From contig NZ_JAEKFT010000015.1 in assembly GCF_018524365.1 (NCBI RefSeq), forward strand, positions 1-64,000: a DNA stretch of 64,000 bases, in the 5' to 3' direction. The stretch is from Denitromonas iodatirespirans (GTDB lineage: Bacteria > Pseudomonadota > Gammaproteobacteria > Burkholderiales > Rhodocyclaceae). The translations under genes and the position numbers were made by a program. The notes beneath the pieces were generated by a model. The model saw nothing but the letters and a program-made list of their open reading frames with translations, was not told the origin of the DNA and made no database searches. Position 1 is the first letter of the stretch; each line of letters opens with the position of its first letter. Positions 1 through 64,000 of the stretch are shown piece by piece.

Positions 1-101
1 GGCCGCGTACTCAAGGTCGGAGAAGCTCGATTGCATCGGAATCGTCACCGTCGTGAAGGAACTATGCGTATTGTCTCAAACAGAGCCGCCCGTGGGGCGA
101 T

Positions 102-524
102 ATGCAAACGAAATAATCAGCGTTTCCCAAGCGCGCCCAGCAGGGCTTCACCCTGATCGAACTGATGATCGTCGTGGCCATCATCGGTATCCTGGCTGCT
201 GTGGCACTGCCGGCCTACCGTGATTATGTGACCCAATCCGAAGGTGCTGCTGCCATGAAGGGCGTCACCAGCTGGGTGACCAAGGCGCAGACGTGTATTT
301 CTACGGGCCTCGGCTGCGTTCAACTCAACGCTGAGATTGGTGCCGTGACCGAACTTACCAGCAACCCGGCTGCCGTAGCGGCGAACACCGCAGCCGCTCT
401 GACTTGGAATACGGGCGTTTGCGCCGTGGCTGCGGCTATTTCCGCCGACGGCAATCTGACATACACTTCGAGTGCCACCAACGCCGCCAACAATACTCTT
501 TGCCAAGAAGGCTCGGGTCTGTAA
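102..524 (+). CDS. Type IVa pilin-like protein, leader interrupted by a stop (possible pseudogene)
   Basis: The reading frame encodes a classical prepilin: a basic leader (KRAQQG), the type III cleavage motif G/FTLIELM, a hydrophobic N-terminal helix ([17 protein letters not shown]) and two C-terminal cysteines (near GVC and TLC) that could form the D-region disulfide. The mature chain would be about 125 residues, short for a PilA/PilE subunit. The only in-frame ATG before the cleavage site is at 102, and it reads M-Q-T-K and then TAA at 114-116. No ATG, GTG or TTG lies between that stop and the GFTLIE motif; the next ATG (165) falls inside the helix and would give a product without a leader. 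The body of the gene is otherwise intact and is followed by a good terminator. It is a recent nonsense mutant (CAA to TAA is the simplest), a sequencing error, or uses an unusual start. Confidence 0.6.
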
Positions 525-587
525 TTGGCGAGAGGTCTCTCGATATCGAGATCTCACCAGTACAGGTTGCTTCAACCTTGAAAGACA

Positions 588-619
588 AGCCCCACCCATC
601 GCGGTGGGGTTTGTTTTTT
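588..619 (+). terminator. Rho-independent terminator of the pilin gene
   Basis: A seven-base-pair stem CCCCACC/GGTGGGG (590-596 with 603-609) around a six-base loop is followed directly by a T-rich run at 610-619. It lies about 65 bases after the pilin stop codon. Confidence 0.85.
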
Positions 620-2677
<2,058 letters not shown>

Positions 2678-2697
2678 GGCCGCTCAGTGGTGCCACG

Positions 2698-2719
2698 GGC
2701 GCCCGCAAGGGCGCCTTTG
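2698..2719 (+). terminator. Hairpin terminator after purB
   Basis: A perfect seven-pair GGCGCCC/GGGCGCC stem closed by a GCAA tetraloop (2698-2715) is followed by TTTG. The short T run suggests partial termination before the gene at 2740. Confidence 0.65.
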
Positions 2720-2739
2720 TTATTTCTGCAGGAGAAGAG

Positions 2740-3057
2740 ATGAGTTTTGCCGAAACCCTCAAGCAGTTGCCCAAGGTGTCGCATCTGGCCGCACTGACGC
2801 TGATCGATGCCGATGGTGCGGAAGTGGCGAGCATCGAGAACAAGGCCGGCCAGGCCGGGTCGCTGGCGGTCTACAACCACCTGGCGCAGCTCTATGGCGC
2901 GATCTCGCCGGATGCGGCGAAGAAGGGGCTGGAGCTGTACGCCGAGCATACGGAAGATGCGCGACTCAATCCGGGCAAGCATCCGAACATCGACCGCCTG
3001 ATCGGGCTGATGGAGCGGGGCGAGACGCTGCGCGTGAAGCAGGTGTTTGCGGTGTGA
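2740..3057 (+). CDS. Small conserved cytoplasmic protein, DUF2322-like
   Basis: A 105-residue protein with no signal peptide or membrane segment. Its sequence (starting MSFAETLKQLPKVSHLAAL and containing YNHLAQLYGAISPDAA and HPNIDRLIGLMERGE) resembles the small DUF2322 family of betaproteobacteria, whose function is unknown; this match is from memory and not searched. A strong GGAG-type ribosome binding site (GCAGGAGAAGAG) precedes the ATG. It lies 62 bases after purB and is bounded by hairpins on both sides, so it may be a separate transcript or a partial readthrough product of purB. No function can be given. Confidence 0.7.
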   Translation: MSFAETLKQLPKVSHLAALTLIDADGAEVASIENKAGQAGSLAVYNHLAQLYGAISPDAAKKGLELYAEHTEDARLNPGKHPNIDRLIGLMERGETLRVKQVFAV

Positions 3058-3077
3058 TCCTGGCGTTGCCCAACGAG

Positions 3078-3105
3078 AAGGGGATGCGTTCTGCATCCCC
3101 TTTTT
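3078..3105. terminator. Terminator between convergent genes
   Basis: GGGGATGC and GCATCCCC (3080-3087 and 3093-3100) form an eight-pair stem with a five-base loop. It is flanked by AA upstream and TTTTT downstream, so the stem can extend and the element can act on the plus strand and, less well, on the minus strand. It separates the gene ending at 3057 from the minus-strand gene ending at 3123. Confidence 0.85.
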
Positions 3106-3122
3106 ATTGTTGCTGTGCGTGT

Positions 3123-3497
3123 TCAGGTCTTGGGCTGCTTGGCCTTTTCGGCCGCCTTGGCTTCGTTATGGGCGTTCTTCTTGGCGTTCCAGCCGAGGAA
3201 CTGGTAGGCGAAGAAGTAGCTCCAGAAGATCAGCGCAGCGAGCGACACCCAGGTGCCGAAGGGCAGGCCTACCGCCAGCACCAGCCCGGCCAGGGCCAGC
3301 AAGGCGATGCCGCCGACGAGGTTGATGGTGATGTAGATCGGCTTGTAGCGCGCCGGGTTTTCGAGCTGGACGTTGCTCCAGTTGGCGACCAGATCCAGCC
3401 GGTTGCGCTTGCCGATGCGCCAGGCGCGCGACAGCATCAGGCCGGCTAGGCCGAAGATGCCGAGGTAAAGCAGTAGAACGAGGAAATTCACTTCCAT
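3123..3497 (-). CDS. Small membrane protein downstream of secF, function unknown
   Basis: A 124-residue protein with an N-terminal hydrophobic segment (VNFLVLLLYLGIFGLAGLML), a basic stretch (RAWRIGKRNR), two further predicted membrane segments and a lysine-rich tail (KKNAHNEAKAAEKAKQPKT). The start was placed at the ATG at 3497 because GGAAG lies a few bases upstream; the frame stays open further upstream into secF sequence, which is a shadow. It starts 38 bases after secF ends on the same strand, so it is likely the last gene of the queA-tgt-yajC-sec operon. I do not recognise the family; an accessory role at the Sec translocon is only suggested by position. Confidence 0.7.
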   Translation of the reverse strand: MEVNFLVLLLYLGIFGLAGLMLSRAWRIGKRNRLDLVANWSNVQLENPARYKPIYITINLVGGIALLALAGLVLAVGLPFGTWVSLAALIFWSYFFAYQFLGWNAKKNAHNEAKAAEKAKQPKT

Positions 3498-3535
3498 CGG
3501 GGGCTTCCTTTTGCGGGAGTCCGGCGCGGGCGGTG

Positions 3536-4468
3536 TCAGACGACCGCTTCTTCCTTCGTCTTCTTGGGTTGGATGAACTGCTCGCGAGACACGCCCAGCC
3601 ACATCACCAGCGGGCTGGCGACCAGCACCGAGGAGTAGATGCCGAAGCAGATGCCGATGGTCAGCGCCAGGGCGAAGTAGTACAGCGTTTCGCCGCCGAA
3701 GAGCAGCATCGACAGCACCATCACCTGGGTACTGCCGTGGGTGATGACGGTACGCGAGATGGTGCTGGTGATGGCATGGTTGAGCACGTCGGGGGTGCTC
3801 ATGGCGCGCTTTTTCTTGAAGGTTTCGCGCACGCGGTCGAAGACCACCACCGATTCGTTCACCGAGTAACCCAGCACGGCCAGCACGGCGGCCAGCACGG
3901 CCAGCGAGAATTCCCACTGGAAGAAGGCGAAGAAGCCGAGGATGATGATCACGTCATGCAGGTTGGCGATGATCGCCGAGATGGCAAAGCGCCATTCGAA
4001 GCGCAGCGCCAAATAGATCATGATGCCAATCACCACCAGCAGCAGTGCCATGCCGCCGTCGGCCGCCAGCTCCTTACCCACCTGCGGGCCGACGAACTCG
4101 ACCCGGCGCAGCTCGCCTTTCGGGCCGTCGATCTTGGCCAGCATCTCGGTCACCTGAGCGGAGACCCGGTTGCTGTCCAGGCCGTCGCGGTTGGGTAGGC
4201 GGATGAGGATGTCGCGGGCGCTGCCGAAGTTCTGCACCTGGGCATCGGGGTAGCCGCCTTCGCCGAGCGCGTCGCGGATCAGTTGCACCTGCGGCGCTTC
4301 GGCGTAGTTCAGCTCCACCAGCGTGCCGCCGGTGAACTCGACGCTGAGGTTGAGCCCGCGGGTGAGCAGAAACAGCACCGCCAGCACGAAGGTGACCAAC
4401 GAGATGATGTTGAACACCAGCGCGTGCTTCATGAACGGGATGTCGTTCTTGATGCGGAAGAATTCCAT
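3536..4468 (-). CDS. secF: Protein translocase subunit SecF
   Basis: SecF works with SecD in the inner membrane, using the proton motive force to complete SecYEG-driven export. The 310-residue length fits the family. The first membrane helix is followed by GLNLSVEFTGGTLVEL, the conserved start of the periplasmic P1-like domain, and five more membrane helices follow, including the VVIGIMIYLALRFEWRF block and SVNESVVVFDRVRET, the SecF counterpart of the SecD helix 4 signature. The gene lies downstream of secD but is separated from it by an unrelated four-helix-bundle gene, which breaks the usual direct secD-secF junction. Confidence 0.97.
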   Translation of the reverse strand: MEFFRIKNDIPFMKHALVFNIISLVTFVLAVLFLLTRGLNLSVEFTGGTLVELNYAEAPQVQLIRDALGEGGYPDAQVQNFGSARDILIRLPNRDGLDSNRVSAQVTEMLAKIDGPKGELRRVEFVGPQVGKELAADGGMALLLVVIGIMIYLALRFEWRFAISAIIANLHDVIIILGFFAFFQWEFSLAVLAAVLAVLGYSVNESVVVFDRVRETFKKKRAMSTPDVLNHAITSTISRTVITHGSTQVMVLSMLLFGGETLYYFALALTIGICFGIYSSVLVASPLVMWLGVSREQFIQPKKTKEEAVV

Positions 4469-4489
4469 TGTTCAGTGACTCGTAATGGG

Positions 4490-4867
4490 TTATTGGGGAT
4501 TGGTCTCGTGCCCGGCGCGAACGCTGGACACGAGCCCGTTGATGAGGCGAAAGACCCGGTCGACCTGATCTTCAATGGCTTGGGTATCTGCCGTAAATCC
4601 AAGATCGCGGGCGAGGGTGATCTGGGTGTCGAGTTCGCTCAGAGAGCCGCGCGAGACCGTCAGAAAGTGGGCAAACTCCTTTTTGCTGCCGCGAGCGGCC
4701 CCTTCTGCGATATTCGACGGGATGGAAACCGCGGCCCGTTTCATCTGGGCGCACAGTGCAAAACGCTCGTCGGCGGGAAAGCCGGCGGTCAGCGCGTAGG
4801 TCAGCTGTGCCAATTTCATGCTTTCCTGCCAAGCAACGAGGCGGCGATGCGGTCGCTCATTTGGCAC
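4490..4867 (-). CDS. Four-helix-bundle protein (S23/IVS family)
   Basis: A 125-residue protein of the four-helix-bundle family first known from intervening sequences in 23S rRNA genes. Diagnostic blocks are LVAWQESMKLAQLTY near the N terminus, QMKRAAVSIPSNIAEGAAR in the middle, and SRGSLSELDTQI followed by a C-terminal helix. The start was set at GTG (4867) because GGAGG (4876-4880) sits eight bases upstream; a TTG at 4882 would overlap that site. The gene lies between secD and secF on the same strand with 37 and 21 bases on either side. The biochemical role of the family is not established; homologues often appear in mobile or accessory contexts. Its placement inside the sec operon suggests an insertion that kept cotranscription. 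Confidence 0.85.
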   Translation of the reverse strand: MPNERPHRRLVAWQESMKLAQLTYALTAGFPADERFALCAQMKRAAVSIPSNIAEGAARGSKKEFAHFLTVSRGSLSELDTQITLARDLGFTADTQAIEDQVDRVFRLINGLVSSVRAGHETNPQ

Positions 4868-4904
4868 TGGGATTTCCTCCAATCACACATGACCCATCAC
4901 CCAA

Positions 4905-6767
4905 TCACCGCTCAGACGGCTTCCACACCTGTCCGATGGACAGGGCGGCGACTTTGCGGCGGCGGCCGTAGATCAGGTTGACCAGCGCGCGCGAGACCAG
5001 GATGGCGCTGAACATCGAGGTCATGATGCCCAGGCAGTGCACCACCGCGAAGCCGCGCACCGGCCCGGAGCCGAACACCAGCAGTGCGATACCCGCGATC
5101 AGGGTGGTGACGTTGGAGTCCAGAATCGTGTCGAAGGCGCGGTCGTAGCCGGCGGTGATGGCCGCCTGCGGCGAGGAGCCGTTGCGCAGCTCTTCGCGGA
5201 TGCGCTCGTTGATCAGCACGTTGGCGTCGATGGCCATGCCGAGGGTGAGCGCGATGGCTGCGATGCCGGGCAGGGTGAGGGTGGCTTGCAGCAGTGACAG
5301 CAGCGCGACGAGCAGCAGCAGGTTGGCCGACAGGGCGACCACCGACACCAGACCGAACAGCGTGTAGTAGGCGATCATGAACACTGCGATGGCGACGAAT
5401 CCCCACAGCGTGGAGTTGAAGCCCTTCTCGATGTTCTCGGCGCCCAGGCTGGGGCCGACGGTGCGCTCTTCGATGATCTCCATCGGCGCGGCCAGCGAGC
5501 CCGCACGCAGCAGCAGGGCGACGTCGGCGGCTTCGGTGGTGGTCATACGGCCCGAGATCTGTACGCGGCCGCCGGCGATTTCGGTACGGATCACCGGTGC
5601 GGTGATGACTTCGCCCTTGCCCTTTTCGACCAGCAGGATGGCCATGCGCTTGCCCACGTTCTCGCGCGTGATGTCGCGGAAGATGCGGGCCCCCGCGGCA
5701 TCGAGGGTGAGGTGGACGGCCGGCTCGTGGGTCTGGCCGTCGAAGCCCGGCTGGGCATCGGTGAGCCGGTCGCCGGTCAACACCACCTGCTTCTTGACTA
5801 GCAGCGGCTGGCTGCCGCGCTCGGTGTACAGCTCGGTGCCGAAGGGCACACGGCCGGCCAGCGCCTCTTCGAGGCGGCCCGGGGTGTCGTCGACCATGCG
5901 CACTTCGAGGGTGGCGGTGCGGCCGAGGATGTCCTTGGCCTTGGCCACGTCCTGCACGCCGGGTAGCTGCACCACGATGCGGTTGGCGCCCTGCTGTTGG
6001 ATCACCGGCTCGGCCACGCCGAGTTCGTTGATCCGGTTGTGCAAGGTGGTGATGTTCTGCTTGAGCGCGAACTCCTGCAGCGTCTTGGCGGCCGGCGGGG
6101 TGAGCGTGGCGATCAGCAGGGCCTGGTCGCCGTCGTCGCGATCGACCAGTTGCAGGTCGGTGGTGCTGCCGAGGATGGCCTGGCGGCCGGCCTCACGCAC
6201 GGTGGCGTCGCGGAAGCGGATCTCGACCGCGTTGCCGTCGCGGCGGATGCCGGAGTGGCGCACGTCCTTGTCGCGCATCAGGGTGCGCAGGTCGCCGGCG
6301 GTGGCGTCCATGCGCTTGGTCAGGGCGCCGTCCATGTCCACTTCGAGCAGGAAGTGCACCCCGCCACGCAGGTCGAGGCCGAGGTACATGGGCAGGGCGC
6401 CGATCGAGGTCAGCCAGCTCGGCGAGGCCGAGAGCAGGTTGAGCGCCACCACATAGCTCGGATCGCGGGCGTCCGGGTTGAGGGCGCGTTCGATGGCGTC
6501 CTTGCCCTGCAGCTGCAGGTCCGTGGTCGCGAAGCGGGCGCGCACGCTGTTGGCGTCGGAGAAGATGCCGGTGTGCGGCAGCTTGGCCGTATCCAGGATC
6601 TCGGCCACGCGCGCTTCCATCTGGGCTGCGTCGAGCTTCAGCGTGGCTTTGCCGCTGGAGACCTGGACGGCCGGGACTTCGCCATAAAAGTTGGGCAGGG
6701 TGTAGATGAAACCGAAGATCAGCACGAGGCCGATCAACAGGTTTTTCCAGAGGGGGTAACGGTTCAT
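4905..6767 (-). CDS. secD: Protein translocase subunit SecD
   Basis: SecD is the large partner of SecF in proton-driven protein export. The 620-residue sequence has an N-terminal membrane helix (LWKNLLIGLVLIFGFIYTLPN), the conserved LGLDLRGGVHFLLEVDMD block at about residue 130, a large periplasmic region, and five C-terminal helices containing the signature DANVLINERIREELRNG. The ATG start matches the family N terminus (MNRYPLWKN). It follows yajC by 72 bases; a GC-rich hairpin fills that gap. Position and length are typical of betaproteobacteria. Confidence 0.97.
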   Translation of the reverse strand: MNRYPLWKNLLIGLVLIFGFIYTLPNFYGEVPAVQVSSGKATLKLDAAQMEARVAEILDTAKLPHTGIFSDANSVRARFATTDLQLQGKDAIERALNPDARDPSYVVALNLLSASPSWLTSIGALPMYLGLDLRGGVHFLLEVDMDGALTKRMDATAGDLRTLMRDKDVRHSGIRRDGNAVEIRFRDATVREAGRQAILGSTTDLQLVDRDDGDQALLIATLTPPAAKTLQEFALKQNITTLHNRINELGVAEPVIQQQGANRIVVQLPGVQDVAKAKDILGRTATLEVRMVDDTPGRLEEALAGRVPFGTELYTERGSQPLLVKKQVVLTGDRLTDAQPGFDGQTHEPAVHLTLDAAGARIFRDITRENVGKRMAILLVEKGKGEVITAPVIRTEIAGGRVQISGRMTTTEAADVALLLRAGSLAAPMEIIEERTVGPSLGAENIEKGFNSTLWGFVAIAVFMIAYYTLFGLVSVVALSANLLLLVALLSLLQATLTLPGIAAIALTLGMAIDANVLINERIREELRNGSSPQAAITAGYDRAFDTILDSNVTTLIAGIALLVFGSGPVRGFAVVHCLGIMTSMFSAILVSRALVNLIYGRRRKVAALSIGQVWKPSER

Positions 6768-6806
6768 GGGCGAGGGCGCCTGGTGTGGCGTGGATCAGAA
6801 ACGGAG

Positions 6807-6825
6807 CGGGCGGCCAGGCCGCCCG
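6807..6825 (-). other. Intercistronic hairpin between yajC and secD
   Basis: CGGGCGGC and GCCGCCCG form an eight-pair stem with a three-base loop in the gap between yajC and secD. No T run follows on the minus strand, so it is more likely an RNA-stability or attenuation element than a full terminator. Confidence 0.5.
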
Positions 6826-6839
6826 TACGAGGTGAAGAC

Positions 6840-7163
6840 TTAGATGCTTTTGATCGTGCCCTTGGGCAGCACGTTGGCCACCGCGAGCTTCTGGATCTTG
6901 AGGTTCACATTTTCGGCGACCTCGACCTCGCAGTAGGTGTCGCCCACGCTGGTGACCTTGCCGACCACGCCGGCGAAGATCACTTCATCGCCCTTGGCGA
7001 GGGCCTCGACCATGGATTTGTGTTCCTTGGCGCGCTTCATCTGCGGGCGGATCATCACGAAGTACAGCACCGCGAACATCAGCAGCAGGGGCAACAGGCC
7101 CATGAAACCGCCAGTGGGGTCCGCTGCACCGGCAGCTTGAGCGTAGGCGTTGGAAATCAGCAC
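6840..7163 (-). CDS. yajC: Preprotein translocase subunit YajC
   Basis: YajC is a small single-span inner-membrane protein that associates with SecDF. The 107-residue sequence has the expected short N terminus, one membrane helix (LLPLLLMFAVLYFVMIRPQ) ending in the conserved IRPQMKR motif, and a cytoplasmic beta domain (DEVIFAGVVGKVTSVGD). It is placed between tgt and secD, the standard order queA-tgt-yajC-secD-secF, so transcription is probably shared with the queuosine genes. Confidence 0.96.
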   Translation of the reverse strand: MLISNAYAQAAGAADPTGGFMGLLPLLLMFAVLYFVMIRPQMKRAKEHKSMVEALAKGDEVIFAGVVGKVTSVGDTYCEVEVAENVNLKIQKLAVANVLPKGTIKSI

Positions 7164-7220
7164 GTTGGGCTCCGATCACGTTTCAATGAAAAGGCGGCAA
7201 GTATAGCAGTTGCCGCCGAC

Positions 7221-9498
<2,278 letters not shown>

Positions 9499-9604
9499 GC
9501 GCTTCACATCGCGGGCGAAAAGCCCCGAATCTTATCCGTCACGCGACGGGCTTGCCAAGTGCAGCGGTACGGCCCTCCGGCGGAATCCTGCGGAGACTTC
9601 CTGC

Positions 9605-10549
9605 ATGGCGCTCGACCCCAAGGCCCGGGCATTGCTCGACATGGTCTATCGCGTGGGGGCGCCGCGCTTCCACGAACTGAACGTGACGCAGGCGCGTCAT
9701 GCCTCCGAAAAACTGCTGTTCGCCTTCCGCCCCGATGCGCCGCCGGTTGCCTCGGTGACCGAGGTGCCGATCCCGCGCGGCGACGGCTCGGTGCTGATGG
9801 CCCGGCTCTATCGCCCGCTGCAGGCCGCGTCCGGCCAGATCCTGCCGCTGCTCGTTTTCTATCACGGCGGTGGCTGGTGCGTGGGCGACGTGCCTTCGTA
9901 TGACGTGGTGTGCCGCGAACTGGCCAACGGCGCGGGCTGTGCGGTGCTGTCGGTCGAGTACCGGCTGGCGCCCGAGCATCCCTTTCCCGCGGCCTTCGAC
10001 GATGCGTTGTGGGCGCCCGAGTGGGCCATCGAGCAGGCGGATCTGCTGGAGATCGACCCCGAACGCGTCGCCCTCGGCGGCGACAGCGCTGGCGGCAACC
10101 TGTCGCTGGCTGCGGCGCTGGCCTGGCGGGGTCGTGCCGGCCTGCCGCCGCTGCGCTATCTGGCGGCGATCTATCCGTGCACCGAGATCCACAGCACCCG
10201 GCCCAGCCGCGAGACCTATGGCGAGGGTTATTTCCTCGATCGCGAGAGCCTGCGCTGGTTCTTCGAACGCTATCTGCCCCATGGCGAGGGCGAGGACTGG
10301 CGTGCCTCGCCGATGCGTGCCGAGACGCTGACCGGTCTGCCGCCGATGACGCTGGTGACCGCCGGCTGCGATCCGCTCACCGACGATTGCCTGGCTTTTG
10401 CCGAGCGCGCCGAGCGCGAGGGCGTGACGGTACGCCACCACGCCTACGCGGGCATGGTGCACGGCTTCTTCACGCTGGGCGGCTTCTTCCCGCAGGCCAA
10501 CGAGGCGGTGGCGCAGGTCGCCGCCGATCTGGCCGAGGCGCTGTCCTAG
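9605..10549 (+). CDS. Alpha/beta hydrolase, hormone-sensitive-lipase type esterase
   Basis: A 314-residue cytoplasmic carboxylesterase-like protein. It has the oxyanion-hole motif FYHGGGW (about residue 85) and the nucleophile elbow GGDSAGGN (about residue 160), which are diagnostic of the HSL/Est family IV hydrolases; the acid and base of the triad are expected at DPLTDD and GMVHGF near residues 260 and 290. The ATG at 9605 follows GGAGACTTCCTGC, an acceptable ribosome binding site; the frame is open upstream through the tRNA, which is not coding. The natural substrate cannot be read from the sequence. A TTCG-loop hairpin begins at the stop codon. Confidence 0.9.
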   Translation: MALDPKARALLDMVYRVGAPRFHELNVTQARHASEKLLFAFRPDAPPVASVTEVPIPRGDGSVLMARLYRPLQAASGQILPLLVFYHGGGWCVGDVPSYDVVCRELANGAGCAVLSVEYRLAPEHPFPAAFDDALWAPEWAIEQADLLEIDPERVALGGDSAGGNLSLAAALAWRGRAGLPPLRYLAAIYPCTEIHSTRPSRETYGEGYFLDRESLRWFFERYLPHGEGEDWRASPMRAETLTGLPPMTLVTAGCDPLTDDCLAFAERAEREGVTVRHHAYAGMVHGFFTLGGFFPQANEAVAQVAADLAEALS

Positions 10550-10568
10550 GGCGGGTTTCGACCCGCCC
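10549..10568 (+). repeat. Hairpin/REP-like copy of the GGGCGGGTT element
   Basis: GGGCGGGT-TTCG-ACCCGCCC forms a perfect eight-pair stem with a stable TTCG tetraloop, starting inside the esterase stop codon. A closely related sequence (AGGGCGGGTTTCAACCCGCC) recurs at 62451. It may also slow or end transcription between the convergent esterase and nirE genes. Confidence 0.6.
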
Positions 10569-10606
10569 AAATCCATGCCGACACCGATGGCGGCTTGAAC
10601 CCCGCT

Positions 10607-11548
10607 CTACGCGTCGGCCGTGTCGAGCGCCTTCTGGTACCAGTCGAGCCGGCTGTGGAGCTTGACCACCTGGCCGACGATCAGCAGCGCGGGCGGGCGT
10701 AGCCCGGCGTCGGCCAGGGCGTCGGCCAAGGTGCCGAGCGTGGCGACCACGGTGCGCTGGCGGTCGGTGGTGCCGTTTTGCACCGCGGCGGCTGGGGTGT
10801 CGGCCGGCACGCCATGGGCGATGAGCTGGCGCGAGATCTGCGGCAGTGCGCCGATCCCCATGTAGATCACCACCGTCTGGTGCGGTCGCGCCAGCGCGGC
10901 CCAGTCCAGGTCGGCGGTGCCGTCCTGCAGATGGCCGGTGGCGAAGGTACAGGACTGGGCATAGTCGCGGTGCGTGAGCGGAATGCCGGCATAGGCCGAT
11001 ACGCCCGAGGCCGCGGTGACGCCCGGCACCACTTCGAAACGCACGCCCGACTGCACCAGCTCTTCGATTTCCTCCCCGCCGCGTCCGAAGATGAACGGGT
11101 CGCCCCCCTTGAGCCGCACCACATGCTTGCCGGCCTGCGCCAGGCGCACCAGCAAGGTGTTGATCTCGCCCTGCGGCAGGGTGTGGTTGCCCGCTTCCTT
11201 GCCCACGTAGATGCGCTCGGCGTCATCGCGGATGAGCGTCAGGATGTGTTCGCCGACCAGGTGGTCGTACACCACGGCGTCGGCCGCGGCGATGAGCCGG
11301 GCGGCGCGCAGGGTGAGCAGCTCCGGGTCGCCGGGACCGGCACCGACCAGGCTGACACGCCCGTCGATGCCGCGCCCGTCGCCCGAGGCCTGGCCGTCGG
11401 GTCGCCCGGTGTTGTTGTGGCGTGTCGGGATCGGCCGGCCGGCGACGCCGCGCGCTTCGAGCCGCTCGACGATGCGTCGGAGCAGCGAAGGCAGGGCCGG
11501 ACCTTTCAATCCATCGTCGTATATCAGACTGCTGTTGCTGCCGGCCAT
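10607..11548 (-). CDS. nirE: Uroporphyrinogen-III C-methyltransferase for heme d1 (NirE)
   Basis: This SAM-dependent methyltransferase makes precorrin-2 from uroporphyrinogen III, the entry step of heme d1 (and siroheme) synthesis. The catalytic domain has the SUMT signatures [36 protein letters not shown], and [19 protein letters not shown]. An N-terminal extension of about 60 residues, rich in polar residues, precedes it, as seen in other NirE-type proteins. The ATG at 11548 is preferred because GAGG lies nine bases upstream; an ATG three codons earlier sits directly on the GAGG. The gene is divergent from nirS across an FNR-type box, which supports NirE rather than a siroheme/cobalamin CobA. 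Confidence 0.92.
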
Positions 11549-11607
11549 GGTCGTCATCCTCAGGTTCGATGGGGTATGACTGTAACAACCCTTCTATCGG
11601 ATCAAGA

Positions 11608-11621
11608 TTGATTGGAGTCAA
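11608..11621. promoter_or_regulatory. FNR/Dnr-type box between nirE and nirS
   Basis: TTGATTGGAGTCAA matches the FNR/Dnr consensus TTGAT-N4-ATCAA at nine of ten positions. It lies 82 bases before the nirS ATG. On the minus strand a TACAGT hexamer (11579-11584) is about 33 bases from the box centre, the spacing expected of a class II activated promoter for nirE. One site could therefore drive both directions under low oxygen and NO. Confidence 0.8.
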
Positions 11622-11702
11622 AGACGGGGCCTGTCGCGAGGTTCAACCTTCGTGTCCAGCGGAATGACCCGCAACTGCGTTTTCTTAGAAGGGAGACCGA
11701 GC

Positions 11703-13373
11703 ATGAAGACCCGTGGAACCTGGCTGGCGAGCGCGCTGGCACTGGCGGCGATGCCGCTGGCGATCAGTAGCGTGTTTGCGGCTGATGCACCAAGCATGAC
11801 GGATGCCGAAAAGGCAACCGCCAAGAAAATCTACTTCGAACGTTGCGCTGGCTGTCACGGTGTTCTGCGCAAGGGCGCGACCGGCAAGAACCTTGAGCCG
11901 CACTGGGAGAAAACCCTCAAGGACGGCACCAAGCTCGAAGGCGGCACGCTGAAGCTGGGCCAAAGCCGTCTGGAGAAGATCATCGCCTACGGCACCGAAG
12001 GCGGCATGGTGAACTTCGACGACATCCTGTCCAAGGATGAAATCAACCTGATGGCCCGCTACATCCAGAACGTGCCGGATGTCCCGCCCGAATTCTCGAT
12101 GGCCGACATGAAGGCCACCTGGAAGCTCATCACGCCGGTCGACAAGCGTCCGACCAAGCAGATGAACAAGATCAACCTGAAGAACATCTTCTCGGTCACC
12201 CTGCGCGACACCGGCGAAGTGGCGCTGATCGATGGCGACACCAAGGAGATCGTCAGCATCGTCAAGACCGGCTACGCGGTGCACATCTCGCGTATCTCGG
12301 CCTCGGGCCGCTATGTGTACGTGATCGGCCGTGACGGCCGTCTGAGCCTGATCGACCTGTGGCTCGAGAAGCCCGCCGTGGTGGCCGAAGTCAAGGTGGC
12401 CTTCGACGCTCGCTCGGTCGATACCTCCAAGTTCAAGGGCTTCGAGGACAAGTACGCCGTGGCCGGCGGTTACTGGCCGCCGCAGTACTCGATCATGGAC
12501 GGCGCGACGCTCGAGCCGCTCAAGATCGTCAGCACCCGCGGCATGACCGTCGATGGCGAGTACCACCCCGAGCCGCGCGTGGCCTCCATCGTGGCTTCGC
12601 AGACCAAGCCGGAATGGGTCATCAACATCAAGGAAACCGGCCAGATCAAGCTGGTCGACTACTCCGACCTGAAGAACCTGAAGGAAACCACCTTCGAGTC
12701 TGCCAAGTTCCTGCATGACGGCGGCTGGGATTCCACCCAGCGCTACTTCCTGGTGGCGGCCAACGCCTCCAACAAGGTGGCCGTGGTCGATACCGTCGAG
12801 CGCAAGCTGGCCGCGCTGGTCGATACCGCCAAGATCCCGCACCCGGGCCGTGGCGCCAACTTCGTGCATCCGACCTATGGCCCGGTGTGGACCACCGGTC
12901 ACCTGGGCGCCGACGTGATCACCCTGATCGGTACCGATCCGGAGAAGCACAAGGACAACGCCTGGAAAGTCGTTCAGGAAATCAAGCACGTCGGTGCCGG
13001 CAACCTGTTCGTCAAGACCCATCCGAAGTCCAAGCACCTGTGGGCCGACGCGCCGCAGAACCCGGAGAAGTCGCTGGCCGAATCGGTGGCCGTGTATAGC
13101 ATCGTCGACCTCTCCAAGGCGCCGACGATCCTGAACGTGGCCAAGGACTCGGGCCTGCCGGAAACCAAGGCGATCCGTCGTGCCGTGCATCCGGAATACT
13201 CGGCTGACGGCTCTGAAGTGTGGATCTCGCTGTGGGGCGGCAAGACCGACCAGTCCGCGATCGTGGTGTACGACGACGCGACGCTGAAGCTCAAGAAGGT
13301 GATCACCGATCCGAAGATGATCACCCCGACGGGCAAGTTCAACCTGTACAACACGCAGCACGACATCTACTGA
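11703..13373 (+). CDS. nirS: Cytochrome cd1 nitrite reductase
   Basis: NirS reduces nitrite to nitric oxide in the periplasm as a homodimer carrying heme c and heme d1 in each subunit. The 556-residue precursor has a signal peptide (LASALALAAMPLAISSVFA then AD), a cytochrome c domain with CAGCHG about 45 residues after the start, and the eight-bladed d1 propeller ending in KFNLYNTQHDIY. The ATG at 11703 follows AAGGGAGACCGAGC. The next genes, nirT and nirB, are on the same strand and supply or carry electrons. A strong TTCG-loop hairpin follows the gene, so nirS message is probably more abundant than the downstream message. Confidence 0.98.
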   Translation: MKTRGTWLASALALAAMPLAISSVFAADAPSMTDAEKATAKKIYFERCAGCHGVLRKGATGKNLEPHWEKTLKDGTKLEGGTLKLGQSRLEKIIAYGTEGGMVNFDDILSKDEINLMARYIQNVPDVPPEFSMADMKATWKLITPVDKRPTKQMNKINLKNIFSVTLRDTGEVALIDGDTKEIVSIVKTGYAVHISRISASGRYVYVIGRDGRLSLIDLWLEKPAVVAEVKVAFDARSVDTSKFKGFEDKYAVAGGYWPPQYSIMDGATLEPLKIVSTRGMTVDGEYHPEPRVASIVASQTKPEWVINIKETGQIKLVDYSDLKNLKETTFESAKFLHDGGWDSTQRYFLVAANASNKVAVVDTVERKLAALVDTAKIPHPGRGANFVHPTYGPVWTTGHLGADVITLIGTDPEKHKDNAWKVVQEIKHVGAGNLFVKTHPKSKHLWADAPQNPEKSLAESVAVYSIVDLSKAPTILNVAKDSGLPETKAIRRAVHPEYSADGSEVWISLWGGKTDQSAIVVYDDATLKLKKVITDPKMITPTGKFNLYNTQHDIY

Positions 13374-13396
13374 GCCACATCCGGTAGACGCAGGAC

Positions 13397-13416
13397 CCGG
13401 GGGCTTCGGCCCCCGG
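13397..13416 (+). terminator. TTCG-loop hairpin after nirS
   Basis: CCGGGGGC-TTCG-GCCCCCGG is a perfect eight-pair stem with a UUCG tetraloop about 25 bases after the nirS stop. No T run follows, so it is a probable processing or attenuation site rather than a complete stop before nirT. Confidence 0.6.
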
Positions 13417-13476
13417 CTCACCACCGATTGAGATAGCCATGTTTGCCGTTTCGGGCAAGACAGAGAAGGACGAAAA

Positions 13477-14085
13477 ATGACGGACCAATCCAACGAGAAC
13501 GCGGACCGGAAAAAGGGCTTTCTGGCGAGCTTGCGCCGTCCGAGCGCCAAGTATTCCCTCCTGACGCTGCTCGCCGTCGGCTTTGTGTCGGGCATCCTTT
13601 TCTGGGGCGGCTTCAACACCGGCATGGAAGCGACCAACACGCTGGAGTTCTGTATCTCGTGCCACGAGATGAAGGACAACGTGTATCAGGAATACAAGCA
13701 GACCATCCACTATTCGAACCGTACCGGCGTGCGCGCCGTGTGCTCGGATTGCCACGTGCCGAAGGACTGGACGCACAAGATGATGCGCAAGATCCAGGCC
13801 TCCAAGGAAGTATGGGGCAAGCTGATGGGCACCATCGACACCAAGGAAAAGTTCGAAGAGAACCGGCTGCGTCTGGCGCGCAACGAGTGGGCACGCATGA
13901 AAGCCTCGGATTCGCGCGAGTGCCGCAACTGCCACAGCTTCGAGGGCATGGACCCGGAAGCGCAGAAGAAGCGCGCCGAGAAGAATCACAAGTTCGCCAT
14001 CGAAGACAACATGACCTGCATCGACTGCCACAAGGGGATTGCGCACAACAAACCCGAGGGCATGACCGAAGAGGATGAAGGTTGA
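13477..14085 (+). CDS. nirT: NapC/NirT-family tetraheme cytochrome c
   Basis: A membrane-anchored quinol dehydrogenase that passes electrons from the quinol pool to periplasmic reductases. The 202-residue sequence has a cytoplasmic basic N terminus, one membrane helix ([19 protein letters not shown], about 28-46) and four CXXCH heme sites: CISCH (residue 59), CSDCH, CRNCH and CIDCH. Length and spacing match NirT of Pseudomonas stutzeri, where nirS-nirT-nirB is also the gene order. It starts 103 bases after nirS with an AAGGACGAAAA ribosome binding site. NapC for nitrate reductase is the alternative, but the nir context favours NirT. Confidence 0.93.
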
Positions 14086-14143
14086 TTCACCGGCCGCAGG
14101 CCGAATCGTAACAACGCAAGCCAAGACCTACAGGGGGCAAGAG

Positions 14144-15019
14144 ATGAGCATGAAGATTTCCGCAATTGCACTGGGTGCCATGCTGGCCTTTGGGGCCGGC
14201 GCCGCGAGTGCCGCCGAACCGGCCGACTGGAGCAAGGTCGCCGCCAAGAAAATCACTGTGTTCTACCCGGGCGTGTCGCCCATCGAGTGGATCACCAAGG
14301 GCAGCGACCACGGCGGTGCCCGCCTGCTGAAGAAGGGCGAGACCTGTGTCGGCTGCCACGAGGAAGAGCTGGCCGACATGGGCAAGAAGATGGCCAGCGG
14401 CAGCAAGATCGAGCCGACCCCGATCGCCGGCAAGGCGCCATCGATCCCGGTCAGCGTGCAGGCCGCGCATGATGGCGAGAACCTCTATCTGCGCTTCAGC
14501 TGGAAAGAGCCGAAGGCCTCGGGCGCGGCGAAGATGGATGCCGACAATCAGGTGAAGGTGGCCTTCATGCTCGAAGCCAACAAGGTCGAGCGCGCCGATC
14601 AGTCGGGCTGCTGGGAAACCTGTCACGGCGACGCGCGCACCATGCCCGGCGCCGACGACAAGAAGACCAAGTACGTCAAGGGCGGCGACCTGGCCAGCGG
14701 CCAGTACTACGACCTGATGCAATGGCGCAGCGGCAAGGGCGACATGCATGACGGCTACGTGGCCGACAAGCGTGTGATGGAAGGCGGCAAAGGGCTGGTC
14801 AAGGCCGAGGGCAAGAAAAACGGCGACACCTGGACCGTCACCTTCACCCGCAAGCTGGCCGGTGGCGGGCAGGGCGACATCGCACTGGCAGCCGGCAAGA
14901 CCTACAACTTCGGCTTTGCCGTCCATGACGATTTCGCCACGGGCCGCTTCCACCAGGTGTCCATGGGCTACACCCTGGGTATCGATGCCAAGGCCGACAT
15001 CGTCGCCGCCAAACAGTAA
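14144..15019 (+). CDS. nirB: Periplasmic cytochrome c-552-like protein (NirB type)
   Basis: A 291-residue exported cytochrome with signal peptide (ISAIALGAMLAFGAGAASAAE). It has one ordinary heme motif, CVGCH (about residue 73), and a second, unusual motif CWETCH with three residues between the cysteines (about residue 163). The rest resembles the ethylbenzene-dehydrogenase-related heme-binding fold (SIPVSVQAAHDGENLYLRFSW). In Pseudomonas stutzeri a diheme cytochrome c552 called NirB occupies the same place after nirT; this is not the siroheme NADH nitrite reductase that shares the symbol. It likely shuttles electrons in the periplasm. GGGGGCAAGAG precedes the ATG. A strong terminator follows. 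Confidence 0.82.
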   Translation: MSMKISAIALGAMLAFGAGAASAAEPADWSKVAAKKITVFYPGVSPIEWITKGSDHGGARLLKKGETCVGCHEEELADMGKKMASGSKIEPTPIAGKAPSIPVSVQAAHDGENLYLRFSWKEPKASGAAKMDADNQVKVAFMLEANKVERADQSGCWETCHGDARTMPGADDKKTKYVKGGDLASGQYYDLMQWRSGKGDMHDGYVADKRVMEGGKGLVKAEGKKNGDTWTVTFTRKLAGGGQGDIALAAGKTYNFGFAVHDDFATGRFHQVSMGYTLGIDAKADIVAAKQ

Positions 15020-15040
15020 GCCCGATCCCATCGGCTTCGA

Positions 15041-15063
15041 GGGCGCCTGCGGGCGCCCTTTTT
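15041..15063 (+). terminator. Rho-independent terminator after nirB
   Basis: GGGCGCC (15041-15047) and GGCGCCC (15052-15058) form a seven-pair stem followed by five T residues. It closes the nirS-nirT-nirB transcript before the separate promoter of nirC. Confidence 0.9.
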
Positions 15064-15105
15064 CATCGGCCGCTCCGGGCAATGACCCGATCGCGGGAAG
15101 GGCCT

Positions 15106-15119
15106 TTGACGACCGTCAA
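15106..15119 (+). promoter_or_regulatory. FNR/Dnr-type box upstream of nirC
   Basis: TTGACGACCGTCAA is a perfect dyad TTGAC-N4-GTCAA, eight of ten matches to TTGAT-N4-ATCAA. It lies 57 bases before the nirC start, and a CTAAGG hexamer sits about 31 bases from the box centre, where a -10 element would be. It marks a second regulated transcript for nirCF-DL-G-H. Confidence 0.72.
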
Positions 15120-15175
15120 GGGCGCTGGCAGGCGCATGGCCTAAGGTGGCGGACATGACAGGGGTGGAGGCAGGA

Positions 15176-15538
15176 ATGCGGCACGATCGATCGCTCTGGG
15201 TGCATGTGCTGGTGCTGCTGGGCGTGGCCGTGGTGGCTGCGACGGCGCAGGCCGAATCGCTGAGCCCGCGCCAGCATGAGCTGGTCAACATGGTGCGCCA
15301 GGACTGCGGCTCCTGCCACGGCCTGACCTTCCGCGGCGGGCTGGGCCCGGCGCTGCTGCCCGAGGATCTGCATGACAAGCCCGTCGAGTCGCTGGTCGCC
15401 ACCGTGATGATGGGGCGCCCGGGCACCGCCATGCCGGGCTGGTCGCCGTTCATGACCGAGGCCGAAGCCGAATGGATCGTCCGCCGCCTCAAACAGGGCT
15501 TCCCCCCGGTGGCGCAACAGAAGGAGTCGTCGCAATGA
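15176..15538 (+). CDS. nirC: Periplasmic monoheme cytochrome c55x NirC
   Basis: A 120-residue exported cytochrome with a signal peptide (WVHVLVLLGVAVVAATAQA) and one heme site, CGSCHG, then a TAMPGW block bearing the distal methionine. NirC is a small c-type cytochrome of nir clusters that can donate electrons to NirS or take part in the last step of heme d1 maturation. The ATG at 15176 was chosen because GGAGG lies five bases upstream; two earlier in-frame ATGs lack such a site. The stop overlaps the nirF start (ATGA). Confidence 0.9.
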   Translation: MRHDRSLWVHVLVLLGVAVVAATAQAESLSPRQHELVNMVRQDCGSCHGLTFRGGLGPALLPEDLHDKPVESLVATVMMGRPGTAMPGWSPFMTEAEAEWIVRRLKQGFPPVAQQKESSQ

Positions 15539-16716
15539 AGGGCTGGATGCGTTGTCGGATCGCAGGGCTGCTGCTGGCCGGCGCGCTGAGCGGTTGTGCG
15601 AACGGACCGGCGCTGCGCGGCACCGGCGACCTGGGCGTGGTGATCGAACGGGCTACCGGCTCGGTGCAGGTGGTCGAACACAGCGGCCGCACGAGCCTCG
15701 GCGCGGTGCCCGGCCTGGGCGACCTGTCGCATGCGCACGTCACCTATTCGCGCGATGCGCGCTATGCCTTCGTGTTCGGCCGCGACGGTGGGCTGACCAA
15801 GGTGGATCTGCTGACGCAGCGCATCGTCAAGCGGGTGATCCAGGCGGGCAACTCGATCGGCGGCTCGGTGTCGCAGGACGGCCGCCTGGTGGTGGCGCAG
15901 AACTACCAGCCGGGCGGCATCAAGGCCTTCGACGCCGAAACGCTGGAACTGGTCTCCGAAGTGCCGGCCGAGTATGCGCTGGGCCAGTTCTCGAAGGTGG
16001 TCGGCCTGGCCGACGTGCCGGGGCAGAAGTTTGCCTACGCCTTGTTCGAGGCGGGCGAGATCTGGGTGACCGATTTCAGCGATCCCAAACATCCCAAAAC
16101 CGAGCGCTTCCCCGCCGGCAAGCAGCCCTACGATGGGCTGGTGACGCCGGACGGGCGCTACTTCATGGCCGGCCTGTTCGGCGAGGACGGCATCGCGCTG
16201 CTCGATCTGTGGCATCCCGAAAAAGGGGTGCGCAAGATTCTCGACGGCTATGGCCGCGGCGAGGAGAAGCTGCCGGTCTACAAGATGCCGCATTTGCGTG
16301 GCTGGGCCATGGCCGGCGGTTTCGCCTTCCTGCCGGCGGTCGGTCGCCATGAGGTGCTGGTGGTCGATACGCGGACCTGGACCGAGGCGGCCCGGGTGCC
16401 GGTCAAGGGGCAGCCGGTGTTCGTCATGGCGCGGCCGGACGGGCGCCAGGTGTGGGTGAATTTCGCCTTCCCCGACAACGGCTGGGTGCAGGTCATCGAC
16501 ACCCCGACACGCCAGGTGGTCAAGACCCTGGCGCCGGGCAAGGCGGTGCTGCACATGGAATTCACGCCGCGCGGCGACGAGGTGTGGGTGTCCTCGCGCG
16601 ACGACAACCGGGTCACGGTCTATGACACCGACAGCTTCGCGGTGCGCCAGACGCTGCCGGCCACGGCGCCGTCGGGCATCTTTTTCAGCCACCGCGCCGG
16701 GCGCATCGGCTTTTGA
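15535..16716 (+). CDS. nirF: Heme d1 biosynthesis protein NirF
   Basis: NirF is a periplasmic eight-bladed propeller homologous to the NirS d1 domain and acts late in heme d1 synthesis. The 393-residue precursor has a lipoprotein signal with lipobox LSGC (residue about 20), so it is probably tethered to a membrane. Propeller repeats such as YAFVFGRDGGLTKVDL, GGSVSQDGRLVVAQNYQPGG and EVWVSSRDDNRVTVYD are clear, and no CXXCH is present. It is translationally coupled to nirC by a four-base overlap. Confidence 0.95.
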   Translation: MKGWMRCRIAGLLLAGALSGCANGPALRGTGDLGVVIERATGSVQVVEHSGRTSLGAVPGLGDLSHAHVTYSRDARYAFVFGRDGGLTKVDLLTQRIVKRVIQAGNSIGGSVSQDGRLVVAQNYQPGGIKAFDAETLELVSEVPAEYALGQFSKVVGLADVPGQKFAYALFEAGEIWVTDFSDPKHPKTERFPAGKQPYDGLVTPDGRYFMAGLFGEDGIALLDLWHPEKGVRKILDGYGRGEEKLPVYKMPHLRGWAMAGGFAFLPAVGRHEVLVVDTRTWTEAARVPVKGQPVFVMARPDGRQVWVNFAFPDNGWVQVIDTPTRQVVKTLAPGKAVLHMEFTPRGDEVWVSSRDDNRVTVYDTDSFAVRQTLPATAPSGIFFSHRAGRIGF

Positions 16717-16725
16717 GGGATGACC

Positions 16726-17751
16726 ATGCTGCTCGACGCCTGTCTGCCCAAGACCACGCCGCAACCCGTGTTCGCTGACGACGCGGACTTTCGGCTGCTC
16801 AACGATTTCCAGCGAGACTTTCCGCTGGTGACGCGCCCCTTCGCGCGCATCGCCGGCGAACTCGGGATCACCGAATCCGATGTGCTGTCGCGCCTGGCGG
16901 CACTGCGCGACGGCGGCACGGTGAGCCGTGTCGGGCCGGTGTTTTCGCCGCGCCGGGTGGGCGCCAGCACCCTGGCCGCGCTGAAGGCGCCGCCCGATCA
17001 TCTGGACGAGATCGCCGCGGTCGTCAGCGCCCACCCCGAGATCAATCACAACTATGCGCGCGAGCACGATTGGAACCTGTGGTTCGTCGTGGCTGCGCCG
17101 GATGCGGTGGCGCTGGCGCGGGTGCTGCGCGAGATCCGGCGCGAGACGGGCTGTCCGGTGATCGCCTTGCCGCTGCGCGTGGAGTACCACATCGATCTGG
17201 GCTTCGATCTGGCCGGCAAGGGCCGGACCGCGTCGAACGTCAGCTACGGGCCGGTGGAGCCCGAGGTGTTGTCCGCGTCCGAGGTGGCGGTGATGGGGGC
17301 GCTGCAAGCCGGCCTGCCATTGATCGGCCGGCCGTTTGCCGGCATCGGCAAGCGCGCCGGCGTGAGCGAGGCCGTGGTGCTCGATACTGTGCGCGACTGG
17401 CTCGCTCGCGGCATCGTCAAGCGCTTCGGGGTGGTGGTGCGCCACCATGAACTGGGCTACCGCGCCAACGCCATGTGTGTGTGGGATGTGCCGGATGCGC
17501 TGGTCGATGCCGTCGGCGAGCGTCTGGCGGCGGCCGATGGCGTGAATCTGTGCTATCGCCGCGCGCGGGCCGATGGGTGGCCCTACAGCCTGTATTGCAT
17601 GATCCATGGCCATGACCAGGCGGCGGTGCGCGCGCAGCTGGCGCGCATCGTGGCGCAATGCGGCCTGGCGGACTACCCGTCCGAGGTGCTCTTTTCCACC
17701 CGCCGCTTCAAACAGTGCGGCGCGCGCTACGTGGCGGAGCGCCCGTCATGA
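16726..17751 (+). CDS. nirDL: Fused heme d1 biosynthesis protein NirDL
   Basis: NirD, NirL, NirG and NirH together decarboxylate siroheme to 12,18-didecarboxysiroheme. Here two AsnC/Lrp-like units are fused in 341 residues: the first (about 1-155) has the DFQRDFPLVTRPFARIA and INHNYAREHDWNLWFV blocks, the second (about 180-341) has GALQAGLPLIGRPFAGIG and CYRRARADGWPYSLYCMIHG. The histidine-rich conserved region HNYxREHxxNxWFV is kept in the first unit. ATG 16726 is chosen because GAGGG lies six bases upstream; ATG 16720 abuts that site. The stop overlaps the nirG start (ATGA). Confidence 0.93.
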   Translation: MLLDACLPKTTPQPVFADDADFRLLNDFQRDFPLVTRPFARIAGELGITESDVLSRLAALRDGGTVSRVGPVFSPRRVGASTLAALKAPPDHLDEIAAVVSAHPEINHNYAREHDWNLWFVVAAPDAVALARVLREIRRETGCPVIALPLRVEYHIDLGFDLAGKGRTASNVSYGPVEPEVLSASEVAVMGALQAGLPLIGRPFAGIGKRAGVSEAVVLDTVRDWLARGIVKRFGVVVRHHELGYRANAMCVWDVPDALVDAVGERLAAADGVNLCYRRARADGWPYSLYCMIHGHDQAAVRAQLARIVAQCGLADYPSEVLFSTRRFKQCGARYVAERPS

Positions 17752-18218
17752 CTGAACGCCAGGCGCCGGTCGCGCTCTCCGACCTCGACCGGCGCATCAT
17801 CAACGCCCTGCAGGGCGGTTTTCCGCTGAGCGACCGGCCGTATGCCGAGGTGGCCGAGACACTGGGCATCTCCGAGACGGCGCTGCTCACGCGCTTGCGC
17901 TCGATGCTCGACAAGCGCGTGCTGACCCGCTTCGGCCCGATGTTCCAGGTCGAGCGCATGGGTGGGCGCTTCGTGCTGGCGGCGATGGCGGTGCCGGAGG
18001 ATCGCTTCGAGGTGGTCAACACACAGGTCAACGCCTTGCCCGAGGTGGCGCACAACTATCGGCGCGAGCACGCCTTCAACATGTGGTTCGTGCTGGCCAC
18101 CGAAACGCCGGGCGGCATCGATGCCGCGGTGGCGCGCATCGAGGCGGAGACGGGGCTGCCGGTCTACCCCTTCCCGAAGCTGAAGGAATACTTCGTCGAA
18201 ATGAAGCTCAAGGCCTGA
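17748..18218 (+). CDS. nirG: Heme d1 biosynthesis protein NirG-type (siroheme decarboxylase subunit)
   Basis: A 156-residue member of the NirD/G/H/L family with an N-terminal AsnC-type winged-helix (LDRRIINALQGGFPLSDRPYAEVA) and the catalytic-type motif VAHNYRREHAFNMWFVLA. It lies between nirDL and nirH with a four-base overlap upstream and one base between stop and the nirH ATG. The order DL-G-H identifies it by position; separating NirG from NirL by sequence alone is uncertain. It acts in the cytoplasm as part of the siroheme decarboxylase complex. Confidence 0.9.
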   Translation: MTERQAPVALSDLDRRIINALQGGFPLSDRPYAEVAETLGISETALLTRLRSMLDKRVLTRFGPMFQVERMGGRFVLAAMAVPEDRFEVVNTQVNALPEVAHNYRREHAFNMWFVLATETPGGIDAAVARIEAETGLPVYPFPKLKEYFVEMKLKA

Positions 18219-18219
18219 C

Positions 18220-18702
18220 ATGGATGGAATCGATTCGCGCGATCGCGCCCTGATCGTCGCCACCCAGGGCGGGCTGCCGCTGGTCTCGCAGCCCTACCAC
18301 TTGCTGGGGGAGATGCTTGACATGCCGCCGGCCGAGGTGCAGGCGCGCCTCGCCCGCCTGCTCGACTGCGGGGTGATCCGCCGCATCGGCGCGGTGCCCA
18401 ACCACTACGCGCTGGGCTATGTGGCCAACGGCATGACGGTGTGGGATGTGGACGACGATCGCATCGACGCGCTCGGCGAGGCGGTGGGGCAGATGCCCTG
18501 CGTCACGCACTGCTACCAGCGTCCGCGCCACCTGCCCGACTGGCCCTACAACCTCTTCGCCATGGTCCATGGCCATGATCGCGACGAAGTGCTGGCACAG
18601 GCGGCGCACATCGCCGAGGTGCTGGGCGACGCGGTGCGCGCCCGCGACGTGTTGTTCAGTTCGAAGATCCTGAAGAAGACCGGCCTGCGGCTGGTCGGTT
18701 GA
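18220..18702 (+). CDS. nirH: Heme d1 biosynthesis protein NirH (siroheme decarboxylase subunit)
   Basis: A 160-residue family member resembling the second unit of NirDL: IVATQGGLPLVSQPYHLLGEMLDM at the N terminus, IRRIGAVPNHYALGYVANGMTVWD in the middle and CYQRPRHLPDWPYNLFAMVHG near residue 105. It ends the nirCF-DL-G-H transcript; downstream is the opposed HD-GYP gene. It works with NirDL and NirG on siroheme. Confidence 0.92.
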   Translation: MDGIDSRDRALIVATQGGLPLVSQPYHLLGEMLDMPPAEVQARLARLLDCGVIRRIGAVPNHYALGYVANGMTVWDVDDDRIDALGEAVGQMPCVTHCYQRPRHLPDWPYNLFAMVHGHDRDEVLAQAAHIAEVLGDAVRARDVLFSSKILKKTGLRLVG

Positions 18703-18717
18703 GCCGCGCCCTCGACG

Positions 18718-18737
18718 GCGCCCGGCATCCTGGGCGC
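18718..18737. terminator. Hairpin between convergent nirH and HD-GYP genes
   Basis: GCGCCC and GGGCGC (18718-18723 and 18732-18737) can form a six-pair stem with an eight-base loop. There is no clear T run on either side, so this is a weak terminator call. Confidence 0.35.
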
Positions 18738-18764
18738 TCGCCCCACAACTTCTGAGTAACCGTC

Positions 18765-19898
18765 TTACACCCCGTTGGCGGCGTAGTGCTGCCACATGGC
18801 GGTGATCTGCTTGCGCTCGCTGATGAAGGCGTGGACGGCCTCGCGGTCGAGCTGCTTGCCGGCCATCGACTTGAGCAGGTCGAAGGCGTCGTCGAGCGAC
18901 CAGCGCTGCTTGTAGGCGCGCACATTGGTGAGCGCATCGAAGATGTCGGTGATGGTGATGATCCGCGTCTCGAGCGGGATGTCGTCGCCGCTGCGCCCCT
19001 CGGGGTAGCCGCTGCCGTCGACATACTCGTGATGCCAGGCGACGACCGCCCGCAGCAGGCCGACCCGCGGGTTGTCCTCCAGCCGGAAATCCTGCACCAG
19101 GCGGTCGATCAGGGCGGCGCCGTTGGTCACATGCGCCTTCATCCGCTCGCGCTCCGCCTCGTCGAACTTGCCCGGCTTGAGCAGGATCTCGTCGGGAATG
19201 CCGATCTTGCCGATGTCGTGCAGCGGCGCGTAGAGCGCGATCTCCTGCGCGAAGCTGTCGTTCATGCCGTGCGCCTGGCCCATCACCCGCGCCAGCAGGC
19301 CGGCGTAGCCACCGATGCGCAACTGGTGCTGGCCGGTTTCGGTGTCGCGCATGAGGGTGAAATCGCGCGCGAAGCGCACTGCGCCGAACAGGCCGTGGAT
19401 GGCGTCGATCTCGTGCACCAGCAGCTCGGCCATCAGTGGCGCCCAGTCCACCAGCTCGGTCAGCCGTCCGCCGGGCAGGGGCGCGCCGGCTTGCTGCAGG
19501 AGCATCAGTGCGCCGAGGCATTCGTCGCCGCGCACCAGCGGCAGGCACAGCAGCGCTTCGCTGCTGTCTTCGGCCACCCAGCGCACCAGCGGGTCGCGCA
19601 TCGACGGGCTGCGCACCAGGCGCCGCTTGCCGAGGCATTGGCGCAGCGTCGGGCTGTCGTCGACATGCACGGTGTCGTGCTCGCCGGGCGTTTTGTGTCG
19701 GCCGTGTGAATCGATGCAGGTGAGGATGCCGGTACCGGCTTCGTCGAGCCAGATCACGGCCAGCCGGGACGGCGCCGGTAGCCGTTTGACGAGGACGCGC
19801 TGCAGGGGGATGAGCAGATCGGGCAGGGCGCTCTGGACGAAGGCGTCGAGCAGGCTGCGATCGATGTGGTCGATGGGCGACAGGCGCCGTGGGTCCAT
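18765..19898 (-). CDS. HD-GYP domain protein, probable cyclic-di-GMP phosphodiesterase
   Basis: A soluble protein of about 377 residues. The N-terminal 170 residues resemble a GAF-type sensor region (LAVIWLDEAGTGILTCIDSHG, LPLVRGDECLGALMLLQQAG). The C-terminal half is an HD-GYP domain with LHDIGKIGIPDEILLKPGKF, KAHVTNG, WHHEYVDGSGYPEG and ITDIFDALTNVRAYK; the metal-binding HD, the HHE and the GYP residues are all kept, so activity is expected. The ATG at 19898 is used, but a GTG at 19958 gives 20 more residues and neither has a strong ribosome binding site. It is inserted against the direction of the nir genes between nirH and nirJ and shares its upstream region with nirJ. Confidence 0.88.
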   Translation of the reverse strand: MDPRRLSPIDHIDRSLLDAFVQSALPDLLIPLQRVLVKRLPAPSRLAVIWLDEAGTGILTCIDSHGRHKTPGEHDTVHVDDSPTLRQCLGKRRLVRSPSMRDPLVRWVAEDSSEALLCLPLVRGDECLGALMLLQQAGAPLPGGRLTELVDWAPLMAELLVHEIDAIHGLFGAVRFARDFTLMRDTETGQHQLRIGGYAGLLARVMGQAHGMNDSFAQEIALYAPLHDIGKIGIPDEILLKPGKFDEAERERMKAHVTNGAALIDRLVQDFRLEDNPRVGLLRAVVAWHHEYVDGSGYPEGRSGDDIPLETRIITITDIFDALTNVRAYKQRWSLDDAFDLLKSMAGKQLDREAVHAFISERKQITAMWQHYAANGV

Positions 19899-19982
19899 GT
19901 TGAGGGGCGGAAATCCGTGTTGAGAATTTTTCTCGTTGTCGTGGTCGCACGTTAGCACCGATGGCGGCTTCTGGCCATGTGG

Positions 19983-19996
19983 TTGACCGCAATCAA
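19983..19996. promoter_or_regulatory. FNR/Dnr-type box upstream of nirJ
   Basis: TTGACCGCAATCAA matches TTGAT-N4-ATCAA at nine of ten positions. AAGAAT (20019-20024) is centred 32 bases downstream, ideal for a class II activator with +1 near 20031, before the nirJ ATG at 20054. The site also lies 85 bases upstream of the divergent HD-GYP ATG. Confidence 0.8.
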
Positions 19997-20053
19997 CGCG
20001 GGGGGACGGGGGGCGGGCAAGAATGGCCGAAGCCCGAATCTGGAGTCGTCCCG

Positions 20054-21253
20054 ATGTTCCGTCTGTCGCAATACATGCATGAACTTGAGCACCCCACCCC
20101 GGTGGGGCCGCGCCGCGATCTGCCCGGCCCGGTGGTGATCTGGAACCTGATCCGGCGCTGCAACCTGACCTGCAAGCACTGCTACTCGATTTCGGCCGAC
20201 ACCCACTTCCCGGGCGAGCTGGGCACCGACGAGGTGTTCGGCGTGATGGACGATCTCAAGGGTTTCCGCGTGCCGGTGCTGATCCTGTCGGGCGGCGAGC
20301 CGCTGCTGCGGCCCGACATCTTCGACATCTCGCGCCGCGCCAAGGCGATGGGCTTTTACACCGCGCTGTCGTCGAACGGCACGCTGATCACGCCGGAGAA
20401 CATCGACCGCATCGCCGAGATCGACTACGACTACGTGGGCGTCAGCCTCGACGGCATCCGCGACACGCATGACGAGTTCCGCCGCATGAAGGGCGCTTTC
20501 GAGGCCTCGCTCGATGGCATCCGCCTGTGCCGTGACCGCGGCCTCAAGGTCGGCGTGCGCTTCACCATGACCCAGGACAACGCCGCCGACCTGCCCGCGC
20601 TGCTGCGACTGGTGGCTGACGAGGGCATCGACCGCTTCTACTTCTCGCATCTCAACTACGCCGGCCGCGGCAACAAGAATCGCAAGGACGACGCCCAGCA
20701 CCAGCTCACCCGCTGGGCCATGGACCTGCTGTTCGAGACCTGTCTGGACGACCTGAAAACCGGCCGAGTGCGCGAATTCACCACCGGCAACAACGATGCC
20801 GACGGCGTCTACTTCTACCAGTGGGTGGCGCGCCGCTTCCCCGACCAGGCCGAGCACATCCGCGCCAAGCTGGTGCAATGGGGCGGCAACGCCAGTGGCG
20901 TCAACGTGGCCAACATCGACAACCTCGGCAATGTGCATCCGGACACCATGTGGTGGCATCACACCCTCGGCAACGTGCGCCAGCGCCCGTTTTCCGAGAT
21001 CTGGGCCGACACCTCCGACCCCTTGATGGCCGGCCTCAAGGCGCGGCCGCGGCAGGTCAAGGGGCGCTGCGGCGCCTGTGTGCATGTCGACATCTGCGGC
21101 GGCAACACCCGTGTGCGTGCGCAGCAGCTCACCGGCGATGCCTGGGAAGAAGACCCCGCCTGCTATCTGGACGACGCCGAGATCGGCCTGATGCCGGACG
21201 ATGCCGCCCGGCCGCGCCTGACCGTCACCCCCTTCGAGCGCCGTCGCGCCTGA
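20054..21253 (+). CDS. nirJ: Radical SAM heme d1 biosynthesis protein NirJ
   Basis: NirJ removes the propionate side chains at C3 and C8 and installs the oxo groups of the heme d1 macrocycle precursor. The 399-residue protein binds the radical-SAM [4Fe-4S] cluster through C36, C40 and C43 (CNLTCKHC), has the SAM motif LSGGEPLLRPD, and ends in a SPASM-like Cys region (CGACVHVDICGG and DPAC). The ATG at 20054 fits the family N terminus. It starts a new transcript behind its own FNR-type box and is eight bases from nirN. Confidence 0.96.
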   Translation: MFRLSQYMHELEHPTPVGPRRDLPGPVVIWNLIRRCNLTCKHCYSISADTHFPGELGTDEVFGVMDDLKGFRVPVLILSGGEPLLRPDIFDISRRAKAMGFYTALSSNGTLITPENIDRIAEIDYDYVGVSLDGIRDTHDEFRRMKGAFEASLDGIRLCRDRGLKVGVRFTMTQDNAADLPALLRLVADEGIDRFYFSHLNYAGRGNKNRKDDAQHQLTRWAMDLLFETCLDDLKTGRVREFTTGNNDADGVYFYQWVARRFPDQAEHIRAKLVQWGGNASGVNVANIDNLGNVHPDTMWWHHTLGNVRQRPFSEIWADTSDPLMAGLKARPRQVKGRCGACVHVDICGGNTRVRAQQLTGDAWEEDPACYLDDAEIGLMPDDAARPRLTVTPFERRRA

Positions 21254-21261
21254 GCCCCGTC

Positions 21262-22821
21262 ATGCCCACACTGATTCACGTCATCGTCCTGCTCGCCATC
21301 ACGCTGGTGGCCAGCCATGCCTCGGCCGCGCCGGCCGACGCCACCCCCTTGTTCGCCCAGCACTGCGCCAGCTGCCACGGCGCCGACCGCCTCGGCGCGA
21401 TGGGCCCGGCGTTGCTGCCCGACAATCTCTCCCGCCTGCGCAAGAAGGCGGCGCGCGACATCGTGGTCAATGGTCGAGCCGCCACCCAGATGCCGGCCTT
21501 CGGCGCCACGCTCGACGACGCGCAGATCGACGCACTGGTGGCCTGGATCTACCAGCCCACGGCCACCCCGCCGCAGTGGGACGCCGCCCACATCGCCGCT
21601 TCGCGCATCGTGCATGCCGACGTGGCCACGCTGCCGGCCAAGCCGAGCTTCGATGCCGACCCGATGAACCTGTTCATCGTGGTCGAGGCGGGCGACCATC
21701 ATGTGTCCATCCTCGACGGCGACAAACTCGAGCGCATCCACCGCTTCCCCTCGCGCTTCGCGCTGCATGGCGGGCCAAAGTTCAGCCCCGAGGGGCGCTT
21801 CGTGTATTTCGCCTCGCGAGATGGCTGGGTCACCAAGTACGACATCTGGAACCTGACCCCGGTGGCCGAGGTGCGCGCCGGCATCAACACCCGCAATCTG
21901 GCAGTCTCGTCCGACGGCAAGGTGGTGGCGGTGGCCAACTACCTGCCGCATTCGCTGGTGCTGCTCGACAGCGACCTGAACCTGATCAAGGTGATGGACG
22001 TGACCGACAAGGAGGGCAAGACCTCGTCGCGCGTGTCGGCCGTGTATGACGCCGCGCCGCGCAAGAGCTTCGTGGCGGCGCTCAAGGACGTGCCCGAGGT
22101 GTGGGAGATCAGCTACGACCCGGCGGTCGAGGACATCCCGGTCGGCCTGATCCACGACTTCAAGTACAAGGAAGGCGCCTTCCTGCGCGGCTACCTCAAT
22201 CCGCGCCGCACCCCGCTGGACGACGTGCTCGACGATTTCTTCTTTACCCAGGACTATTCCGAGCTGATCGGCGCCACCCGGGCGGACAAGAAGGGCCAGG
22301 TGGTCAATCTCGACGTGCGCAAGAAGATCGCCGATCTCGACATCGGCGGCATGCCGCACCTGGGCTCGGGCATCACCTGGGAATGGCGCGGCCGCACGGT
22401 GATGGCCTCGCCCAATCTCGAGGACGGCAAGATCACCGTGATCGATATGAAGGACTGGTCGGTGGTCAAGGAGATCAAGACCCTCGGCCCGGGCTTCTTC
22501 ATGCGCAGCCACGAGCAAAGCAAGTACGCCTGGACCGACTCGATGATGAGCCCGACCGCGCGCGACACCCTTCAGGTGATCGACAAGGACACGCTGGAGG
22601 TGGTGGCCAAGCTGCGGCCCGAGCCCGGCAAGACACTCGCCCACATCGAATTCACCCAAGACGGCCGCTACGCCATCGCCAGCCTGTGGGAGGACGACGG
22701 TGCGCTCATTGTGTATGACGCCGTCACGCTCGAGGAGGTCAAGCGGCTGCCGGCCCGTCGCCCGGTGGGCAAGTACAATCTGCACAACAAAATCACGCGT
22801 TCCTCCGGAACGAGCCACTGA
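21262..22821 (+). CDS. nirN: NirN, periplasmic dihydro-heme d1 dehydrogenase
   Basis: NirN is a NirS paralogue that oxidises dihydro-heme d1 and hands the cofactor to NirS. The 519-residue precursor has a signal peptide (IHVIVLLAITLVASHASA), a cytochrome c domain with CASCHG (about residue 35), and a d1-type propeller with NLFIVVEAGDHHVSILDGD and VSSDGKVVAVANYLPHSLVLL. It ends GKYNLHNKI, parallel to the NirS tail. It is eight bases downstream of nirJ and closes the nir locus. Confidence 0.95.
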   Translation: MPTLIHVIVLLAITLVASHASAAPADATPLFAQHCASCHGADRLGAMGPALLPDNLSRLRKKAARDIVVNGRAATQMPAFGATLDDAQIDALVAWIYQPTATPPQWDAAHIAASRIVHADVATLPAKPSFDADPMNLFIVVEAGDHHVSILDGDKLERIHRFPSRFALHGGPKFSPEGRFVYFASRDGWVTKYDIWNLTPVAEVRAGINTRNLAVSSDGKVVAVANYLPHSLVLLDSDLNLIKVMDVTDKEGKTSSRVSAVYDAAPRKSFVAALKDVPEVWEISYDPAVEDIPVGLIHDFKYKEGAFLRGYLNPRRTPLDDVLDDFFFTQDYSELIGATRADKKGQVVNLDVRKKIADLDIGGMPHLGSGITWEWRGRTVMASPNLEDGKITVIDMKDWSVVKEIKTLGPGFFMRSHEQSKYAWTDSMMSPTARDTLQVIDKDTLEVVAKLRPEPGKTLAHIEFTQDGRYAIASLWEDDGALIVYDAVTLEEVKRLPARRPVGKYNLHNKITRSSGTSH

Positions 22822-22894
22822 TCATGAACTTTTATAATCGATTGTTGTTAAAGGGGATTTTTGGTCGGCAAAGCCGGCTAGGCTAAGCCTTCCA

Positions 22895-22932
22895 GGGCAT
22901 GACAATGCCGTGCGTGATCTGATTCACGCACG
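22895..22932. promoter_or_regulatory. Paired inverted repeats upstream of the exopolysaccharide genes
   Basis: Two dyads lie side by side: GGCAT-GACA-ATGCC (22896-22909) and the perfect nine-base repeat CGTGCGTGA-TCTGAT-TCACGCACG (22909-22932). They sit about 90-130 bases before the sugar transferase ATG and about 75 bases after nirN. They could be operators for PrsR or another regulator, or an RNA hairpin that ends nirN. A GG-N10-GC spacing (22895-22908) loosely recalls a sigma-54 promoter, but the match is poor. Confidence 0.4.
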
Positions 22933-23023
22933 CTTGTGCAGGGCTCGGGTATTGTTCCGTCCATATCGGATCGATTCCACCCGTCGCGCGGCGCGGGTGC
23001 AGCTCGATCGGCGAGGACAGACC

Positions 23024-24409
23024 ATGCTCAAAGTATTCAGCCACTATTTTCCCGCGACCACGCTCTACCAGATCATCTTCGATGTCGTTGTGCTCTTCGC
23101 GGGGGTGGTGGTTGCGATCGTGCTGCAGCCCAACGTCGGTCTCGAGCACTGGCGCTTGATCGTGCCGTCGGCGTTGTTCTTCGCCATTGCCATGATCGTG
23201 CTCAACACGATCACCGGCTTCTACCGCCCGGTGGCCGGGCGACAGCTCCGTGACGTGATCGCCCGGGTGCTGGTCGGTGTCGTCGTCAGTATCCCGGTAG
23301 CCTACGGCGTGTTTCTCGTGCTGCCCTGGGGGGAGTTCGCTTCCGAGGCCGTCGAAGTGTCGATGATCCTCTTGATGGGGTTGATCTTGATGATGCGCGG
23401 ATTGGCGAATCGTGGGCGTTTTGGGGCATTGATGTCGCGCCGGGTGTTGGTGCTGGGTACCGGCATCGAGGCGGAATCGGTGGAGCGCGTGCTGCGCGAC
23501 CCGGCCTCGCGCGGATTGCAACTCGTCGGCTTTCTGCCCACCAGCGACGAAGATGCGCCCGCCGTGGCGTCCGATCAGATCGTGCGAAATCGCGGGGCGG
23601 TGGTGGATGTGGTCGATGAGCTCGGGGTGAACGAGGTCATCGTGGCGGTGCGCGAGCGCCGCGGCGGCGTGCTGCCGCTGCGCGAACTGCTCGACTGCAA
23701 GATGCGCGGCGTCAAGGTGTATGACTTGTCCACCTTCTACGAGCGTGTGCGGGGTCAGGTGCGTATCGACACCTTGAAGGCCAGCTGGCTGATTTTCGGT
23801 GACGGTTTCCGCCAGGGCTTCTGGCGCAGCCTGGTCAAGCGCTGCTTCGACCTCGGTGCCTCGCTGGTGCTGCTGTTGCTGGCCTTGCCGGTGATGCTGC
23901 TGACGGCGCTGGCGATTCTGATCGAGGACGGCGGGCCGGTGTTCTACCGCCAGCTGCGCGTCGGCCAGAACGGCCGCCAGTTCAAGGTGATCAAGTTCCG
24001 CAGCATGAGGACCGACGCCGAGAAGGACGGCCGGCCGCGCTGGGCCCAGTCCAACGATGACCGCGTCACCCGCATCGGGCGCATCATCCGCAAGCTGCGC
24101 ATCGACGAGCTGCCGCAACTGTTCAACGTGTTCATGGGGGAGATGAGTCTGGTCGGCCCCCGCCCCGAACGCCCCTTCTTCGTCGACCAGCTCACCGGTG
24201 AGATCCCGTTCTACGCGGTGCGCCACTGTGTCAAACCCGGCGTCACTGGTTGGGCCCAGGTGCGCTACCAGTACGGGGCGTCGGTCGATGATGCGGTGCA
24301 GAAGCTTCAGTACGATCTGTACTACGTCAAGAACCACACCCTGCTGCTCGACATTCTCGTTCTCGCCGAAACCGTTCGCGTGGTGCTCACCGGCGAGGGC
24401 GCGCAATAA
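23024..24409 (+). CDS. PEP-CTERM-system exopolysaccharide sugar transferase
   Basis: A 461-residue polyprenyl-phosphate glycosyl-1-phosphate transferase of the type that starts exopolysaccharide repeat-unit assembly at the inner membrane and is linked to PEP-CTERM/exosortase loci (TIGR03013-like, from memory). Four N-terminal membrane helices lead to a Rossmann-like region (RRVLVLGTGIEAESVERVL). The C-terminal catalytic domain begins at a fifth helix (ASLVLLLLALPVMLLTALAIL) and has KFRSMRTDAE, RKLRIDELPQLFNV, MSLVGPRPERPFFV and the KPGVTGWAQVRY block. ATG 23024 follows GAGGACAG. It heads the prsK-prsR-prsT run. Confidence 0.93.
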   Translation: MLKVFSHYFPATTLYQIIFDVVVLFAGVVVAIVLQPNVGLEHWRLIVPSALFFAIAMIVLNTITGFYRPVAGRQLRDVIARVLVGVVVSIPVAYGVFLVLPWGEFASEAVEVSMILLMGLILMMRGLANRGRFGALMSRRVLVLGTGIEAESVERVLRDPASRGLQLVGFLPTSDEDAPAVASDQIVRNRGAVVDVVDELGVNEVIVAVRERRGGVLPLRELLDCKMRGVKVYDLSTFYERVRGQVRIDTLKASWLIFGDGFRQGFWRSLVKRCFDLGASLVLLLLALPVMLLTALAILIEDGGPVFYRQLRVGQNGRQFKVIKFRSMRTDAEKDGRPRWAQSNDDRVTRIGRIIRKLRIDELPQLFNVFMGEMSLVGPRPERPFFVDQLTGEIPFYAVRHCVKPGVTGWAQVRYQYGASVDDAVQKLQYDLYYVKNHTLLLDILVLAETVRVVLTGEGAQ

Positions 24410-24455
24410 GGCGGCCTGCCTGTGCTTCCGGCCGGCTCGCTGGCCAAGGTGACTC

Positions 24456-26549
24456 ATGATGGTTGAGCAGACGAGTGCGGCGGTCTGGGGTTATGCCCTG
24501 GCCGCCGTGGCATTCGGGCTTTTCGGGGTGTATCTCGCCGCCGCCTGGCGTGGCCGGGGAGCCGGCGGGCGCTTGCTGCTGGCGGTCGGGTCGAGCGCCG
24601 CCTGGTGCGTGGCCAGCGCGGCGATGATCTCCGGCCTGGCCTATGCCAGCGTCGCGGCGATCCTGCTATCGGTCGTGCGCGATGCCGCATGGCTGGCCTT
24701 CGTGGTCGGGCTGATCGGACAAATCGACGGCAGCCACCGCCGCTGGCCGGCACGCGTGGCCGTGGTGGTGGTGGTCCTGCGCCTGGCGACCGCGGTGATG
24801 GCGGTGCTCAACCTGCCCTGGCCGGTCGATCCTCAGCGGGCGCTCATCTTCCTGCATCTGGTCGCCGCCGTGTATGCGCTGGTGCTGGTCGAGCAGCTCT
24901 ACCGCCTGCTGCCGGCCGAATCGCGCTGGGGGCTCAAGCCGTTCTGCCTGGCCATGGCAGCCTCGGCGGTGTTCGATCTCTACCTGTATGCCGACGCCTT
25001 CCTGTTCGGCGCCATCGACCGCGACATCTGGAGCATCCGCGGGCTGGCCCATGCGCTGGTGCTGCCGCTGATCGCCATTTCCGCCTCGCGGGTGCCGGGC
25101 TGGGCGATCCGTCTGTCGGTGTCGCGGGAAATGGTGTTCCACTCCACCGCGCTGGCGGCCTCCGGCCTGTATCTGCTGCTGGTGGCGGCGGCCGGCTACT
25201 ACGTGCGCTACTTCGGCGGCGACTGGGGCCGGGCGCTGCAGGTCACGCTGTTCTTCGCCGCCTTGCTGCTGCTGGGCGTCGTGGCGGTGTCCGGTACGCA
25301 GCGCGCGCGCTTGCGGGTGTGGCTCAACAAGCACCTGTTCCCGTACCGCTATGACTACCGCAACGAGTGGCTGAAATTCACCCGAGCGCTGTCCGCCAGC
25401 GGCGACCACCAGGATCTCGGCCAGACCACCATCCGGGCGCTGGCCGATCTGGTCGAGAGTGCCGGCGGCGGCTTGTGGCTCGATGACGGGCAGGGCCGCT
25501 TCGTCATGCGCGCCCGCCTCAACATGCCGGAGTCGTCGGCCGAAGAGTCGGCCGACGATCCCTTGTGCCGCTTTCTGGCGGCCGAAGGCTGGGTGTTCAA
25601 CCTCGAAGAGTACCGGATGAGGCCCAAGACCTACGGTAACCTGACCCCGCCGCGCTGGTTGTCGGAGATGGAAGACGGCTGGCTGGTGGTGCCGCTGACG
25701 GCGGATGAAGCGCTGATCGGTTTTGTGGTGCTGCTGGCGCCGCGCACGCCGGTGGATATCAACTGGGAGGTGCTCGATCTGCTCAAGAGCGCCCAGCGCC
25801 AGGCTGCCAGCTATCTGGCGCGCATGCAGGCGGCCGAAGCGCTGATCGAGGCGCGCAAGTTCGACGCCTTCAACCGCATGTCGGCCTTCGTGGTGCACGA
25901 TCTGAAAAACCTGGTGGCCCAGCTGTCGCTGATGCTCAAGAATGCCGAGCGCCACAAGGACAACCCGGAGTTCCAGGCCGACATGCTGGAGACCGTGGCG
26001 CATGTCGAAAAAAAGATGCGCGACCTGATGCAGCAGCTGCAGAAAAAGACCACCATCGAGCGCGACCGGCCGATGGATCTGGGGCTGATGTTGCTGCGCA
26101 TCGGCAAGCAGCGGGCACACCTGAAGCCGCCCGTGACGGTGACGCTCGACACCTCGCCGGTGCTGGTGAGCGCCAACGCGGAGCGGCTCGAGCGCGTGGT
26201 GGGCCATATCGTGCAAAATGCCCTCGACGCAACAGGGGAGAATGGTATGGTGACGGCATGCCTTCGCCGGCTTGACGCGGGCCGCGCACAGATCGAGATC
26301 GCGGATACCGGCTGTGGCATGTCGCCCCAATTCGTGCGCGATCAGCTGTTTCGTCCGTTCCAGACGACCAAGGCCAGTGGCATGGGCATCGGGGTGTTCG
26401 AGGCGAGGCAATACCTGCGCGAACTGGGGGGCGACATCCGGGTGGACAGCACGCCGGGGGAGGGGACCGTCATGCAGCTCACGCTGCCGGTGTTGCCGCC
26501 GACCGCCGATGACGTCGCTGCCATCGCCCAATCTGACGCGGAACCATGA
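24456..26549 (+). CDS. prsK: PEP-CTERM system sensor histidine kinase PrsK
   Basis: A 697-residue membrane kinase. About eight N-terminal membrane helices (residues 10-290) are followed by a GAF-like region (residues about 300-450, starting with RYDYRNEWLKFTRALS) and a kinase core. The phosphorylated histidine lies in FVVHDLKNLVAQLSLMLKN, an atypical H box shared by the PrsK family (TIGR02916-like). ATP-binding boxes HIVQNALDAT, ADTGCGMSP and SGMGIGVFEARQYLRELGG are intact. Its stop overlaps the prsR start by four bases, marking it as the partner of PrsR. Confidence 0.92.
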   Translation: MMVEQTSAAVWGYALAAVAFGLFGVYLAAAWRGRGAGGRLLLAVGSSAAWCVASAAMISGLAYASVAAILLSVVRDAAWLAFVVGLIGQIDGSHRRWPARVAVVVVVLRLATAVMAVLNLPWPVDPQRALIFLHLVAAVYALVLVEQLYRLLPAESRWGLKPFCLAMAASAVFDLYLYADAFLFGAIDRDIWSIRGLAHALVLPLIAISASRVPGWAIRLSVSREMVFHSTALAASGLYLLLVAAAGYYVRYFGGDWGRALQVTLFFAALLLLGVVAVSGTQRARLRVWLNKHLFPYRYDYRNEWLKFTRALSASGDHQDLGQTTIRALADLVESAGGGLWLDDGQGRFVMRARLNMPESSAEESADDPLCRFLAAEGWVFNLEEYRMRPKTYGNLTPPRWLSEMEDGWLVVPLTADEALIGFVVLLAPRTPVDINWEVLDLLKSAQRQAASYLARMQAAEALIEARKFDAFNRMSAFVVHDLKNLVAQLSLMLKNAERHKDNPEFQADMLETVAHVEKKMRDLMQQLQKKTTIERDRPMDLGLMLLRIGKQRAHLKPPVTVTLDTSPVLVSANAERLERVVGHIVQNALDATGENGMVTACLRRLDAGRAQIEIADTGCGMSPQFVRDQLFRPFQTTKASGMGIGVFEARQYLRELGGDIRVDSTPGEGTVMQLTLPVLPPTADDVAAIAQSDAEP

Positions 26550-27907
26550 CTGAGAAACAACGAACCCTGATGGTGGTCGAGGACGATCCCGCGCTGCAAA
26601 AGCAGATGCGCTGGGCCTTCGGCGATTACGAAACCGTGCTGGCCAGCGACCGGGAAAGCGCCATTGCCCAATTGCGCCGGCACGAGCCGCCGGTCGTGAC
26701 CATGGACCTTGGGCTGCCACCCGATCCCGATGGCGTCCGCGAAGGCTTCCAGCTCCTGCAGGACATGCTGTCGCTGGCGCCGGACACCAAGGTCATCGTG
26801 CTGACCGGCCAGCATGACCGCGAGAACGCGGTGCGCGCCGTCGGCATGGGCGCCTACGATTTTTTCGCCAAGCCCTTCGAGCCCGAATTCCTCACCCTGA
26901 CCATCGATCGCGCCTTCCGCCTGTACGACCTGCAGCGCGAAAACCTGCGCTTGCAGGAAGAGCGCGGCTCGGCCCTGAACGGCATGCTGACCCGCGATCC
27001 GGGCATGCTCAAGGTGTGCCGCACGGTCGAAAAGGTAGCCTCGGCCAACAACGTGACGGTGGCTCTGCTCGGCGAAAGCGGCACCGGCAAGGAAGTGATT
27101 GCCCGCGGTCTGCACCAGCTGTCCTCGCGCAGCAAGCAGCGTTTCGTGGCGATCAACTGTGCGGCCATCCCCGAGGCCTTGCTCGAGGCCGAACTGTTCG
27201 GCCACGAAAAAGGCGCCTTCACCGGTGCGGTCAAGCAGACCCTGGGCAAGATCGAGACGGCCGACAAGGGCACCTTGTTCCTCGACGAGATCGGCGATCT
27301 GCCCATGCCGCTGCAGGCCAAGCTGTTGCGCTTCCTGCAAGAGCGCGTGATCGAGCGCATCGGCGGGCGCGCCGAGATCCCGGTGGATGTCCGGGTGGTG
27401 TGCGCCACGCACCAGGACCTCAAACGCTTGATCGAAGAAGGGCGCTTCCGCGAGGATCTCTACTATCGGCTGGCGGAGATCGTGATCGAGATTCCGCCGC
27501 TGCGCGAACGCCCCGGCGATGCCAGCCTGCTGGCCCATGCCTTCGTCCAGCGCTTTGCCGAAGAGAACGGGCGCGGCAGTCTGCGCCTGACCGATGACGC
27601 CGTCTCCGCGATCGAAGCCCACCGGTGGCCGGGCAACGTCCGCGAGCTGGAGAACTGCGTGAAGCGGGCGGTCATCATGGCCGACGGAAACCGTGTCACC
27701 TCCGACGACCTCGGGCTGGCACCGGTCGACGAATCGCTGGAATTGCTCAACCTGCGCCAGGTGCGTGAAGCGGCCGAGCGCTCGGCCGTCACCAAGGTGT
27801 TGTCGCGGGTGAATGGAAATATTGCCCGTGCAGCGGAAGTGCTCGGCGTCAGCCGGCCGACGCTGTACGACCTGATGAATCGCTACGGAATCAAGAAGGA
27901 GGCCTGA
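26546..27907 (+). CDS. prsR: PEP-CTERM system sigma-54 response regulator PrsR
   Basis: A 453-residue NtrC-type regulator. The receiver domain (about 1-125) has VVEDDPA and TMDLGLPPDPDG with the phospho-acceptor aspartate; the AAA+ domain has GESGTGKEVIARG (Walker A), GHEKGAFTGAV (sigma-54 contact loop) and GTLFLDEIGDL (Walker B); a Fis-type helix-turn-helix (NIARAAEVLGVSRPTLYDL) ends it. It is expected to activate sigma-54 promoters of PEP-CTERM and exopolysaccharide genes when phosphorylated by PrsK, as reported for Zoogloea floc formation. It overlaps prsK by four bases. Confidence 0.94.
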   Translation: MTEKQRTLMVVEDDPALQKQMRWAFGDYETVLASDRESAIAQLRRHEPPVVTMDLGLPPDPDGVREGFQLLQDMLSLAPDTKVIVLTGQHDRENAVRAVGMGAYDFFAKPFEPEFLTLTIDRAFRLYDLQRENLRLQEERGSALNGMLTRDPGMLKVCRTVEKVASANNVTVALLGESGTGKEVIARGLHQLSSRSKQRFVAINCAAIPEALLEAELFGHEKGAFTGAVKQTLGKIETADKGTLFLDEIGDLPMPLQAKLLRFLQERVIERIGGRAEIPVDVRVVCATHQDLKRLIEEGRFREDLYYRLAEIVIEIPPLRERPGDASLLAHAFVQRFAEENGRGSLRLTDDAVSAIEAHRWPGNVRELENCVKRAVIMADGNRVTSDDLGLAPVDESLELLNLRQVREAAERSAVTKVLSRVNGNIARAAEVLGVSRPTLYDLMNRYGIKKEA

Positions 27908-27909
27908 CT

Positions 27910-30699
27910 GTGCCTTTCCGCGCCAATACTTCACGCCGTTTCCGGCCCAGCCGCCTGATCACCGTCCTGCTCAGCGTCGCCCTGCTCGCCGGTTGCGGCG
28001 GCAGTCCCGAGGACATGGTGGCCTCGGCTCGCGACTACCTCCAAAAGGATGACGCCAACGCCGCGGTGATCCAGCTCAAGAACGCCTTGCAGGAGAAGCC
28101 CGATCTGCCCGAGGCGCGCTACCTGCTCGGCAAGATCAACTTCGAGCGGGGCGATCTGGCCGGTGCCGTCAAGGAGCTGCAGTTCGCCCTGCGCCTCGGC
28201 TACGACGAAGCGCTGGTGACCCCCATGCTGGCGCGCGCATTGGTGCGTCAGGGGCAGCGCGAAGAGGTGATCCGCACCTATACCGGCACGGCGCTGAAAG
28301 ATCCGAAGGCGCTGTCCGATCTGCTGACCGTGCTCGGTGACGCGCGCATCAGCAGCAACCGCGACGAAGCGGCCCGCGACTATCGCGAGGCGCTCAAGGC
28401 GAACCCCGACAACGCACTGGCCAAGGTCGGGCTGGCCCGGGTGCTGGCGCTCGACAGCAAATTCGCGGAGGCGCTCAAGGCGCTCGACGAGATCGTGGCG
28501 CAAACCCCGGACGTGCCCGAGGCACATGCCACCCGGGCCGAGGTGTTGTTCGCCTCCGGGCGTCTGGAAGACGGGCTGGCGGCGCTCAAGCAGGCCATTG
28601 CGCTGCATCCCAAAAACCCCAGCCTGCACTTCGCCCTGGTCAGCACCTTGCTGCAGGCGCGACGGGTGGACGAGGGCAAGACCAGCCTGGCCGAGATGAA
28701 GAACGCCATCGGCGGCTCGCCGGTGGTGACCTATCTGCAGGCCTATGTCGACTTCCTCGAGGATCGCCTCGAGCCGTCGCGCGACGGTCTGCAGGAAGTG
28801 CTGAAGGTGGCACCGGATTACATGCCCGCGCGGCTGCTGGCCGGCAGCGTGTTCTTCCGGCTGAACGACCAGCTCCAGGCCCAGGTGAATCTCAACAAGG
28901 TGCTCGAAGCCGCGCCCGGCAACCCGGTCGCCCGGCGCCTGCTGGTGATGTCCTACATGGCGCAGCGCGATGCGGCACGCGCCATCGAGGCGCTGCGGCC
29001 CTTGCTCGAAACCTACCCCGACGTGCCGGAGGTGCTGACGCTGGCGGGGCAGGCCTATTTGCTGGCCGGCGACTTCGAACAGTCCTCGGCCTTCTTCGCC
29101 AAACAGGTGGCGCGTCATCCCGAGGATGCCCGGGCGCGCACCCGGCTCGGCATCAGCCGCCTGGCGGCCGGCAATGTGGACGCCGGTCTGGCCGATCTGG
29201 GCGAGGCCAGCGCGCTGGATTCCGATGCCGGTTATGCCGACTTCGCCCGCGTCACCGCCTTGCTGCGCGAAGGCAAGTTCGACGAGGCGCTGGAGGCCCA
29301 GGCGACGTTGCAGAAGAAGCTGCCCGACAATGCGCTGACCCACAATCTGCGCGGCGGTATCATGCTCGGCAAGGGCGATCTGGACGGTGCCCGCAAGGCC
29401 TTCGAAGACGCCCTCAAGACTGACCCTGGCTTCCTGCCGGCGGCGACCAACCTGGCGCGGCTCGACTTCCGCGCCGGCAAGGCGGATGCCGCGCGGGCGA
29501 TCTACCAGCGCATCCTCGAGAAAACACCGAAGCGCGCCGACGTCCTGTTGGCCCTGGCCGAACTGGAGATGGCCGCGGGCGGCAGTTTCGAGACCATCAG
29601 CGGGCTGCTGCGCGGCGCGGTCAACAACGCGCCGGAATTGCTGGCGCCCAAATTGCTGCTGACCGACTACCTGCTGCGCACCCAGCATCGCGCCGACGCG
29701 CTGGCCATGGCGCGCGAGGCGCAGACGGCGGCGCCCGGTCATCCCACGGTGCTCAAGCTGCTCGGCCATGCGCAAATGGCCAACGGGGATGTCCAGCAGG
29801 CGCTGACCGCCTTCCAGAAGCGGGTCGACCTCGAGGGGACCAACGCCGAGGCCTTGCTGGATCTGGCGCGTGCGCAACACCTGAACGGCAACAGCAAGGG
29901 CGCCGAAGCCAACCTGCGCAAGTCGCTCGCTCAGCGCCAGGATTTGTTCGAAGCGCAGCGCCTGCTGATCTCGATCCTCATCGCCGACAAGCGCTTTGAC
30001 GAATCGGTGACGCTGGCCCGAGGCATCCAGAAACAGCTACCGGCCTCCGGCCTGGGCTTCGTCTTTGAGGGTGACGTGTATGTGGCCAAGGACGACTGGA
30101 AGGCCGCGCTGCCGCTCTTCGAGAAAGCCCACAAGCTCACCCCGAACGCGCTGACGGTGGTCAAGCTCCATGCCGGCCTGGCCCGTAACCAGCGCGCCAA
30201 GGAGGCCGACAAGCTGGCCGACGCGTGGCTGAAGGCGAATCCGAAAGACCTCACCATGCTCAGCTATACCGCCGAGTATCTGCTCGCCCAGCAGCGCCTG
30301 GACGAGGCCTACACGCTGTACCTGCAGATCAACGAGCTCACGCCGGACAATGCGCTGGTGCTCAACAACCTGGCCTGGATCGCGAGCGAGAAAAAAGACC
30401 CGAAAGCCAAGGACTTCGGCCTGCGGGCCCTGGAACTGGCGCCCGAAAATCCGGCCATTCTGGACACCGTCGGCATGATCGAAGTGGCGGGCGGCGGCGT
30501 CGAAGCCGGCGTCAAGAAGCTCGAAAAGGCCCATCAGTTGGCGCCCAAGTCGGCGATGGTGTCGCTGAACCTGGCCAAGGCCTATGTCAAGGCCGGTCGG
30601 GCCGGCGAGGCGCGCGAACTGCTGAACGCGCTGACTGGCGAGTACCCGGTCGGCCACCGCATCTACGAAGAAGCCAACGCGCTGCGCAAAACGCTTTGA
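27910..30699 (+). CDS. prsT: PEP-CTERM system TPR-repeat lipoprotein PrsT
   Basis: A 929-residue lipoprotein with a signal ending in LLAGC (residue about 29) and a chain of roughly 20 tetratricopeptide repeats, for example PDLPEARYLLGKINFERGDL and PDNALVLNNLAWIASEKKD. It matches the PrsT family (TIGR02917-like) that always travels with PrsK and PrsR in exosortase systems; the role is thought to be scaffolding of exopolysaccharide or surface-protein export in the periplasm. The start is GTG at 27910, backed by GGAGG nine bases upstream inside the prsR stop region. Confidence 0.92.
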   Translation: MPFRANTSRRFRPSRLITVLLSVALLAGCGGSPEDMVASARDYLQKDDANAAVIQLKNALQEKPDLPEARYLLGKINFERGDLAGAVKELQFALRLGYDEALVTPMLARALVRQGQREEVIRTYTGTALKDPKALSDLLTVLGDARISSNRDEAARDYREALKANPDNALAKVGLARVLALDSKFAEALKALDEIVAQTPDVPEAHATRAEVLFASGRLEDGLAALKQAIALHPKNPSLHFALVSTLLQARRVDEGKTSLAEMKNAIGGSPVVTYLQAYVDFLEDRLEPSRDGLQEVLKVAPDYMPARLLAGSVFFRLNDQLQAQVNLNKVLEAAPGNPVARRLLVMSYMAQRDAARAIEALRPLLETYPDVPEVLTLAGQAYLLAGDFEQSSAFFAKQVARHPEDARARTRLGISRLAAGNVDAGLADLGEASALDSDAGYADFARVTALLREGKFDEALEAQATLQKKLPDNALTHNLRGGIMLGKGDLDGARKAFEDALKTDPGFLPAATNLARLDFRAGKADAARAIYQRILEKTPKRADVLLALAELEMAAGGSFETISGLLRGAVNNAPELLAPKLLLTDYLLRTQHRADALAMAREAQTAAPGHPTVLKLLGHAQMANGDVQQALTAFQKRVDLEGTNAEALLDLARAQHLNGNSKGAEANLRKSLAQRQDLFEAQRLLISILIADKRFDESVTLARGIQKQLPASGLGFVFEGDVYVAKDDWKAALPLFEKAHKLTPNALTVVKLHAGLARNQRAKEADKLADAWLKANPKDLTMLSYTAEYLLAQQRLDEAYTLYLQINELTPDNALVLNNLAWIASEKKDPKAKDFGLRALELAPENPAILDTVGMIEVAGGGVEAGVKKLEKAHQLAPKSAMVSLNLAKAYVKAGRAGEARELLNALTGEYPVGHRIYEEANALRKTL

Positions 30700-30738
30700 A
30701 CCATAATTTCACCCTTCATCGTTAAGGAATTTGCACCC

Positions 30739-32019
<1,281 letters not shown>

Positions 32020-32029
32020 GAGGGATGTC

Positions 32030-32944
32030 ATGAAGCCCTTGCGTAGCCGCCTCGCCGTGTCGCTTGCCTTGCTGGCGAGCGCGGCCGGGGCGGTCGGCGC
32101 CGCGGGGTCGGCGCTGTCGCCCGAACAGGCGGCGGCCATGCGCCAGCATGCCGAGTATCTTCATGCGGCCGGTGTGGCCTTCGAGCATGGCGAAGGCGTG
32201 CCGCGCGAGCCCTTGCGGGCGGCGGCTTGCTATTGCGAGTCGGCCCGCCAGGGTAATGCGGACGGCATGTACGGGCTGGGCTGGATGTACGCCAACGGCC
32301 GCGGCGTGCCGCGCGACGATGCCTATGCCGGCACCTTGTTCGCCATGGCGGCCATGCTCTCGCACCCGCAGGCCGAGCGCATGCAGCGCTTCACCGGCCC
32401 CTACACCGGCGCGGTCCCCGACTGCCTGCTGGCCCCTGCATGGGAGCAGGACGATTCGTTGATCGACCGTCTGATGGCCGGCCTGCCGGCCGATCGCCAC
32501 CCGATCATCGAACAGGTGGCACGCACGGCACCGGAGTTCGGGGTCGATGCCCGCTTCGCCCTGGCCATCGCCTCGACCGAATCGGCCTTCAATCCGCAGG
32601 CCCTGTCGCCGCGCAATGCCATGGGCGTGATGCAGCTGATCCCCGAAACCGCCGCCCGCTTCAAGGTGCGCGACGCGCTCGATCCGGCGCAGAACATCCG
32701 CGGCGGCCTGGCCTACCTGCGCTGGCTGCTGGCCTATTTCCGTGGCGATGTCCGGCTGGTGGCGGCTGCCTACAACGCCGGCGAAGGCGCCGTCGAGCGC
32801 TATCAGGGCGTGCCGCCGTATCCCGAAACCCGGGCCTACGTGAGCCGCATTCAGCATTTTTTCAGCGAACAACGCCACCCCTACGACGCAAGTGTGGTTG
32901 AATCGTCAGCAGTCATGGCCCCGTTTTTCGTGGCCGACCGCTAA
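32030..32944 (+). CDS. Exported lytic transglycosylase with Sel1-like repeats
   Basis: A 304-residue exported protein. After a signal peptide (RLAVSLALLASAAGAVGAAG) come Sel1-type repeats (ACYCESARQGNADGMYGLGWMYANGRGVPRD split over two units). The C-terminal half is an SLT lytic transglycosylase domain with the catalytic glutamate in STESAFNPQALSPRNAMG, then GVMQLIPETA, and AAYNAGEGAVERY. It would cleave murein, perhaps making room for an export complex. It starts 10 bases after the dehydrogenase, with AGAGGG ahead of the ATG. Confidence 0.9.
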   Translation: MKPLRSRLAVSLALLASAAGAVGAAGSALSPEQAAAMRQHAEYLHAAGVAFEHGEGVPREPLRAAACYCESARQGNADGMYGLGWMYANGRGVPRDDAYAGTLFAMAAMLSHPQAERMQRFTGPYTGAVPDCLLAPAWEQDDSLIDRLMAGLPADRHPIIEQVARTAPEFGVDARFALAIASTESAFNPQALSPRNAMGVMQLIPETAARFKVRDALDPAQNIRGGLAYLRWLLAYFRGDVRLVAAAYNAGEGAVERYQGVPPYPETRAYVSRIQHFFSEQRHPYDASVVESSAVMAPFFVADR

Positions 32945-32956
32945 CGGAGCTTGCGC

Positions 32957-33706
32957 ATGCATCGATGGTTTCGCCTTGCCGCCGGCCTGCTGATCGTCAT
33001 CGCCATGGCGTCGGCACGGGCCGATCTGCCCGCCACCGTGGCGCGCATCAAGCCGTCGATCGTCGCGGTGGGCACCTACGAGCCGACCCGCAGCCCGGCC
33101 TTTCGCTTTCTCGGCACCGGCTTCGTCGTCGGCGACGGTCTGACCATCGCCACCAACGCCCATGTGCTGCCGGCCAGCCTGGACGCCAGTCTGCGCGAGT
33201 CCCTGGCCGTGGCCATCCCGCTGGGGGACAAGGTCAACGTGCGCTCGGCCGAGAAGCTGCGCTCGGACCCCGCCCATGACCTGGCCACCCTGCGCATTGT
33301 CGGCCCGGCCCTGCCGGCGCTCAACCTGTCGGATGTCGAGGTGCTGGAAGGCCAGTCGGTGGCCTTCACCGGCTTTCCGATCGGCAGTGCGCTGGGACTC
33401 AAGCCGGCCACACATCGCGGCATCGTTGCGGCAATTACCCCGATCAGTATCCCCCGGGGCAATGCGCGCGAACTCAACGCACGGCAGATCCGCAGCCTCG
33501 GCAGCGATCCGTTCTCGGTCTACCAGCTCGACGCCACGGCCTATCCGGGCAACAGCGGCAGCCCGCTGTTCGACCCTGAGTCCGGCGTGGTGATCGGCGT
33601 GCTCAACATGGTCTTCGTCAAGGAGACCAAGGAAAACGTGCTGAGCAAACCCTCGGGTATCAGCTACGCGATTCCGGCGCGCTACCTCAACCAGCTGCTG
33701 CCCTGA
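32957..33706 (+). CDS. Exported trypsin-like serine protease
   Basis: A 249-residue protease with signal peptide (RLAAGLLIVIAMASARA). The chymotrypsin-fold triad is visible: His in IATNAHVLPA (about residue 70), Asp in DPAHDLATLRI (about 112) and Ser in YPGNSGSPLFD (about 198). There is no PDZ domain, unlike DegP-type proteases. The ATG at 32957 is preceded by GGAGC; a TTG two codons earlier is less likely. It follows the lytic transglycosylase by 12 bases, so the two may act together at the cell envelope; the substrate is unknown. Confidence 0.88.
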   Translation: MHRWFRLAAGLLIVIAMASARADLPATVARIKPSIVAVGTYEPTRSPAFRFLGTGFVVGDGLTIATNAHVLPASLDASLRESLAVAIPLGDKVNVRSAEKLRSDPAHDLATLRIVGPALPALNLSDVEVLEGQSVAFTGFPIGSALGLKPATHRGIVAAITPISIPRGNARELNARQIRSLGSDPFSVYQLDATAYPGNSGSPLFDPESGVVIGVLNMVFVKETKENVLSKPSGISYAIPARYLNQLLP

Positions 33707-33772
33707 GGCCCCGGCGCCGGTCGCGCGCCGACGCCGGCAAGGCGCCGGCCATTCCCCCGCAGAACGCCACCC

Positions 33773-34393
33773 ATGTCCGACACCGAACACTTCTACGAGC
33801 CGCGCCTGGGCCACGGCCTGCCGCATGACCCCTTCAACGCCATCGTCGGTCCGCGGCCGATCGGCTGGATCGCGTCGCGCAGCGTCGAGGGCGTGCTCAA
33901 CCTGGCGCCCTACAGCTTCTTCAACGCCTTCAACTACACCCCGCCGATCATCGGTTTCGCCTCCACCAGCTACAAGGACACGGTGCGCAATATCGAAGAG
34001 ACCGGCGAATTCGCCTGGAACCTCGCCACCCGCGACCTGGCCGAGGCGATGAACCAGACCTGCGCCGCGGTGCCGCCCGAGGTGGATGAATTCGCGCTGG
34101 CCGGCCTCACGCCGGTCGCCTCGCGCCTGATCGGCGTGCCGCGCGTGGCCGAAAGCCCGGTGTCCTTCGAATGCCGCCTCAGCCAGATCCTGCAACTGCA
34201 AAGTGCTGCCGGCGAGACGGTGCCGACCTGGCTGGTGCTGGGCGAAGTGGTGGTCGTGCATATCGACCGCGCGCTGCTCAAGGATGGCATCTACGACACC
34301 GCCAACGCCGGCCACATCCTGCGCGGCGGCGGGCCGGCGGACTATTTCACGGTCGGCCCGGCGCAGCTGTTCCGCATGAAGCGGCCGGGCTGA
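33773..34393 (+). CDS. Flavin reductase-like, FMN-binding protein
   Basis: A 206-residue protein of the DIM6/NTAB flavin reductase domain family. FMN-binding elements are visible: NAIVGPRPIGWIASR near the N terminus, NLAPYSFFNAFNYTPPIIGFAS and NIEETGEFAWNLAT. It is expected to bind FMN and to use NAD(P)H, feeding reduced flavin to another enzyme; the partner is not evident from the neighbours. It lies 66 bases after the protease on the same strand. Confidence 0.88.
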   Translation: MSDTEHFYEPRLGHGLPHDPFNAIVGPRPIGWIASRSVEGVLNLAPYSFFNAFNYTPPIIGFASTSYKDTVRNIEETGEFAWNLATRDLAEAMNQTCAAVPPEVDEFALAGLTPVASRLIGVPRVAESPVSFECRLSQILQLQSAAGETVPTWLVLGEVVVVHIDRALLKDGIYDTANAGHILRGGGPADYFTVGPAQLFRMKRPG

Positions 34394-34589
34394 TGTGGTC
34401 GCCCGCACGGGCGATGCATGTCGCACTGGCAAGTTGTGCGGCGCTGATCTAGGAGTAGAAGCAGGCACCCCGACATGCGGGTGCCGGCCTGACCGAGTCC
34501 ATGACCATCGACCCTCGCGGCCCCTGGCCGTGCTCTCGAAGGCGGCGACGGGCGTCCTGCCCGCCGCCGGGTGACATGAGGAGAGCGAG

Positions 34590-34985
34590 ATGAAACGTTG
34601 GCAATGGGGCCTCGGCGCGCTATGCCTGGGCCTGTTGTTCGGGGGTGGGGCGGCGACGGCCGCGGTGCCGCGGGTGGACCTGGGCCTGGCGCAAAGCCTG
34701 TCGATGTGTGACGGCAAGGCCACCTACACATACGTGATCACCTGGAAGGCGCGCGGCTCGGGCGGCCGGTACCAGATCAATACCGGCAACCAGTGCCGGC
34801 TGGCGGGCCAGGTGTGCGGCATCAGCAGCAAGACCTGCTACGCCCAGTGCGGTGCCAGCGGCGATTGTCGCGCCGAGGTGGCGGGCTGTCTGATCGGCCG
34901 CGGCTCGCCGTGGATCCAGGCCTACGGGATGGACGGCTCGGGCTATCAGCGCATCTCCGCGCCGGCCCCGGGGCGCTGTCTGTGA
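34590..34985 (+). CDS. Small Cys-rich secreted protein, function unknown
   Basis: A 131-residue precursor with a clear signal peptide (WGLGALCLGLLFGGGAATAA). The mature part of about 107 residues has eight cysteines, in SMCDG, NQCRL, QVCGI, KTCYAQCG, GDCRA, AGCLI and the C-terminal GRCL, enough for four disulfides. A GGAG ribosome binding site (ATGAGGAGAGCGAG) precedes the ATG. I do not recognise the family. It lies alone between the flavin reductase and the convergent cupin gene. Confidence 0.75.
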   Translation: MKRWQWGLGALCLGLLFGGGAATAAVPRVDLGLAQSLSMCDGKATYTYVITWKARGSGGRYQINTGNQCRLAGQVCGISSKTCYAQCGASGDCRAEVAGCLIGRGSPWIQAYGMDGSGYQRISAPAPGRCL

Positions 34986-34992
34986 GGGCTGC

Positions 34993-35018
34993 GCCGGGGG
35001 CGCGGCGTTGCCCCCGGC
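34993..35018. terminator. GC-rich hairpin between convergent genes
   Basis: GCCGGGGGC and GCCCCCGGC (34993-35001 and 35010-35018) form a nine-pair stem in the 41-base gap between the Cys-rich protein and the convergent cupin gene. It lacks a T run but is placed to stop transcription from both sides. Confidence 0.5.
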
Positions 35019-35026
35019 GGTCAGCC

Positions 35027-35476
35027 CTACTGGCCGGCTTGGTTCCCTTGCTGGGCGAACAGGCCGGCGACATCCGCCACGCTGAGCGTGGCGACGGTGT
35101 CGCCGTTCGCATCGAGCACATCGAAGAGCACGCCGTTGGCGCTGCCGCGGGTGCTGTAGAGCACCAACGCGCCGTCGGGGCCGCCGCCTTCGCTGTGCGG
35201 CTCGGCGTCGGCGGCGGTGCGGGTGTGCCGGCCCACCGGGCGGGTGTCGGTCAGCGTGCCGTCGGGGGCATAGAGGCGGTGTTCGCCCGCGAGCACCAGG
35301 GTGTGGGTTTCCGAGCGGTGGCGGTGCAGGAAGATCGGCGCGTCCGAGTCGTAGCGGATGAGGAAGTCGGTGATCTGGCGCGCTTCGTCGACGGCCAGCA
35401 CGTTGTAGTGGAAGTGCGGAAAGTCGCCGAGGCGGTGCCAGGCGAAGGCGGCGTCCAGGGGGCTGAGCGTGGTCAT
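35027..35476 (-). CDS. Cupin-like protein, last gene of the Sel1/ExbB-like operon
   Basis: A 149-residue soluble protein without a signal peptide. The core resembles a ChrR/cupin fold: FLHRHRSETHTLVLAGEHRLY supplies three histidines and a glutamate that could bind a metal, followed by PVGRHTRTA. The C-terminal part (VLFDVLDANGDTVATLSVADVAGLF) is not recognised. It starts 12 bases after the second Sel1 gene, so it is almost certainly cotranscribed with it. Enzyme activity or small-molecule sensing are both possible. Confidence 0.7.
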   Translation of the reverse strand: MTTLSPLDAAFAWHRLGDFPHFHYNVLAVDEARQITDFLIRYDSDAPIFLHRHRSETHTLVLAGEHRLYAPDGTLTDTRPVGRHTRTAADAEPHSEGGGPDGALVLYSTRGSANGVLFDVLDANGDTVATLSVADVAGLFAQQGNQAGQ

Positions 35477-35488
35477 GACGGTCTCCGG

Positions 35489-36346
35489 TCACGGGTGGTC
35501 GGTGAGGGGTGTCCAGGCGGGGTCGGCATAGACGCTGCCGTCCTCGCGGCGCCAGGCGTAGTGCACGCCATGGGCGAGAAAGTCGCGCGCGTCGCGGTCG
35601 CCGGCTGATGCGGCGGCCTTGAACAGGCGCAGGGCGGCCTCGCGATCCGGCGCGGTGCCGACACCGAAATACAGCGCGGTGGCGTACTGGACGCGGGCGC
35701 CCTGGCTGTAGCCCGGGGTGTGGCTGGCTTCGGCCTGGCGCAGGTAGTCGGTCATGCGCTCGGGCCGACGCGGCACGCCGAGGCCGCTTTCGAAGAACTG
35801 CGCCAGCCGCACCAGGCCGCCGGCATGCCTTTCGCGGACGCAGGCGGCGAGGATCACCAGCGCCGACTCGTAGTCGCCGCATTTTTCCAGCTCGAACAAT
35901 GCCGACGAGAAATGGCCGGTGCCGAATTGGCAGCTGGCCTTGAGGGTGTAGACGTCGGTGTCCGGCGCGCCGGCGGCGGTTTCCGGCCCCCGGCACAGGT
36001 GGTTGGGGCGCGGCAGGTGCGGCGCACGGTCGGCAACCTGGCCCATCCAGCGCTCGGCCGCGGCGCGCTGGCGCGCCTGGGGGGCGGGGAGGTGCCAGTC
36101 CAGGCGGGTGCCGCCGGTGGTTTCGTCCCAATCCACGCTGACCTCGACCGTGCCGGCCTCGGGCAGCTGGAGACGGCCTTCGAAGCGGTCGAGGTCGAGT
36201 TGTGCGTGCTCGCGCAGGCCGTCGCTATCGAGCTGGTCGAGCAGGGCACGCCATGCGCGTTCGGGGGCGACGGCGATCGGCACGGTGTCGGCGGCGGCGG
36301 GGGCGGCCAGCAGGGCGGTCAAGAGCAGGGCAGGGAGACGTGTCAT
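35489..36346 (-). CDS. Exported Sel1-repeat protein (second of the operon)
   Basis: A 285-residue protein with signal peptide (RLPALLLTALLAAPAAADT). The first half after the signal (PIAVAPERAWRALLDQLDSD, EVSVDWDETTGGTRLDWHL) looks like a beta-rich domain of unknown type. The second half holds Sel1-like repeats, for example GGLVRLAQFFESGLGVPRR and YATALYFGVGTAPDREAALR. Such repeats bind partner proteins. Its ATG overlaps the DUF2149 stop by four bases, so expression is coupled to the channel genes. The location is probably periplasmic. Confidence 0.78.
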   Translation of the reverse strand: MTRLPALLLTALLAAPAAADTVPIAVAPERAWRALLDQLDSDGLREHAQLDLDRFEGRLQLPEAGTVEVSVDWDETTGGTRLDWHLPAPQARQRAAAERWMGQVADRAPHLPRPNHLCRGPETAAGAPDTDVYTLKASCQFGTGHFSSALFELEKCGDYESALVILAACVRERHAGGLVRLAQFFESGLGVPRRPERMTDYLRQAEASHTPGYSQGARVQYATALYFGVGTAPDREAALRLFKAAASAGDRDARDFLAHGVHYAWRREDGSVYADPAWTPLTDHP

Positions 36347-36684
36347 CGGTGGACCTCCGGGGTGGGTGGGACGGTTTCGGGGACGTACACCATCGAACCG
36401 TCGGGCAGGCGGTAGGCGATGCCGGCGCGCACGCCCTGGCCGATGCCGGCGGTGCCGTCGGCGCGGTAGCGTTCGATGCGCTCGCCGTCCTTGACCACCA
36501 GTTCCATGTCGGCGGTGCCGGGGTTGCGGATCAGCGTCAGCGCCTCGGCGCCGTAAGGCGACAGCGGGCTGTTGGCGATGGCCAGCAGCAGGGCGGCGAT
36601 GAGCACCAGGAACACGTCGATCAGATTGACTACCGACAGGATCGGGTCTTCGTCATGCGCGTCGTCGCGCAGCGGGGGGCGCAT
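36343..36684 (-). CDS. DUF2149 protein, ExbD/TolR-like
   Basis: A 113-residue protein with one N-terminal membrane helix, VVNLIDVFLVLIAALLLAIA. The IDVxLVL pattern, with Asp23 at the start of the helix, is the same as the proton-carrying helix of ExbD, TolR and MotB. The rest, about 75 residues, would be periplasmic. The family resembles DUF2149, which is usually found next to a MotA/TolQ/ExbB homologue, as here: its ATG overlaps the end of the ExbB-like gene by one base. It most likely forms the stator partner of that channel. Confidence 0.8.
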   Translation of the reverse strand: MRPPLRDDAHDEDPILSVVNLIDVFLVLIAALLLAIANSPLSPYGAEALTLIRNPGTADMELVVKDGERIERYRADGTAGIGQGVRAGIAYRLPDGSMVYVPETVPPTPEVHR

Positions 36685-37172
36685 CAGGCCATCTCCGCGC
36701 GCTGTGCGGCAATGGCGTCAAGATCGCGCACATACCAGCGCCGCCGCCAGGTGAGCACGGTGTAGGTGATCGAGGCGGCGATCAGCGCCAGGATGACCGC
36801 CGAGAAGGCCACCGCCAGCGCCTGCGAGACATCGGCCAGCTGCCCGTCGCCGAGCGCGCGCAGCGCTGGCCCCATCGGAATCATGGTGGCGACCAGGCCG
36901 AGCATGGGGGCGATGCGGGTGGCGAGGCGGGCCAGCTCCAGGCGCTCGTGGGCGATGCGTTCGAGCGTGGCGGGGTCGAGTTCGGGGCGGGCCCGGGCCA
37001 GCGCCAGCAACTCGAAACCCGCGGCGTGGCTGCCGCGGCGTTGGCGGGCTTGCCAGGCCAGGGCGCCGAGCGCCGCGAAGGCGTAGGCGAACAGTGCGGC
37101 GATGGCGATCAGCACCGGCGCCAGGAACAACTGGCCCAGGCTGTACATGGCGGTATCGAGGGCGGCGACCAT
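36684..37172 (-). CDS. MotA/TolQ/ExbB-family proton channel protein
   Basis: A 162-residue membrane protein with an N-terminal helix (LFLAPVLIAIAALFAYAFAALGALAW), a cytoplasmic loop, and two closing helices: RIAPMLGLVATMIPMGPALRAL, the counterpart of the TolQ/ExbB helix with the APxLGLxGT motif, and ALAVAFSAVILALIAASITYTVL. The ATG at 37172 is preferred as it follows AGGGGGCCTGCTGAC; the frame runs 15 codons further upstream. It begins one base after the first Sel1 gene stops. With the DUF2149 protein it should form a proton-driven energy-transducing unit; no TonB or TolA gene is adjacent. Confidence 0.85.
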   Translation of the reverse strand: MVAALDTAMYSLGQLFLAPVLIAIAALFAYAFAALGALAWQARQRRGSHAAGFELLALARARPELDPATLERIAHERLELARLATRIAPMLGLVATMIPMGPALRALGDGQLADVSQALAVAFSAVILALIAASITYTVLTWRRRWYVRDLDAIAAQRAEMA

Positions 37173-37173
37173 G

Positions 37174-37893
37174 TCAGCAGGCCCCCTGCCGTTCGCCGCG
37201 GGCGCGGGCAGCGGCACCCGCGGCGAGCAGCGCCGTCAGAACGGCGATCAGGCCGAGGGCCGGCGTGGGGGCGGGTGCAGAGGCCGGGGTGACGGGCGCC
37301 AGCCGTGGCCCGACGCTGTCGCGGGCGGCGCGCTGGGCGGCGACGGATCGGCCGCGCTGGTCGCGGTCGGCGGTGTGGGTGCCGCTGTCGAGAAAGGCCT
37401 GGGCGTCGGCGTCGCCCTCGGCGGCCGCCTCGCGAAACCAGCGCTCGGCCGCGGCCTCGTCGCGTTCGACACCGCGCCCCAGGTACAGGGCCGTGGCGTA
37501 GTGCAGCTTGCCGAGCGTGGCGTACTCGCGGTCGTCGCTGTGCGCGGCGCGGCGCATCAGATCGGTGGCCGCGGCGCTGTCCTGCGCGATGCCGGTGCCG
37601 TCTTCGAGCAGCAGCGCTTTCCAGATCATGGCGCCGACATAGCCGGCGGCGATGCAGCGGTCGAAGATGGCGTGGGCGGTGGCGTGATCGCCGCATTTCT
37701 CGGCCCAGTAGCCGTAGGCGCACATGGTCGAGCTGGGCGCCTGGCGGGCCCAGTGGGCGATCGACAGATCACTCTGGGCGGCGTCCGGCGCGCCGCCGCA
37801 GTGGGTGGGCGGGATTAGCGCCAGGGCCGGCGTGGCGGCACCGAAGGCGAGGGCTGCGATGAGCGTGTACAGCGGGCGAAAGCGGCGGGGCAT
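37174..37893 (-). CDS. Exported Sel1-repeat protein with C-terminal membrane tail
   Basis: A 239-residue protein with signal peptide (LYTLIAALAFGAATPALA), Sel1-like repeats (AIFDRCIAAGYVGAMIWKAL, YATALYLGRGVERDEAAAER) and a C-terminal segment made of a proline-rich linker (PASAPAPTPA), a hydrophobic stretch (ALGLIAVLTALLAAGAAA) and a basic end (RARGERQGAC). That order recalls protein-sorting tails. The ATG at 37893 was chosen to start at the signal peptide; the open frame runs 35 codons upstream without one. It is the first gene of the coupled five-gene operon, 144 bases downstream of the response regulator. Confidence 0.75.
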   Translation of the reverse strand: MPRRFRPLYTLIAALAFGAATPALALIPPTHCGGAPDAAQSDLSIAHWARQAPSSTMCAYGYWAEKCGDHATAHAIFDRCIAAGYVGAMIWKALLLEDGTGIAQDSAAATDLMRRAAHSDDREYATLGKLHYATALYLGRGVERDEAAAERWFREAAAEGDADAQAFLDSGTHTADRDQRGRSVAAQRAARDSVGPRLAPVTPASAPAPTPALGLIAVLTALLAAGAAARARGERQGAC

Positions 37894-38037
37894 AGGGCGC
37901 TCCGTGGGGATGACGGCGCCCATCGTGACCGGCGCCGCGATGCGCCGGAAGGGGGGAAAGCCGGTGCGGGCAGATTGCCCGGCCATGCTCGGGTGCATCG
38001 CCCACCGGCGGTGGTCAGTCGCGGCCGGGGAGGTCTT

Positions 38038-38679
38038 TCAGCTACCGTCGAGGCCGTGCCGGGCGGCGATGCGCGCCAGCTCGATGTCGTTGCGGGCGCC
38101 GAGCTTGCGCTTGATCTGGTAGTGGCTGTTCTGCACCGTTTTTGCGCTGATGTGCAGCCGCACGCCGATGTCGGCATGGCTGGCGCCATCGAGCAGCTGG
38201 CGCAGGATCTCGAACTCACGCGGCGACAGCGTGTGCAGCGGGTCGTCGGCCTGGTCGAGCAGGGCCATGGCCAGTTCGGGGGCGATGTCGGGGCTCAGCG
38301 CGCGCTCGCCCGCCGCCACGCGATACACCGCCTGCACCAGCACCGCCGGTTCGCTGCTCTTGGTGATATAGCCGAGCGCACCGGCCTTGAGCGCCTGGGC
38401 GGCGAACAGCGCTTCGCGATGCATGCTGAAGGCCAGGATGCGGGCGCTCGGCGCGCGCTGGCGCAGCCGGCCGATCAGCTCCACTCCGCCCATGTCCGGC
38501 AATGCCAAGTCGAGCACGATCACGTCGGGGGGGTGCGTGCGCAAGGCGGCCAGGGCCTCGGCGGCGCTGGCCGCTTCGGCGACGATGCTCAGATCGCCGC
38601 GCCGCTCCAGCAGGCGGCGGTAGCCCTCGCGCACCACGGCATGGTCATCGACCAGCAACAGTCGGAGGCTCATCGGCAC
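38038..38679 (-). CDS. NarL/FixJ-family response regulator
   Basis: A 213-residue regulator. The receiver domain has LLLVDDHAVVREGYRRLLE, the phospho-acceptor aspartate in PDVIVLDLALPDMGG (about residue 55) and the conserved lysine in GYITKSSEP. A LuxR-type helix-turn-helix lies at the C terminus (LSPREFEILRQLLDGASHADIGVRLHISAKTVQ in two blocks). It overlaps the upstream kinase gene by 35 bases, so the pair is translationally linked. It is the nearest regulator to the Sel1/ExbB-like operon downstream. Confidence 0.95.
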   Translation of the reverse strand: MPMSLRLLLVDDHAVVREGYRRLLERRGDLSIVAEAASAAEALAALRTHPPDVIVLDLALPDMGGVELIGRLRQRAPSARILAFSMHREALFAAQALKAGALGYITKSSEPAVLVQAVYRVAAGERALSPDIAPELAMALLDQADDPLHTLSPREFEILRQLLDGASHADIGVRLHISAKTVQNSHYQIKRKLGARNDIELARIAARHGLDGS

Positions 38680-40048
38680 TCTCCCCGCAGATCATGGCCG
38701 CCGCCGGAAAACGGGCGACCAGCCGCATGCCCCGCGCCGGGCGGGGCGTCAGCGAAAATTCACCGCCGAGCGCCTCGACCCGCTCGGTCATGCCGAGCAC
38801 GCCGAGCCCGCTGCCGGCGGTGTCGTGCGCCGTGCCGGTGCCGTCGTCCTCGAGCGTGAGCACGATGCCTTGCCCACCGCCGACGATGCTCAGGTGGACA
38901 TGCGCGGGCGCGCCGTGGCGCAGGGCGTTGGCCAGGCCCTCCTGAGCGATGCGGTAGAGGCTGACGGTGAGCGCATCGGGCAGCGTGTCGAGATCGTCGG
39001 CCATCGTCAGTCGGATGTCGCAGCCCGGTTGGTGGCGGAGGGCGGTGTCGACCAGCTGGGCCAGACTGGCGCGCAAGCCGAAGGCCTCGAGCCCGGCCGG
39101 TCGCAGCTGGTGCAGGATGCGCTGCAGGTTGTCCATCATCCCGGCCGCCGTGCGGGCGATGGCGTCGATGGCCGCCCGGCGGGCCGGTGCCGGCGCATCG
39201 GCGGCACAGGCGGCCTCGGCGCGAATCGACGCCAGCGACTGGCCGAACTCGTCATGCAGCTCGCGTGCCAGCCGGCGGCGCTCCTGTTCGCGCACCGACA
39301 GCAGGCGCCGGGCCAGCTGGCGCTGGCGGCGGTCGGTGTGCTGCAGGCGGTCGGCCAGGTGGTCGAAACCTTCGGCGATGCGGCGCAGTTCGACCAGCGC
39401 CGGGCGCGGCATGCGTGCCGCCAGATCGCCGCTTTCGAGCTGTCGCAGGGTGTCGAGGATGCGTTCGGTCGGGCGCAGGGCGCGGCGCACCGGCAGGTAG
39501 ATCAACAGGTTGAGCAGCAGCACGCCGGCGGCGATGGCCAGCACCAGGCGCATCTGCTGCCACACTGCGGCGGCTTCGGCGTCCAGGTCGGGGGTGACCA
39601 CCACGTCGCCGACGGTGATGCCGGGGTACTGGCGGATGCGGCCGCTGTAGCGCGCGCTCGCGCCGAGGCGCCAGCCCAGCAGCGCGCGCACCGGGGCGGG
39701 GGCCGCGGCGGTGGTGTCGGAGAAACAGCGCCGGCGCGATTGCCCGGTATGGAAGGTGTTGACCTCGATGCACAGCTTGAGCAGCTGGCCGAGTTCGTCG
39801 GTGAGGGCGAGCTGCAAGGCGTCGAGGCTGCGGTCGAAGCCGTCGCGCGGGGTGTCGAGCTCGCGGCCGATCAGCTGCTCGACGGTCGGGCCGCTGTGGA
39901 CCACATGCTGGCCGATGCGCTGCGCCGCCTGTTCGACAACGGCCGCCGCGGCCAGCGCGCCGATCAGGCCGGCGAACAGGGTGACCCGCAGGATCAGGTG
40001 GCGCTTGAGGTCGAAGCCCGGCGTGGGCGGAGCGTCGGCAGACGTCAT
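38645..40048 (-). CDS. Membrane sensor histidine kinase, HisKA_3 (NarX-like) type
   Basis: A 467-residue kinase with two membrane helices (about 18-40 and 165-190) flanking a periplasmic sensor domain of about 120 residues with two cysteines (KLCIEVN and RRRCFSD). A HAMP region (LRPTERILDTLRQLESGDL) follows, then the dimerisation and phosphorylation block REQERRRLARELHDEFGQSL with the active histidine, and HATPase boxes (GLANALRHG, GSGLGVLGMTERVEALGG). The cognate regulator overlaps its end. The signal is unknown; the thioredoxin and Fe-S genes upstream hint at a redox theme. Confidence 0.94.
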   Translation of the reverse strand: MTSADAPPTPGFDLKRHLILRVTLFAGLIGALAAAAVVEQAAQRIGQHVVHSGPTVEQLIGRELDTPRDGFDRSLDALQLALTDELGQLLKLCIEVNTFHTGQSRRRCFSDTTAAAPAPVRALLGWRLGASARYSGRIRQYPGITVGDVVVTPDLDAEAAAVWQQMRLVLAIAAGVLLLNLLIYLPVRRALRPTERILDTLRQLESGDLAARMPRPALVELRRIAEGFDHLADRLQHTDRRQRQLARRLLSVREQERRRLARELHDEFGQSLASIRAEAACAADAPAPARRAAIDAIARTAAGMMDNLQRILHQLRPAGLEAFGLRASLAQLVDTALRHQPGCDIRLTMADDLDTLPDALTVSLYRIAQEGLANALRHGAPAHVHLSIVGGGQGIVLTLEDDGTGTAHDTAGSGLGVLGMTERVEALGGEFSLTPRPARGMRLVARFPAAAMICGESADEPPTVAGR

Positions 40049-40141
40049 GGGGTCGGTCTTGCGAGGCGGGGCCGCCAGTGTACTGCGCGTCGGGGGTGGC
40101 GGGCAGGGGCCGCGGCCACGGCGGGCAATTTGCCCGGCGCC

Positions 40142-40831
40142 TCAGCGCGTCGCGTAGTGGCGGATCATCTTCAGCGACCGCCCGTAGCCATGGCGGATCT
40201 GCGCTTCGTCGTAGCGGTGTTCGGTGCCGACCGGGCAGGCGAGCCGTGCCAGGCAGGTGGTGGCGCAGGGGGAGTCGGGCTGGCTGCGGTAGGCGATGCA
40301 GCGCGCCAGCGAGAAATCGCGGTCGGTCAGGGCATCGGCTGGGCAGGCGCTGACGCAGGGGGTGTCGGCGCAGCGTGTGCAGGGGGACTCGGTGTCGAGC
40401 GGCGCGGTGAGGGGCAGTGCGGTGTCGGTGACCAGCACCACACGGTAGGCGAACCAGCTGCCCCAGCCGGGCTGGATGCCGACGCGAAACGGGCTGGCGT
40501 GGTGCCAGCCGGCGAGCTGGCCGAGGCGTTGGAGGCCCACCGGGCTGTCGCCGGGGTAGAGCAGGCGGGCGCGGTAGCCGGGGCAGTGCTCGGCAAACCA
40601 TTGGCATACCGCCTGCCGGCTGAAGTCGTCGATCGGGTCTGAGCCGCCGGTGCCGGCCGCGGTGATCGCCCGCCACAGGGTGGGGCCGGCGTTGCCGATG
40701 AGGATCAGCTGGCGTTCCCCGGGCGCGGGGGCGATGGTGGCGCGCAGGTCGTCGGGCAACGCGGCCAGGTCGAACACCGCCTGCAGGTTGAGGCCGAGGC
40801 GGTCGAGGGCGTCGAAGCGCTCGCCGTTCAT
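40142..40831 (-). CDS. 4Fe-4S ferredoxin-like protein related to the QueG C-terminal region
   Basis: A 229-residue cytoplasmic protein. The N-terminal part (GERQLILIGNAGPTLWRAI, LYPGDSPVGLQRLGQ, GIQPGWGSWFAYRVVL) resembles the QueG-like/cobalamin-dependent reductase family, and the C-terminal part has two cysteine sets: CTRCADTPCVSACPADAL and, after RCIAYR, CATTCLARLACPVG. Two iron-sulfur clusters are likely. There is no substrate assignment; it is shorter than QueG and lacks its full N-terminal domain. Its ATG overlaps the thioredoxin stop (ATGA), so the two act in one pathway or share electrons. Confidence 0.78.
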   Translation of the reverse strand: MNGERFDALDRLGLNLQAVFDLAALPDDLRATIAPAPGERQLILIGNAGPTLWRAITAAGTGGSDPIDDFSRQAVCQWFAEHCPGYRARLLYPGDSPVGLQRLGQLAGWHHASPFRVGIQPGWGSWFAYRVVLVTDTALPLTAPLDTESPCTRCADTPCVSACPADALTDRDFSLARCIAYRSQPDSPCATTCLARLACPVGTEHRYDEAQIRHGYGRSLKMIRHYATR

Positions 40832-41160
40832 GCGTTCGCCTCCAGCTGGGCCAGTGCCTGTTCGATGGCCGCCTCGTCGCTGGGACGCACCAGCCGGGCC
40901 ACTTCGCGGCCGTGCTTGAGGAACACCAGCGTCGGCCACAGGCGTACGCCGAAGCTGCGCCCGAGCCGGCGCCCGGGGCCGTCTTCGACGCGGATGTGCT
41001 GCACCTGCGGATGACGCGCCAGCGCGGCCAGCACGCGTGGGCTGGCGGCACGGCAGTAGCCGCACCAGTCGGTGCCGAAGTCGAGCACGGTGGGCGTGTC
41101 GAGCGCGTCGACCTCGCTGCGGGTCAGGGGGATGTCGCGATAGGCGGTGGCGGGGGCCAT
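40828..41160 (-). CDS. Thioredoxin-like protein (CGYC active site)
   Basis: A 110-residue cytoplasmic thioredoxin-fold protein with the redox motif DWCGYC (about residue 33), and the conserved cis-proline region RLWPTLVFLKHG. The active site CGYC differs from the CGPC of general thioredoxins, suggesting a dedicated partner. No signal peptide is seen. It is coupled to the Fe-S protein gene by a four-base overlap. Confidence 0.9.
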   Translation of the reverse strand: MAPATAYRDIPLTRSEVDALDTPTVLDFGTDWCGYCRAASPRVLAALARHPQVQHIRVEDGPGRRLGRSFGVRLWPTLVFLKHGREVARLVRPSDEAAIEQALAQLEANA

Positions 41161-41376
41161 GGGTCGAGAAATCGGTCGAAGGGAGGAGCGTCAAAGCATA
41201 AACCAGCGGCCTTCGATGCGCGATTCAGCAAGCAATGCCTGATTGTCGGCATGGTGATGACATCGTAATTTCTGCCATAATGCCCGGCGTGCGGACGCTA
41301 TCACCTTCGGATGAGTGGCGCCGAGCTGAATAATCCAGGTTTTCCGTCACACGGCGCGAGAAGGAATCCGGCTCTC

Positions 41377-42420
41377 ATGGTGCATTCCGACGAACAGGCT
41401 CAGGCAGGGGGCGCCCATATGGCGGCGCGGGAAGACGATATCGCCTTCCGGATCATCGATTTGCTGCTGGCGCATGGCCTGAGCACGGCGCCCTTGCACT
41501 ACGCCGTGGCCCATGCCCATCTGGACGGGAGCCATCCGGCGATCTCGGCGGCGATTGACGCGCAGCGGACGCAGGGCAAGCCGTTCGATGCCTGCTTCAT
41601 GGCCGAGCTCTACGAAGAGCACCTGGCCGCCGAGGCGATCCGCCATGCGTGTGGTGTAGGCTCCGATGTGGCCCGCCTGCTCGACGGCCTGCTCGACCAA
41701 TTGCAGCAGGCCGATGCCGGCTCCAGCAACTTCAAGGCCTCGCTGGACGAAAACATCGGCCGGCTCGATCCGGCCGGCAGTTCGCAACACCTCAAGACCG
41801 TGGCACAGCGCCTGCTCGAAGCGGCGCTCAAGGCCAGCGAGAGCAACGACGTGCTCAAGCAGAATCTCGAAGTGGCCGACCAGGAGGCGCGCCAGCTGCG
41901 CAGCGAGCTGGCACGCCACCGCCGCGAAACCCTCACCGATCCGCTCACCGGGCTGCTCAACCGGCGCGGCATGGAATTGGAGATGGCGCGCGTCTTTGCC
42001 GATGAAGCGGACGGCCAGAGCGCGATGCTGGTGCTCGACATCGACCACTTCAAGCATGTCAACGACACCTACGGCCATGCGGTGGGCGATGTGGTGATCC
42101 GCAAGGTGGCGCAGGCGGTCAGGCAGTTGATCCCCGAGGGCGCGGTGCCGGTGCGCTATGGCGGCGAAGAGTTCGCCGTGCTGCTGCCGCCGTGCTCGCC
42201 CGAGCAGGCCTGCGGGGTGGCCGAAAAGATCCGTCGCAGCATCGAAAAGCTGCGCCTGGTGCGCCGGCATGACAAGCTGGCCATCGCCCAGTTTACCCTC
42301 TCGGTGGGCGTGGCGATGCGCGCGCTCGGCGACGATCTGGAGGGGCTCTTCCAGCGTGCCGACCAGGCGCTCTACCGGGCCAAGTCCGGCGGGCGCAATC
42401 AGGTGATGCTGGCGGCCTGA
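41377..42420 (+). CDS. GGDEF diguanylate cyclase
   Basis: A soluble enzyme of about 347 residues that makes cyclic di-GMP. The N-terminal 160 residues form a helical region of unknown type (EDDIAFRIIDLLLAHGLST), followed by a predicted coiled coil, then the GGDEF domain beginning DPLTGLLNRRGMELEM. The active site is RYGGEEFAVLL with the GGEEF variant; the RxxD inhibitory site that normally lies five residues upstream is absent. The start is uncertain: ATG 41377 has GAAGGA 11 bases before it, ATG 41419 has AGGGGG seven bases before it, and 41311 gives the longest frame. It is convergent with the ABC transporter gene, nine bases apart. Confidence 0.92.
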   Translation: MVHSDEQAQAGGAHMAAREDDIAFRIIDLLLAHGLSTAPLHYAVAHAHLDGSHPAISAAIDAQRTQGKPFDACFMAELYEEHLAAEAIRHACGVGSDVARLLDGLLDQLQQADAGSSNFKASLDENIGRLDPAGSSQHLKTVAQRLLEAALKASESNDVLKQNLEVADQEARQLRSELARHRRETLTDPLTGLLNRRGMELEMARVFADEADGQSAMLVLDIDHFKHVNDTYGHAVGDVVIRKVAQAVRQLIPEGAVPVRYGGEEFAVLLPPCSPEQACGVAEKIRRSIEKLRLVRRHDKLAIAQFTLSVGVAMRALGDDLEGLFQRADQALYRAKSGGRNQVMLAA

Positions 42421-42429
42421 GCCCCTGGT

Positions 42430-44226
42430 TCAGAAGTCCAGCTGCAGCGCGGCCAGCCGGGCATACAGCCCGCCCTGGCGGCGCAGGTCCTCGGGCGTGC
42501 CGATCTCGACGATGCGCCCCTTGTCCATGACCACGATACGGTCGGCCTGCTGCACCGTGGCCAGGCGGTGAGCGATGATCAGCGTGGTGCGCCCTTCCAT
42601 GGCGGCGGCCAGGCCTTGCTGGACGAGGATTTCCGATTCGGCGTCGAGCGCGCTGGTGGCTTCATCCAGCAGCAGCAGGCGCGCGCCCTTGAGCATGGCG
42701 CGGGCAATCGCGATGCGCTGGCGCTGGCCGCCCGACAGGCGCGTACCGCGCTCGCCGAGAAAGGTGGCGTACCCCTCGGGCAGGCGTTCGATGAATTCAT
42801 CCACCCGCGCCGCGCGCGCCGCCTGCAGCACCGCGGCTACGTCCGCCTCGGGGCGGCCGTAGCGGATGTTGTCCATGGCGCTGGCGGAGAAAATCACCGG
42901 GTCCTGCGGGACGATGGCGATGTCGCGGCGCAGGTCGTGCAGGCGCAGCTCGCGGATGTCCTGCCCGTTGATGCGGATGGCACCGTCCGACACCTCGTAA
43001 TAGCGCAGCAGCAGCTGGAACAGCGTGGTCTTGCCGGCGCCCGAGGGGCCGACCAGGGCCACGTTCTCGCCCGGCGCGATGTCGAGGCTGACGTCGTCGA
43101 GCGCATTGATCTGCGGGCGGGCCGGATAGGCGAAGCGCACATGTTCGAAACGGATCGCCGCCTGCGCTGCGGGGGCCGGGCGGCTTGGTGTGGCCGCTTC
43201 GCGGATGGCCGGTTCGGCCTGCAGCAGTTCGAGCAGGCGCTCGGTGGCGCCGGCAGCGCGCATGGTGTCGCCCCACACCTCGGCCAGCGTGCCCACGCCG
43301 CCGGCCACCAGTGCGGCGTATAGCACGAAGGAGAAGAGCTGCCCCTCGGTCATGGCGCCGGCGGCGACCTGGCGCGCGCCGATCCACAGCACGAAGATGA
43401 TGGTGCCCATGATGGCGGTGATGATCAGCGCGGTGAGCGCGGCGCGCACCCGGGTGCGGCGGATGGCGGTGACGAAGCTGGTTTCGGTGCGCGCGGCGAA
43501 GCGCCCGGCCTCGGCCGCCTCTTGGGTGTAGGCCTGCACCGTGGGCATGGCGTTGAGGATCTCGCCGGCCAGCGCCGAGGCGTCGGCGATGCGGTCCTGC
43601 GACTCGCGCGACAGCGCCCGCACCTTGCGGCCGATGGCGAAGATCGGCAGCGCCAGCAGGGCCATCAGCCCGAGGTTGAGCGAGAACAGGTGGAAGCTGG
43701 TCACCGCCAGCATCACCATGCCGCCCACGCACTGGAACAGGCTGCGCAAGCCCATCGAGATCGAGCTGCCGACCACGGTCTGGATCAGCGTGGTGTCGCC
43801 GGTCAGGCGCGACAACACCTCGCCGGTCTGCAGGGTTTCGAAAAACTGCGGCGACTGCCCCAGCACCCGCGCATACACCGCACTGCGCAGGTCGGCGGTG
43901 GCGCGCTCGCCGATCCACGACACCATGTAGTAGCGCCCGGCCACCGCCAGCGCCCACACGCTGGCCAACGCGAACAGCGCGAGGAAGCGGCCGTCCAGGC
44001 TGAGGCCGTCGGCGGGCGGCGAGGCATGGCCGAAACCGGCATCGATCAGATCGCGAAAGGCCAGCGGCACCAGCAGGATGGCCGCCGAGGCCAGGCACAG
44101 CAGCACAAAGGCCGCCGCGATGCGCCCGCGGTAGGGCCGCAGGAAAGGCCACAGCCCGCGCAGGGCCGACAGACGCTGGGGGCCGACAGGGCGGGACGGG
44201 GCGGAGGAGCGGGAGCGGCGAGCCAT
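42430..44226 (-). CDS. ABC transporter, fused permease and ATPase (MsbA-related)
   Basis: A 598-residue half-transporter that works as a homodimer. Six membrane helices (residues about 35-320, for example AAFVLLCLASAAILLVPLAF) precede the ATPase with Walker A GPSGAGKTTLF, signature TRLSGGQRQRIAIARAML and Walker B LLLLDEATSALD, plus the H loop IIAHRLATV. The sequence fits the MsbA-related exporter group seen next to various genes in proteobacteria; lipid or drug export are both possible. The ATG at 44226 is used; the open frame extends upstream through the divergent promoter region. Confidence 0.93.
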   Translation of the reverse strand: MARRSRSSAPSRPVGPQRLSALRGLWPFLRPYRGRIAAAFVLLCLASAAILLVPLAFRDLIDAGFGHASPPADGLSLDGRFLALFALASVWALAVAGRYYMVSWIGERATADLRSAVYARVLGQSPQFFETLQTGEVLSRLTGDTTLIQTVVGSSISMGLRSLFQCVGGMVMLAVTSFHLFSLNLGLMALLALPIFAIGRKVRALSRESQDRIADASALAGEILNAMPTVQAYTQEAAEAGRFAARTETSFVTAIRRTRVRAALTALIITAIMGTIIFVLWIGARQVAAGAMTEGQLFSFVLYAALVAGGVGTLAEVWGDTMRAAGATERLLELLQAEPAIREAATPSRPAPAAQAAIRFEHVRFAYPARPQINALDDVSLDIAPGENVALVGPSGAGKTTLFQLLLRYYEVSDGAIRINGQDIRELRLHDLRRDIAIVPQDPVIFSASAMDNIRYGRPEADVAAVLQAARAARVDEFIERLPEGYATFLGERGTRLSGGQRQRIAIARAMLKGARLLLLDEATSALDAESEILVQQGLAAAMEGRTTLIIAHRLATVQQADRIVVMDKGRIVEIGTPEDLRRQGGLYARLAALQLDF

Positions 44227-44347
44227 GCGCGCGATTATCCTGGAAACGGCCCTTGGACGCGCCCGGGTGTGCGGCGGGCAGGCGCGCTTGCCGTCGTCAT
44301 GGGCTACAACACAAGCAGGGGCATCTCTGGCGCAAGGGGGATGAACG

Positions 44348-45622
44348 ATGACTAACGACCCAGGCTTGTTGTTCTCGCCGATCACCATCGGTTCGCTCAC
44401 GCTGCCGGCGCGGCTGTTCAAGACCGCCACGGCCGAGACTCGCGCGGATGCGGACGGCTTCGTGACCGATGAAGTGATCGACTTCTACCGCCCGATCGCT
44501 GCCGGTGGGGTGCCGTTGATCATCACCGGCAACCTCTACATCAGCCGCCAGGGCAAGTCCGCGCCGCGCCAGCTCGGGGCGGACGCCGACGACAAGATCC
44601 CCGGCCTGGCGCGCATGGTGGACGCGGTGCATGCACAGGGCGCGAAATTCTTCGCTCAGCTCAACCACTGCGGCCGCCAGGTGGTGCCGGACTTCGTCGG
44701 CGCGAGTGAGGTGGTGTCGGCCTCGGCGGTCAAGGACCTGCTCACCGGTACCCGCCCGGAAGCCATGACGGTGGCGCAGATCCGGCAAGTGATCGACGAT
44801 TTCGCCGCCGCCGCGGCGCGCTGCCAGCAGGCCGGCTTCGATGGCGTGCAGATGCATTCGGCCAACGGCTACCTGCTGAGCCAGTTCCTCACCCCCTACA
44901 CCAACCGCCGCACCGATGAGTACGGCGGCTCGCTCGAACGCCGCACCCGCTTCGGCCGCGAGGTGTACCAGGCCATCCGTGGGCGCGTCGGGCCGGACTA
45001 CCCCATCATCCTCAAGATGAATGGCGCCGACCGCCTGCCGCTGCGCGATGGGCTCAAGACCGATGAGCTGGTCGACGTGGCGCGCATCATGGCGGCGGAG
45101 GGCATCGACGCGGTGGAGATCTCGGTGGGGCACTACGAGTCCGGCTTTCCGATGGTGTGCGGCACCTTCCGCCGCTGCCTGCGCCACATGATGCGCGGCA
45201 GCATGGCGCACCTGCCGCCGCTGCGGCGCCATCTGCTGCGGGTGTTCCGGCCGCTGGTGACGGTGGCCTGCGACCTGCTGTGGCCGGGGCGCGAGGGCTT
45301 CAACCTCGACTACACGCCGAGCTTCAAGGCGGCGCTGGATATTCCGGTGATCTGCGTCGGCGGCTTTCGCACCCGCGAGACCATGGAAGCTGCGCTGCAG
45401 AACGGGCTGTGTGACGCGGTGTCGGCCGGGCGGCCCTTCATTGCCGACCCGTGGCTGTTCCGTCACCTGCGCGACGGCGAGCCCGGTCCGCGCTGTGTGG
45501 ACTGCAACGGCTGTGTCGGCCACCTCGGCGCCCAGCCGGCCGACTGCTACCACCCGCGCGTGCGCGCCGAAAAGGACGCCATGCTGGCTGCGGCGCCCGG
45601 CGGGGTGCCGCCTGGCGCCTGA
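44348..45622 (+). CDS. NADH:flavin oxidoreductase, old yellow enzyme family
   Basis: A 424-residue FMN-dependent TIM-barrel enzyme. Family marks are LFSPITIGSLTLPARLFKTATAE at the N terminus, FFAQLNHCGRQ with the active-site HxGR type motif, FDGVQMHSANGYLLSQFLTP and RRTDEYGGSLERRTRF. The C-terminal end has CVDCNGCVGHLGAQPADC, four cysteines near the spacing of the iron-sulfur site of 2,4-dienoyl-CoA reductase, but the FAD/NAD domain of that enzyme is missing. A membrane-like or linker insertion around residues 275-310 (LPPLRRHLLRVFRPLVTVAC) is unusual. The substrate is unknown. Confidence 0.9.
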   Translation: MTNDPGLLFSPITIGSLTLPARLFKTATAETRADADGFVTDEVIDFYRPIAAGGVPLIITGNLYISRQGKSAPRQLGADADDKIPGLARMVDAVHAQGAKFFAQLNHCGRQVVPDFVGASEVVSASAVKDLLTGTRPEAMTVAQIRQVIDDFAAAAARCQQAGFDGVQMHSANGYLLSQFLTPYTNRRTDEYGGSLERRTRFGREVYQAIRGRVGPDYPIILKMNGADRLPLRDGLKTDELVDVARIMAAEGIDAVEISVGHYESGFPMVCGTFRRCLRHMMRGSMAHLPPLRRHLLRVFRPLVTVACDLLWPGREGFNLDYTPSFKAALDIPVICVGGFRTRETMEAALQNGLCDAVSAGRPFIADPWLFRHLRDGEPGPRCVDCNGCVGHLGAQPADCYHPRVRAEKDAMLAAAPGGVPPGA

Positions 45623-45776
45623 TGCGTGTCACCGCCAAGCTGCCGGCGGCTCGAGGCGGATGGCCGACGCCGTGCGGGCCGTGCGGCAGCCCGCCTGAGA
45701 ATCGCGATCGGGGCGAATACCGTTGGTCATGGGCGCCGAAACCCGAAACCCGGGAGGAGGCGACCCTCCGCCGTGG

Positions 45777-46265
45777 CTATGCGGAATGCGTTTTCACGAA
45801 AATGGTGATGCCAAGAACCGATAGCACGATGGCCAGAAACGCCACCAAGAACCATCCGCCGGAAGAGATCCCCGGCTTCAATACCGCCTCGCTGGGTTTG
45901 TCCGGGTTGTAGAAAACTTGAACTTGAGCGCCCAGCGGGTAGTGACTCAACAACTTTTGGTGAAAGGACTCACTGTTGCTGCGCAAGTAGAGAAACTCGA
46001 TTCGTCGGGACGTGAAGCTTTTGCCACCAATCATGTACGAGTATTCGACCAGCGCTTCATAGACTTTTGAAACTGTCGTTCCGGTTCCTCGTGTTGTTTT
46101 TTTGGACAGCTCGCTTCTGACAACTTCTCCAGAGACACTTGGCCATTTTCTGGAGCTCGCGTAGCGCGGTAAAAGAAACACGAAAGTGTAAAAAGCCCCG
46201 AGGAGAGCCCCCGAAAACACGATGAGCAGAGGAGGTTCGACTTGCTTCAACAACATCTCGATCAC
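45777..46265 (-). CDS. DUF3592-type membrane protein
   Basis: A 162-residue protein with two membrane helices (PPLLIVFSGALLGAFYTFVFLL and WFLVAFLAIVLSVLGITIFV) flanking a soluble beta domain with VSGEVVRSELSKKT, YEALVEYSYMIGGKSFTSRR and YPLGAQVQVFYNPDKPSEAVL, the hallmarks of DUF3592. The GTG at 46265 is chosen because GGAG lies eight bases upstream; an ATG follows three codons on. Function of the family is unknown. The gene is clearly less GC-rich than its neighbours, which suggests acquisition by transfer. Confidence 0.82.
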   Translation of the reverse strand: MIEMLLKQVEPPLLIVFSGALLGAFYTFVFLLPRYASSRKWPSVSGEVVRSELSKKTTRGTGTTVSKVYEALVEYSYMIGGKSFTSRRIEFLYLRSNSESFHQKLLSHYPLGAQVQVFYNPDKPSEAVLKPGISSGGWFLVAFLAIVLSVLGITIFVKTHSA

Positions 46266-46330
46266 TTGGTGTACTCCGTTTCCATTGAAGGAGAGGCATC
46301 GCCCGCGTGCCGGCCGATCCTCCATTGGCC

Positions 46331-46355
46331 CCGGATTCCGCTGCGCTGCATTCGG
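46331..46355. repeat. Interspersed repeat copy 1 (CCGGATTCCGCT core)
   Basis: CCGGATTCCGCTGCGCTGCATTCGG matches the core of a second copy at 47500-47525 at all but three positions. It lies in the gap between the gamma-glutamylcyclotransferase and DUF3592 genes. Confidence 0.6.
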
Positions 46356-46361
46356 CTACGG

Positions 46362-46892
46362 CTACGGCTGCGACTCCGGCGCCTGATGCCGGGCGCGATG
46401 AACCCCACGTTCGCGCGCATCCCGTTCGGCATCCGGATCGTCGATCGTCTCAACCGCTGCGATGCGCGCCACATAGTCCGTCGGCAGGCCGGCCTCGCGG
46501 GCGCCGGTCAGCACATGATGGACATACCAGGCAAACGGCCGCAGCGTGGCATCCACCCGTAGCGCACGGTACATGAATGCCTCGATCACCGCGCCATCCG
46601 CGTTGCCTACCGCCACCGACACCCCCGCGTAGCCCGGCCCCTCGATGGCGTCGAGCACCGCCTTTTCCGCCGTCGTGAGGCCAAACAGCACCCCTAGCAC
46701 GCGGTCCGTCGCATCGCCCGTGGCGATCACGTCCAGCTTCGCGGAGCCGTCGGCGCCGCACTTGTGAAAGCGCAGCACATGCCCTGCCAGCGTCGCCACC
46801 CCGAGCCGCCGTGCCTCCGGAATGCGCGCGCGCAGGCGCGCCGCCGACATGTTGGAGCCGTAGGCGAAGTAAGTGAGGAGGCTATCGGGCAT
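46362..46892 (-). CDS. Gamma-glutamylcyclotransferase-like protein
   Basis: A 176-residue protein of the GGCT fold. The substrate-binding motif YFAYGSNM stands at the N terminus (residues 8-15), and the catalytic region LDAIEGPGYAGVSV carries the likely active glutamate. Family members release 5-oxoproline from gamma-glutamyl peptides or amines. The tail (RDARERGVHRARHQAPESQP) is not conserved. It stands alone between the DUF3592 and cupin genes on the same strand. Confidence 0.87.
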   Translation of the reverse strand: MPDSLLTYFAYGSNMSAARLRARIPEARRLGVATLAGHVLRFHKCGADGSAKLDVIATGDATDRVLGVLFGLTTAEKAVLDAIEGPGYAGVSVAVGNADGAVIEAFMYRALRVDATLRPFAWYVHHVLTGAREAGLPTDYVARIAAVETIDDPDAERDARERGVHRARHQAPESQP

Positions 46893-46932
46893 GGGCGGGT
46901 ATTTTACGGATGGCTGCTGCCGACATCACAAC

Positions 46933-47328
46933 TCACAGCTCGGTCCGGTTCTCGGTCCCTTCGCCCGGCGTGACAAACAGCATCCGCGTGGGCACCGAGG
47001 TCTTCGCCGTATGCCAGGTGCCGGCCGGCACCACCACATACTTGCCCGGCTGATCCAGACAAATGCTCGCGTCCCCCTCCGCCGTGCGCAGCACCATCTC
47101 CACCCGGCCCGCCAGCAACACCACCACCTCATCCCCGGCCGGATGGCGCTCCCAGGTCGGCCAGTCGGTGGCGAAGGCGTATTCGGAGATCAGCACGCGG
47201 CCCTTGAAGTGGTCGAAGTTCGTGTCCAGATCGGTGTAGATGGACGGCGTGACCGGAACCGTGCTGACCGACAGGTCGGGATTCAGCACGGCAAAGACTT
47301 CGGCGAGTTTCGGGGCGGTGGCGGACAT
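46933..47328 (-). CDS. Cupin domain protein
   Basis: A 131-residue single-domain cupin. Motif 1 is recognisable in WERHPAGDEVVVLLAGRVEMVL and motif 2 in PGKYVVVPAGTWHTA, with one histidine in each and a glutamate in the first as possible metal ligands. The ATG at 47328 has AGGAG nine bases upstream; the open frame runs on upstream without coding character. The role is unknown. It lies 40 bases upstream of the gamma-glutamylcyclotransferase gene and may share its transcript. Confidence 0.85.
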   Translation of the reverse strand: MSATAPKLAEVFAVLNPDLSVSTVPVTPSIYTDLDTNFDHFKGRVLISEYAFATDWPTWERHPAGDEVVVLLAGRVEMVLRTAEGDASICLDQPGKYVVVPAGTWHTAKTSVPTRMLFVTPGEGTENRTEL

Positions 47329-47491
47329 GGTGGGGGTCTCCTGGGGGTTGTGTTCAAGCGACCTTCGGCGTGCTGCGATTAAGCACAGGGAGAGACTACG
47401 GTTTTTTTTCGACAGCATGTCGATCTTGCATGCTTGGCGGAAATCCGTGGTCTCTTCCCCATCTTCCCGAGATGCCACGCGTTACCGCATG

Positions 47492-47532
47492 CGCGTGACC
47501 CGGATTCCGCTACGCAGCATCCGGGTCACGCG
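47492..47532. repeat. Interspersed repeat copy 2, perfect 14-base inverted repeat
   Basis: CGCGTGACCCGGAT (47492-47505) and ATCCGGGTCACGCG (47519-47532) are perfect inverted arms around a 13-base centre TCCGCTACGCAGC. The centre and inner arms match the copy at 46331-46355. It lies just after the stop of the VOC gene and could double as a terminator or RNA-stability element. Confidence 0.75.
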
Positions 47533-47540
47533 TGCCGGTC

Positions 47541-47921
47541 CTAGTGCATCGAGTTCAGTCCGAACATGTTCCCCTCCGTATCCTTACAAAGCGTGACCCA
47601 GCCGAACTGGCCAATGGAGAATTTGGGGCGCACGACCTTGCCGCCGGCTGCCGCTACCCGTGCTTCTTCCACGGCGCAGTCATTCACCGTGAAGTAGATC
47701 ATGGTGCCGCCAGGCCCCGGGCGGGAATGGGGAGACTTGACGAGCGCGCCGGCGGCACCGTACGCGCTCATGTTTGCGGGAAAGCTCCGCATGACAGTCT
47801 CTCCGGTCGGGTCGCCAATCGGCTCCAGTGGCTGCTGGAATACGGCCTCGTAGAAGATCACGGCGCGGTCCATCTCTTCCACGTACATATCGAACCATCC
47901 AATCGCGTTCGGCTTATCCAT
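47541..47921 (-). CDS. VOC-family (glyoxalase/bleomycin-resistance fold) protein
   Basis: A 126-residue protein made of two beta-alpha-beta-beta-beta units: IGWFDMYVEEMDRAVIFYEAVFQQ at the start and MIYFTVNDCAVEEARVAAAG then KDTEGNMFGLNSMH at the end, typical of the VOC superfamily. AAGGAG six bases before ATG 47921 fixes the start. The substrate is unknown. It is 67 bases downstream of the AraC-type regulator on the same strand, a pairing that is common for this subfamily and suggests cotranscription. Confidence 0.88.
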   Translation of the reverse strand: MDKPNAIGWFDMYVEEMDRAVIFYEAVFQQPLEPIGDPTGETVMRSFPANMSAYGAAGALVKSPHSRPGPGGTMIYFTVNDCAVEEARVAAAGGKVVRPKFSIGQFGWVTLCKDTEGNMFGLNSMH

Positions 47922-47988
47922 CTCAGGCTCCTTGGTTACAGGTAGAGCCGTGAGGATAGTGGCCTCGCTCTGCGCGGTCTTGTAGAAA

Positions 47989-48729
47989 TCAGACGCCGAA
48001 GCGCTTGCGGTATTGCACCGGGGTGTAGCCGATAGCCTGCCGAAAGGCATGGGTGAAATGAGCCTGATCGGCGTAAAGATCGAGATAGTGTTTTCGGAAA
48101 GACTGTTGCACGCGCAGAACTTTGAGCAGGTCGTGTGGCGCAAATCCGGTGAGCCGTTTGAGTGTGCGCTGCAGCTGACGAGAGGACACACCAACCACCG
48201 CCGCCATATCGGCCACGGATCGGATGGCATCGATCTGTGACAAGATGCGCGCCATATCGTGGTTTGCGCGGATGTGGCTATGCGCTATACACCACCGCAC
48301 CTGCTCGGCAAGCACGTGCGTCATGTCCGCGAATTCGAGACCGACGAGTCGTCGATTCGTCTGTACCAGCGGCAATGTGCCTTGGTACGGCGCGCCGACA
48401 TACCGATTCAAAATCTCGTTCCGGTCCCCTTGCCACACCCCCGGATAGAACTGCACTCCCACGTAGTGGAAGAAGGTGCCGAGGTTGAGTGTCGTGGCTG
48501 CGGTATGGAGTGCTGTGATACCGGCAATTTCGGTGTCGACCAGGTTGAATAAGAGATTCACGCAGGCGTCGGGCAGCGCGTGATAGTGAAAGTCCTCTGG
48601 CAACGTGGCAAGTGTCCGCAGTTCCCAGAAGCAGTGCACCACATCAGACAAATCGTCGGTGGGCGCCAACTCGGTGTAGCGCACAGCCGATCCGCGAACC
48701 GAGAAACCGTCGGGTGCAGGGGAATACAT
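47989..48729 (-). CDS. AraC-family transcriptional regulator
   Basis: A 246-residue regulator. The N-terminal sensing domain carries the VVHCFWELRT and YHALPDACVNLLFNL blocks seen in the DUF6597-type AraC group, and the C-terminal AraC helix-turn-helix pair is visible in VADMAAVVGVSSRQLQRTLKR and ALDLYADQAHFTHAFRQAIGYTP-like sequence ending PVQYRKRFGV. The ATG at 48729 was taken as start (MYSPAPDGFSVRG); the frame stays open far upstream but without coding signs. It may control the VOC gene downstream. Confidence 0.88.
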   Translation of the reverse strand: MYSPAPDGFSVRGSAVRYTELAPTDDLSDVVHCFWELRTLATLPEDFHYHALPDACVNLLFNLVDTEIAGITALHTAATTLNLGTFFHYVGVQFYPGVWQGDRNEILNRYVGAPYQGTLPLVQTNRRLVGLEFADMTHVLAEQVRWCIAHSHIRANHDMARILSQIDAIRSVADMAAVVGVSSRQLQRTLKRLTGFAPHDLLKVLRVQQSFRKHYLDLYADQAHFTHAFRQAIGYTPVQYRKRFGV

Positions 48730-49055
48730 GGTCGATAGATTCGATGGGGCAAGCGAGGATATGGTCGCGCAGATGGGGGCGGATTTTACGTTCTTTGCCG
48801 ACTCTTGGCATTTTCGGGCCCGGTCCCTGGGGGCTTGGTCGGCTGCGGCGGTGGTGACTCCGGCGGCCAACATGCACCTCCAGATCTGCGCATCGTGGCA
48901 GAAGATCGACCCGCCGGTTTTCGATGGCGTTGGCGATCTTGACGTGTTCGGGTTCTCGTCCGAGCAGAGCTCGTCGGTGACGCTGACGAGGATGGTACCC
49001 GTCCGCTTGCCTTTCCCCTTTTCGTCATTGCGCCGTGCGCAGGCCGCTCGGAATG
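48730..49055. other. Intergenic stretch upstream of the AraC-type gene
   Basis: About 325 bases between the AraC gene start and the BCCT terminator. Open frames on both strands cross it but none shows a domain, a plausible start or conserved composition. It must contain the promoter of the AraC-VOC pair on the minus strand. Confidence 0.4.
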
Positions 49056-49085
49056 AAAAAACGCCGCAAGCGAGTGCTTGCGGCG
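49056..49085 (-). terminator. Rho-independent terminator of the BCCT gene
   Basis: Read on the minus strand, CGCCGCAAGC-ACTC-GCTTGCGGCG is a perfect ten-pair stem with a four-base loop followed by six T residues (49061-49056). It lies 25 bases after the BCCT stop codon. Confidence 0.93.
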
Positions 49086-49109
49086 CGGCCTTGTCAACAT
49101 CGGAGACGA

Positions 49110-50744
49110 TCAGCTGGCCTTGGTCGCTCTGTGTGCTCGTATGAGGCCGATGTAGAGGCTGATGCACATGGCCAGAAGAACGATGGTGAATGGGAAGCCC
49201 GTTGACACCGCCATCGCTTGCAAGGCGTTCAAGGCCTCTTCGCCACCGACCAGCAACAGGGCGGCTGCGACCAGTCCCTCGAAGGTGCACCAGAAGACCT
49301 TCTGTGCGACCGGTGCATCGGTCTTGCCACCGGAGGTGATGGTGTCGATGACCAGCGATCCGGAGTCCGACGAGGTGACGAAGAACACCAGCACAAGGAT
49401 GATTCCGAGGATCGAGGTGATCGTCGTCAGCGGCAGATGCTCAAGCATGACGAACAGTTTCAGCTCCAGTGCGGCGTCCTTCACGGGCGCTGCGGCGTCA
49501 GCCATCACCTGGAAGACCGCGGTGCCGCCGAAAGCACCCATCCACAAGACGCTCACCACCGTGGGGACAATGATGACGCAGAAGATGAACTCGCGGACGG
49601 TGCGGCCGCGTGATACGCGTGCGATGAACATGCCGACGAAGGGCGACCACGAAATCCACCAGGCCCAGTAGAACGCGGTCCAGCCTTCCATGAAGTTGGT
49701 GTCTTCGCGACCGAAGGGATTGGACAGCGGGATCAGCTCCTGCACATACGCGATGCCACCGGATACGATGGTGTCGAAAATCGCCTGGGTCGGACCGACG
49801 GCAATGACGAATATCAGTAGCAGTGCCGCCATGCCGATGTTGACTTCGGACAGGATCTTGACGCCGCCGTCCAGGCCGCGGAGGACCGATATGAGCGCCA
49901 TCGCGGTAATGATGGCGATCAGGACCACCTTGGCCACGTCGCCGGTACCCCAGCCGAACAGGTGGTTGAAACCCGCCAGCGCCTGTTGGGTACCGAACCC
50001 CAGGGAGGTTGCCAGACCGAACAGCGTCGCGAACACCGCGACAATGTCGATGATATGGCCCCACCAGCCCCAGACGCGCTCGCCCAGGAGCGGAAAGAAG
50101 GCCGAGCGCAGCGTCAGCGGCAAGCCGTTGTTGTAGGTGAAGAACGCAAGCGACAGCGCAACGACCGCGTAGATCCCCCAAGGGTGAAGTGCCCAGTGGT
50201 AAATGGTCGCGGCCATCCCGAGGTCACGGGCAGCCTCGGCATTTCCGGCGGCGGCCCCGAGCGGCGCCCAGTCGGTGCGCGCGCCGGCCTCCTGGGTGAC
50301 TCCCCCCATGGAAGAGGCAAAGTGCGACATGGGTTCGGAAACACCGAAGAACAGCAGTCCAATCCCCATGCCGGCCGCGAACAGCATGGCGAACCAGCCA
50401 ATGTACGAGTAGTCGGGCTTGGCGTCCTGTCCGCCGAGACGGATCTTGCCGAGCGGCGAAAACATCAGGAAGGCGGCAAAGAGAAGAAAGATGTTGCCCG
50501 CGCTGAGGAAGAACCACGCGAAGGTGGAGGTCAGGGCTGGACGCAGCCAGTTGAAGAATTCGGCGGCCTGATCCTGGAAGGCCAGTGTGATGAGTACGAA
50601 TGCGACGATCGACAAGCCGGAGATCGCAAATACGGGGTTGTGAATATCCAGCCCGAATGGCGTGACGTTATCCCGACCGATTTCGTAATCTGTTTCAACC
50701 GGATGCGGGACCAGTTCATCTTGACCCACTATGGCATCTGTCAT
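49110..50744 (-). CDS. BCCT-family transporter (betaine/choline/carnitine type)
   Basis: A 544-residue inner-membrane symporter with twelve predicted helices. The family signature AAGMGIGLLFFGVSEP in helix 3 and the tryptophan-rich region FYWAWWISWSPFVGMFIARVSRG in helix 8 are present. The variable glycine segment GMGIGLLF has no extra aspartate of the proton-coupled BetT type that I can identify, so sodium coupling is plausible. The cytoplasmic C terminus after the last helix is only about ten residues, so it lacks a long osmosensing tail. It is divergent from dadA, suggesting uptake of an amine or amino acid derivative rather than pure osmoprotection. Confidence 0.93.
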   Translation of the reverse strand: MTDAIVGQDELVPHPVETDYEIGRDNVTPFGLDIHNPVFAISGLSIVAFVLITLAFQDQAAEFFNWLRPALTSTFAWFFLSAGNIFLLFAAFLMFSPLGKIRLGGQDAKPDYSYIGWFAMLFAAGMGIGLLFFGVSEPMSHFASSMGGVTQEAGARTDWAPLGAAAGNAEAARDLGMAATIYHWALHPWGIYAVVALSLAFFTYNNGLPLTLRSAFFPLLGERVWGWWGHIIDIVAVFATLFGLATSLGFGTQQALAGFNHLFGWGTGDVAKVVLIAIITAMALISVLRGLDGGVKILSEVNIGMAALLLIFVIAVGPTQAIFDTIVSGGIAYVQELIPLSNPFGREDTNFMEGWTAFYWAWWISWSPFVGMFIARVSRGRTVREFIFCVIIVPTVVSVLWMGAFGGTAVFQVMADAAAPVKDAALELKLFVMLEHLPLTTITSILGIILVLVFFVTSSDSGSLVIDTITSGGKTDAPVAQKVFWCTFEGLVAAALLLVGGEEALNALQAMAVSTGFPFTIVLLAMCISLYIGLIRAHRATKAS

Positions 50745-51191
50745 GGGGGTTCCTCCTCTGTTATGCGCAGCGCCAAAGAGTCGTCGGTGTGGATGATTGC
50801 CTGAACTGGCGCGCGGCGCCGTTCAAGTATTACCGCATTTTTATGTGTGTGTCTCGCCCGGTGCGACGGGATCTTTGCACCATGCGACATCGTTCGCGTT
50901 GAGTAATGGCCGTGTTTTGGCATGCGCCAAGCATTGTTGTTCGTCGGGTCGCCGGGCGGGAAGATGCCTGCAGGAAGAGGTCAGAGGTGGCTGTCGTCGA
51001 GTCGTGTGGCGTGGATCATCCGCCGCTCGCCCAGCCCGATCTGCCGTCGACTCTTTTCGTCGCAAGACGCGGTTTTCGATGATGACGGGCCAAGTGCGTG
51101 ATCTGTATGGGCCGCGTCTGGAATGGCGCTTGCGCTATAACGAAGCATGCGGCCATCCGGGCCGTCCTGCAGATCGCAAGGGAGTTGCCCC
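50745..51191. other. Divergent promoter region between BCCT and dadA genes
   Basis: About 450 bases with no convincing gene. Open frames on both strands (for example 50797-51222) lack domains and run into dadA or BCCT coding sequence. The BCCT start has GAGGAGGAACCCCC just upstream on the minus strand. I could not identify regulator sites. Confidence 0.45.
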
Positions 51192-52445
51192 ATGCATGTT
51201 CTCGTTCTCGGTAGCGGTGTGATCGGCACCACCATGGCCTATTACCTGGCCCGCGACGGGCATGAGGTGACGGTGGTGGATCGTCAGCCCGGGCCGGCGC
51301 TGGAGACCAGCTATGCCAATGCCGGCGAGGTGTCGCCCGGCTACTCGGCGCCGTGGGCGGGGCCGGGTGTTCCGGTCAAGGCGATCAAGTGGATGCTGAT
51401 GCATCACAGCCCGCTGGTGATCAAGCCCATGCTCGACCCGGCGATGTGGCGCTGGGGCCTGGCCATGTTGCGCAACTGCACGGCGGCGCGCTATCGCCGC
51501 AACAAGGGCCGCATGGTGCGTCTGGCCGAATACAGCCGCGACTGCCTCAAGCAGCTTCGCGCCGACACCGGCATCGAGTACGACCAGCGCAGCCAGGGCA
51601 CGCTGCAGCTGTTCCGCACCCAGAAGCAGCTCGACAGCGTGGGCAAGGATGTGGACATCCTCAAGGCGTTCGACGTGCCCTACCAGGTGCTGGCGGGCGA
51701 TGCCTACCTGGAATACGAACCCGCGCTGGCGCAGGTCAAGGACAAGTTCGTCGGCGCCCTGCGCCTGCCGGGCGACGAGACCGGTGACTGCTTCAAATTC
51801 ACCCAGCGCCTGGCGGTGATGGCCGGCGAGCTGGGGGTGGATTTCCGCTTCGGGGTGAACATCCAGGGCGTCGACAGCGAAGGCGACCGCATCACCAGTG
51901 TGCGCACCGACGCCGGCGTGCTCACGGCCGACAGCATCATCCTGGCGCTGGGCAGCTATTCGCCGCAGCTGCTCAAGCCGCTGGGCATCGACACGCCGAT
52001 CTATCCGGTCAAGGGCTTTTCGATCACGGTGCCGATCAGCGATGCGGCGATGGCGCCGGAATCGACCATCATGGACGAGACCCACAAGGTGGCGATCACC
52101 CGCCTGGGCGACCGCATCCGGGTGGGCGGCACGGCGCAGCTGTCGGGCTACGATCTGCGGCTCGACCCGGCCCGCCGCGGCACGTTGGAATTCGTGGTGG
52201 GCGACCTCTTCCCCAAGGGCGGCGATGTGGCGCAGGCCGAGTTCTGGACCGGCCTGCGGCCGATGACGCCCGACGGCACGCCGATCCTCGGCGAGACGCG
52301 CTATCGCAACCTCTACCTGAGCACCGGCCACGGCACGCTGGGCTGGACCATGGCCGCCGGCACCGGCCGCGTCATGGCCGATCTGATCGCCGGGCGCTCG
52401 CCCGAGATCAGCATGGAGGGCCTGACCGTGGCCCGCTACCACTGA
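51192..52445 (+). CDS. dadA: D-amino acid dehydrogenase (small subunit type)
   Basis: DadA is an FAD-dependent, membrane-associated enzyme that oxidises D-amino acids (D-alanine best) to 2-oxo acids and passes electrons to the respiratory chain. The 417-residue length fits. The FAD site [28 protein letters not shown] is at the N terminus (written here in two parts: [16 protein letters not shown] and EVTVVDR), with [20 protein letters not shown] and the C-terminal [24 protein letters not shown] precedes ATG 51192. No alanine racemase (dadX) follows; the next gene is convergent. Confidence 0.94.
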
Positions 52446-52548
52446 CTGCCCCGACCGCGCGCCGCTAGAGCGCGATGGCCGTCCGTCGATTGCTGCCGAC
52501 CTGCGGGGGCTGGGCCGGGGGGCTCGTGTGTCGGCGTGGTGTCGGGGC

Positions 52549-53727
52549 TCAAAAATAGCTGAGCCAGGCCTTGCGACTGTTGCGTTTGTAGTTGGCGAAG
52601 GCGCGGCAGGGGAGATAGAGGAGCGCCAGCAAGGCCACTGCCAGCGCCCAGATCTGCCAGACATGGCCGACGCTGAAGCGCCCGCCGTCCCCGCTGCCCC
52701 ACAGGGTAAGGGCGGCCAGATACAACAGGTGCAGGACGTAGAGGTGCAGGATGTAGAAGAACATCGGCGCGCGGCCGAACTGGGCCAGCACCGCCAACCG
52801 GCCCGTGCCGCGCTCCAGGCGGGCGAGGGCGAGGAGGCCGACGCCGAGGGTGAGGAGCAGGAACAGCAGCGACGGCGGGTACTTGGTCACATTGACGAAG
52901 GACATGAGCGTTTCGAGCGGATCCTGTCCGGGTTGCCACAAGGCCGCCTGGCCATAGGCGCCGGTGGCGCGCAGGACGACGAAACCGAGCAGCGCGCCCG
53001 CACCGGCCAGCCACCAGACGCGGCGCCGCCGCTCCGGCGCGACGTCGCGCTGGTACAGCCGGCCCGCGACATAGCCGAGGGCGATCACGCCGATCCACGG
53101 CAGTACCGGGTAGGACGTGCGTGCGCGCAGCCCGGCCCCCAGGTCGATGATGCTACGGTCATGGAGGATGGCCCATGGCACGAAACCGGCGTCACCGGCG
53201 GCGACATGCAGGCCGTCGAGGGCGTTGTGCCCGGCGATGATGCCGATCGCCACCGCCAGCAGCGCCGGCCACGGTAGCCACAGCAAGGCGGAGAGGGCGA
53301 TCATCGACAGCCCGATCGCCCAGATCACCTGCAGGTAGATCATTTGCGGGGGGAGGCTGAAGGTCCACGCAAAGTTCACCACGCTCAGCTCGAGCAGAAC
53401 GAGGAACACCCCGCGTTTGAACAGATACGCACTCGCCGCGCGCCTTGGCGCGACGTGTTTGTGGCCGTAGAGCCAGGCACCGATGCCGGTCAGGAAGACG
53501 AACACCGGTGCGCAGACGTGGCTGGTGAGGCGGGTGAAGAACAGCGCCGGTGCGGTGCCCGCGACGTCCATCGGGTCGGCCACCTGGAGATGCAGGTAGA
53601 AGTACTCGCGGACATGGTCGACGAGCATCAGCGCCATCACCAGGCCACGCAGCACGTCGATCGCGAGGATACGGCCCGACACGAGCCCGTCCGGCAGGCC
53701 GCCCGCGACCGGCATCGACGGGCTCAT
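52549..53727 (-). CDS. DUF1624/acyltransferase-like polytopic membrane protein
   Basis: A 392-residue inner-membrane protein with about ten to twelve helices. The N-terminal motif RILAIDVLRGLVMALMLVDHVREYF resembles the start of heparan-alpha-glucosaminide N-acetyltransferase-like (DUF1624/YeiB-type) proteins: the pattern D-x-x-R-G-x-x-x-x-x-M-x-x-D-H. Later helices include APMFFYILHLYVLHLLYL. It likely moves an acyl group across the membrane, but the acceptor is unknown. Its ATG overlaps the DUF4198 stop (ATGA), so it is part of the TonB-receptor operon. Confidence 0.82.
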   Translation of the reverse strand: MSPSMPVAGGLPDGLVSGRILAIDVLRGLVMALMLVDHVREYFYLHLQVADPMDVAGTAPALFFTRLTSHVCAPVFVFLTGIGAWLYGHKHVAPRRAASAYLFKRGVFLVLLELSVVNFAWTFSLPPQMIYLQVIWAIGLSMIALSALLWLPWPALLAVAIGIIAGHNALDGLHVAAGDAGFVPWAILHDRSIIDLGAGLRARTSYPVLPWIGVIALGYVAGRLYQRDVAPERRRRVWWLAGAGALLGFVVLRATGAYGQAALWQPGQDPLETLMSFVNVTKYPPSLLFLLLTLGVGLLALARLERGTGRLAVLAQFGRAPMFFYILHLYVLHLLYLAALTLWGSGDGGRFSVGHVWQIWALAVALLALLYLPCRAFANYKRNSRKAWLSYF

Positions 53728-54455
53728 TCCGGACGGTGTCCGAGGGCGAAGGACAGCGATGCCAGATGCTCGGTCTTGTCCGCCAGTGCGGCGTCGTCGG
53801 GAGCGGTGCTGTGCTTTGCGACGATCACGTTGAGGCCCTGATTGCGTACCTTGACGGTGACGAGGCCATGGGCATCGGTCCGCAGCGGCTCGCCGTCGGG
53901 GTCGCCGACGAAGTCGGCAATGACTTCCGCGCCGGCCACCGGCTGCCCGCGGAACTGCACGCGCAGCTGCAGGTCGTCGTCCTTGTGTTGCGGCAATGCC
54001 GCCGCGACCGGGACGATCTGCAGCGCATGGTCGGGCAATGCGGCCAGCGGGGCTTTCAGCGGTGCGCGCAGGTGCACGGCGTATTTCAGGTAGCGGCCGC
54101 TTTCCTGCGCGCCGGGGACGGCGTCCTTGGTCTTGCCGAACCATTTGCCCTCCGGCCCCTTGGTCCAGAAACCGTTGTCGAGCACCGCGGCGACGACCGC
54201 GGGCTTTTGCTGAAGGTCGACGAACAGCAGTCGGCCGACCGGCGCCAGCCCGGTGGCGACCGACTCGCCGGCCGCGTCGTAGGCGGCGACATGGCGGATT
54301 TTCGTGGCGCGTTTGGCGGTGTCGAGATCCTCGGCGCCTTCGCCGTAGACCAAGGCGAGATCGCCGCCGCGCTGCGCGAACCAGATGCCGTGCGCGCCGG
54401 CATGTCCGGCGGCAAGGGCGAGGGTGACCAGCAACAGTCGGGAGATGCGTTTCAT
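53724..54455 (-). CDS. Exported DUF4198 (NikM-like) protein
   Basis: A 243-residue precursor with signal peptide (RLLLVTLALAAGHAGAH). The mature N terminus begins HGIWFAQRGGDLALVYGEG, and the C-terminal part (RVQFRGQPVAGAEVIADFVGDPDGEPLRTDAHGLVTVKV, read as two adjacent blocks) is the beta-sandwich seen in DUF4198 proteins. The family is often encoded next to TonB-dependent receptors or nickel/cobalt uptake genes and the N-terminal histidine after cleavage could bind metal. It lies 9 bases after the receptor gene and overlaps the next gene by four bases. Confidence 0.85.
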   Translation of the reverse strand: MKRISRLLLVTLALAAGHAGAHGIWFAQRGGDLALVYGEGAEDLDTAKRATKIRHVAAYDAAGESVATGLAPVGRLLFVDLQQKPAVVAAVLDNGFWTKGPEGKWFGKTKDAVPGAQESGRYLKYAVHLRAPLKAPLAALPDHALQIVPVAAALPQHKDDDLQLRVQFRGQPVAGAEVIADFVGDPDGEPLRTDAHGLVTVKVRNQGLNVIVAKHSTAPDDAALADKTEHLASLSFALGHRPE

Positions 54456-54464
54456 GATGTGCTC

Positions 54465-56720
54465 CTAGAACTTGTAGTGGGCGCCGAGCGTGACGGTGCG
54501 GGGCTCGCCCGGTGTCAGCCACGAGCGGTCGTAGCTGCTGGCGATGTATTCGCGGTCGAAGAGGTTTTCGACACTCAGGGTCAGGCGCAGCTGGCGGACC
54601 ATCTGCCAGTAAGCGGAGAGCTTGACCGTGGTGTAGGCGGGCAGGGTGAAGGTGTCGATGTAGTTGCCCGAGCGCTCGCCGATGTGAGTCACGCCACCGC
54701 CGGCGCCCCACAGCCCGCCGTCGGCGAGGGGGGCTTCCCACATGGCGAACAGGCTGGCGCTGTGGGTGGGCACGTTGGCCAGCGGCTTGCCTTCGAGGTT
54801 GACCACCTGGCCGGTCCACCAATCGACCGCGCCGCCCGTGTCTTTGGTGACTTCGGTGTCGAGCCAGGCATAGCTGGCGCTGACGCGCAGGTTCTGGGAC
54901 AGCTTGCCGGAGAGGTCGAACTCGATGCCGCGGCTGCGGACTTCGCCGGCCGCGATCGAGAACACGCCGTTGGGGTCGGAGCCGGTGAGCACGTTCTCTT
55001 TGTCGATCTGGAACACCGATAGCGTGGCACCGAGGCGCTTGTCCGCCGATTCGAACTTCACCCCGGTTTCCAGCGCGCGCCCCTTCTCGGGGTCGAAGGC
55101 GTTGCCGTTGGCGTCGGTGCCGGTATTGGGGCGGAAGGACTGGCCGGCGGCGGCATACCAGGACCATTGACGGTCGATGAGGTAGGTGACGCCGATGCGC
55201 GGCGACACCGCCGAGTGGGTCTGTTCGACCGTGCTGCCGTTGAGGTGGTTGTCGATCGTCTCTTCGAAGCGGTCGTAGCGCAGACCGGCGAGCAGTTTCC
55301 AGCGGTCCGTGAGCTGGATCTCGTCCTGCACGAAGAGGGCCGTGTTGTCCTGCGTCTCGCTGCGGTTGGTGATGACCGCACCCGAACCGCTGGCCAGCGT
55401 GGTGTAGACCGGCGTGTTGCGGATGTTGTCGATGCGCATCGCGTTGTTGAGCTGACGCATCAGCACGTCGGTGTCGAACCGGTAGGCCTCGGCGCCGACC
55501 AGCACGGTGTGGCGCATGCCGCCGAGCTCCAGCTGGCCCTGCAGCTCGCCCTGCACGGTGAGGTCGTCGGAGGCGTAGTCCCGATAGCGGCGGCGCAAGG
55601 TCACGCTGTCGCCGGTGACGTCAACGAAAGGCTTCACCTCCGAGGATGTGCCCTCCAGCGTGCTGCGCTTGTAAGCGATGCCGAGGCGGCCACGCCACTG
55701 CTCGGACAGTTCATGCTCCAGCGTGATCTGATGCGTGTGGTTCTCCTGGGTCACGTCGCCGTCGTTCGGATCGCCCAGGAAGTTCTCGCGCGGCACGGCA
55801 TGGAGCTTGCCGTTGACGGCGACGATGCCGCGGTCGAGCGGGGCCTGCTGGCGCAGGTACTCGCCATCGTAGGACAGAAAGCTGCGCTCGGAGAGCACCC
55901 AGGTCAGCGCGGGTGCGACGAGTTGGCGCTCGCTGTCGACATGGTCGCGGACCCCCGCCTTGTCTTCGGCGGCGACGTTCAGGCGGTAGGCGAGGTTGGC
56001 GCCGATCGGGCCGGTGGTGTCGAGCGCCGTGCGATAGCTGTCATGCGTGCCGGCGTAGAACTCGACCCCGTGCGAGGCCTTGAACTGCGGCTTCTTGGTG
56101 ACGATGTTCACCGTGCCGCCTGGCTCGCTGTTCCCGTACAGGGCGGCCGACGGCCCCTTGAGGAACTCGACGTTCTCCACGTTGGCCATGTCACGCGGTG
56201 CGTTGAAGCCGCGGTTGCTGGAGAAGCCGTTGCGCAACAGGCTCATGCCGGTGTTTTCGTGCCCGGAGAAGCCGCGAATGGCGATGTTGTCCCAGGTGCC
56301 GCCGAAATTGTTCTGGCGCGAGACCCCACTCACCAGGTCCAGTGTGTCGTCCAGGCGCACCGCTTCTACATCGTCGAGCACCTGGCGGGGCAGCACCCGC
56401 ACCGCCTGGGGGACTTCACGCAGTGGGGTGCCGGTGCGCGTCGCGCCTGAGGCGTCGAGCTGGTAGTACTGGGTGCCGCTGGTTTCCTGCACCTGTACCG
56501 TGGGCAGCACCACGTCGCCGACGGGCTGTGCCGTTTGTGCCCAGGCGTTGGTGCAAGCGGCCAGGGCGCCGAGCCCTGCGTACAGCACGGGCCTGACCAG
56601 GCGGGTCGGGGGCGCGCACACGGCATGTGTCAGTGGCGAAGACGGCGGCGTAGTGGCAGGCACGTGTCTGGCCATCCGTGCAGCAGCGCTGCTCGGATCG
56701 CGAAGGCTTTTGGCCGGCAT
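54465..56720 (-). CDS. TonB-dependent outer-membrane receptor (siderophore type)
   Basis: A receptor of about 751 residues for energised uptake of a metal chelate. After a long signal region comes a possible TonB box (DVVLPTVQV), the plug domain (REVPQAVRVLPRQVLDD, IRGFSGHENTGMSLLRNGF, EFLKGPSAALYGNSEPGG, VNIVTKKP) and a 22-strand barrel ending TVTLGAHYKF with a terminal aromatic residue. It fits the FhuA/FhuE-like siderophore receptor group. The ATG at 56720 has AGGAGGG 13 bases upstream; a TTG at 56729 is closer to it. An imperfect Fur-like site lies upstream. It starts a three-gene operon with DUF4198 and DUF1624-like genes. Confidence 0.92.
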   Translation of the reverse strand: MPAKSLRDPSSAAARMARHVPATTPPSSPLTHAVCAPPTRLVRPVLYAGLGALAACTNAWAQTAQPVGDVVLPTVQVQETSGTQYYQLDASGATRTGTPLREVPQAVRVLPRQVLDDVEAVRLDDTLDLVSGVSRQNNFGGTWDNIAIRGFSGHENTGMSLLRNGFSSNRGFNAPRDMANVENVEFLKGPSAALYGNSEPGGTVNIVTKKPQFKASHGVEFYAGTHDSYRTALDTTGPIGANLAYRLNVAAEDKAGVRDHVDSERQLVAPALTWVLSERSFLSYDGEYLRQQAPLDRGIVAVNGKLHAVPRENFLGDPNDGDVTQENHTHQITLEHELSEQWRGRLGIAYKRSTLEGTSSEVKPFVDVTGDSVTLRRRYRDYASDDLTVQGELQGQLELGGMRHTVLVGAEAYRFDTDVLMRQLNNAMRIDNIRNTPVYTTLASGSGAVITNRSETQDNTALFVQDEIQLTDRWKLLAGLRYDRFEETIDNHLNGSTVEQTHSAVSPRIGVTYLIDRQWSWYAAAGQSFRPNTGTDANGNAFDPEKGRALETGVKFESADKRLGATLSVFQIDKENVLTGSDPNGVFSIAAGEVRSRGIEFDLSGKLSQNLRVSASYAWLDTEVTKDTGGAVDWWTGQVVNLEGKPLANVPTHSASLFAMWEAPLADGGLWGAGGGVTHIGERSGNYIDTFTLPAYTTVKLSAYWQMVRQLRLTLSVENLFDREYIASSYDRSWLTPGEPRTVTLGAHYKF

Positions 56721-56788
56721 GGCAATCAAGGGACCCTCCTGGGGCGGGTGTTTTGAAAGGGCCGCATTATGGGCTGTGGCGAGCGGTA

Positions 56789-56815
56789 TCGCAATCGATT
56801 CTCATCCGCATTCAT
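56789..56815 (-). promoter_or_regulatory. Possible Fur box upstream of the TonB-dependent receptor
   Basis: On the minus strand GATGAGAATCGATTGC resembles the core ATGAGAATNATT found in Fur sites, with one extra base between the half sites. The location, about 70-95 bases before the receptor ATG, and the receptor type support iron control; the sequence match alone is weak. Confidence 0.35.
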
Positions 56816-57063
56816 GCGAATGGCGTGTCGCTGGCCGTGGCCCGACGCTCGCCAGGCCCGCCGTCATGGAGGTTTCTGCAACGCGTGGCCTTGGTGCGGC
56901 ACGTGGCCGCAATGCGAAGGGCGCGAGAGGTGGTGCCGGTGGCCGCCTTGCCGACCGGCGCCCGCGTCAACAGCAGCGCTGTCGCGCGTCTGGCGTGTTC
57001 ACGCGCCCCGGCCCGCTGCTGCGGGCGAGTGCGGTGTGCCTTGGGGGGGGAAAGGTCAGCGGT
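56816..57063. other. Non-coding stretch between receptor promoter and small exported protein
   Basis: Together with 56721-56788 this gives about 340 bases without a convincing gene. Open frames exist on the plus strand but show no domain and are very rich in arginine and glycine, typical of GC-rich non-coding DNA. Confidence 0.4.
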
Positions 57064-57372
57064 TCAGTGCAAGGGAATGGGGCGTTCGGCGAGGACCTGT
57101 TTTCGGCCCTTGGCGGTGAAGCGCACGTGTTCCTGGTGACCGTTGCGGCAGCGCATGTACACCGAGCTCAGGATGCCGCCGGACGCAGCGATGCAATCTT
57201 TCTTTGATCGCGGGGCGATGGTGATCCATTCGGGCGGGTGGTCGGTGATCGCGTCGCCGGCGCTGGCCGTCATGTTGCCTATGCGCTGACCGGCCGCGCG
57301 GGCCAGACCCGATTCGGCAACGGCGGTGGCCGACCAGGCGGCGACAAGAAGCGGGATCAGACGCAAGTACAT
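57064..57372 (-). CDS. Small exported protein, function unknown
   Basis: A 102-residue precursor with signal peptide (YLRLIPLLVAAWSATAVA). The mature part of about 83 residues has two cysteines (KDCIAASGG and MRCRNGHQEHV), enough for one disulfide, and is basic at the C terminus. GGAGC six bases before ATG 57372 supports the start. I do not recognise the family. It is transcribed away from the RpiR-type gene and towards the TonB receptor promoter, with about 340 bases of non-coding DNA on either side. Confidence 0.68.
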   Translation of the reverse strand: MYLRLIPLLVAAWSATAVAESGLARAAGQRIGNMTASAGDAITDHPPEWITIAPRSKKDCIAASGGILSSVYMRCRNGHQEHVRFTAKGRKQVLAERPIPLH

Positions 57373-57688
57373 GCAAAGGCTCCGGGGGCCGGTCAAAAAA
57401 GCTGTCAGGTAGGCGCTACGGCTGCGGTTTCGGCCTGGCGCATCGGGGTCAGGCCGCAGCCTGTCGGGGCGCCAAGTATAGGTCGGCGATCTTTGATTCA
57501 CCCGTGAAGAATGCCCGGTAGGGATAGGTTTCGATGGGCGATGGGCGCCGCGAGGTGGGCGGGCTTGCCATGCTGGGTGAGCGCAATTATTCTTGCACTG
57601 CTGTTTGAAATGCAATTTTAGTTGCGTGCAGTGCAGCATCTGCATCCCCGATCCACGTCCGATTTCACCGAGAGCCGCTCTGAGCCTT
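57373..57688. promoter_or_regulatory. Divergent promoter region of the RpiR-type regulator
   Basis: About 315 bases between divergent genes. The part 57585-57625 is AT-rich for this genome and holds imperfect dyads around TGCAATTTTAGTTGCG and ATTATTCTTGCA that could be operator half sites for an autoregulating RpiR-type protein. No exact repeat was found, so this is tentative. Confidence 0.3.
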
Positions 57689-58618
57689 ATGTTGATGGAC
57701 GCGCACCTGCCCGATCCGCCATCGCCGCCACGCAGCGTGGAAGCGCTGCGCGAGCTGGTGGTGCGTATCCGGCGCGGCGAGGCGCAGATGTCGCTGGGGC
57801 GAAAGGCGCTGGACGTGGTGGCGCGGCTGGTCGAGCGCCCCGAGGAGGTGGCGGTGCGCTCGATCACCGAGCTGGCCGCGTCGCTCGGCGTCAATGCCTC
57901 GACCCTGTCGCGCCTGGCGCGCACCTTGGGCTATGCCGGTTTCTCCGATTTCCAGAGCGTGTTCCGCGAGCGTGTGGCGGGGGTGCATGGCCATTTCTAC
58001 AGCCGCCAGGGCCATCGCCTGATCGATGCGGAGGAGGGCGCCGACGACTATGTGGGCGTGGTGGTGCAGCTGGCGCGCGAGTCCATCGCCAATGTGGAGA
58101 GCTTTCTGGCCCAGATCGACGCGGCCGAGTTGCGGAAAGTGGCGCGCCTGATGGCCCGTGCGCGCCGGGTACGCATGTATGGCGTGCGCCAGATCCATGC
58201 GGTGACCAGCCTGTTGTCCTACGGCCTGAGCCTGGTGCGGCCGGATGTGTCGCTGCTCGATTCGCCGGGCCAGGGTATTGCCGAGGCGCTGGCGCAACTG
58301 GGTAAGGGCGATGTGCTGGTGGTCTCCAGCGTCAAGCCGTACAGCCGACGGGTGGTGGACGTGGCGCGGATCGCCGCCGATGCCGGCGTGGTGGTGGTGG
58401 CGCTGACCGATTCGCGCGCCTCGCCGCTGGCGGCGCGGGCGGCGCATGTGTTTTTCATCCCGCACCAGAGCAGCTTCATCAGCAACAGCATCGGGGCCTA
58501 CGTGGTGTTCTGCGAGGGCTTGATCAATCTGGTGGCCAAGGTGCTCGGCGGCAAGGCGCTGCGGGCGCTGGAGCGCCAGGAGCAGTTCCTTGAGGCGCTG
58601 GCCATCGAAATGAGGTGA
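57689..58618 (+). CDS. MurR/RpiR-family transcriptional regulator
   Basis: A 309-residue regulator with an N-terminal helix-turn-helix of the RpiR type (SITELAASLGVNASTLSRLARTLGYAGFSDFQ, read as SITELAASLGVNASTLSRLA then GYAGFSDFQ) and a C-terminal SIS domain (RRVRMYGVRQIHAVTSLLSYGL, GDVLVVSSVKPYSRRVVDVA) that usually binds a phosphosugar or a CoA-related ligand. ATG 57689 is used; ATG 57695 is possible. The gene ends 56 bases before the crotonase gene on the same strand and probably controls that operon. Confidence 0.9.
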   Translation: MLMDAHLPDPPSPPRSVEALRELVVRIRRGEAQMSLGRKALDVVARLVERPEEVAVRSITELAASLGVNASTLSRLARTLGYAGFSDFQSVFRERVAGVHGHFYSRQGHRLIDAEEGADDYVGVVVQLARESIANVESFLAQIDAAELRKVARLMARARRVRMYGVRQIHAVTSLLSYGLSLVRPDVSLLDSPGQGIAEALAQLGKGDVLVVSSVKPYSRRVVDVARIAADAGVVVVALTDSRASPLAARAAHVFFIPHQSSFISNSIGAYVVFCEGLINLVAKVLGGKALRALERQEQFLEALAIEMR

Positions 58619-58674
58619 CGCCGCGCACGGCGTCGACGGACAAGAACGGATCCGCCGGATCCCCAGGAGCGAAC

Positions 58675-59457
58675 ATGGCTTACGAAACCATTCTGTATGA
58701 GATGAAGGACGGCATTGCCGAGATCCGGCTCAACCGTCCGCACCGGCTCAATGCGGTGACGCAGACGCTGTATGACGAACTGAACGACGCGCTCGGCGTG
58801 GCCGAGGCGGACAAGGACGCGCGCGTGGTGTTGCTCACTGGCGAGGGGCGGGCCTTCTGCGTGGGCGCCGATCTCAAGGAGCACAAGACCGGCCGCACCG
58901 CTTTCGACCGGCGCCAGTACCTGCGCGGCGAGCAGATCGTGTGCAAGCGGCTGATGCTGCTCAAGAAGCCGGTGATCGCCGCGGTCAATGGCTATGCGCT
59001 GGGCGCCGGCGCCGAAGTGGCACTGGCCTCGGACTTCATCCTGATGGCCGAGAGCGCGCAGATCGGTCTGCCGGAGGTGAGCATCGGCAACTACCTGGGC
59101 GGCGGCATCACCTATCTGCTGCCGCGCCTGGTGGGGCTGGCCAAGGCACGTGAGCTGGTCTTCCTCGGTGAGCGGGTGAAAGGCGAGGAGGCGGTGCGCA
59201 TCGGTCTGGCGAACCGGGTGTTTCCCGACGAGGGCTTCCTGGATGCGGCCCGCGAGTTCGCCCAGCGCGTCGCCAGCAAGGCGCCGTTTTCGATGGAGCT
59301 GGCCAAGGAGCAGCTCAACATGGCCGCCGAGCGCACGCTCGATGCCGCGCTCAGCGCCGAGCTCGAAGGCATGATGTTCGTCGGCACCACCAAAGATTGG
59401 CAGGAAGGCATCGACGCCTTCGCCGAGAAGCGCACACCGGTATTCAAGGGGGAGTGA
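58675..59457 (+). CDS. Enoyl-CoA hydratase/isomerase family protein (crotonase 1)
   Basis: A 260-residue crotonase. The oxyanion-hole blocks GRAFCVGADLKE and NGYALGAGAEVALASD are present, and both usual catalytic acids are kept: the glutamate in GAEVAL and the one in GLPEVSIGNYLGGG. Hydration of an enoyl-CoA is therefore expected; a hydratase-lyase activity is possible. AGGAG lies before ATG 58675. It is two bases upstream of the acyl-CoA synthetase gene, so the two are tightly linked. Confidence 0.93.
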   Translation: MAYETILYEMKDGIAEIRLNRPHRLNAVTQTLYDELNDALGVAEADKDARVVLLTGEGRAFCVGADLKEHKTGRTAFDRRQYLRGEQIVCKRLMLLKKPVIAAVNGYALGAGAEVALASDFILMAESAQIGLPEVSIGNYLGGGITYLLPRLVGLAKARELVFLGERVKGEEAVRIGLANRVFPDEGFLDAAREFAQRVASKAPFSMELAKEQLNMAAERTLDAALSAELEGMMFVGTTKDWQEGIDAFAEKRTPVFKGE

Positions 59458-59459
59458 TC

Positions 59460-61634
59460 ATGGCTATTGCCCAACATCAATCGCTCAGCGGCCGCAGTCC
59501 GCTGCATGACATCCTGGCGCCCGAGGCGATTGCCATCGTCGGCGCCTCCTCCGATTCGACCAAGCGCGGCTACAAGGCCATGGTCGGCTTGATCAAGGAC
59601 GGCTACGAGGGCGCCATCTACCCGATCAACCCCAAGGCGGACATGATCCTCGGCGTCAAGGCCTACCCCTCGCTGGAGGCGATTTCGGGCAAGATCGACC
59701 TGGCGCTCATCTGCACCCCGGCCTCGAGCCTGCCCGGCATCATCGCCGAGTGCGGCAAGAAGGGCGTCAAGGGCGCCGTGGTGCTGGCCAGCGGCTTCAA
59801 GGAGATCGGCGGCGAGGGCGTGAAGCTCGAAGAAGCCATGATGGCCGCCTCGCGCGAGCACAATGTGCGCATCATCGGCCCGAACACCTCGGGCATGTTC
59901 AACCTGCACAAAAAGGTCAATCTGCTGGCGCTGGCCAACGTCAAACCGGGCCACGTGGGCTTCATCTCGCAATCGGGCAACATGCTGTTGTCGCTGGTGC
60001 TGGAGGCCGAGCACAACCGGCATGTGGGCTTCTCGACCTATGTCGGCCCGGGTAACCAAGCGGACATCGGCTTCAACGACTACCTGCGCTATCTGGGCGA
60101 GGACGACCAGACCCATGTGGCGACGCTGTATGTCGAGGGCTTCCGCGACGGCGAGCGCTTCTTGCAGGTGGCGCGCGACGTCACCGCCGTCAAACCGGTG
60201 GTGGTGTACAAATCCGGCTCGACCGAACTGGGCGCCAAGGCCGCCAGTTCGCACACCGGTGCGCTCGCCGGCAGCTACGCGATGACGGTCGACCTGCTGC
60301 GCCAGGTGGGCGTGAGCGTGGTCCACCAGTCCGACGAAGTGCTGCCCGTGGCCGAGGGGCTGGCCCAGTTGCAGAAGGCGCCGGGCAAGCGGGTGGCGGT
60401 GGTCTCCGACGGCGGCGGCCAGGCCACCATCTCCTCCGACCGCCTGTCCGAGGCCGGGCTGGAACTTGCCACGCTGTCCGACACCACCCAGCAGCGCCTG
60501 CGCGACGTGCTGTTTCCGCAAGCCTCGGTGATCAACCCGGTCGACGTGGCCGGCAGCACCGACGCCAACCCCGCCCTGCTGGCCACCTGCATGGAGATCG
60601 TGGCGGACGACCCCAATGTGGATCAGATCTTCCTCGTCGGCATGTTCGGCGGCTACAGCATTCGCTTTGCCGAGCAGTTGCTGGGCGACGAGATGCGCGG
60701 TGCCGAGGCGATGATCGAGCTGGCCCACCGGGTGGACAAGCCGCTGGTCATCTACAGCCTGTATGCGCCGATCAAGCCGCCGGCGCTGCGCCGCCTGCAC
60801 GAGGCCGGTCTGCCGGTGTACAGCTCGATCGAGCACGCCGTCCAGGTGCTCGCCGCGCTCGGCGAGCGGGGGCTGTATCTCAAGAACGCGGCTGACCAGG
60901 TGCCGATCGAGGCGGTGGTGCCGCATGCCAACCAGCTGGCCGTCTTCGAGAAGGCGCGGGCCGAAGGGCGCGACCTGTTCGAGGTCGAGGCCAAGGCCTT
61001 GCTGCGCTCGCACGGCATTGCGGTGGCCGAAGAGATTTTGGTCACCGACGCCTCGGAGCTCGCCGACGTGGCCGCCCACTTCGGCGATCAGGCGCTGGTC
61101 ATGAAGGTGGTGTCGAAGGACATCCTGCACAAGTCCGACGCCGGCGGCGTCAAGCTCTTCCTGAAGGGCGAGCAGGCGCTTAGGGACGCCCACGACCAGA
61201 TCATGCGCTCGTGCAAGGCCTACCTGCCCACCGCCGAGATCAAGGGCGTGCTGGTCACGCCCATGGCCAAGAAAGGCACCGAGGTCATCATCGGCGTGAG
61301 CCGCGACCCGATCTTCGGCCCGGTGCTGATGTTCGGCCTGGGCGGCATCTTCGTCGAGATTCTCGAAGACGTCGCCTTCCGCGCCGTCCCCCTGTCGCGC
61401 CATGCGGCCGAGTCGATGGTCGAGCAGATCAAGGCGCGCAAGATCCTCGAAGGCGCGCGCGGCGAGGCGGCGGTGGACAAGGCCGCGCTGGTCGACCTGC
61501 TGCTCAAGGTGTCCAGCATCGTCTCGGCCTACCCCCACCTGGCCGAACTCGACCTCAACCCGGTGCTCGCCTACGAGGATGGCTACGCCATCGTCGACGC
61601 GCGCATCATCGTCGACCAGGAGACCTCGGCATGA
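59460..61634 (+). CDS. ADP-forming acyl-CoA synthetase, fused alpha-beta type
   Basis: A 724-residue enzyme of the NDP-forming acyl-CoA synthetase superfamily, which activates an organic acid with ATP and CoA to the thioester plus ADP and phosphate. Domains in order: CoA-binding (IAIVGASSDSTKRGYKAMV), succinyl-CoA-ligase-like with the phosphohistidine in KAASSHTGALAGS (about residue 260), and a C-terminal ATP-grasp half (VVSKDILHKSDAGGVKLFL). FerA, the feruloyl-CoA synthetase of Sphingobium, belongs to this superfamily, but the acid used here is not known. GGGGGAG precedes the ATG. The stop overlaps the next crotonase start by four bases. Confidence 0.92.
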   Translation: MAIAQHQSLSGRSPLHDILAPEAIAIVGASSDSTKRGYKAMVGLIKDGYEGAIYPINPKADMILGVKAYPSLEAISGKIDLALICTPASSLPGIIAECGKKGVKGAVVLASGFKEIGGEGVKLEEAMMAASREHNVRIIGPNTSGMFNLHKKVNLLALANVKPGHVGFISQSGNMLLSLVLEAEHNRHVGFSTYVGPGNQADIGFNDYLRYLGEDDQTHVATLYVEGFRDGERFLQVARDVTAVKPVVVYKSGSTELGAKAASSHTGALAGSYAMTVDLLRQVGVSVVHQSDEVLPVAEGLAQLQKAPGKRVAVVSDGGGQATISSDRLSEAGLELATLSDTTQQRLRDVLFPQASVINPVDVAGSTDANPALLATCMEIVADDPNVDQIFLVGMFGGYSIRFAEQLLGDEMRGAEAMIELAHRVDKPLVIYSLYAPIKPPALRRLHEAGLPVYSSIEHAVQVLAALGERGLYLKNAADQVPIEAVVPHANQLAVFEKARAEGRDLFEVEAKALLRSHGIAVAEEILVTDASELADVAAHFGDQALVMKVVSKDILHKSDAGGVKLFLKGEQALRDAHDQIMRSCKAYLPTAEIKGVLVTPMAKKGTEVIIGVSRDPIFGPVLMFGLGGIFVEILEDVAFRAVPLSRHAAESMVEQIKARKILEGARGEAAVDKAALVDLLLKVSSIVSAYPHLAELDLNPVLAYEDGYAIVDARIIVDQETSA

Positions 61635-62419
61635 ACGCCCCCGCCCTCACCGACGCCACGCTCGCCATCGACGGCCGCGTGGCCATGCTCACCTTCAACC
61701 GCGACGATGTACGCAATGCCCTCACCGGCACCGGCCTGATCGACGACATCGTCAAGGTGGCCGAGTGGGTGAACGGCTGCGACGACGTCTCGGTGCTGGT
61801 CATGACCGGCGCCGGCAGCGCCTTCTCGGCCGGCGGCAACGTCAAGGACATGGCCGAGCGCGGCGGCGACTTCGCCGGCGACGTGGCCGAATGCGCCGAC
61901 CGCTACCGGCGCGGCATCCAGCGCATTCCGCTGGCCCTGCACAATGTCGAGATCCCGGTCATCGCCGCGGTCAACGGCCCGGCCATCGGCGCCGGCTTCG
62001 ACCTGGCCAACATGGCCGACATCCGCCTCGCCTCCAGCAAAGCCAAGTTCGGCGAAACCTTCCTCAACCTCGGCATCATCCCCGGCGACGGCGGCGCCTG
62101 GTTCATGCAACGCCTCATCGGCTACCAGCAGGCCTTCGAACTCACGCTCTCCGGCCGCATCGTCGGCGCCGACGAAGCCAAGACGCTCGGCATCGTCCTC
62201 GACGTGGTCGAGCCCGACCAGCTGATGACGCGGGCCGGCGAGATCGCCACCCGCATCGCCACCCAACCCCCCAAGGCCACGCGCCTGACCAAGCGCCTGA
62301 TGAAGATGGCCCAGCGCATGGAGCTGAAGGATTTCCTCGACCTGTGCGCCACCTTCCAGGGCATGTGCCACAACGAACCGGAGCACCTGGAGGCGGTGCA
62401 TCGGATGTTGAAGCGGTAG
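61631..62419 (+). CDS. Crotonase-family protein lacking both usual catalytic acids (crotonase 2)
   Basis: A 262-residue crotonase-fold protein. The CoA and oxyanion-hole blocks are intact (GSAFSAGGNVKDMAE and NGPAIGAGFDLANMADIR), but the first catalytic glutamate of enoyl-CoA hydratase is an aspartate (GAGFDLA) and the second is replaced by a phenylalanine (GETFLNLGIIPGDGG). Plain hydration is thus unlikely; an isomerase, hydrolase or ring/C-C bond reaction is possible. The ATG overlaps the synthetase stop (ATGA). Confidence 0.9.
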   Translation: MNAPALTDATLAIDGRVAMLTFNRDDVRNALTGTGLIDDIVKVAEWVNGCDDVSVLVMTGAGSAFSAGGNVKDMAERGGDFAGDVAECADRYRRGIQRIPLALHNVEIPVIAAVNGPAIGAGFDLANMADIRLASSKAKFGETFLNLGIIPGDGGAWFMQRLIGYQQAFELTLSGRIVGADEAKTLGIVLDVVEPDQLMTRAGEIATRIATQPPKATRLTKRLMKMAQRMELKDFLDLCATFQGMCHNEPEHLEAVHRMLKR

Positions 62420-62448
62420 GGGGCGGCTTGGCAATTGTCACGCGCCCT

Positions 62449-62495
62449 GTAGGGCGGGTTTCAACCCGCCACGGTCGGCTAAAGCCGACCCTACA
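62449..62495. repeat. Compound inverted repeat, GGGCGGGTT / GGTCGGCT type
   Basis: TGTAGGG (62449-62455) and CCCTACA (62489-62495) are outer inverted arms. They enclose two inner hairpins, GGCGGGTT-TC-AACCCGCC and GGTCGGCT-AA-AGCCGACC. The first inner hairpin is shared with the element at 10549-10568. The layout suggests a non-autonomous repeat able to form a branched structure. Confidence 0.75.
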
Positions 62496-62509
62496 TCAGG
62501 GGGAATGGA

Positions 62510-62545
62510 CCAACAAAAACGGACCGCAAGGTCCGCTTTTGTTGG
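62510..62545. terminator. Long hairpin ending the crotonase operon
   Basis: CCAACAAAA pairs with TTTTGTTGG and CGGACC with GGTCCG around a GCAA loop, with one mismatch, giving a 15-pair stem (62510-62545). The T run lies inside the 3-prime arm, so it can work as a terminator on both strands. Confidence 0.8.
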
Positions 62546-62659
62546 CAAGAGCGGTAGATGAAGGCGATCGGAGAATCTGTTTGTCATTGTGCCTGGGCGT
62601 CACATATCCTTGGTGGGGCTTTTACCATCCGTTCCGAATATTCCTTGAGCCCAAGCGCC

Positions 62660-63109
62660 ATGAAACGCCTGCTTCTTCCCTTTGTGCTTCTTGGCCTTGT
62701 GCTTGCCTGCCAGGCGGCGGAAATCACGCTGCGACCGACGCCTGACGCCGCGCCGGCTGGTCTTGGCGAAATCGCCGAAGACCGCGCCTGCACCCGCGCC
62801 TACCGGCATCAGGACACCTGGCTGATCGAACGCCGCTGTGCGGACCCGTCGCCGGGAATCATCCTGGTCGATGCGGGCGGTACGCGCCGCTTCGCCAGCT
62901 ACGATTCCGCATTTACCGATTGGGCATGGCAGGAGGAATGCAATCGCGAAGAGGACTGCTACTACACCCTCTCGCTGGATAGGCAAGGCCGGATCACGGC
63001 CTTTGCCTATCACTTCGACATCAATCTGAGCGACGGGGTGGTCCGCGTGCGGGTCGAGCGCGACCGGCTGGTGGTGACCGACAAGCGGATCACGGATCGT
63101 CCGTCGTGA
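62660..63109 (+). CDS. Small exported protein or lipoprotein, function unknown
   Basis: A 149-residue precursor. The N terminus (MKRLLLPFVLLGLVLAC then QAAE) can be read as a lipoprotein signal with lipobox LVLAC. The mature part has about four more cysteines (RACTR, RRCAD, EECNREEDCYY) and a tryptophan- and acid-rich centre (FTDWAWQEEC). No known family was recognised. The start at ATG 62660 fits the signal peptide; the ribosome binding site is weak (GAGCCCAAGCGCC). It is convergent with aqpZ, ten bases apart. Confidence 0.7.
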   Translation: MKRLLLPFVLLGLVLACQAAEITLRPTPDAAPAGLGEIAEDRACTRAYRHQDTWLIERRCADPSPGIILVDAGGTRRFASYDSAFTDWAWQEECNREEDCYYTLSLDRQGRITAFAYHFDINLSDGVVRVRVERDRLVVTDKRITDRPS

Positions 63110-63119
63110 GCCTACGCGG

Positions 63120-63809
63120 TCAAGCGTCCTCGCGGCCGATGAGGCGATAGGTCAGCGCGCCGAGAATCGCGCCGACGATCGGTGCCAGCCAGAACAGCCA
63201 CAACTGGCCGACCGCCCAGTCGCCGACGAACAGCGCCACGCCGGTGCTGCGCGCCGGGTTCACCGAGGTGTTGGTGACCGGGATGCTGATCAGGTGGATG
63301 AGCGTCAGCGCCAGGCCGATGGCAATCGGTGCGAAGCCGGCCGGGGCGCGACGGTCGGTGGCACCGAGGATCACCAGCAGGAAGAACATCGTCATCACCA
63401 CTTCGGTGAGCAGCGCGGCGGTGAGCGAATAGCCACCGGGCGAGTGCGCGCCGTAGCCGTTCGAGGCGAAGCCGGCCGAGACGTCGAAGCCCGGCGCGCC
63501 GCTGGCGATGACATAGAGCACGCCGCCGGCAACGATGGCGCCGGCCACCTGGGCCGCGATGTAGGGCAGCAGCCGGCTGGCCGGGAAGCGGCCGCCGGCC
63601 CACAGGCCGATCGATACCGCCGGGTTGAGGTGGCAGCCCGAGATGTGGCCGATGGTAAAGGCCATGGTCAGCACCGTCAGGCCGAAGGCCAGCGCCACGC
63701 CATGCAGGCCGATGCCGACCTCGGGAAATGCCGCTGCCAGCACCGCGCTGCCGCAGCCGCCCAGCACCAGCCAGAAGGTCCCCAGGAATTCCGCGCCATA
63801 GATTTTCAT
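63120..63809 (-). CDS. aqpZ: Aquaporin Z
   Basis: A 229-residue water channel of the MIP family. Six helices and two NPA half-helices are visible: [13 protein letters not shown] (about residue 62) and [15 protein letters not shown] (about residue 185), with the arginine after the second NPA that forms the selectivity filter. The family N terminus [25 protein letters not shown] fixes the start at ATG 63809; the open frame continues upstream but is not conserved. The absence of the aspartate that marks glycerol facilitators after the second NPA supports a water channel. Confidence 0.96.
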
Positions 63810-64000
63810 TGTCGATCTCTCGATAGGATTGGAGCGCGCACTGTATGAGCGGGAGCGGGGGGCGGCAATGCGCATGGCGTTAAATCCTGCGTCATGGCGG
63901 TGACGATGTGTGTCGGGGGCGCGTGGCCGTCGGGCTTGCGTCTGCGGGCGGGGTTCGGGCACGATCGGCGCGCGGGCGCGTCGCCCGTTTTTCCGGAGAG

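Follow-up and report, generated by a model that had tools for sequence, protein, structure and literature searches.

A Sel1-repeat protein in the place of CobN beside an ExbB-DUF2149 channel pair in Denitromonas iodatirespirans

The window analysed here, 64,000 nucleotides of contig NZ_JAEKFT010000015.1 from Denitromonas iodatirespirans, contains a compact series of five genes, called S1, E, D, S2 and C, downstream of a response regulator and a histidine kinase gene (Table 1). The original prediction described the five as a hitherto undescribed operon. The genes are real, with the order and spacing claimed: S1 and E are separated by one base, E and D overlap by one base, D and S2 overlap by four, and 12 bases lie between S2 and C. 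The same order recurs, with protein identities of 82-93%, in four further genomes from the genus, and thus the set has not arisen by chance. The two regulatory genes had been overlooked. The response regulator gene lies 144 bases from S1 on the same strand, and its product is 78-82% identical beside S1 in six genus relatives; the two genes are seen next to S1 in further genomes as well. Searches of the window against Rfam at gathering thresholds and for tRNA genes gave nothing but one distant tRNA-Leu.

Table 1. Genes of the S1-E-D locus and their positions in the window
Gene	Position	Strand	Product	Basis
S1	37174..37893	-	239 aa, probably exported Sel1-repeat protein, proposed stator client	Pfam Sel1, alignments, tail analyses
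E	36684..37172	-	162 aa, ExbB/MotA-family channel subunit	Pfam MotA_ExbB, tree with D
D	36343..36684	-	113 aa, DUF2149 protein with one membrane helix carrying Asp23 and a short periplasmic part	Pfam, low-confidence model
S2	35489..36346	-	285 aa, probably exported, small alpha-beta N-terminal domain and S1-homologous Sel1-like region; accessory	
C	35027..35476	-	149 aa, small cupin-like protein, also in genus g37; accessory	
Response regulator	38038..38679	-	NarL/LuxR type, conserved with S1	Pfam, genus relatives, other genera
Histidine kinase	38645..40048	-	HAMP domain, conserved with S1	Pfam, relatives

Hydropathy gives S1 a signal-like hydrophobic N-terminus, followed by the Sel1 region (31.5 bits, Pfam cut-off 30.7), a Pro/Ala-rich linker, a degenerate G-P-R-L box, a hydrophobic membrane helix and a basic tail; four cysteines are conserved in the genus alignment. 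E belongs to the MotA/TolQ/ExbB family (PF01618, 30.5 bits, cut-off 22.9). For D, DUF2149 (PF09919, 86.1 bits, cut-off 27.1) is the sole Pfam match at E<=1, and ExbD (PF02472) does not match. As predicted, the sequences contain APMLGL, IDVFLVL and, in D, Asp23, which is invariant in eight-row alignments. The AlphaFold model of D (8 sequences) has one helix and five strands at low confidence (mean pLDDT 61), and that of S2 (4 sequences) is also of low confidence (mean pLDDT 54). S2 falls below the Sel1 cut-off (PF08238, 25.6 against 30.7 bits) and is about 32-34% identical to S1 of relatives; the best PDB matches of its model are of Sel1 type; these do not reach E<=0.001 and are followed by unrelated chains. 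C scores 17.5 bits for Cupin_7 (cut-off 27), and its g37 homologue in L145 27.1 bits.

The original prediction recommended a search for co-occurrence of DUF2149, an ExbB-like protein and Sel1 proteins, and the three are found together, in the order S1-E-D, at 28 loci in eight genera. S2 is found in five of these loci and the cupin in 13, and the proposed five-gene unit is reduced accordingly: the link to the stator holds for S1, but not for S2 or the cupin. A histidine kinase and a response regulator lie nearby in 20 of the 28. The core unit is S1-E-D, with kinase and regulator nearby in most loci. In these counts the genes of relatives come from our own gene caller, which miscalled some (S2 and cupin in L036, L037 and L040 were seen by tblastn), and the genome searches for S1 scored at most 7-9 first-look candidates in each genome.

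Channel pairs like E-D are already known. In the hmu operons (hmuYRSTUV) and PA1922-PA1925, genes for these two stator subunits lie side by side, next to a CobN-like gene. In 44 other DUF2149 loci, which cover a part of the family sample, a CobN-like chelatase gene is present in 43 and S1 in none; in the single exception (L042) the gene for E is disrupted and a complete TonB-ExbB-ExbD set adjoins. D also occurs in nine plasmid records, and of the six opened five have CobN and one (L235) a reduced region without an ExbB or CobN match. S1 stands in the place of CobN beside E-D; the operon in the window differs from the CobN/HmuS operons in this Sel1 neighbour and in the adjoining kinase and regulator, and neither a receptor nor HmuY was found in it. 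Because the pair is of the CobN/HmuS type, the stator is not new and only its partner is.

The absence of a TonB, TolA or MotB partner was predicted correctly, as far as the nine window proteins scanned with Pfam are concerned; these gave no TolA, TolB, Pal, peptidoglycan-binding OmpA domain, TonB_C partner or TonB-dependent receptor. Elsewhere in the genome, TonB_C matches are found on contigs C2 (two over the cut-off) and C14 (one under), and five ExbD matches are all on other contigs. The genome has a single CobN match, on contig C91, away from E-D and without C-terminal helix or tail. A CobN supplied in trans as the default is unlikely, since this one CobN lacks the tail.

When long-branch rows are left out, one branch with a bootstrap value of 100 separates S1-type from CobN-type E-D in a tree of 49 taxa (seven CobN rows removed: L045, L058, L061, L062, L063, L185 and L192). 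With all 56 rows, the S1-type pairs do not form one rooted clade. Both trees exclude loci with a short E (L038), no D called (L059, L060, L199, L200) or no usable E called (L042, L051, L188, L189, L190, L197, L198).

The original prediction placed two Sel1 proteins where a force-transmitting partner would be. That is borne out for the membrane-anchored S1, which holds the position in 28 loci, and not for S2, which is not linked to the stator. Judged by hydropathy, the anchor of S1 goes together with E-D. Where E-D lies within four genes, each of the 28 S1 proteins has a hydrophobic helix at its C-terminal end (best 19-residue mean 1.49-2.65), against none of six intact S1 proteins without E-D (0.90 or less). 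Three further S1 proteins without E-D (L142, L168, L212) also lack the helix, giving none of nine, with the limit that L168 is near a contig start and an E-D pair may lie beyond it. The count leaves out L166 (S1 cut by the contig end), L167 (S2-type) and L108-L112 (weaker Sel1 proteins without E-D, below the 80-bit limit); the Fisher values depend on hand-assigned lineages, with 28 and 6 proteins in the anchor test. G464, one protein of the nine, matches the common S1 type in other respects. In L106 and L168 the Sel1 region is preceded instead by an N-terminal helix like that of TonB and a Pro-rich linker. The existence of S1 homologues without E-D shows the Sel1 part to have a use of its own.

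Most S1 proteins and most CobN partners have in common a Pro-rich linker, a short G-x-x-L box, a C-terminal membrane helix and a basic tail. We divided the CobN-like proteins into two classes, main and divergent. The helix is preceded by a G-x-x-[LMV] match in 28 of 28 main-class proteins and, by eye, in five more (L214-L218); seven divergent-class proteins have no clear box, and L061, which belongs to these seven, has no helix either. When a profile made from 35 CobN tails alone was run against 1032 predicted proteins, the 17 top matches outside CobN were S1 tails (best E 1e-11), and the S1 of L147 is absent among the matches listed. With a matrix from 28 CobN boxes, the median score was 4.5 for 28 S1 linkers and -2.5 for 86 controls with C-terminal helices (Mann-Whitney p 9e-11), the script having mispicked the L045 box and the controls including two class II CobN proteins. 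Such p-values overstate the difference because the sequences are related. Shuffles of their own linkers were beaten at p<0.05 by 20 of the 28 S1 proteins and not by the other eight, including that of the window, which has the linker and helix with a degenerate box (CobN profile E 1.0, matrix score -2.3, p 0.16).

Direct coupling is suggested by the finding that two unrelated neighbours of one type of stator carry tails of a similar kind. We consider it rather probable that E-D is a proton-driven stator of ExbB-DUF2149 type whose client has changed from CobN to S1 while the coupling tail was kept. Protons flowing via E and Asp23 of D would shift the anchor helix of S1 against E-D, the G-x-x-L box and its Pro-rich linker would touch the periplasmic region of D, and this motion would be passed on to the Sel1 region, which would act on a periplasmic client. 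Against this reading count the short length and biased composition of the tail (bias 6-26 bits), the weak tail of the window's own S1 and the other S1 proteins that do not beat shuffles, the divergent CobN class, the 56-row tree and the S1 homologues without E-D.

The tail could instead be a C-terminal anchor of the usual kind or a sorting signal, with E-D energising something else, for example an outer-membrane receptor. PEP-CTERM-like anchors are among the weak matches of the CobN-tail profile. HmuU/V is described as powering HmuR (PMC12583661) and PA1924 as a possible servant of the receptor PA1922 (PMC4542158), a TonB-dependent receptor adjoins one S1-E-D locus (L155), and a receptor match is found in 25 of the 44 CobN-type loci. 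Against this, the anchor tracks E-D, 28 of 28 against none of nine, and the nine scanned window proteins include no receptor or TonB. CobN, in 43 of the 44 loci, is also a more constant neighbour than the receptor, for which a single query was used. This explanation, compatible with a client change to S1, seems quite improbable.

The likely role of the kinase and regulator is to control the S1-E-D system or to read it. S1 could even be a periplasmic regulator of the adjacent kinase, tuned by E-D through the proton-motive force, and the whole a signalling device. The model for this is ExoR-ExoS/ChvI, where the periplasmic Sel1 protein ExoR works with a two-component system and inhibits the kinase ExoS (PMC4550343); however, the available part of that source mentions no stator partner for ExoR, and S1 beside E-D is membrane-anchored. 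The 20 S1-E-D loci with kinase and regulator speak for such a role, as do five of the nine S1 loci without E-D (L107, L142, L143, L150, L154). Against it, no such kinase-regulator pair lies within four genes in eight of 28 loci (L147, L149, L151, L155, L156, L158, L161, L165), although four of these (L149, L155, L158, L165) are near contig ends. A signalling device, which is likewise compatible with the stator reading, is on balance somewhat unlikely.

Neighbouring genes suggest another possible task, PQQ-dependent alcohol oxidation, which the set would serve, for instance, by supplying a cofactor or metal or by maturing the dehydrogenase; S1 would act on this apparatus. A PQQ alcohol dehydrogenase match lies near S1 in five of 42 loci from four lineages (L105, L144, L155, L165, L212) and in none of the 44 CobN-type loci, a comparison of unmatched loci with hand-assigned lineages and five duplicates among the 42. 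Around S1b in L212, models for a PQQ-system binding protein, a beta-propeller and an ATPase exceed their cut-offs, but L212 has no E-D. Aldehyde dehydrogenase and DUF779 are found in six g37 loci. In the window genome, homologues are located on contig C191, and a regulator there shares 48% identity with that of the window. No PQQ dehydrogenase match was obtained in window positions 20001-55000 or in the other 37 S1 loci. We regard this task as unlikely; it too could be combined with S1 as stator client.

The TonB-ExbB-ExbD system consists of an ExbB-family channel, a one-helix subunit with an Asp, and a partner with an anchor helix, a Pro-rich linker and a periplasmic domain. The general design of S1-E-D is alike with the chain reversed, the S1 anchor being C-terminal; D is a DUF2149 protein and not ExbD, and S1 has no match to the TonB C-terminal domain. 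In the flagellar stator of Vibrio, the periplasmic Sel1-motif protein MotX interacts with the ion-driven PomA/PomB (PMC9093738), but MotX is a T-ring component with a stabilising effect on the stator. S2 as a MotX was rejected, the match being insignificant (E 0.12).

A more tentative, though quite possible, generalisation is that ExbB-DUF2149 is a client-swappable motor, in which a periplasmic protein with a linker, a G-x-x-L box and a C-terminal anchor is driven directly by the proton-motive force. One paper, in its accessible part, assigns HmuU/V to the receptor HmuR and describes HmuS as solved after removal of its C-terminal helix; in that of another, HmuV is left without a known family. 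If the motor is client-swappable, CobN-like de-chelatases such as HmuS would themselves be proton-driven machines and S1 a second client class. The S1-E-D system would then be a TonB-like energy-transducing arrangement with the chain reversed, and an example of a stator acquiring a new job.

The five-gene set of the original prediction, encoding a Sel1 protein (S1), an ExbB-like channel (E), a DUF2149 protein (D), a second Sel1-like protein (S2) and a cupin-like protein (C), is present as claimed, all genes being on the minus strand and no gap exceeding 12 bases. Immediately upstream, likewise on the minus strand, Pfam identifies genes for a response regulator of the NarL type and a histidine kinase. 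The genome is 5.18 Mb. A small protein with a hydrophobic N-terminus adjoins the operon here and in the four genus relatives having S2 and C; searches of it against Pfam and NCBIfam gave nothing at E<=1.

Coordinates and assignments of the features discussed
Feature	Location	Strand	Assignment
S1	window	minus	Sel1 (Pfam)
E	window	minus	MotA/ExbB (Pfam)
D	window	minus	DUF2149 (Pfam)
S2 and cupin	window	minus	Pfam scores under respective cut-offs
131-aa protein beside operon	window 34590-34985	plus	
Sel1 protein, N-terminal helix	L106:7836-8663	minus	
Sel1 protein, N-terminal helix	L168 ~250-900	minus	
CobN/HmuS-type protein, Bacteroides finegoldii plasmid	L232:2553-6635	plus	
131-aa hydrophobic protein, genus g27	L107:8442-8837	plus	
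131-aa hydrophobic protein, genus g27	L143:6830-7225	plus	
S1b with PQQ system genes	L212:508-9882		
Second Sel1 protein beside S1	L165:3752-4567	minus	weak MerG and MotX matches

The set was first considered undescribed, which appears to hold for S1 as a partner of the E-D pair and not for the pair itself, already known beside CobN. DUF2149 was found in 25 of 121 genomes of relatives and in 17 of 398 from the phylum (the window's own included in both). In 44 other DUF2149 loci that were read, a CobN-like gene is present in 43, a match to a TonB-dependent receptor in 25, and S1 in none. The partly available texts on hmuYRSTUV (PMC10434189) and PA1922-1925 (PMC9431628, PMC4542158) agree with a CobN-like gene beside E-D; both systems share the pair with the window, but their partner is CobN-like whereas here it is S1.

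The co-occurrence of Sel1, ExbB-like and DUF2149 genes proposed for checking was borne out by 28 S1-E-D loci, found by reading neighbourhoods in genera g1 (7), g2 (2), g6 (4), g32 (1), g37 (8), g45 (1) and g50 (4) and in genome G129. Among nine other genomes of the genus, four keep the order kinase-regulator-S1-E-D-S2-C. Two more lack S2 and C but carry the other five genes (one with two intervening genes). In another, S1 and E-D lie at separate contig ends (L166, L038), and the last two gave no match. In the family sample S1 matches at E<=1e-12 occur in 34 of 297 genomes (10 of 68 genera) and DUF2149 in 85. Outside the family, the strongest S1 matches among 399 genomes of the order are in G129 (1.5e-67) and G450 (5.8e-16), the latter with no E-D match found nearby. 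Only one other genome, G704, has a match at E<=1e-15 among 321 of the class, and its S1 lacks an adjoining E-D. In genus g27 E-D is missing, and S2 and an S1-related protein (S1b) are followed by a hydrophobic protein, whose L107 copy matches nothing in Pfam at E<=1.

Beside E-D, S1 ends in a Pro/Ala-rich linker and a helix, often with a G-Q-R-L-like box between them, and then a basic tail; without E-D, the protein stops after the Sel1 region. CobN-like proteins of E-D loci, including phylum loci and five further family loci, have the same kind of end, except for a divergent class of seven proteins without a clear box, of which that of L061 also lacks the helix. When a profile was built solely from CobN tails, its best hits outside the CobN proteins were S1 tails; a matrix of the box sets S1 apart from 86 controls at group level. 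Individually, 20 of 28 S1 linkers score above their own shuffles; the other eight, including that of the window (p 0.16), do not. As for plasmid-borne sets, the B. finegoldii protein closes with a G-M-V-L-K stretch followed by a hydrophobic helix and then a basic tail, and a set in Aureibacter has a comparable stretch before the helix but without Gly.

Two Sel1 proteins in G129 and G605, with no E-D match nearby, have a Pro-rich linker and an N-terminal hydrophobic helix with the pattern S-x-x-x-H, which in such a helix is typical of TonB. They look like a TonB-like protein with the Sel1 region as C-terminal domain. The Sel1 region thus seems to occur on anchors of either polarity, as though this design had been reached in a second way.

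With all 56 rows in the E-D tree, long-branch CobN rows group with two S1 rows, which makes the pattern less clear. Without the long-branch rows (49 taxa), one branch with bootstrap 100 separates S1-type from CobN-type E-D; a single partner switch, in either direction, would be the simplest reading.

A Sel1 partner has precedents, from partly available texts, in MotX, which works at the PomAB stator (PMC9093738), and in ExoR, which acts on a sensor kinase (PMC4550343); Sel1 genes also lie near the receptor-oxygenase pair CciT/CciO in less than a quarter of genomes (PMC12004943). PQQ dehydrogenase matches are close to S1 in 5 loci out of 42, a set that includes five duplicates, and in none of 44 CobN-type loci. 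In G704, S1b lies amid genes of a PQQ-dependent alcohol dehydrogenase system (dehydrogenase, binding protein, beta-propeller, ATPase), ABC genes included, six g37 loci have aldehyde dehydrogenase and DUF779, and the genome of the window has homologues of such genes on a different contig. This gene context hints, as a lead only, at PQQ-dependent alcohol oxidation. At L165 a second Sel1 protein adjoins S1 close to a PQQ dehydrogenase, with MerG (E 1.3e-7) and MotX (9e-6) matches far below cut-offs.

No publication on the S1-E-D set or tail-mediated coupling was found among titles and abstract openings of the papers listed on DUF2149, HmuS/CobN, Sel1-ExbB, TonB and PQQ; two HmuS papers, in the portions available, mention a C-terminal helix without linking it to HmuU/V. 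S1-E-D is a conserved form of the predicted ExbB-DUF2149 stator that has acquired a new partner. On sequence comparison, the stator is probably coupled to S1 through the C-terminal module that S1 shares with most CobN partners. More tentatively, and somewhat against the odds, ExbB-DUF2149 may be a client-swappable motor that directly drives tail-bearing periplasmic proteins, both readings being given slightly lower odds because of the eight boxes that do not beat shuffles.
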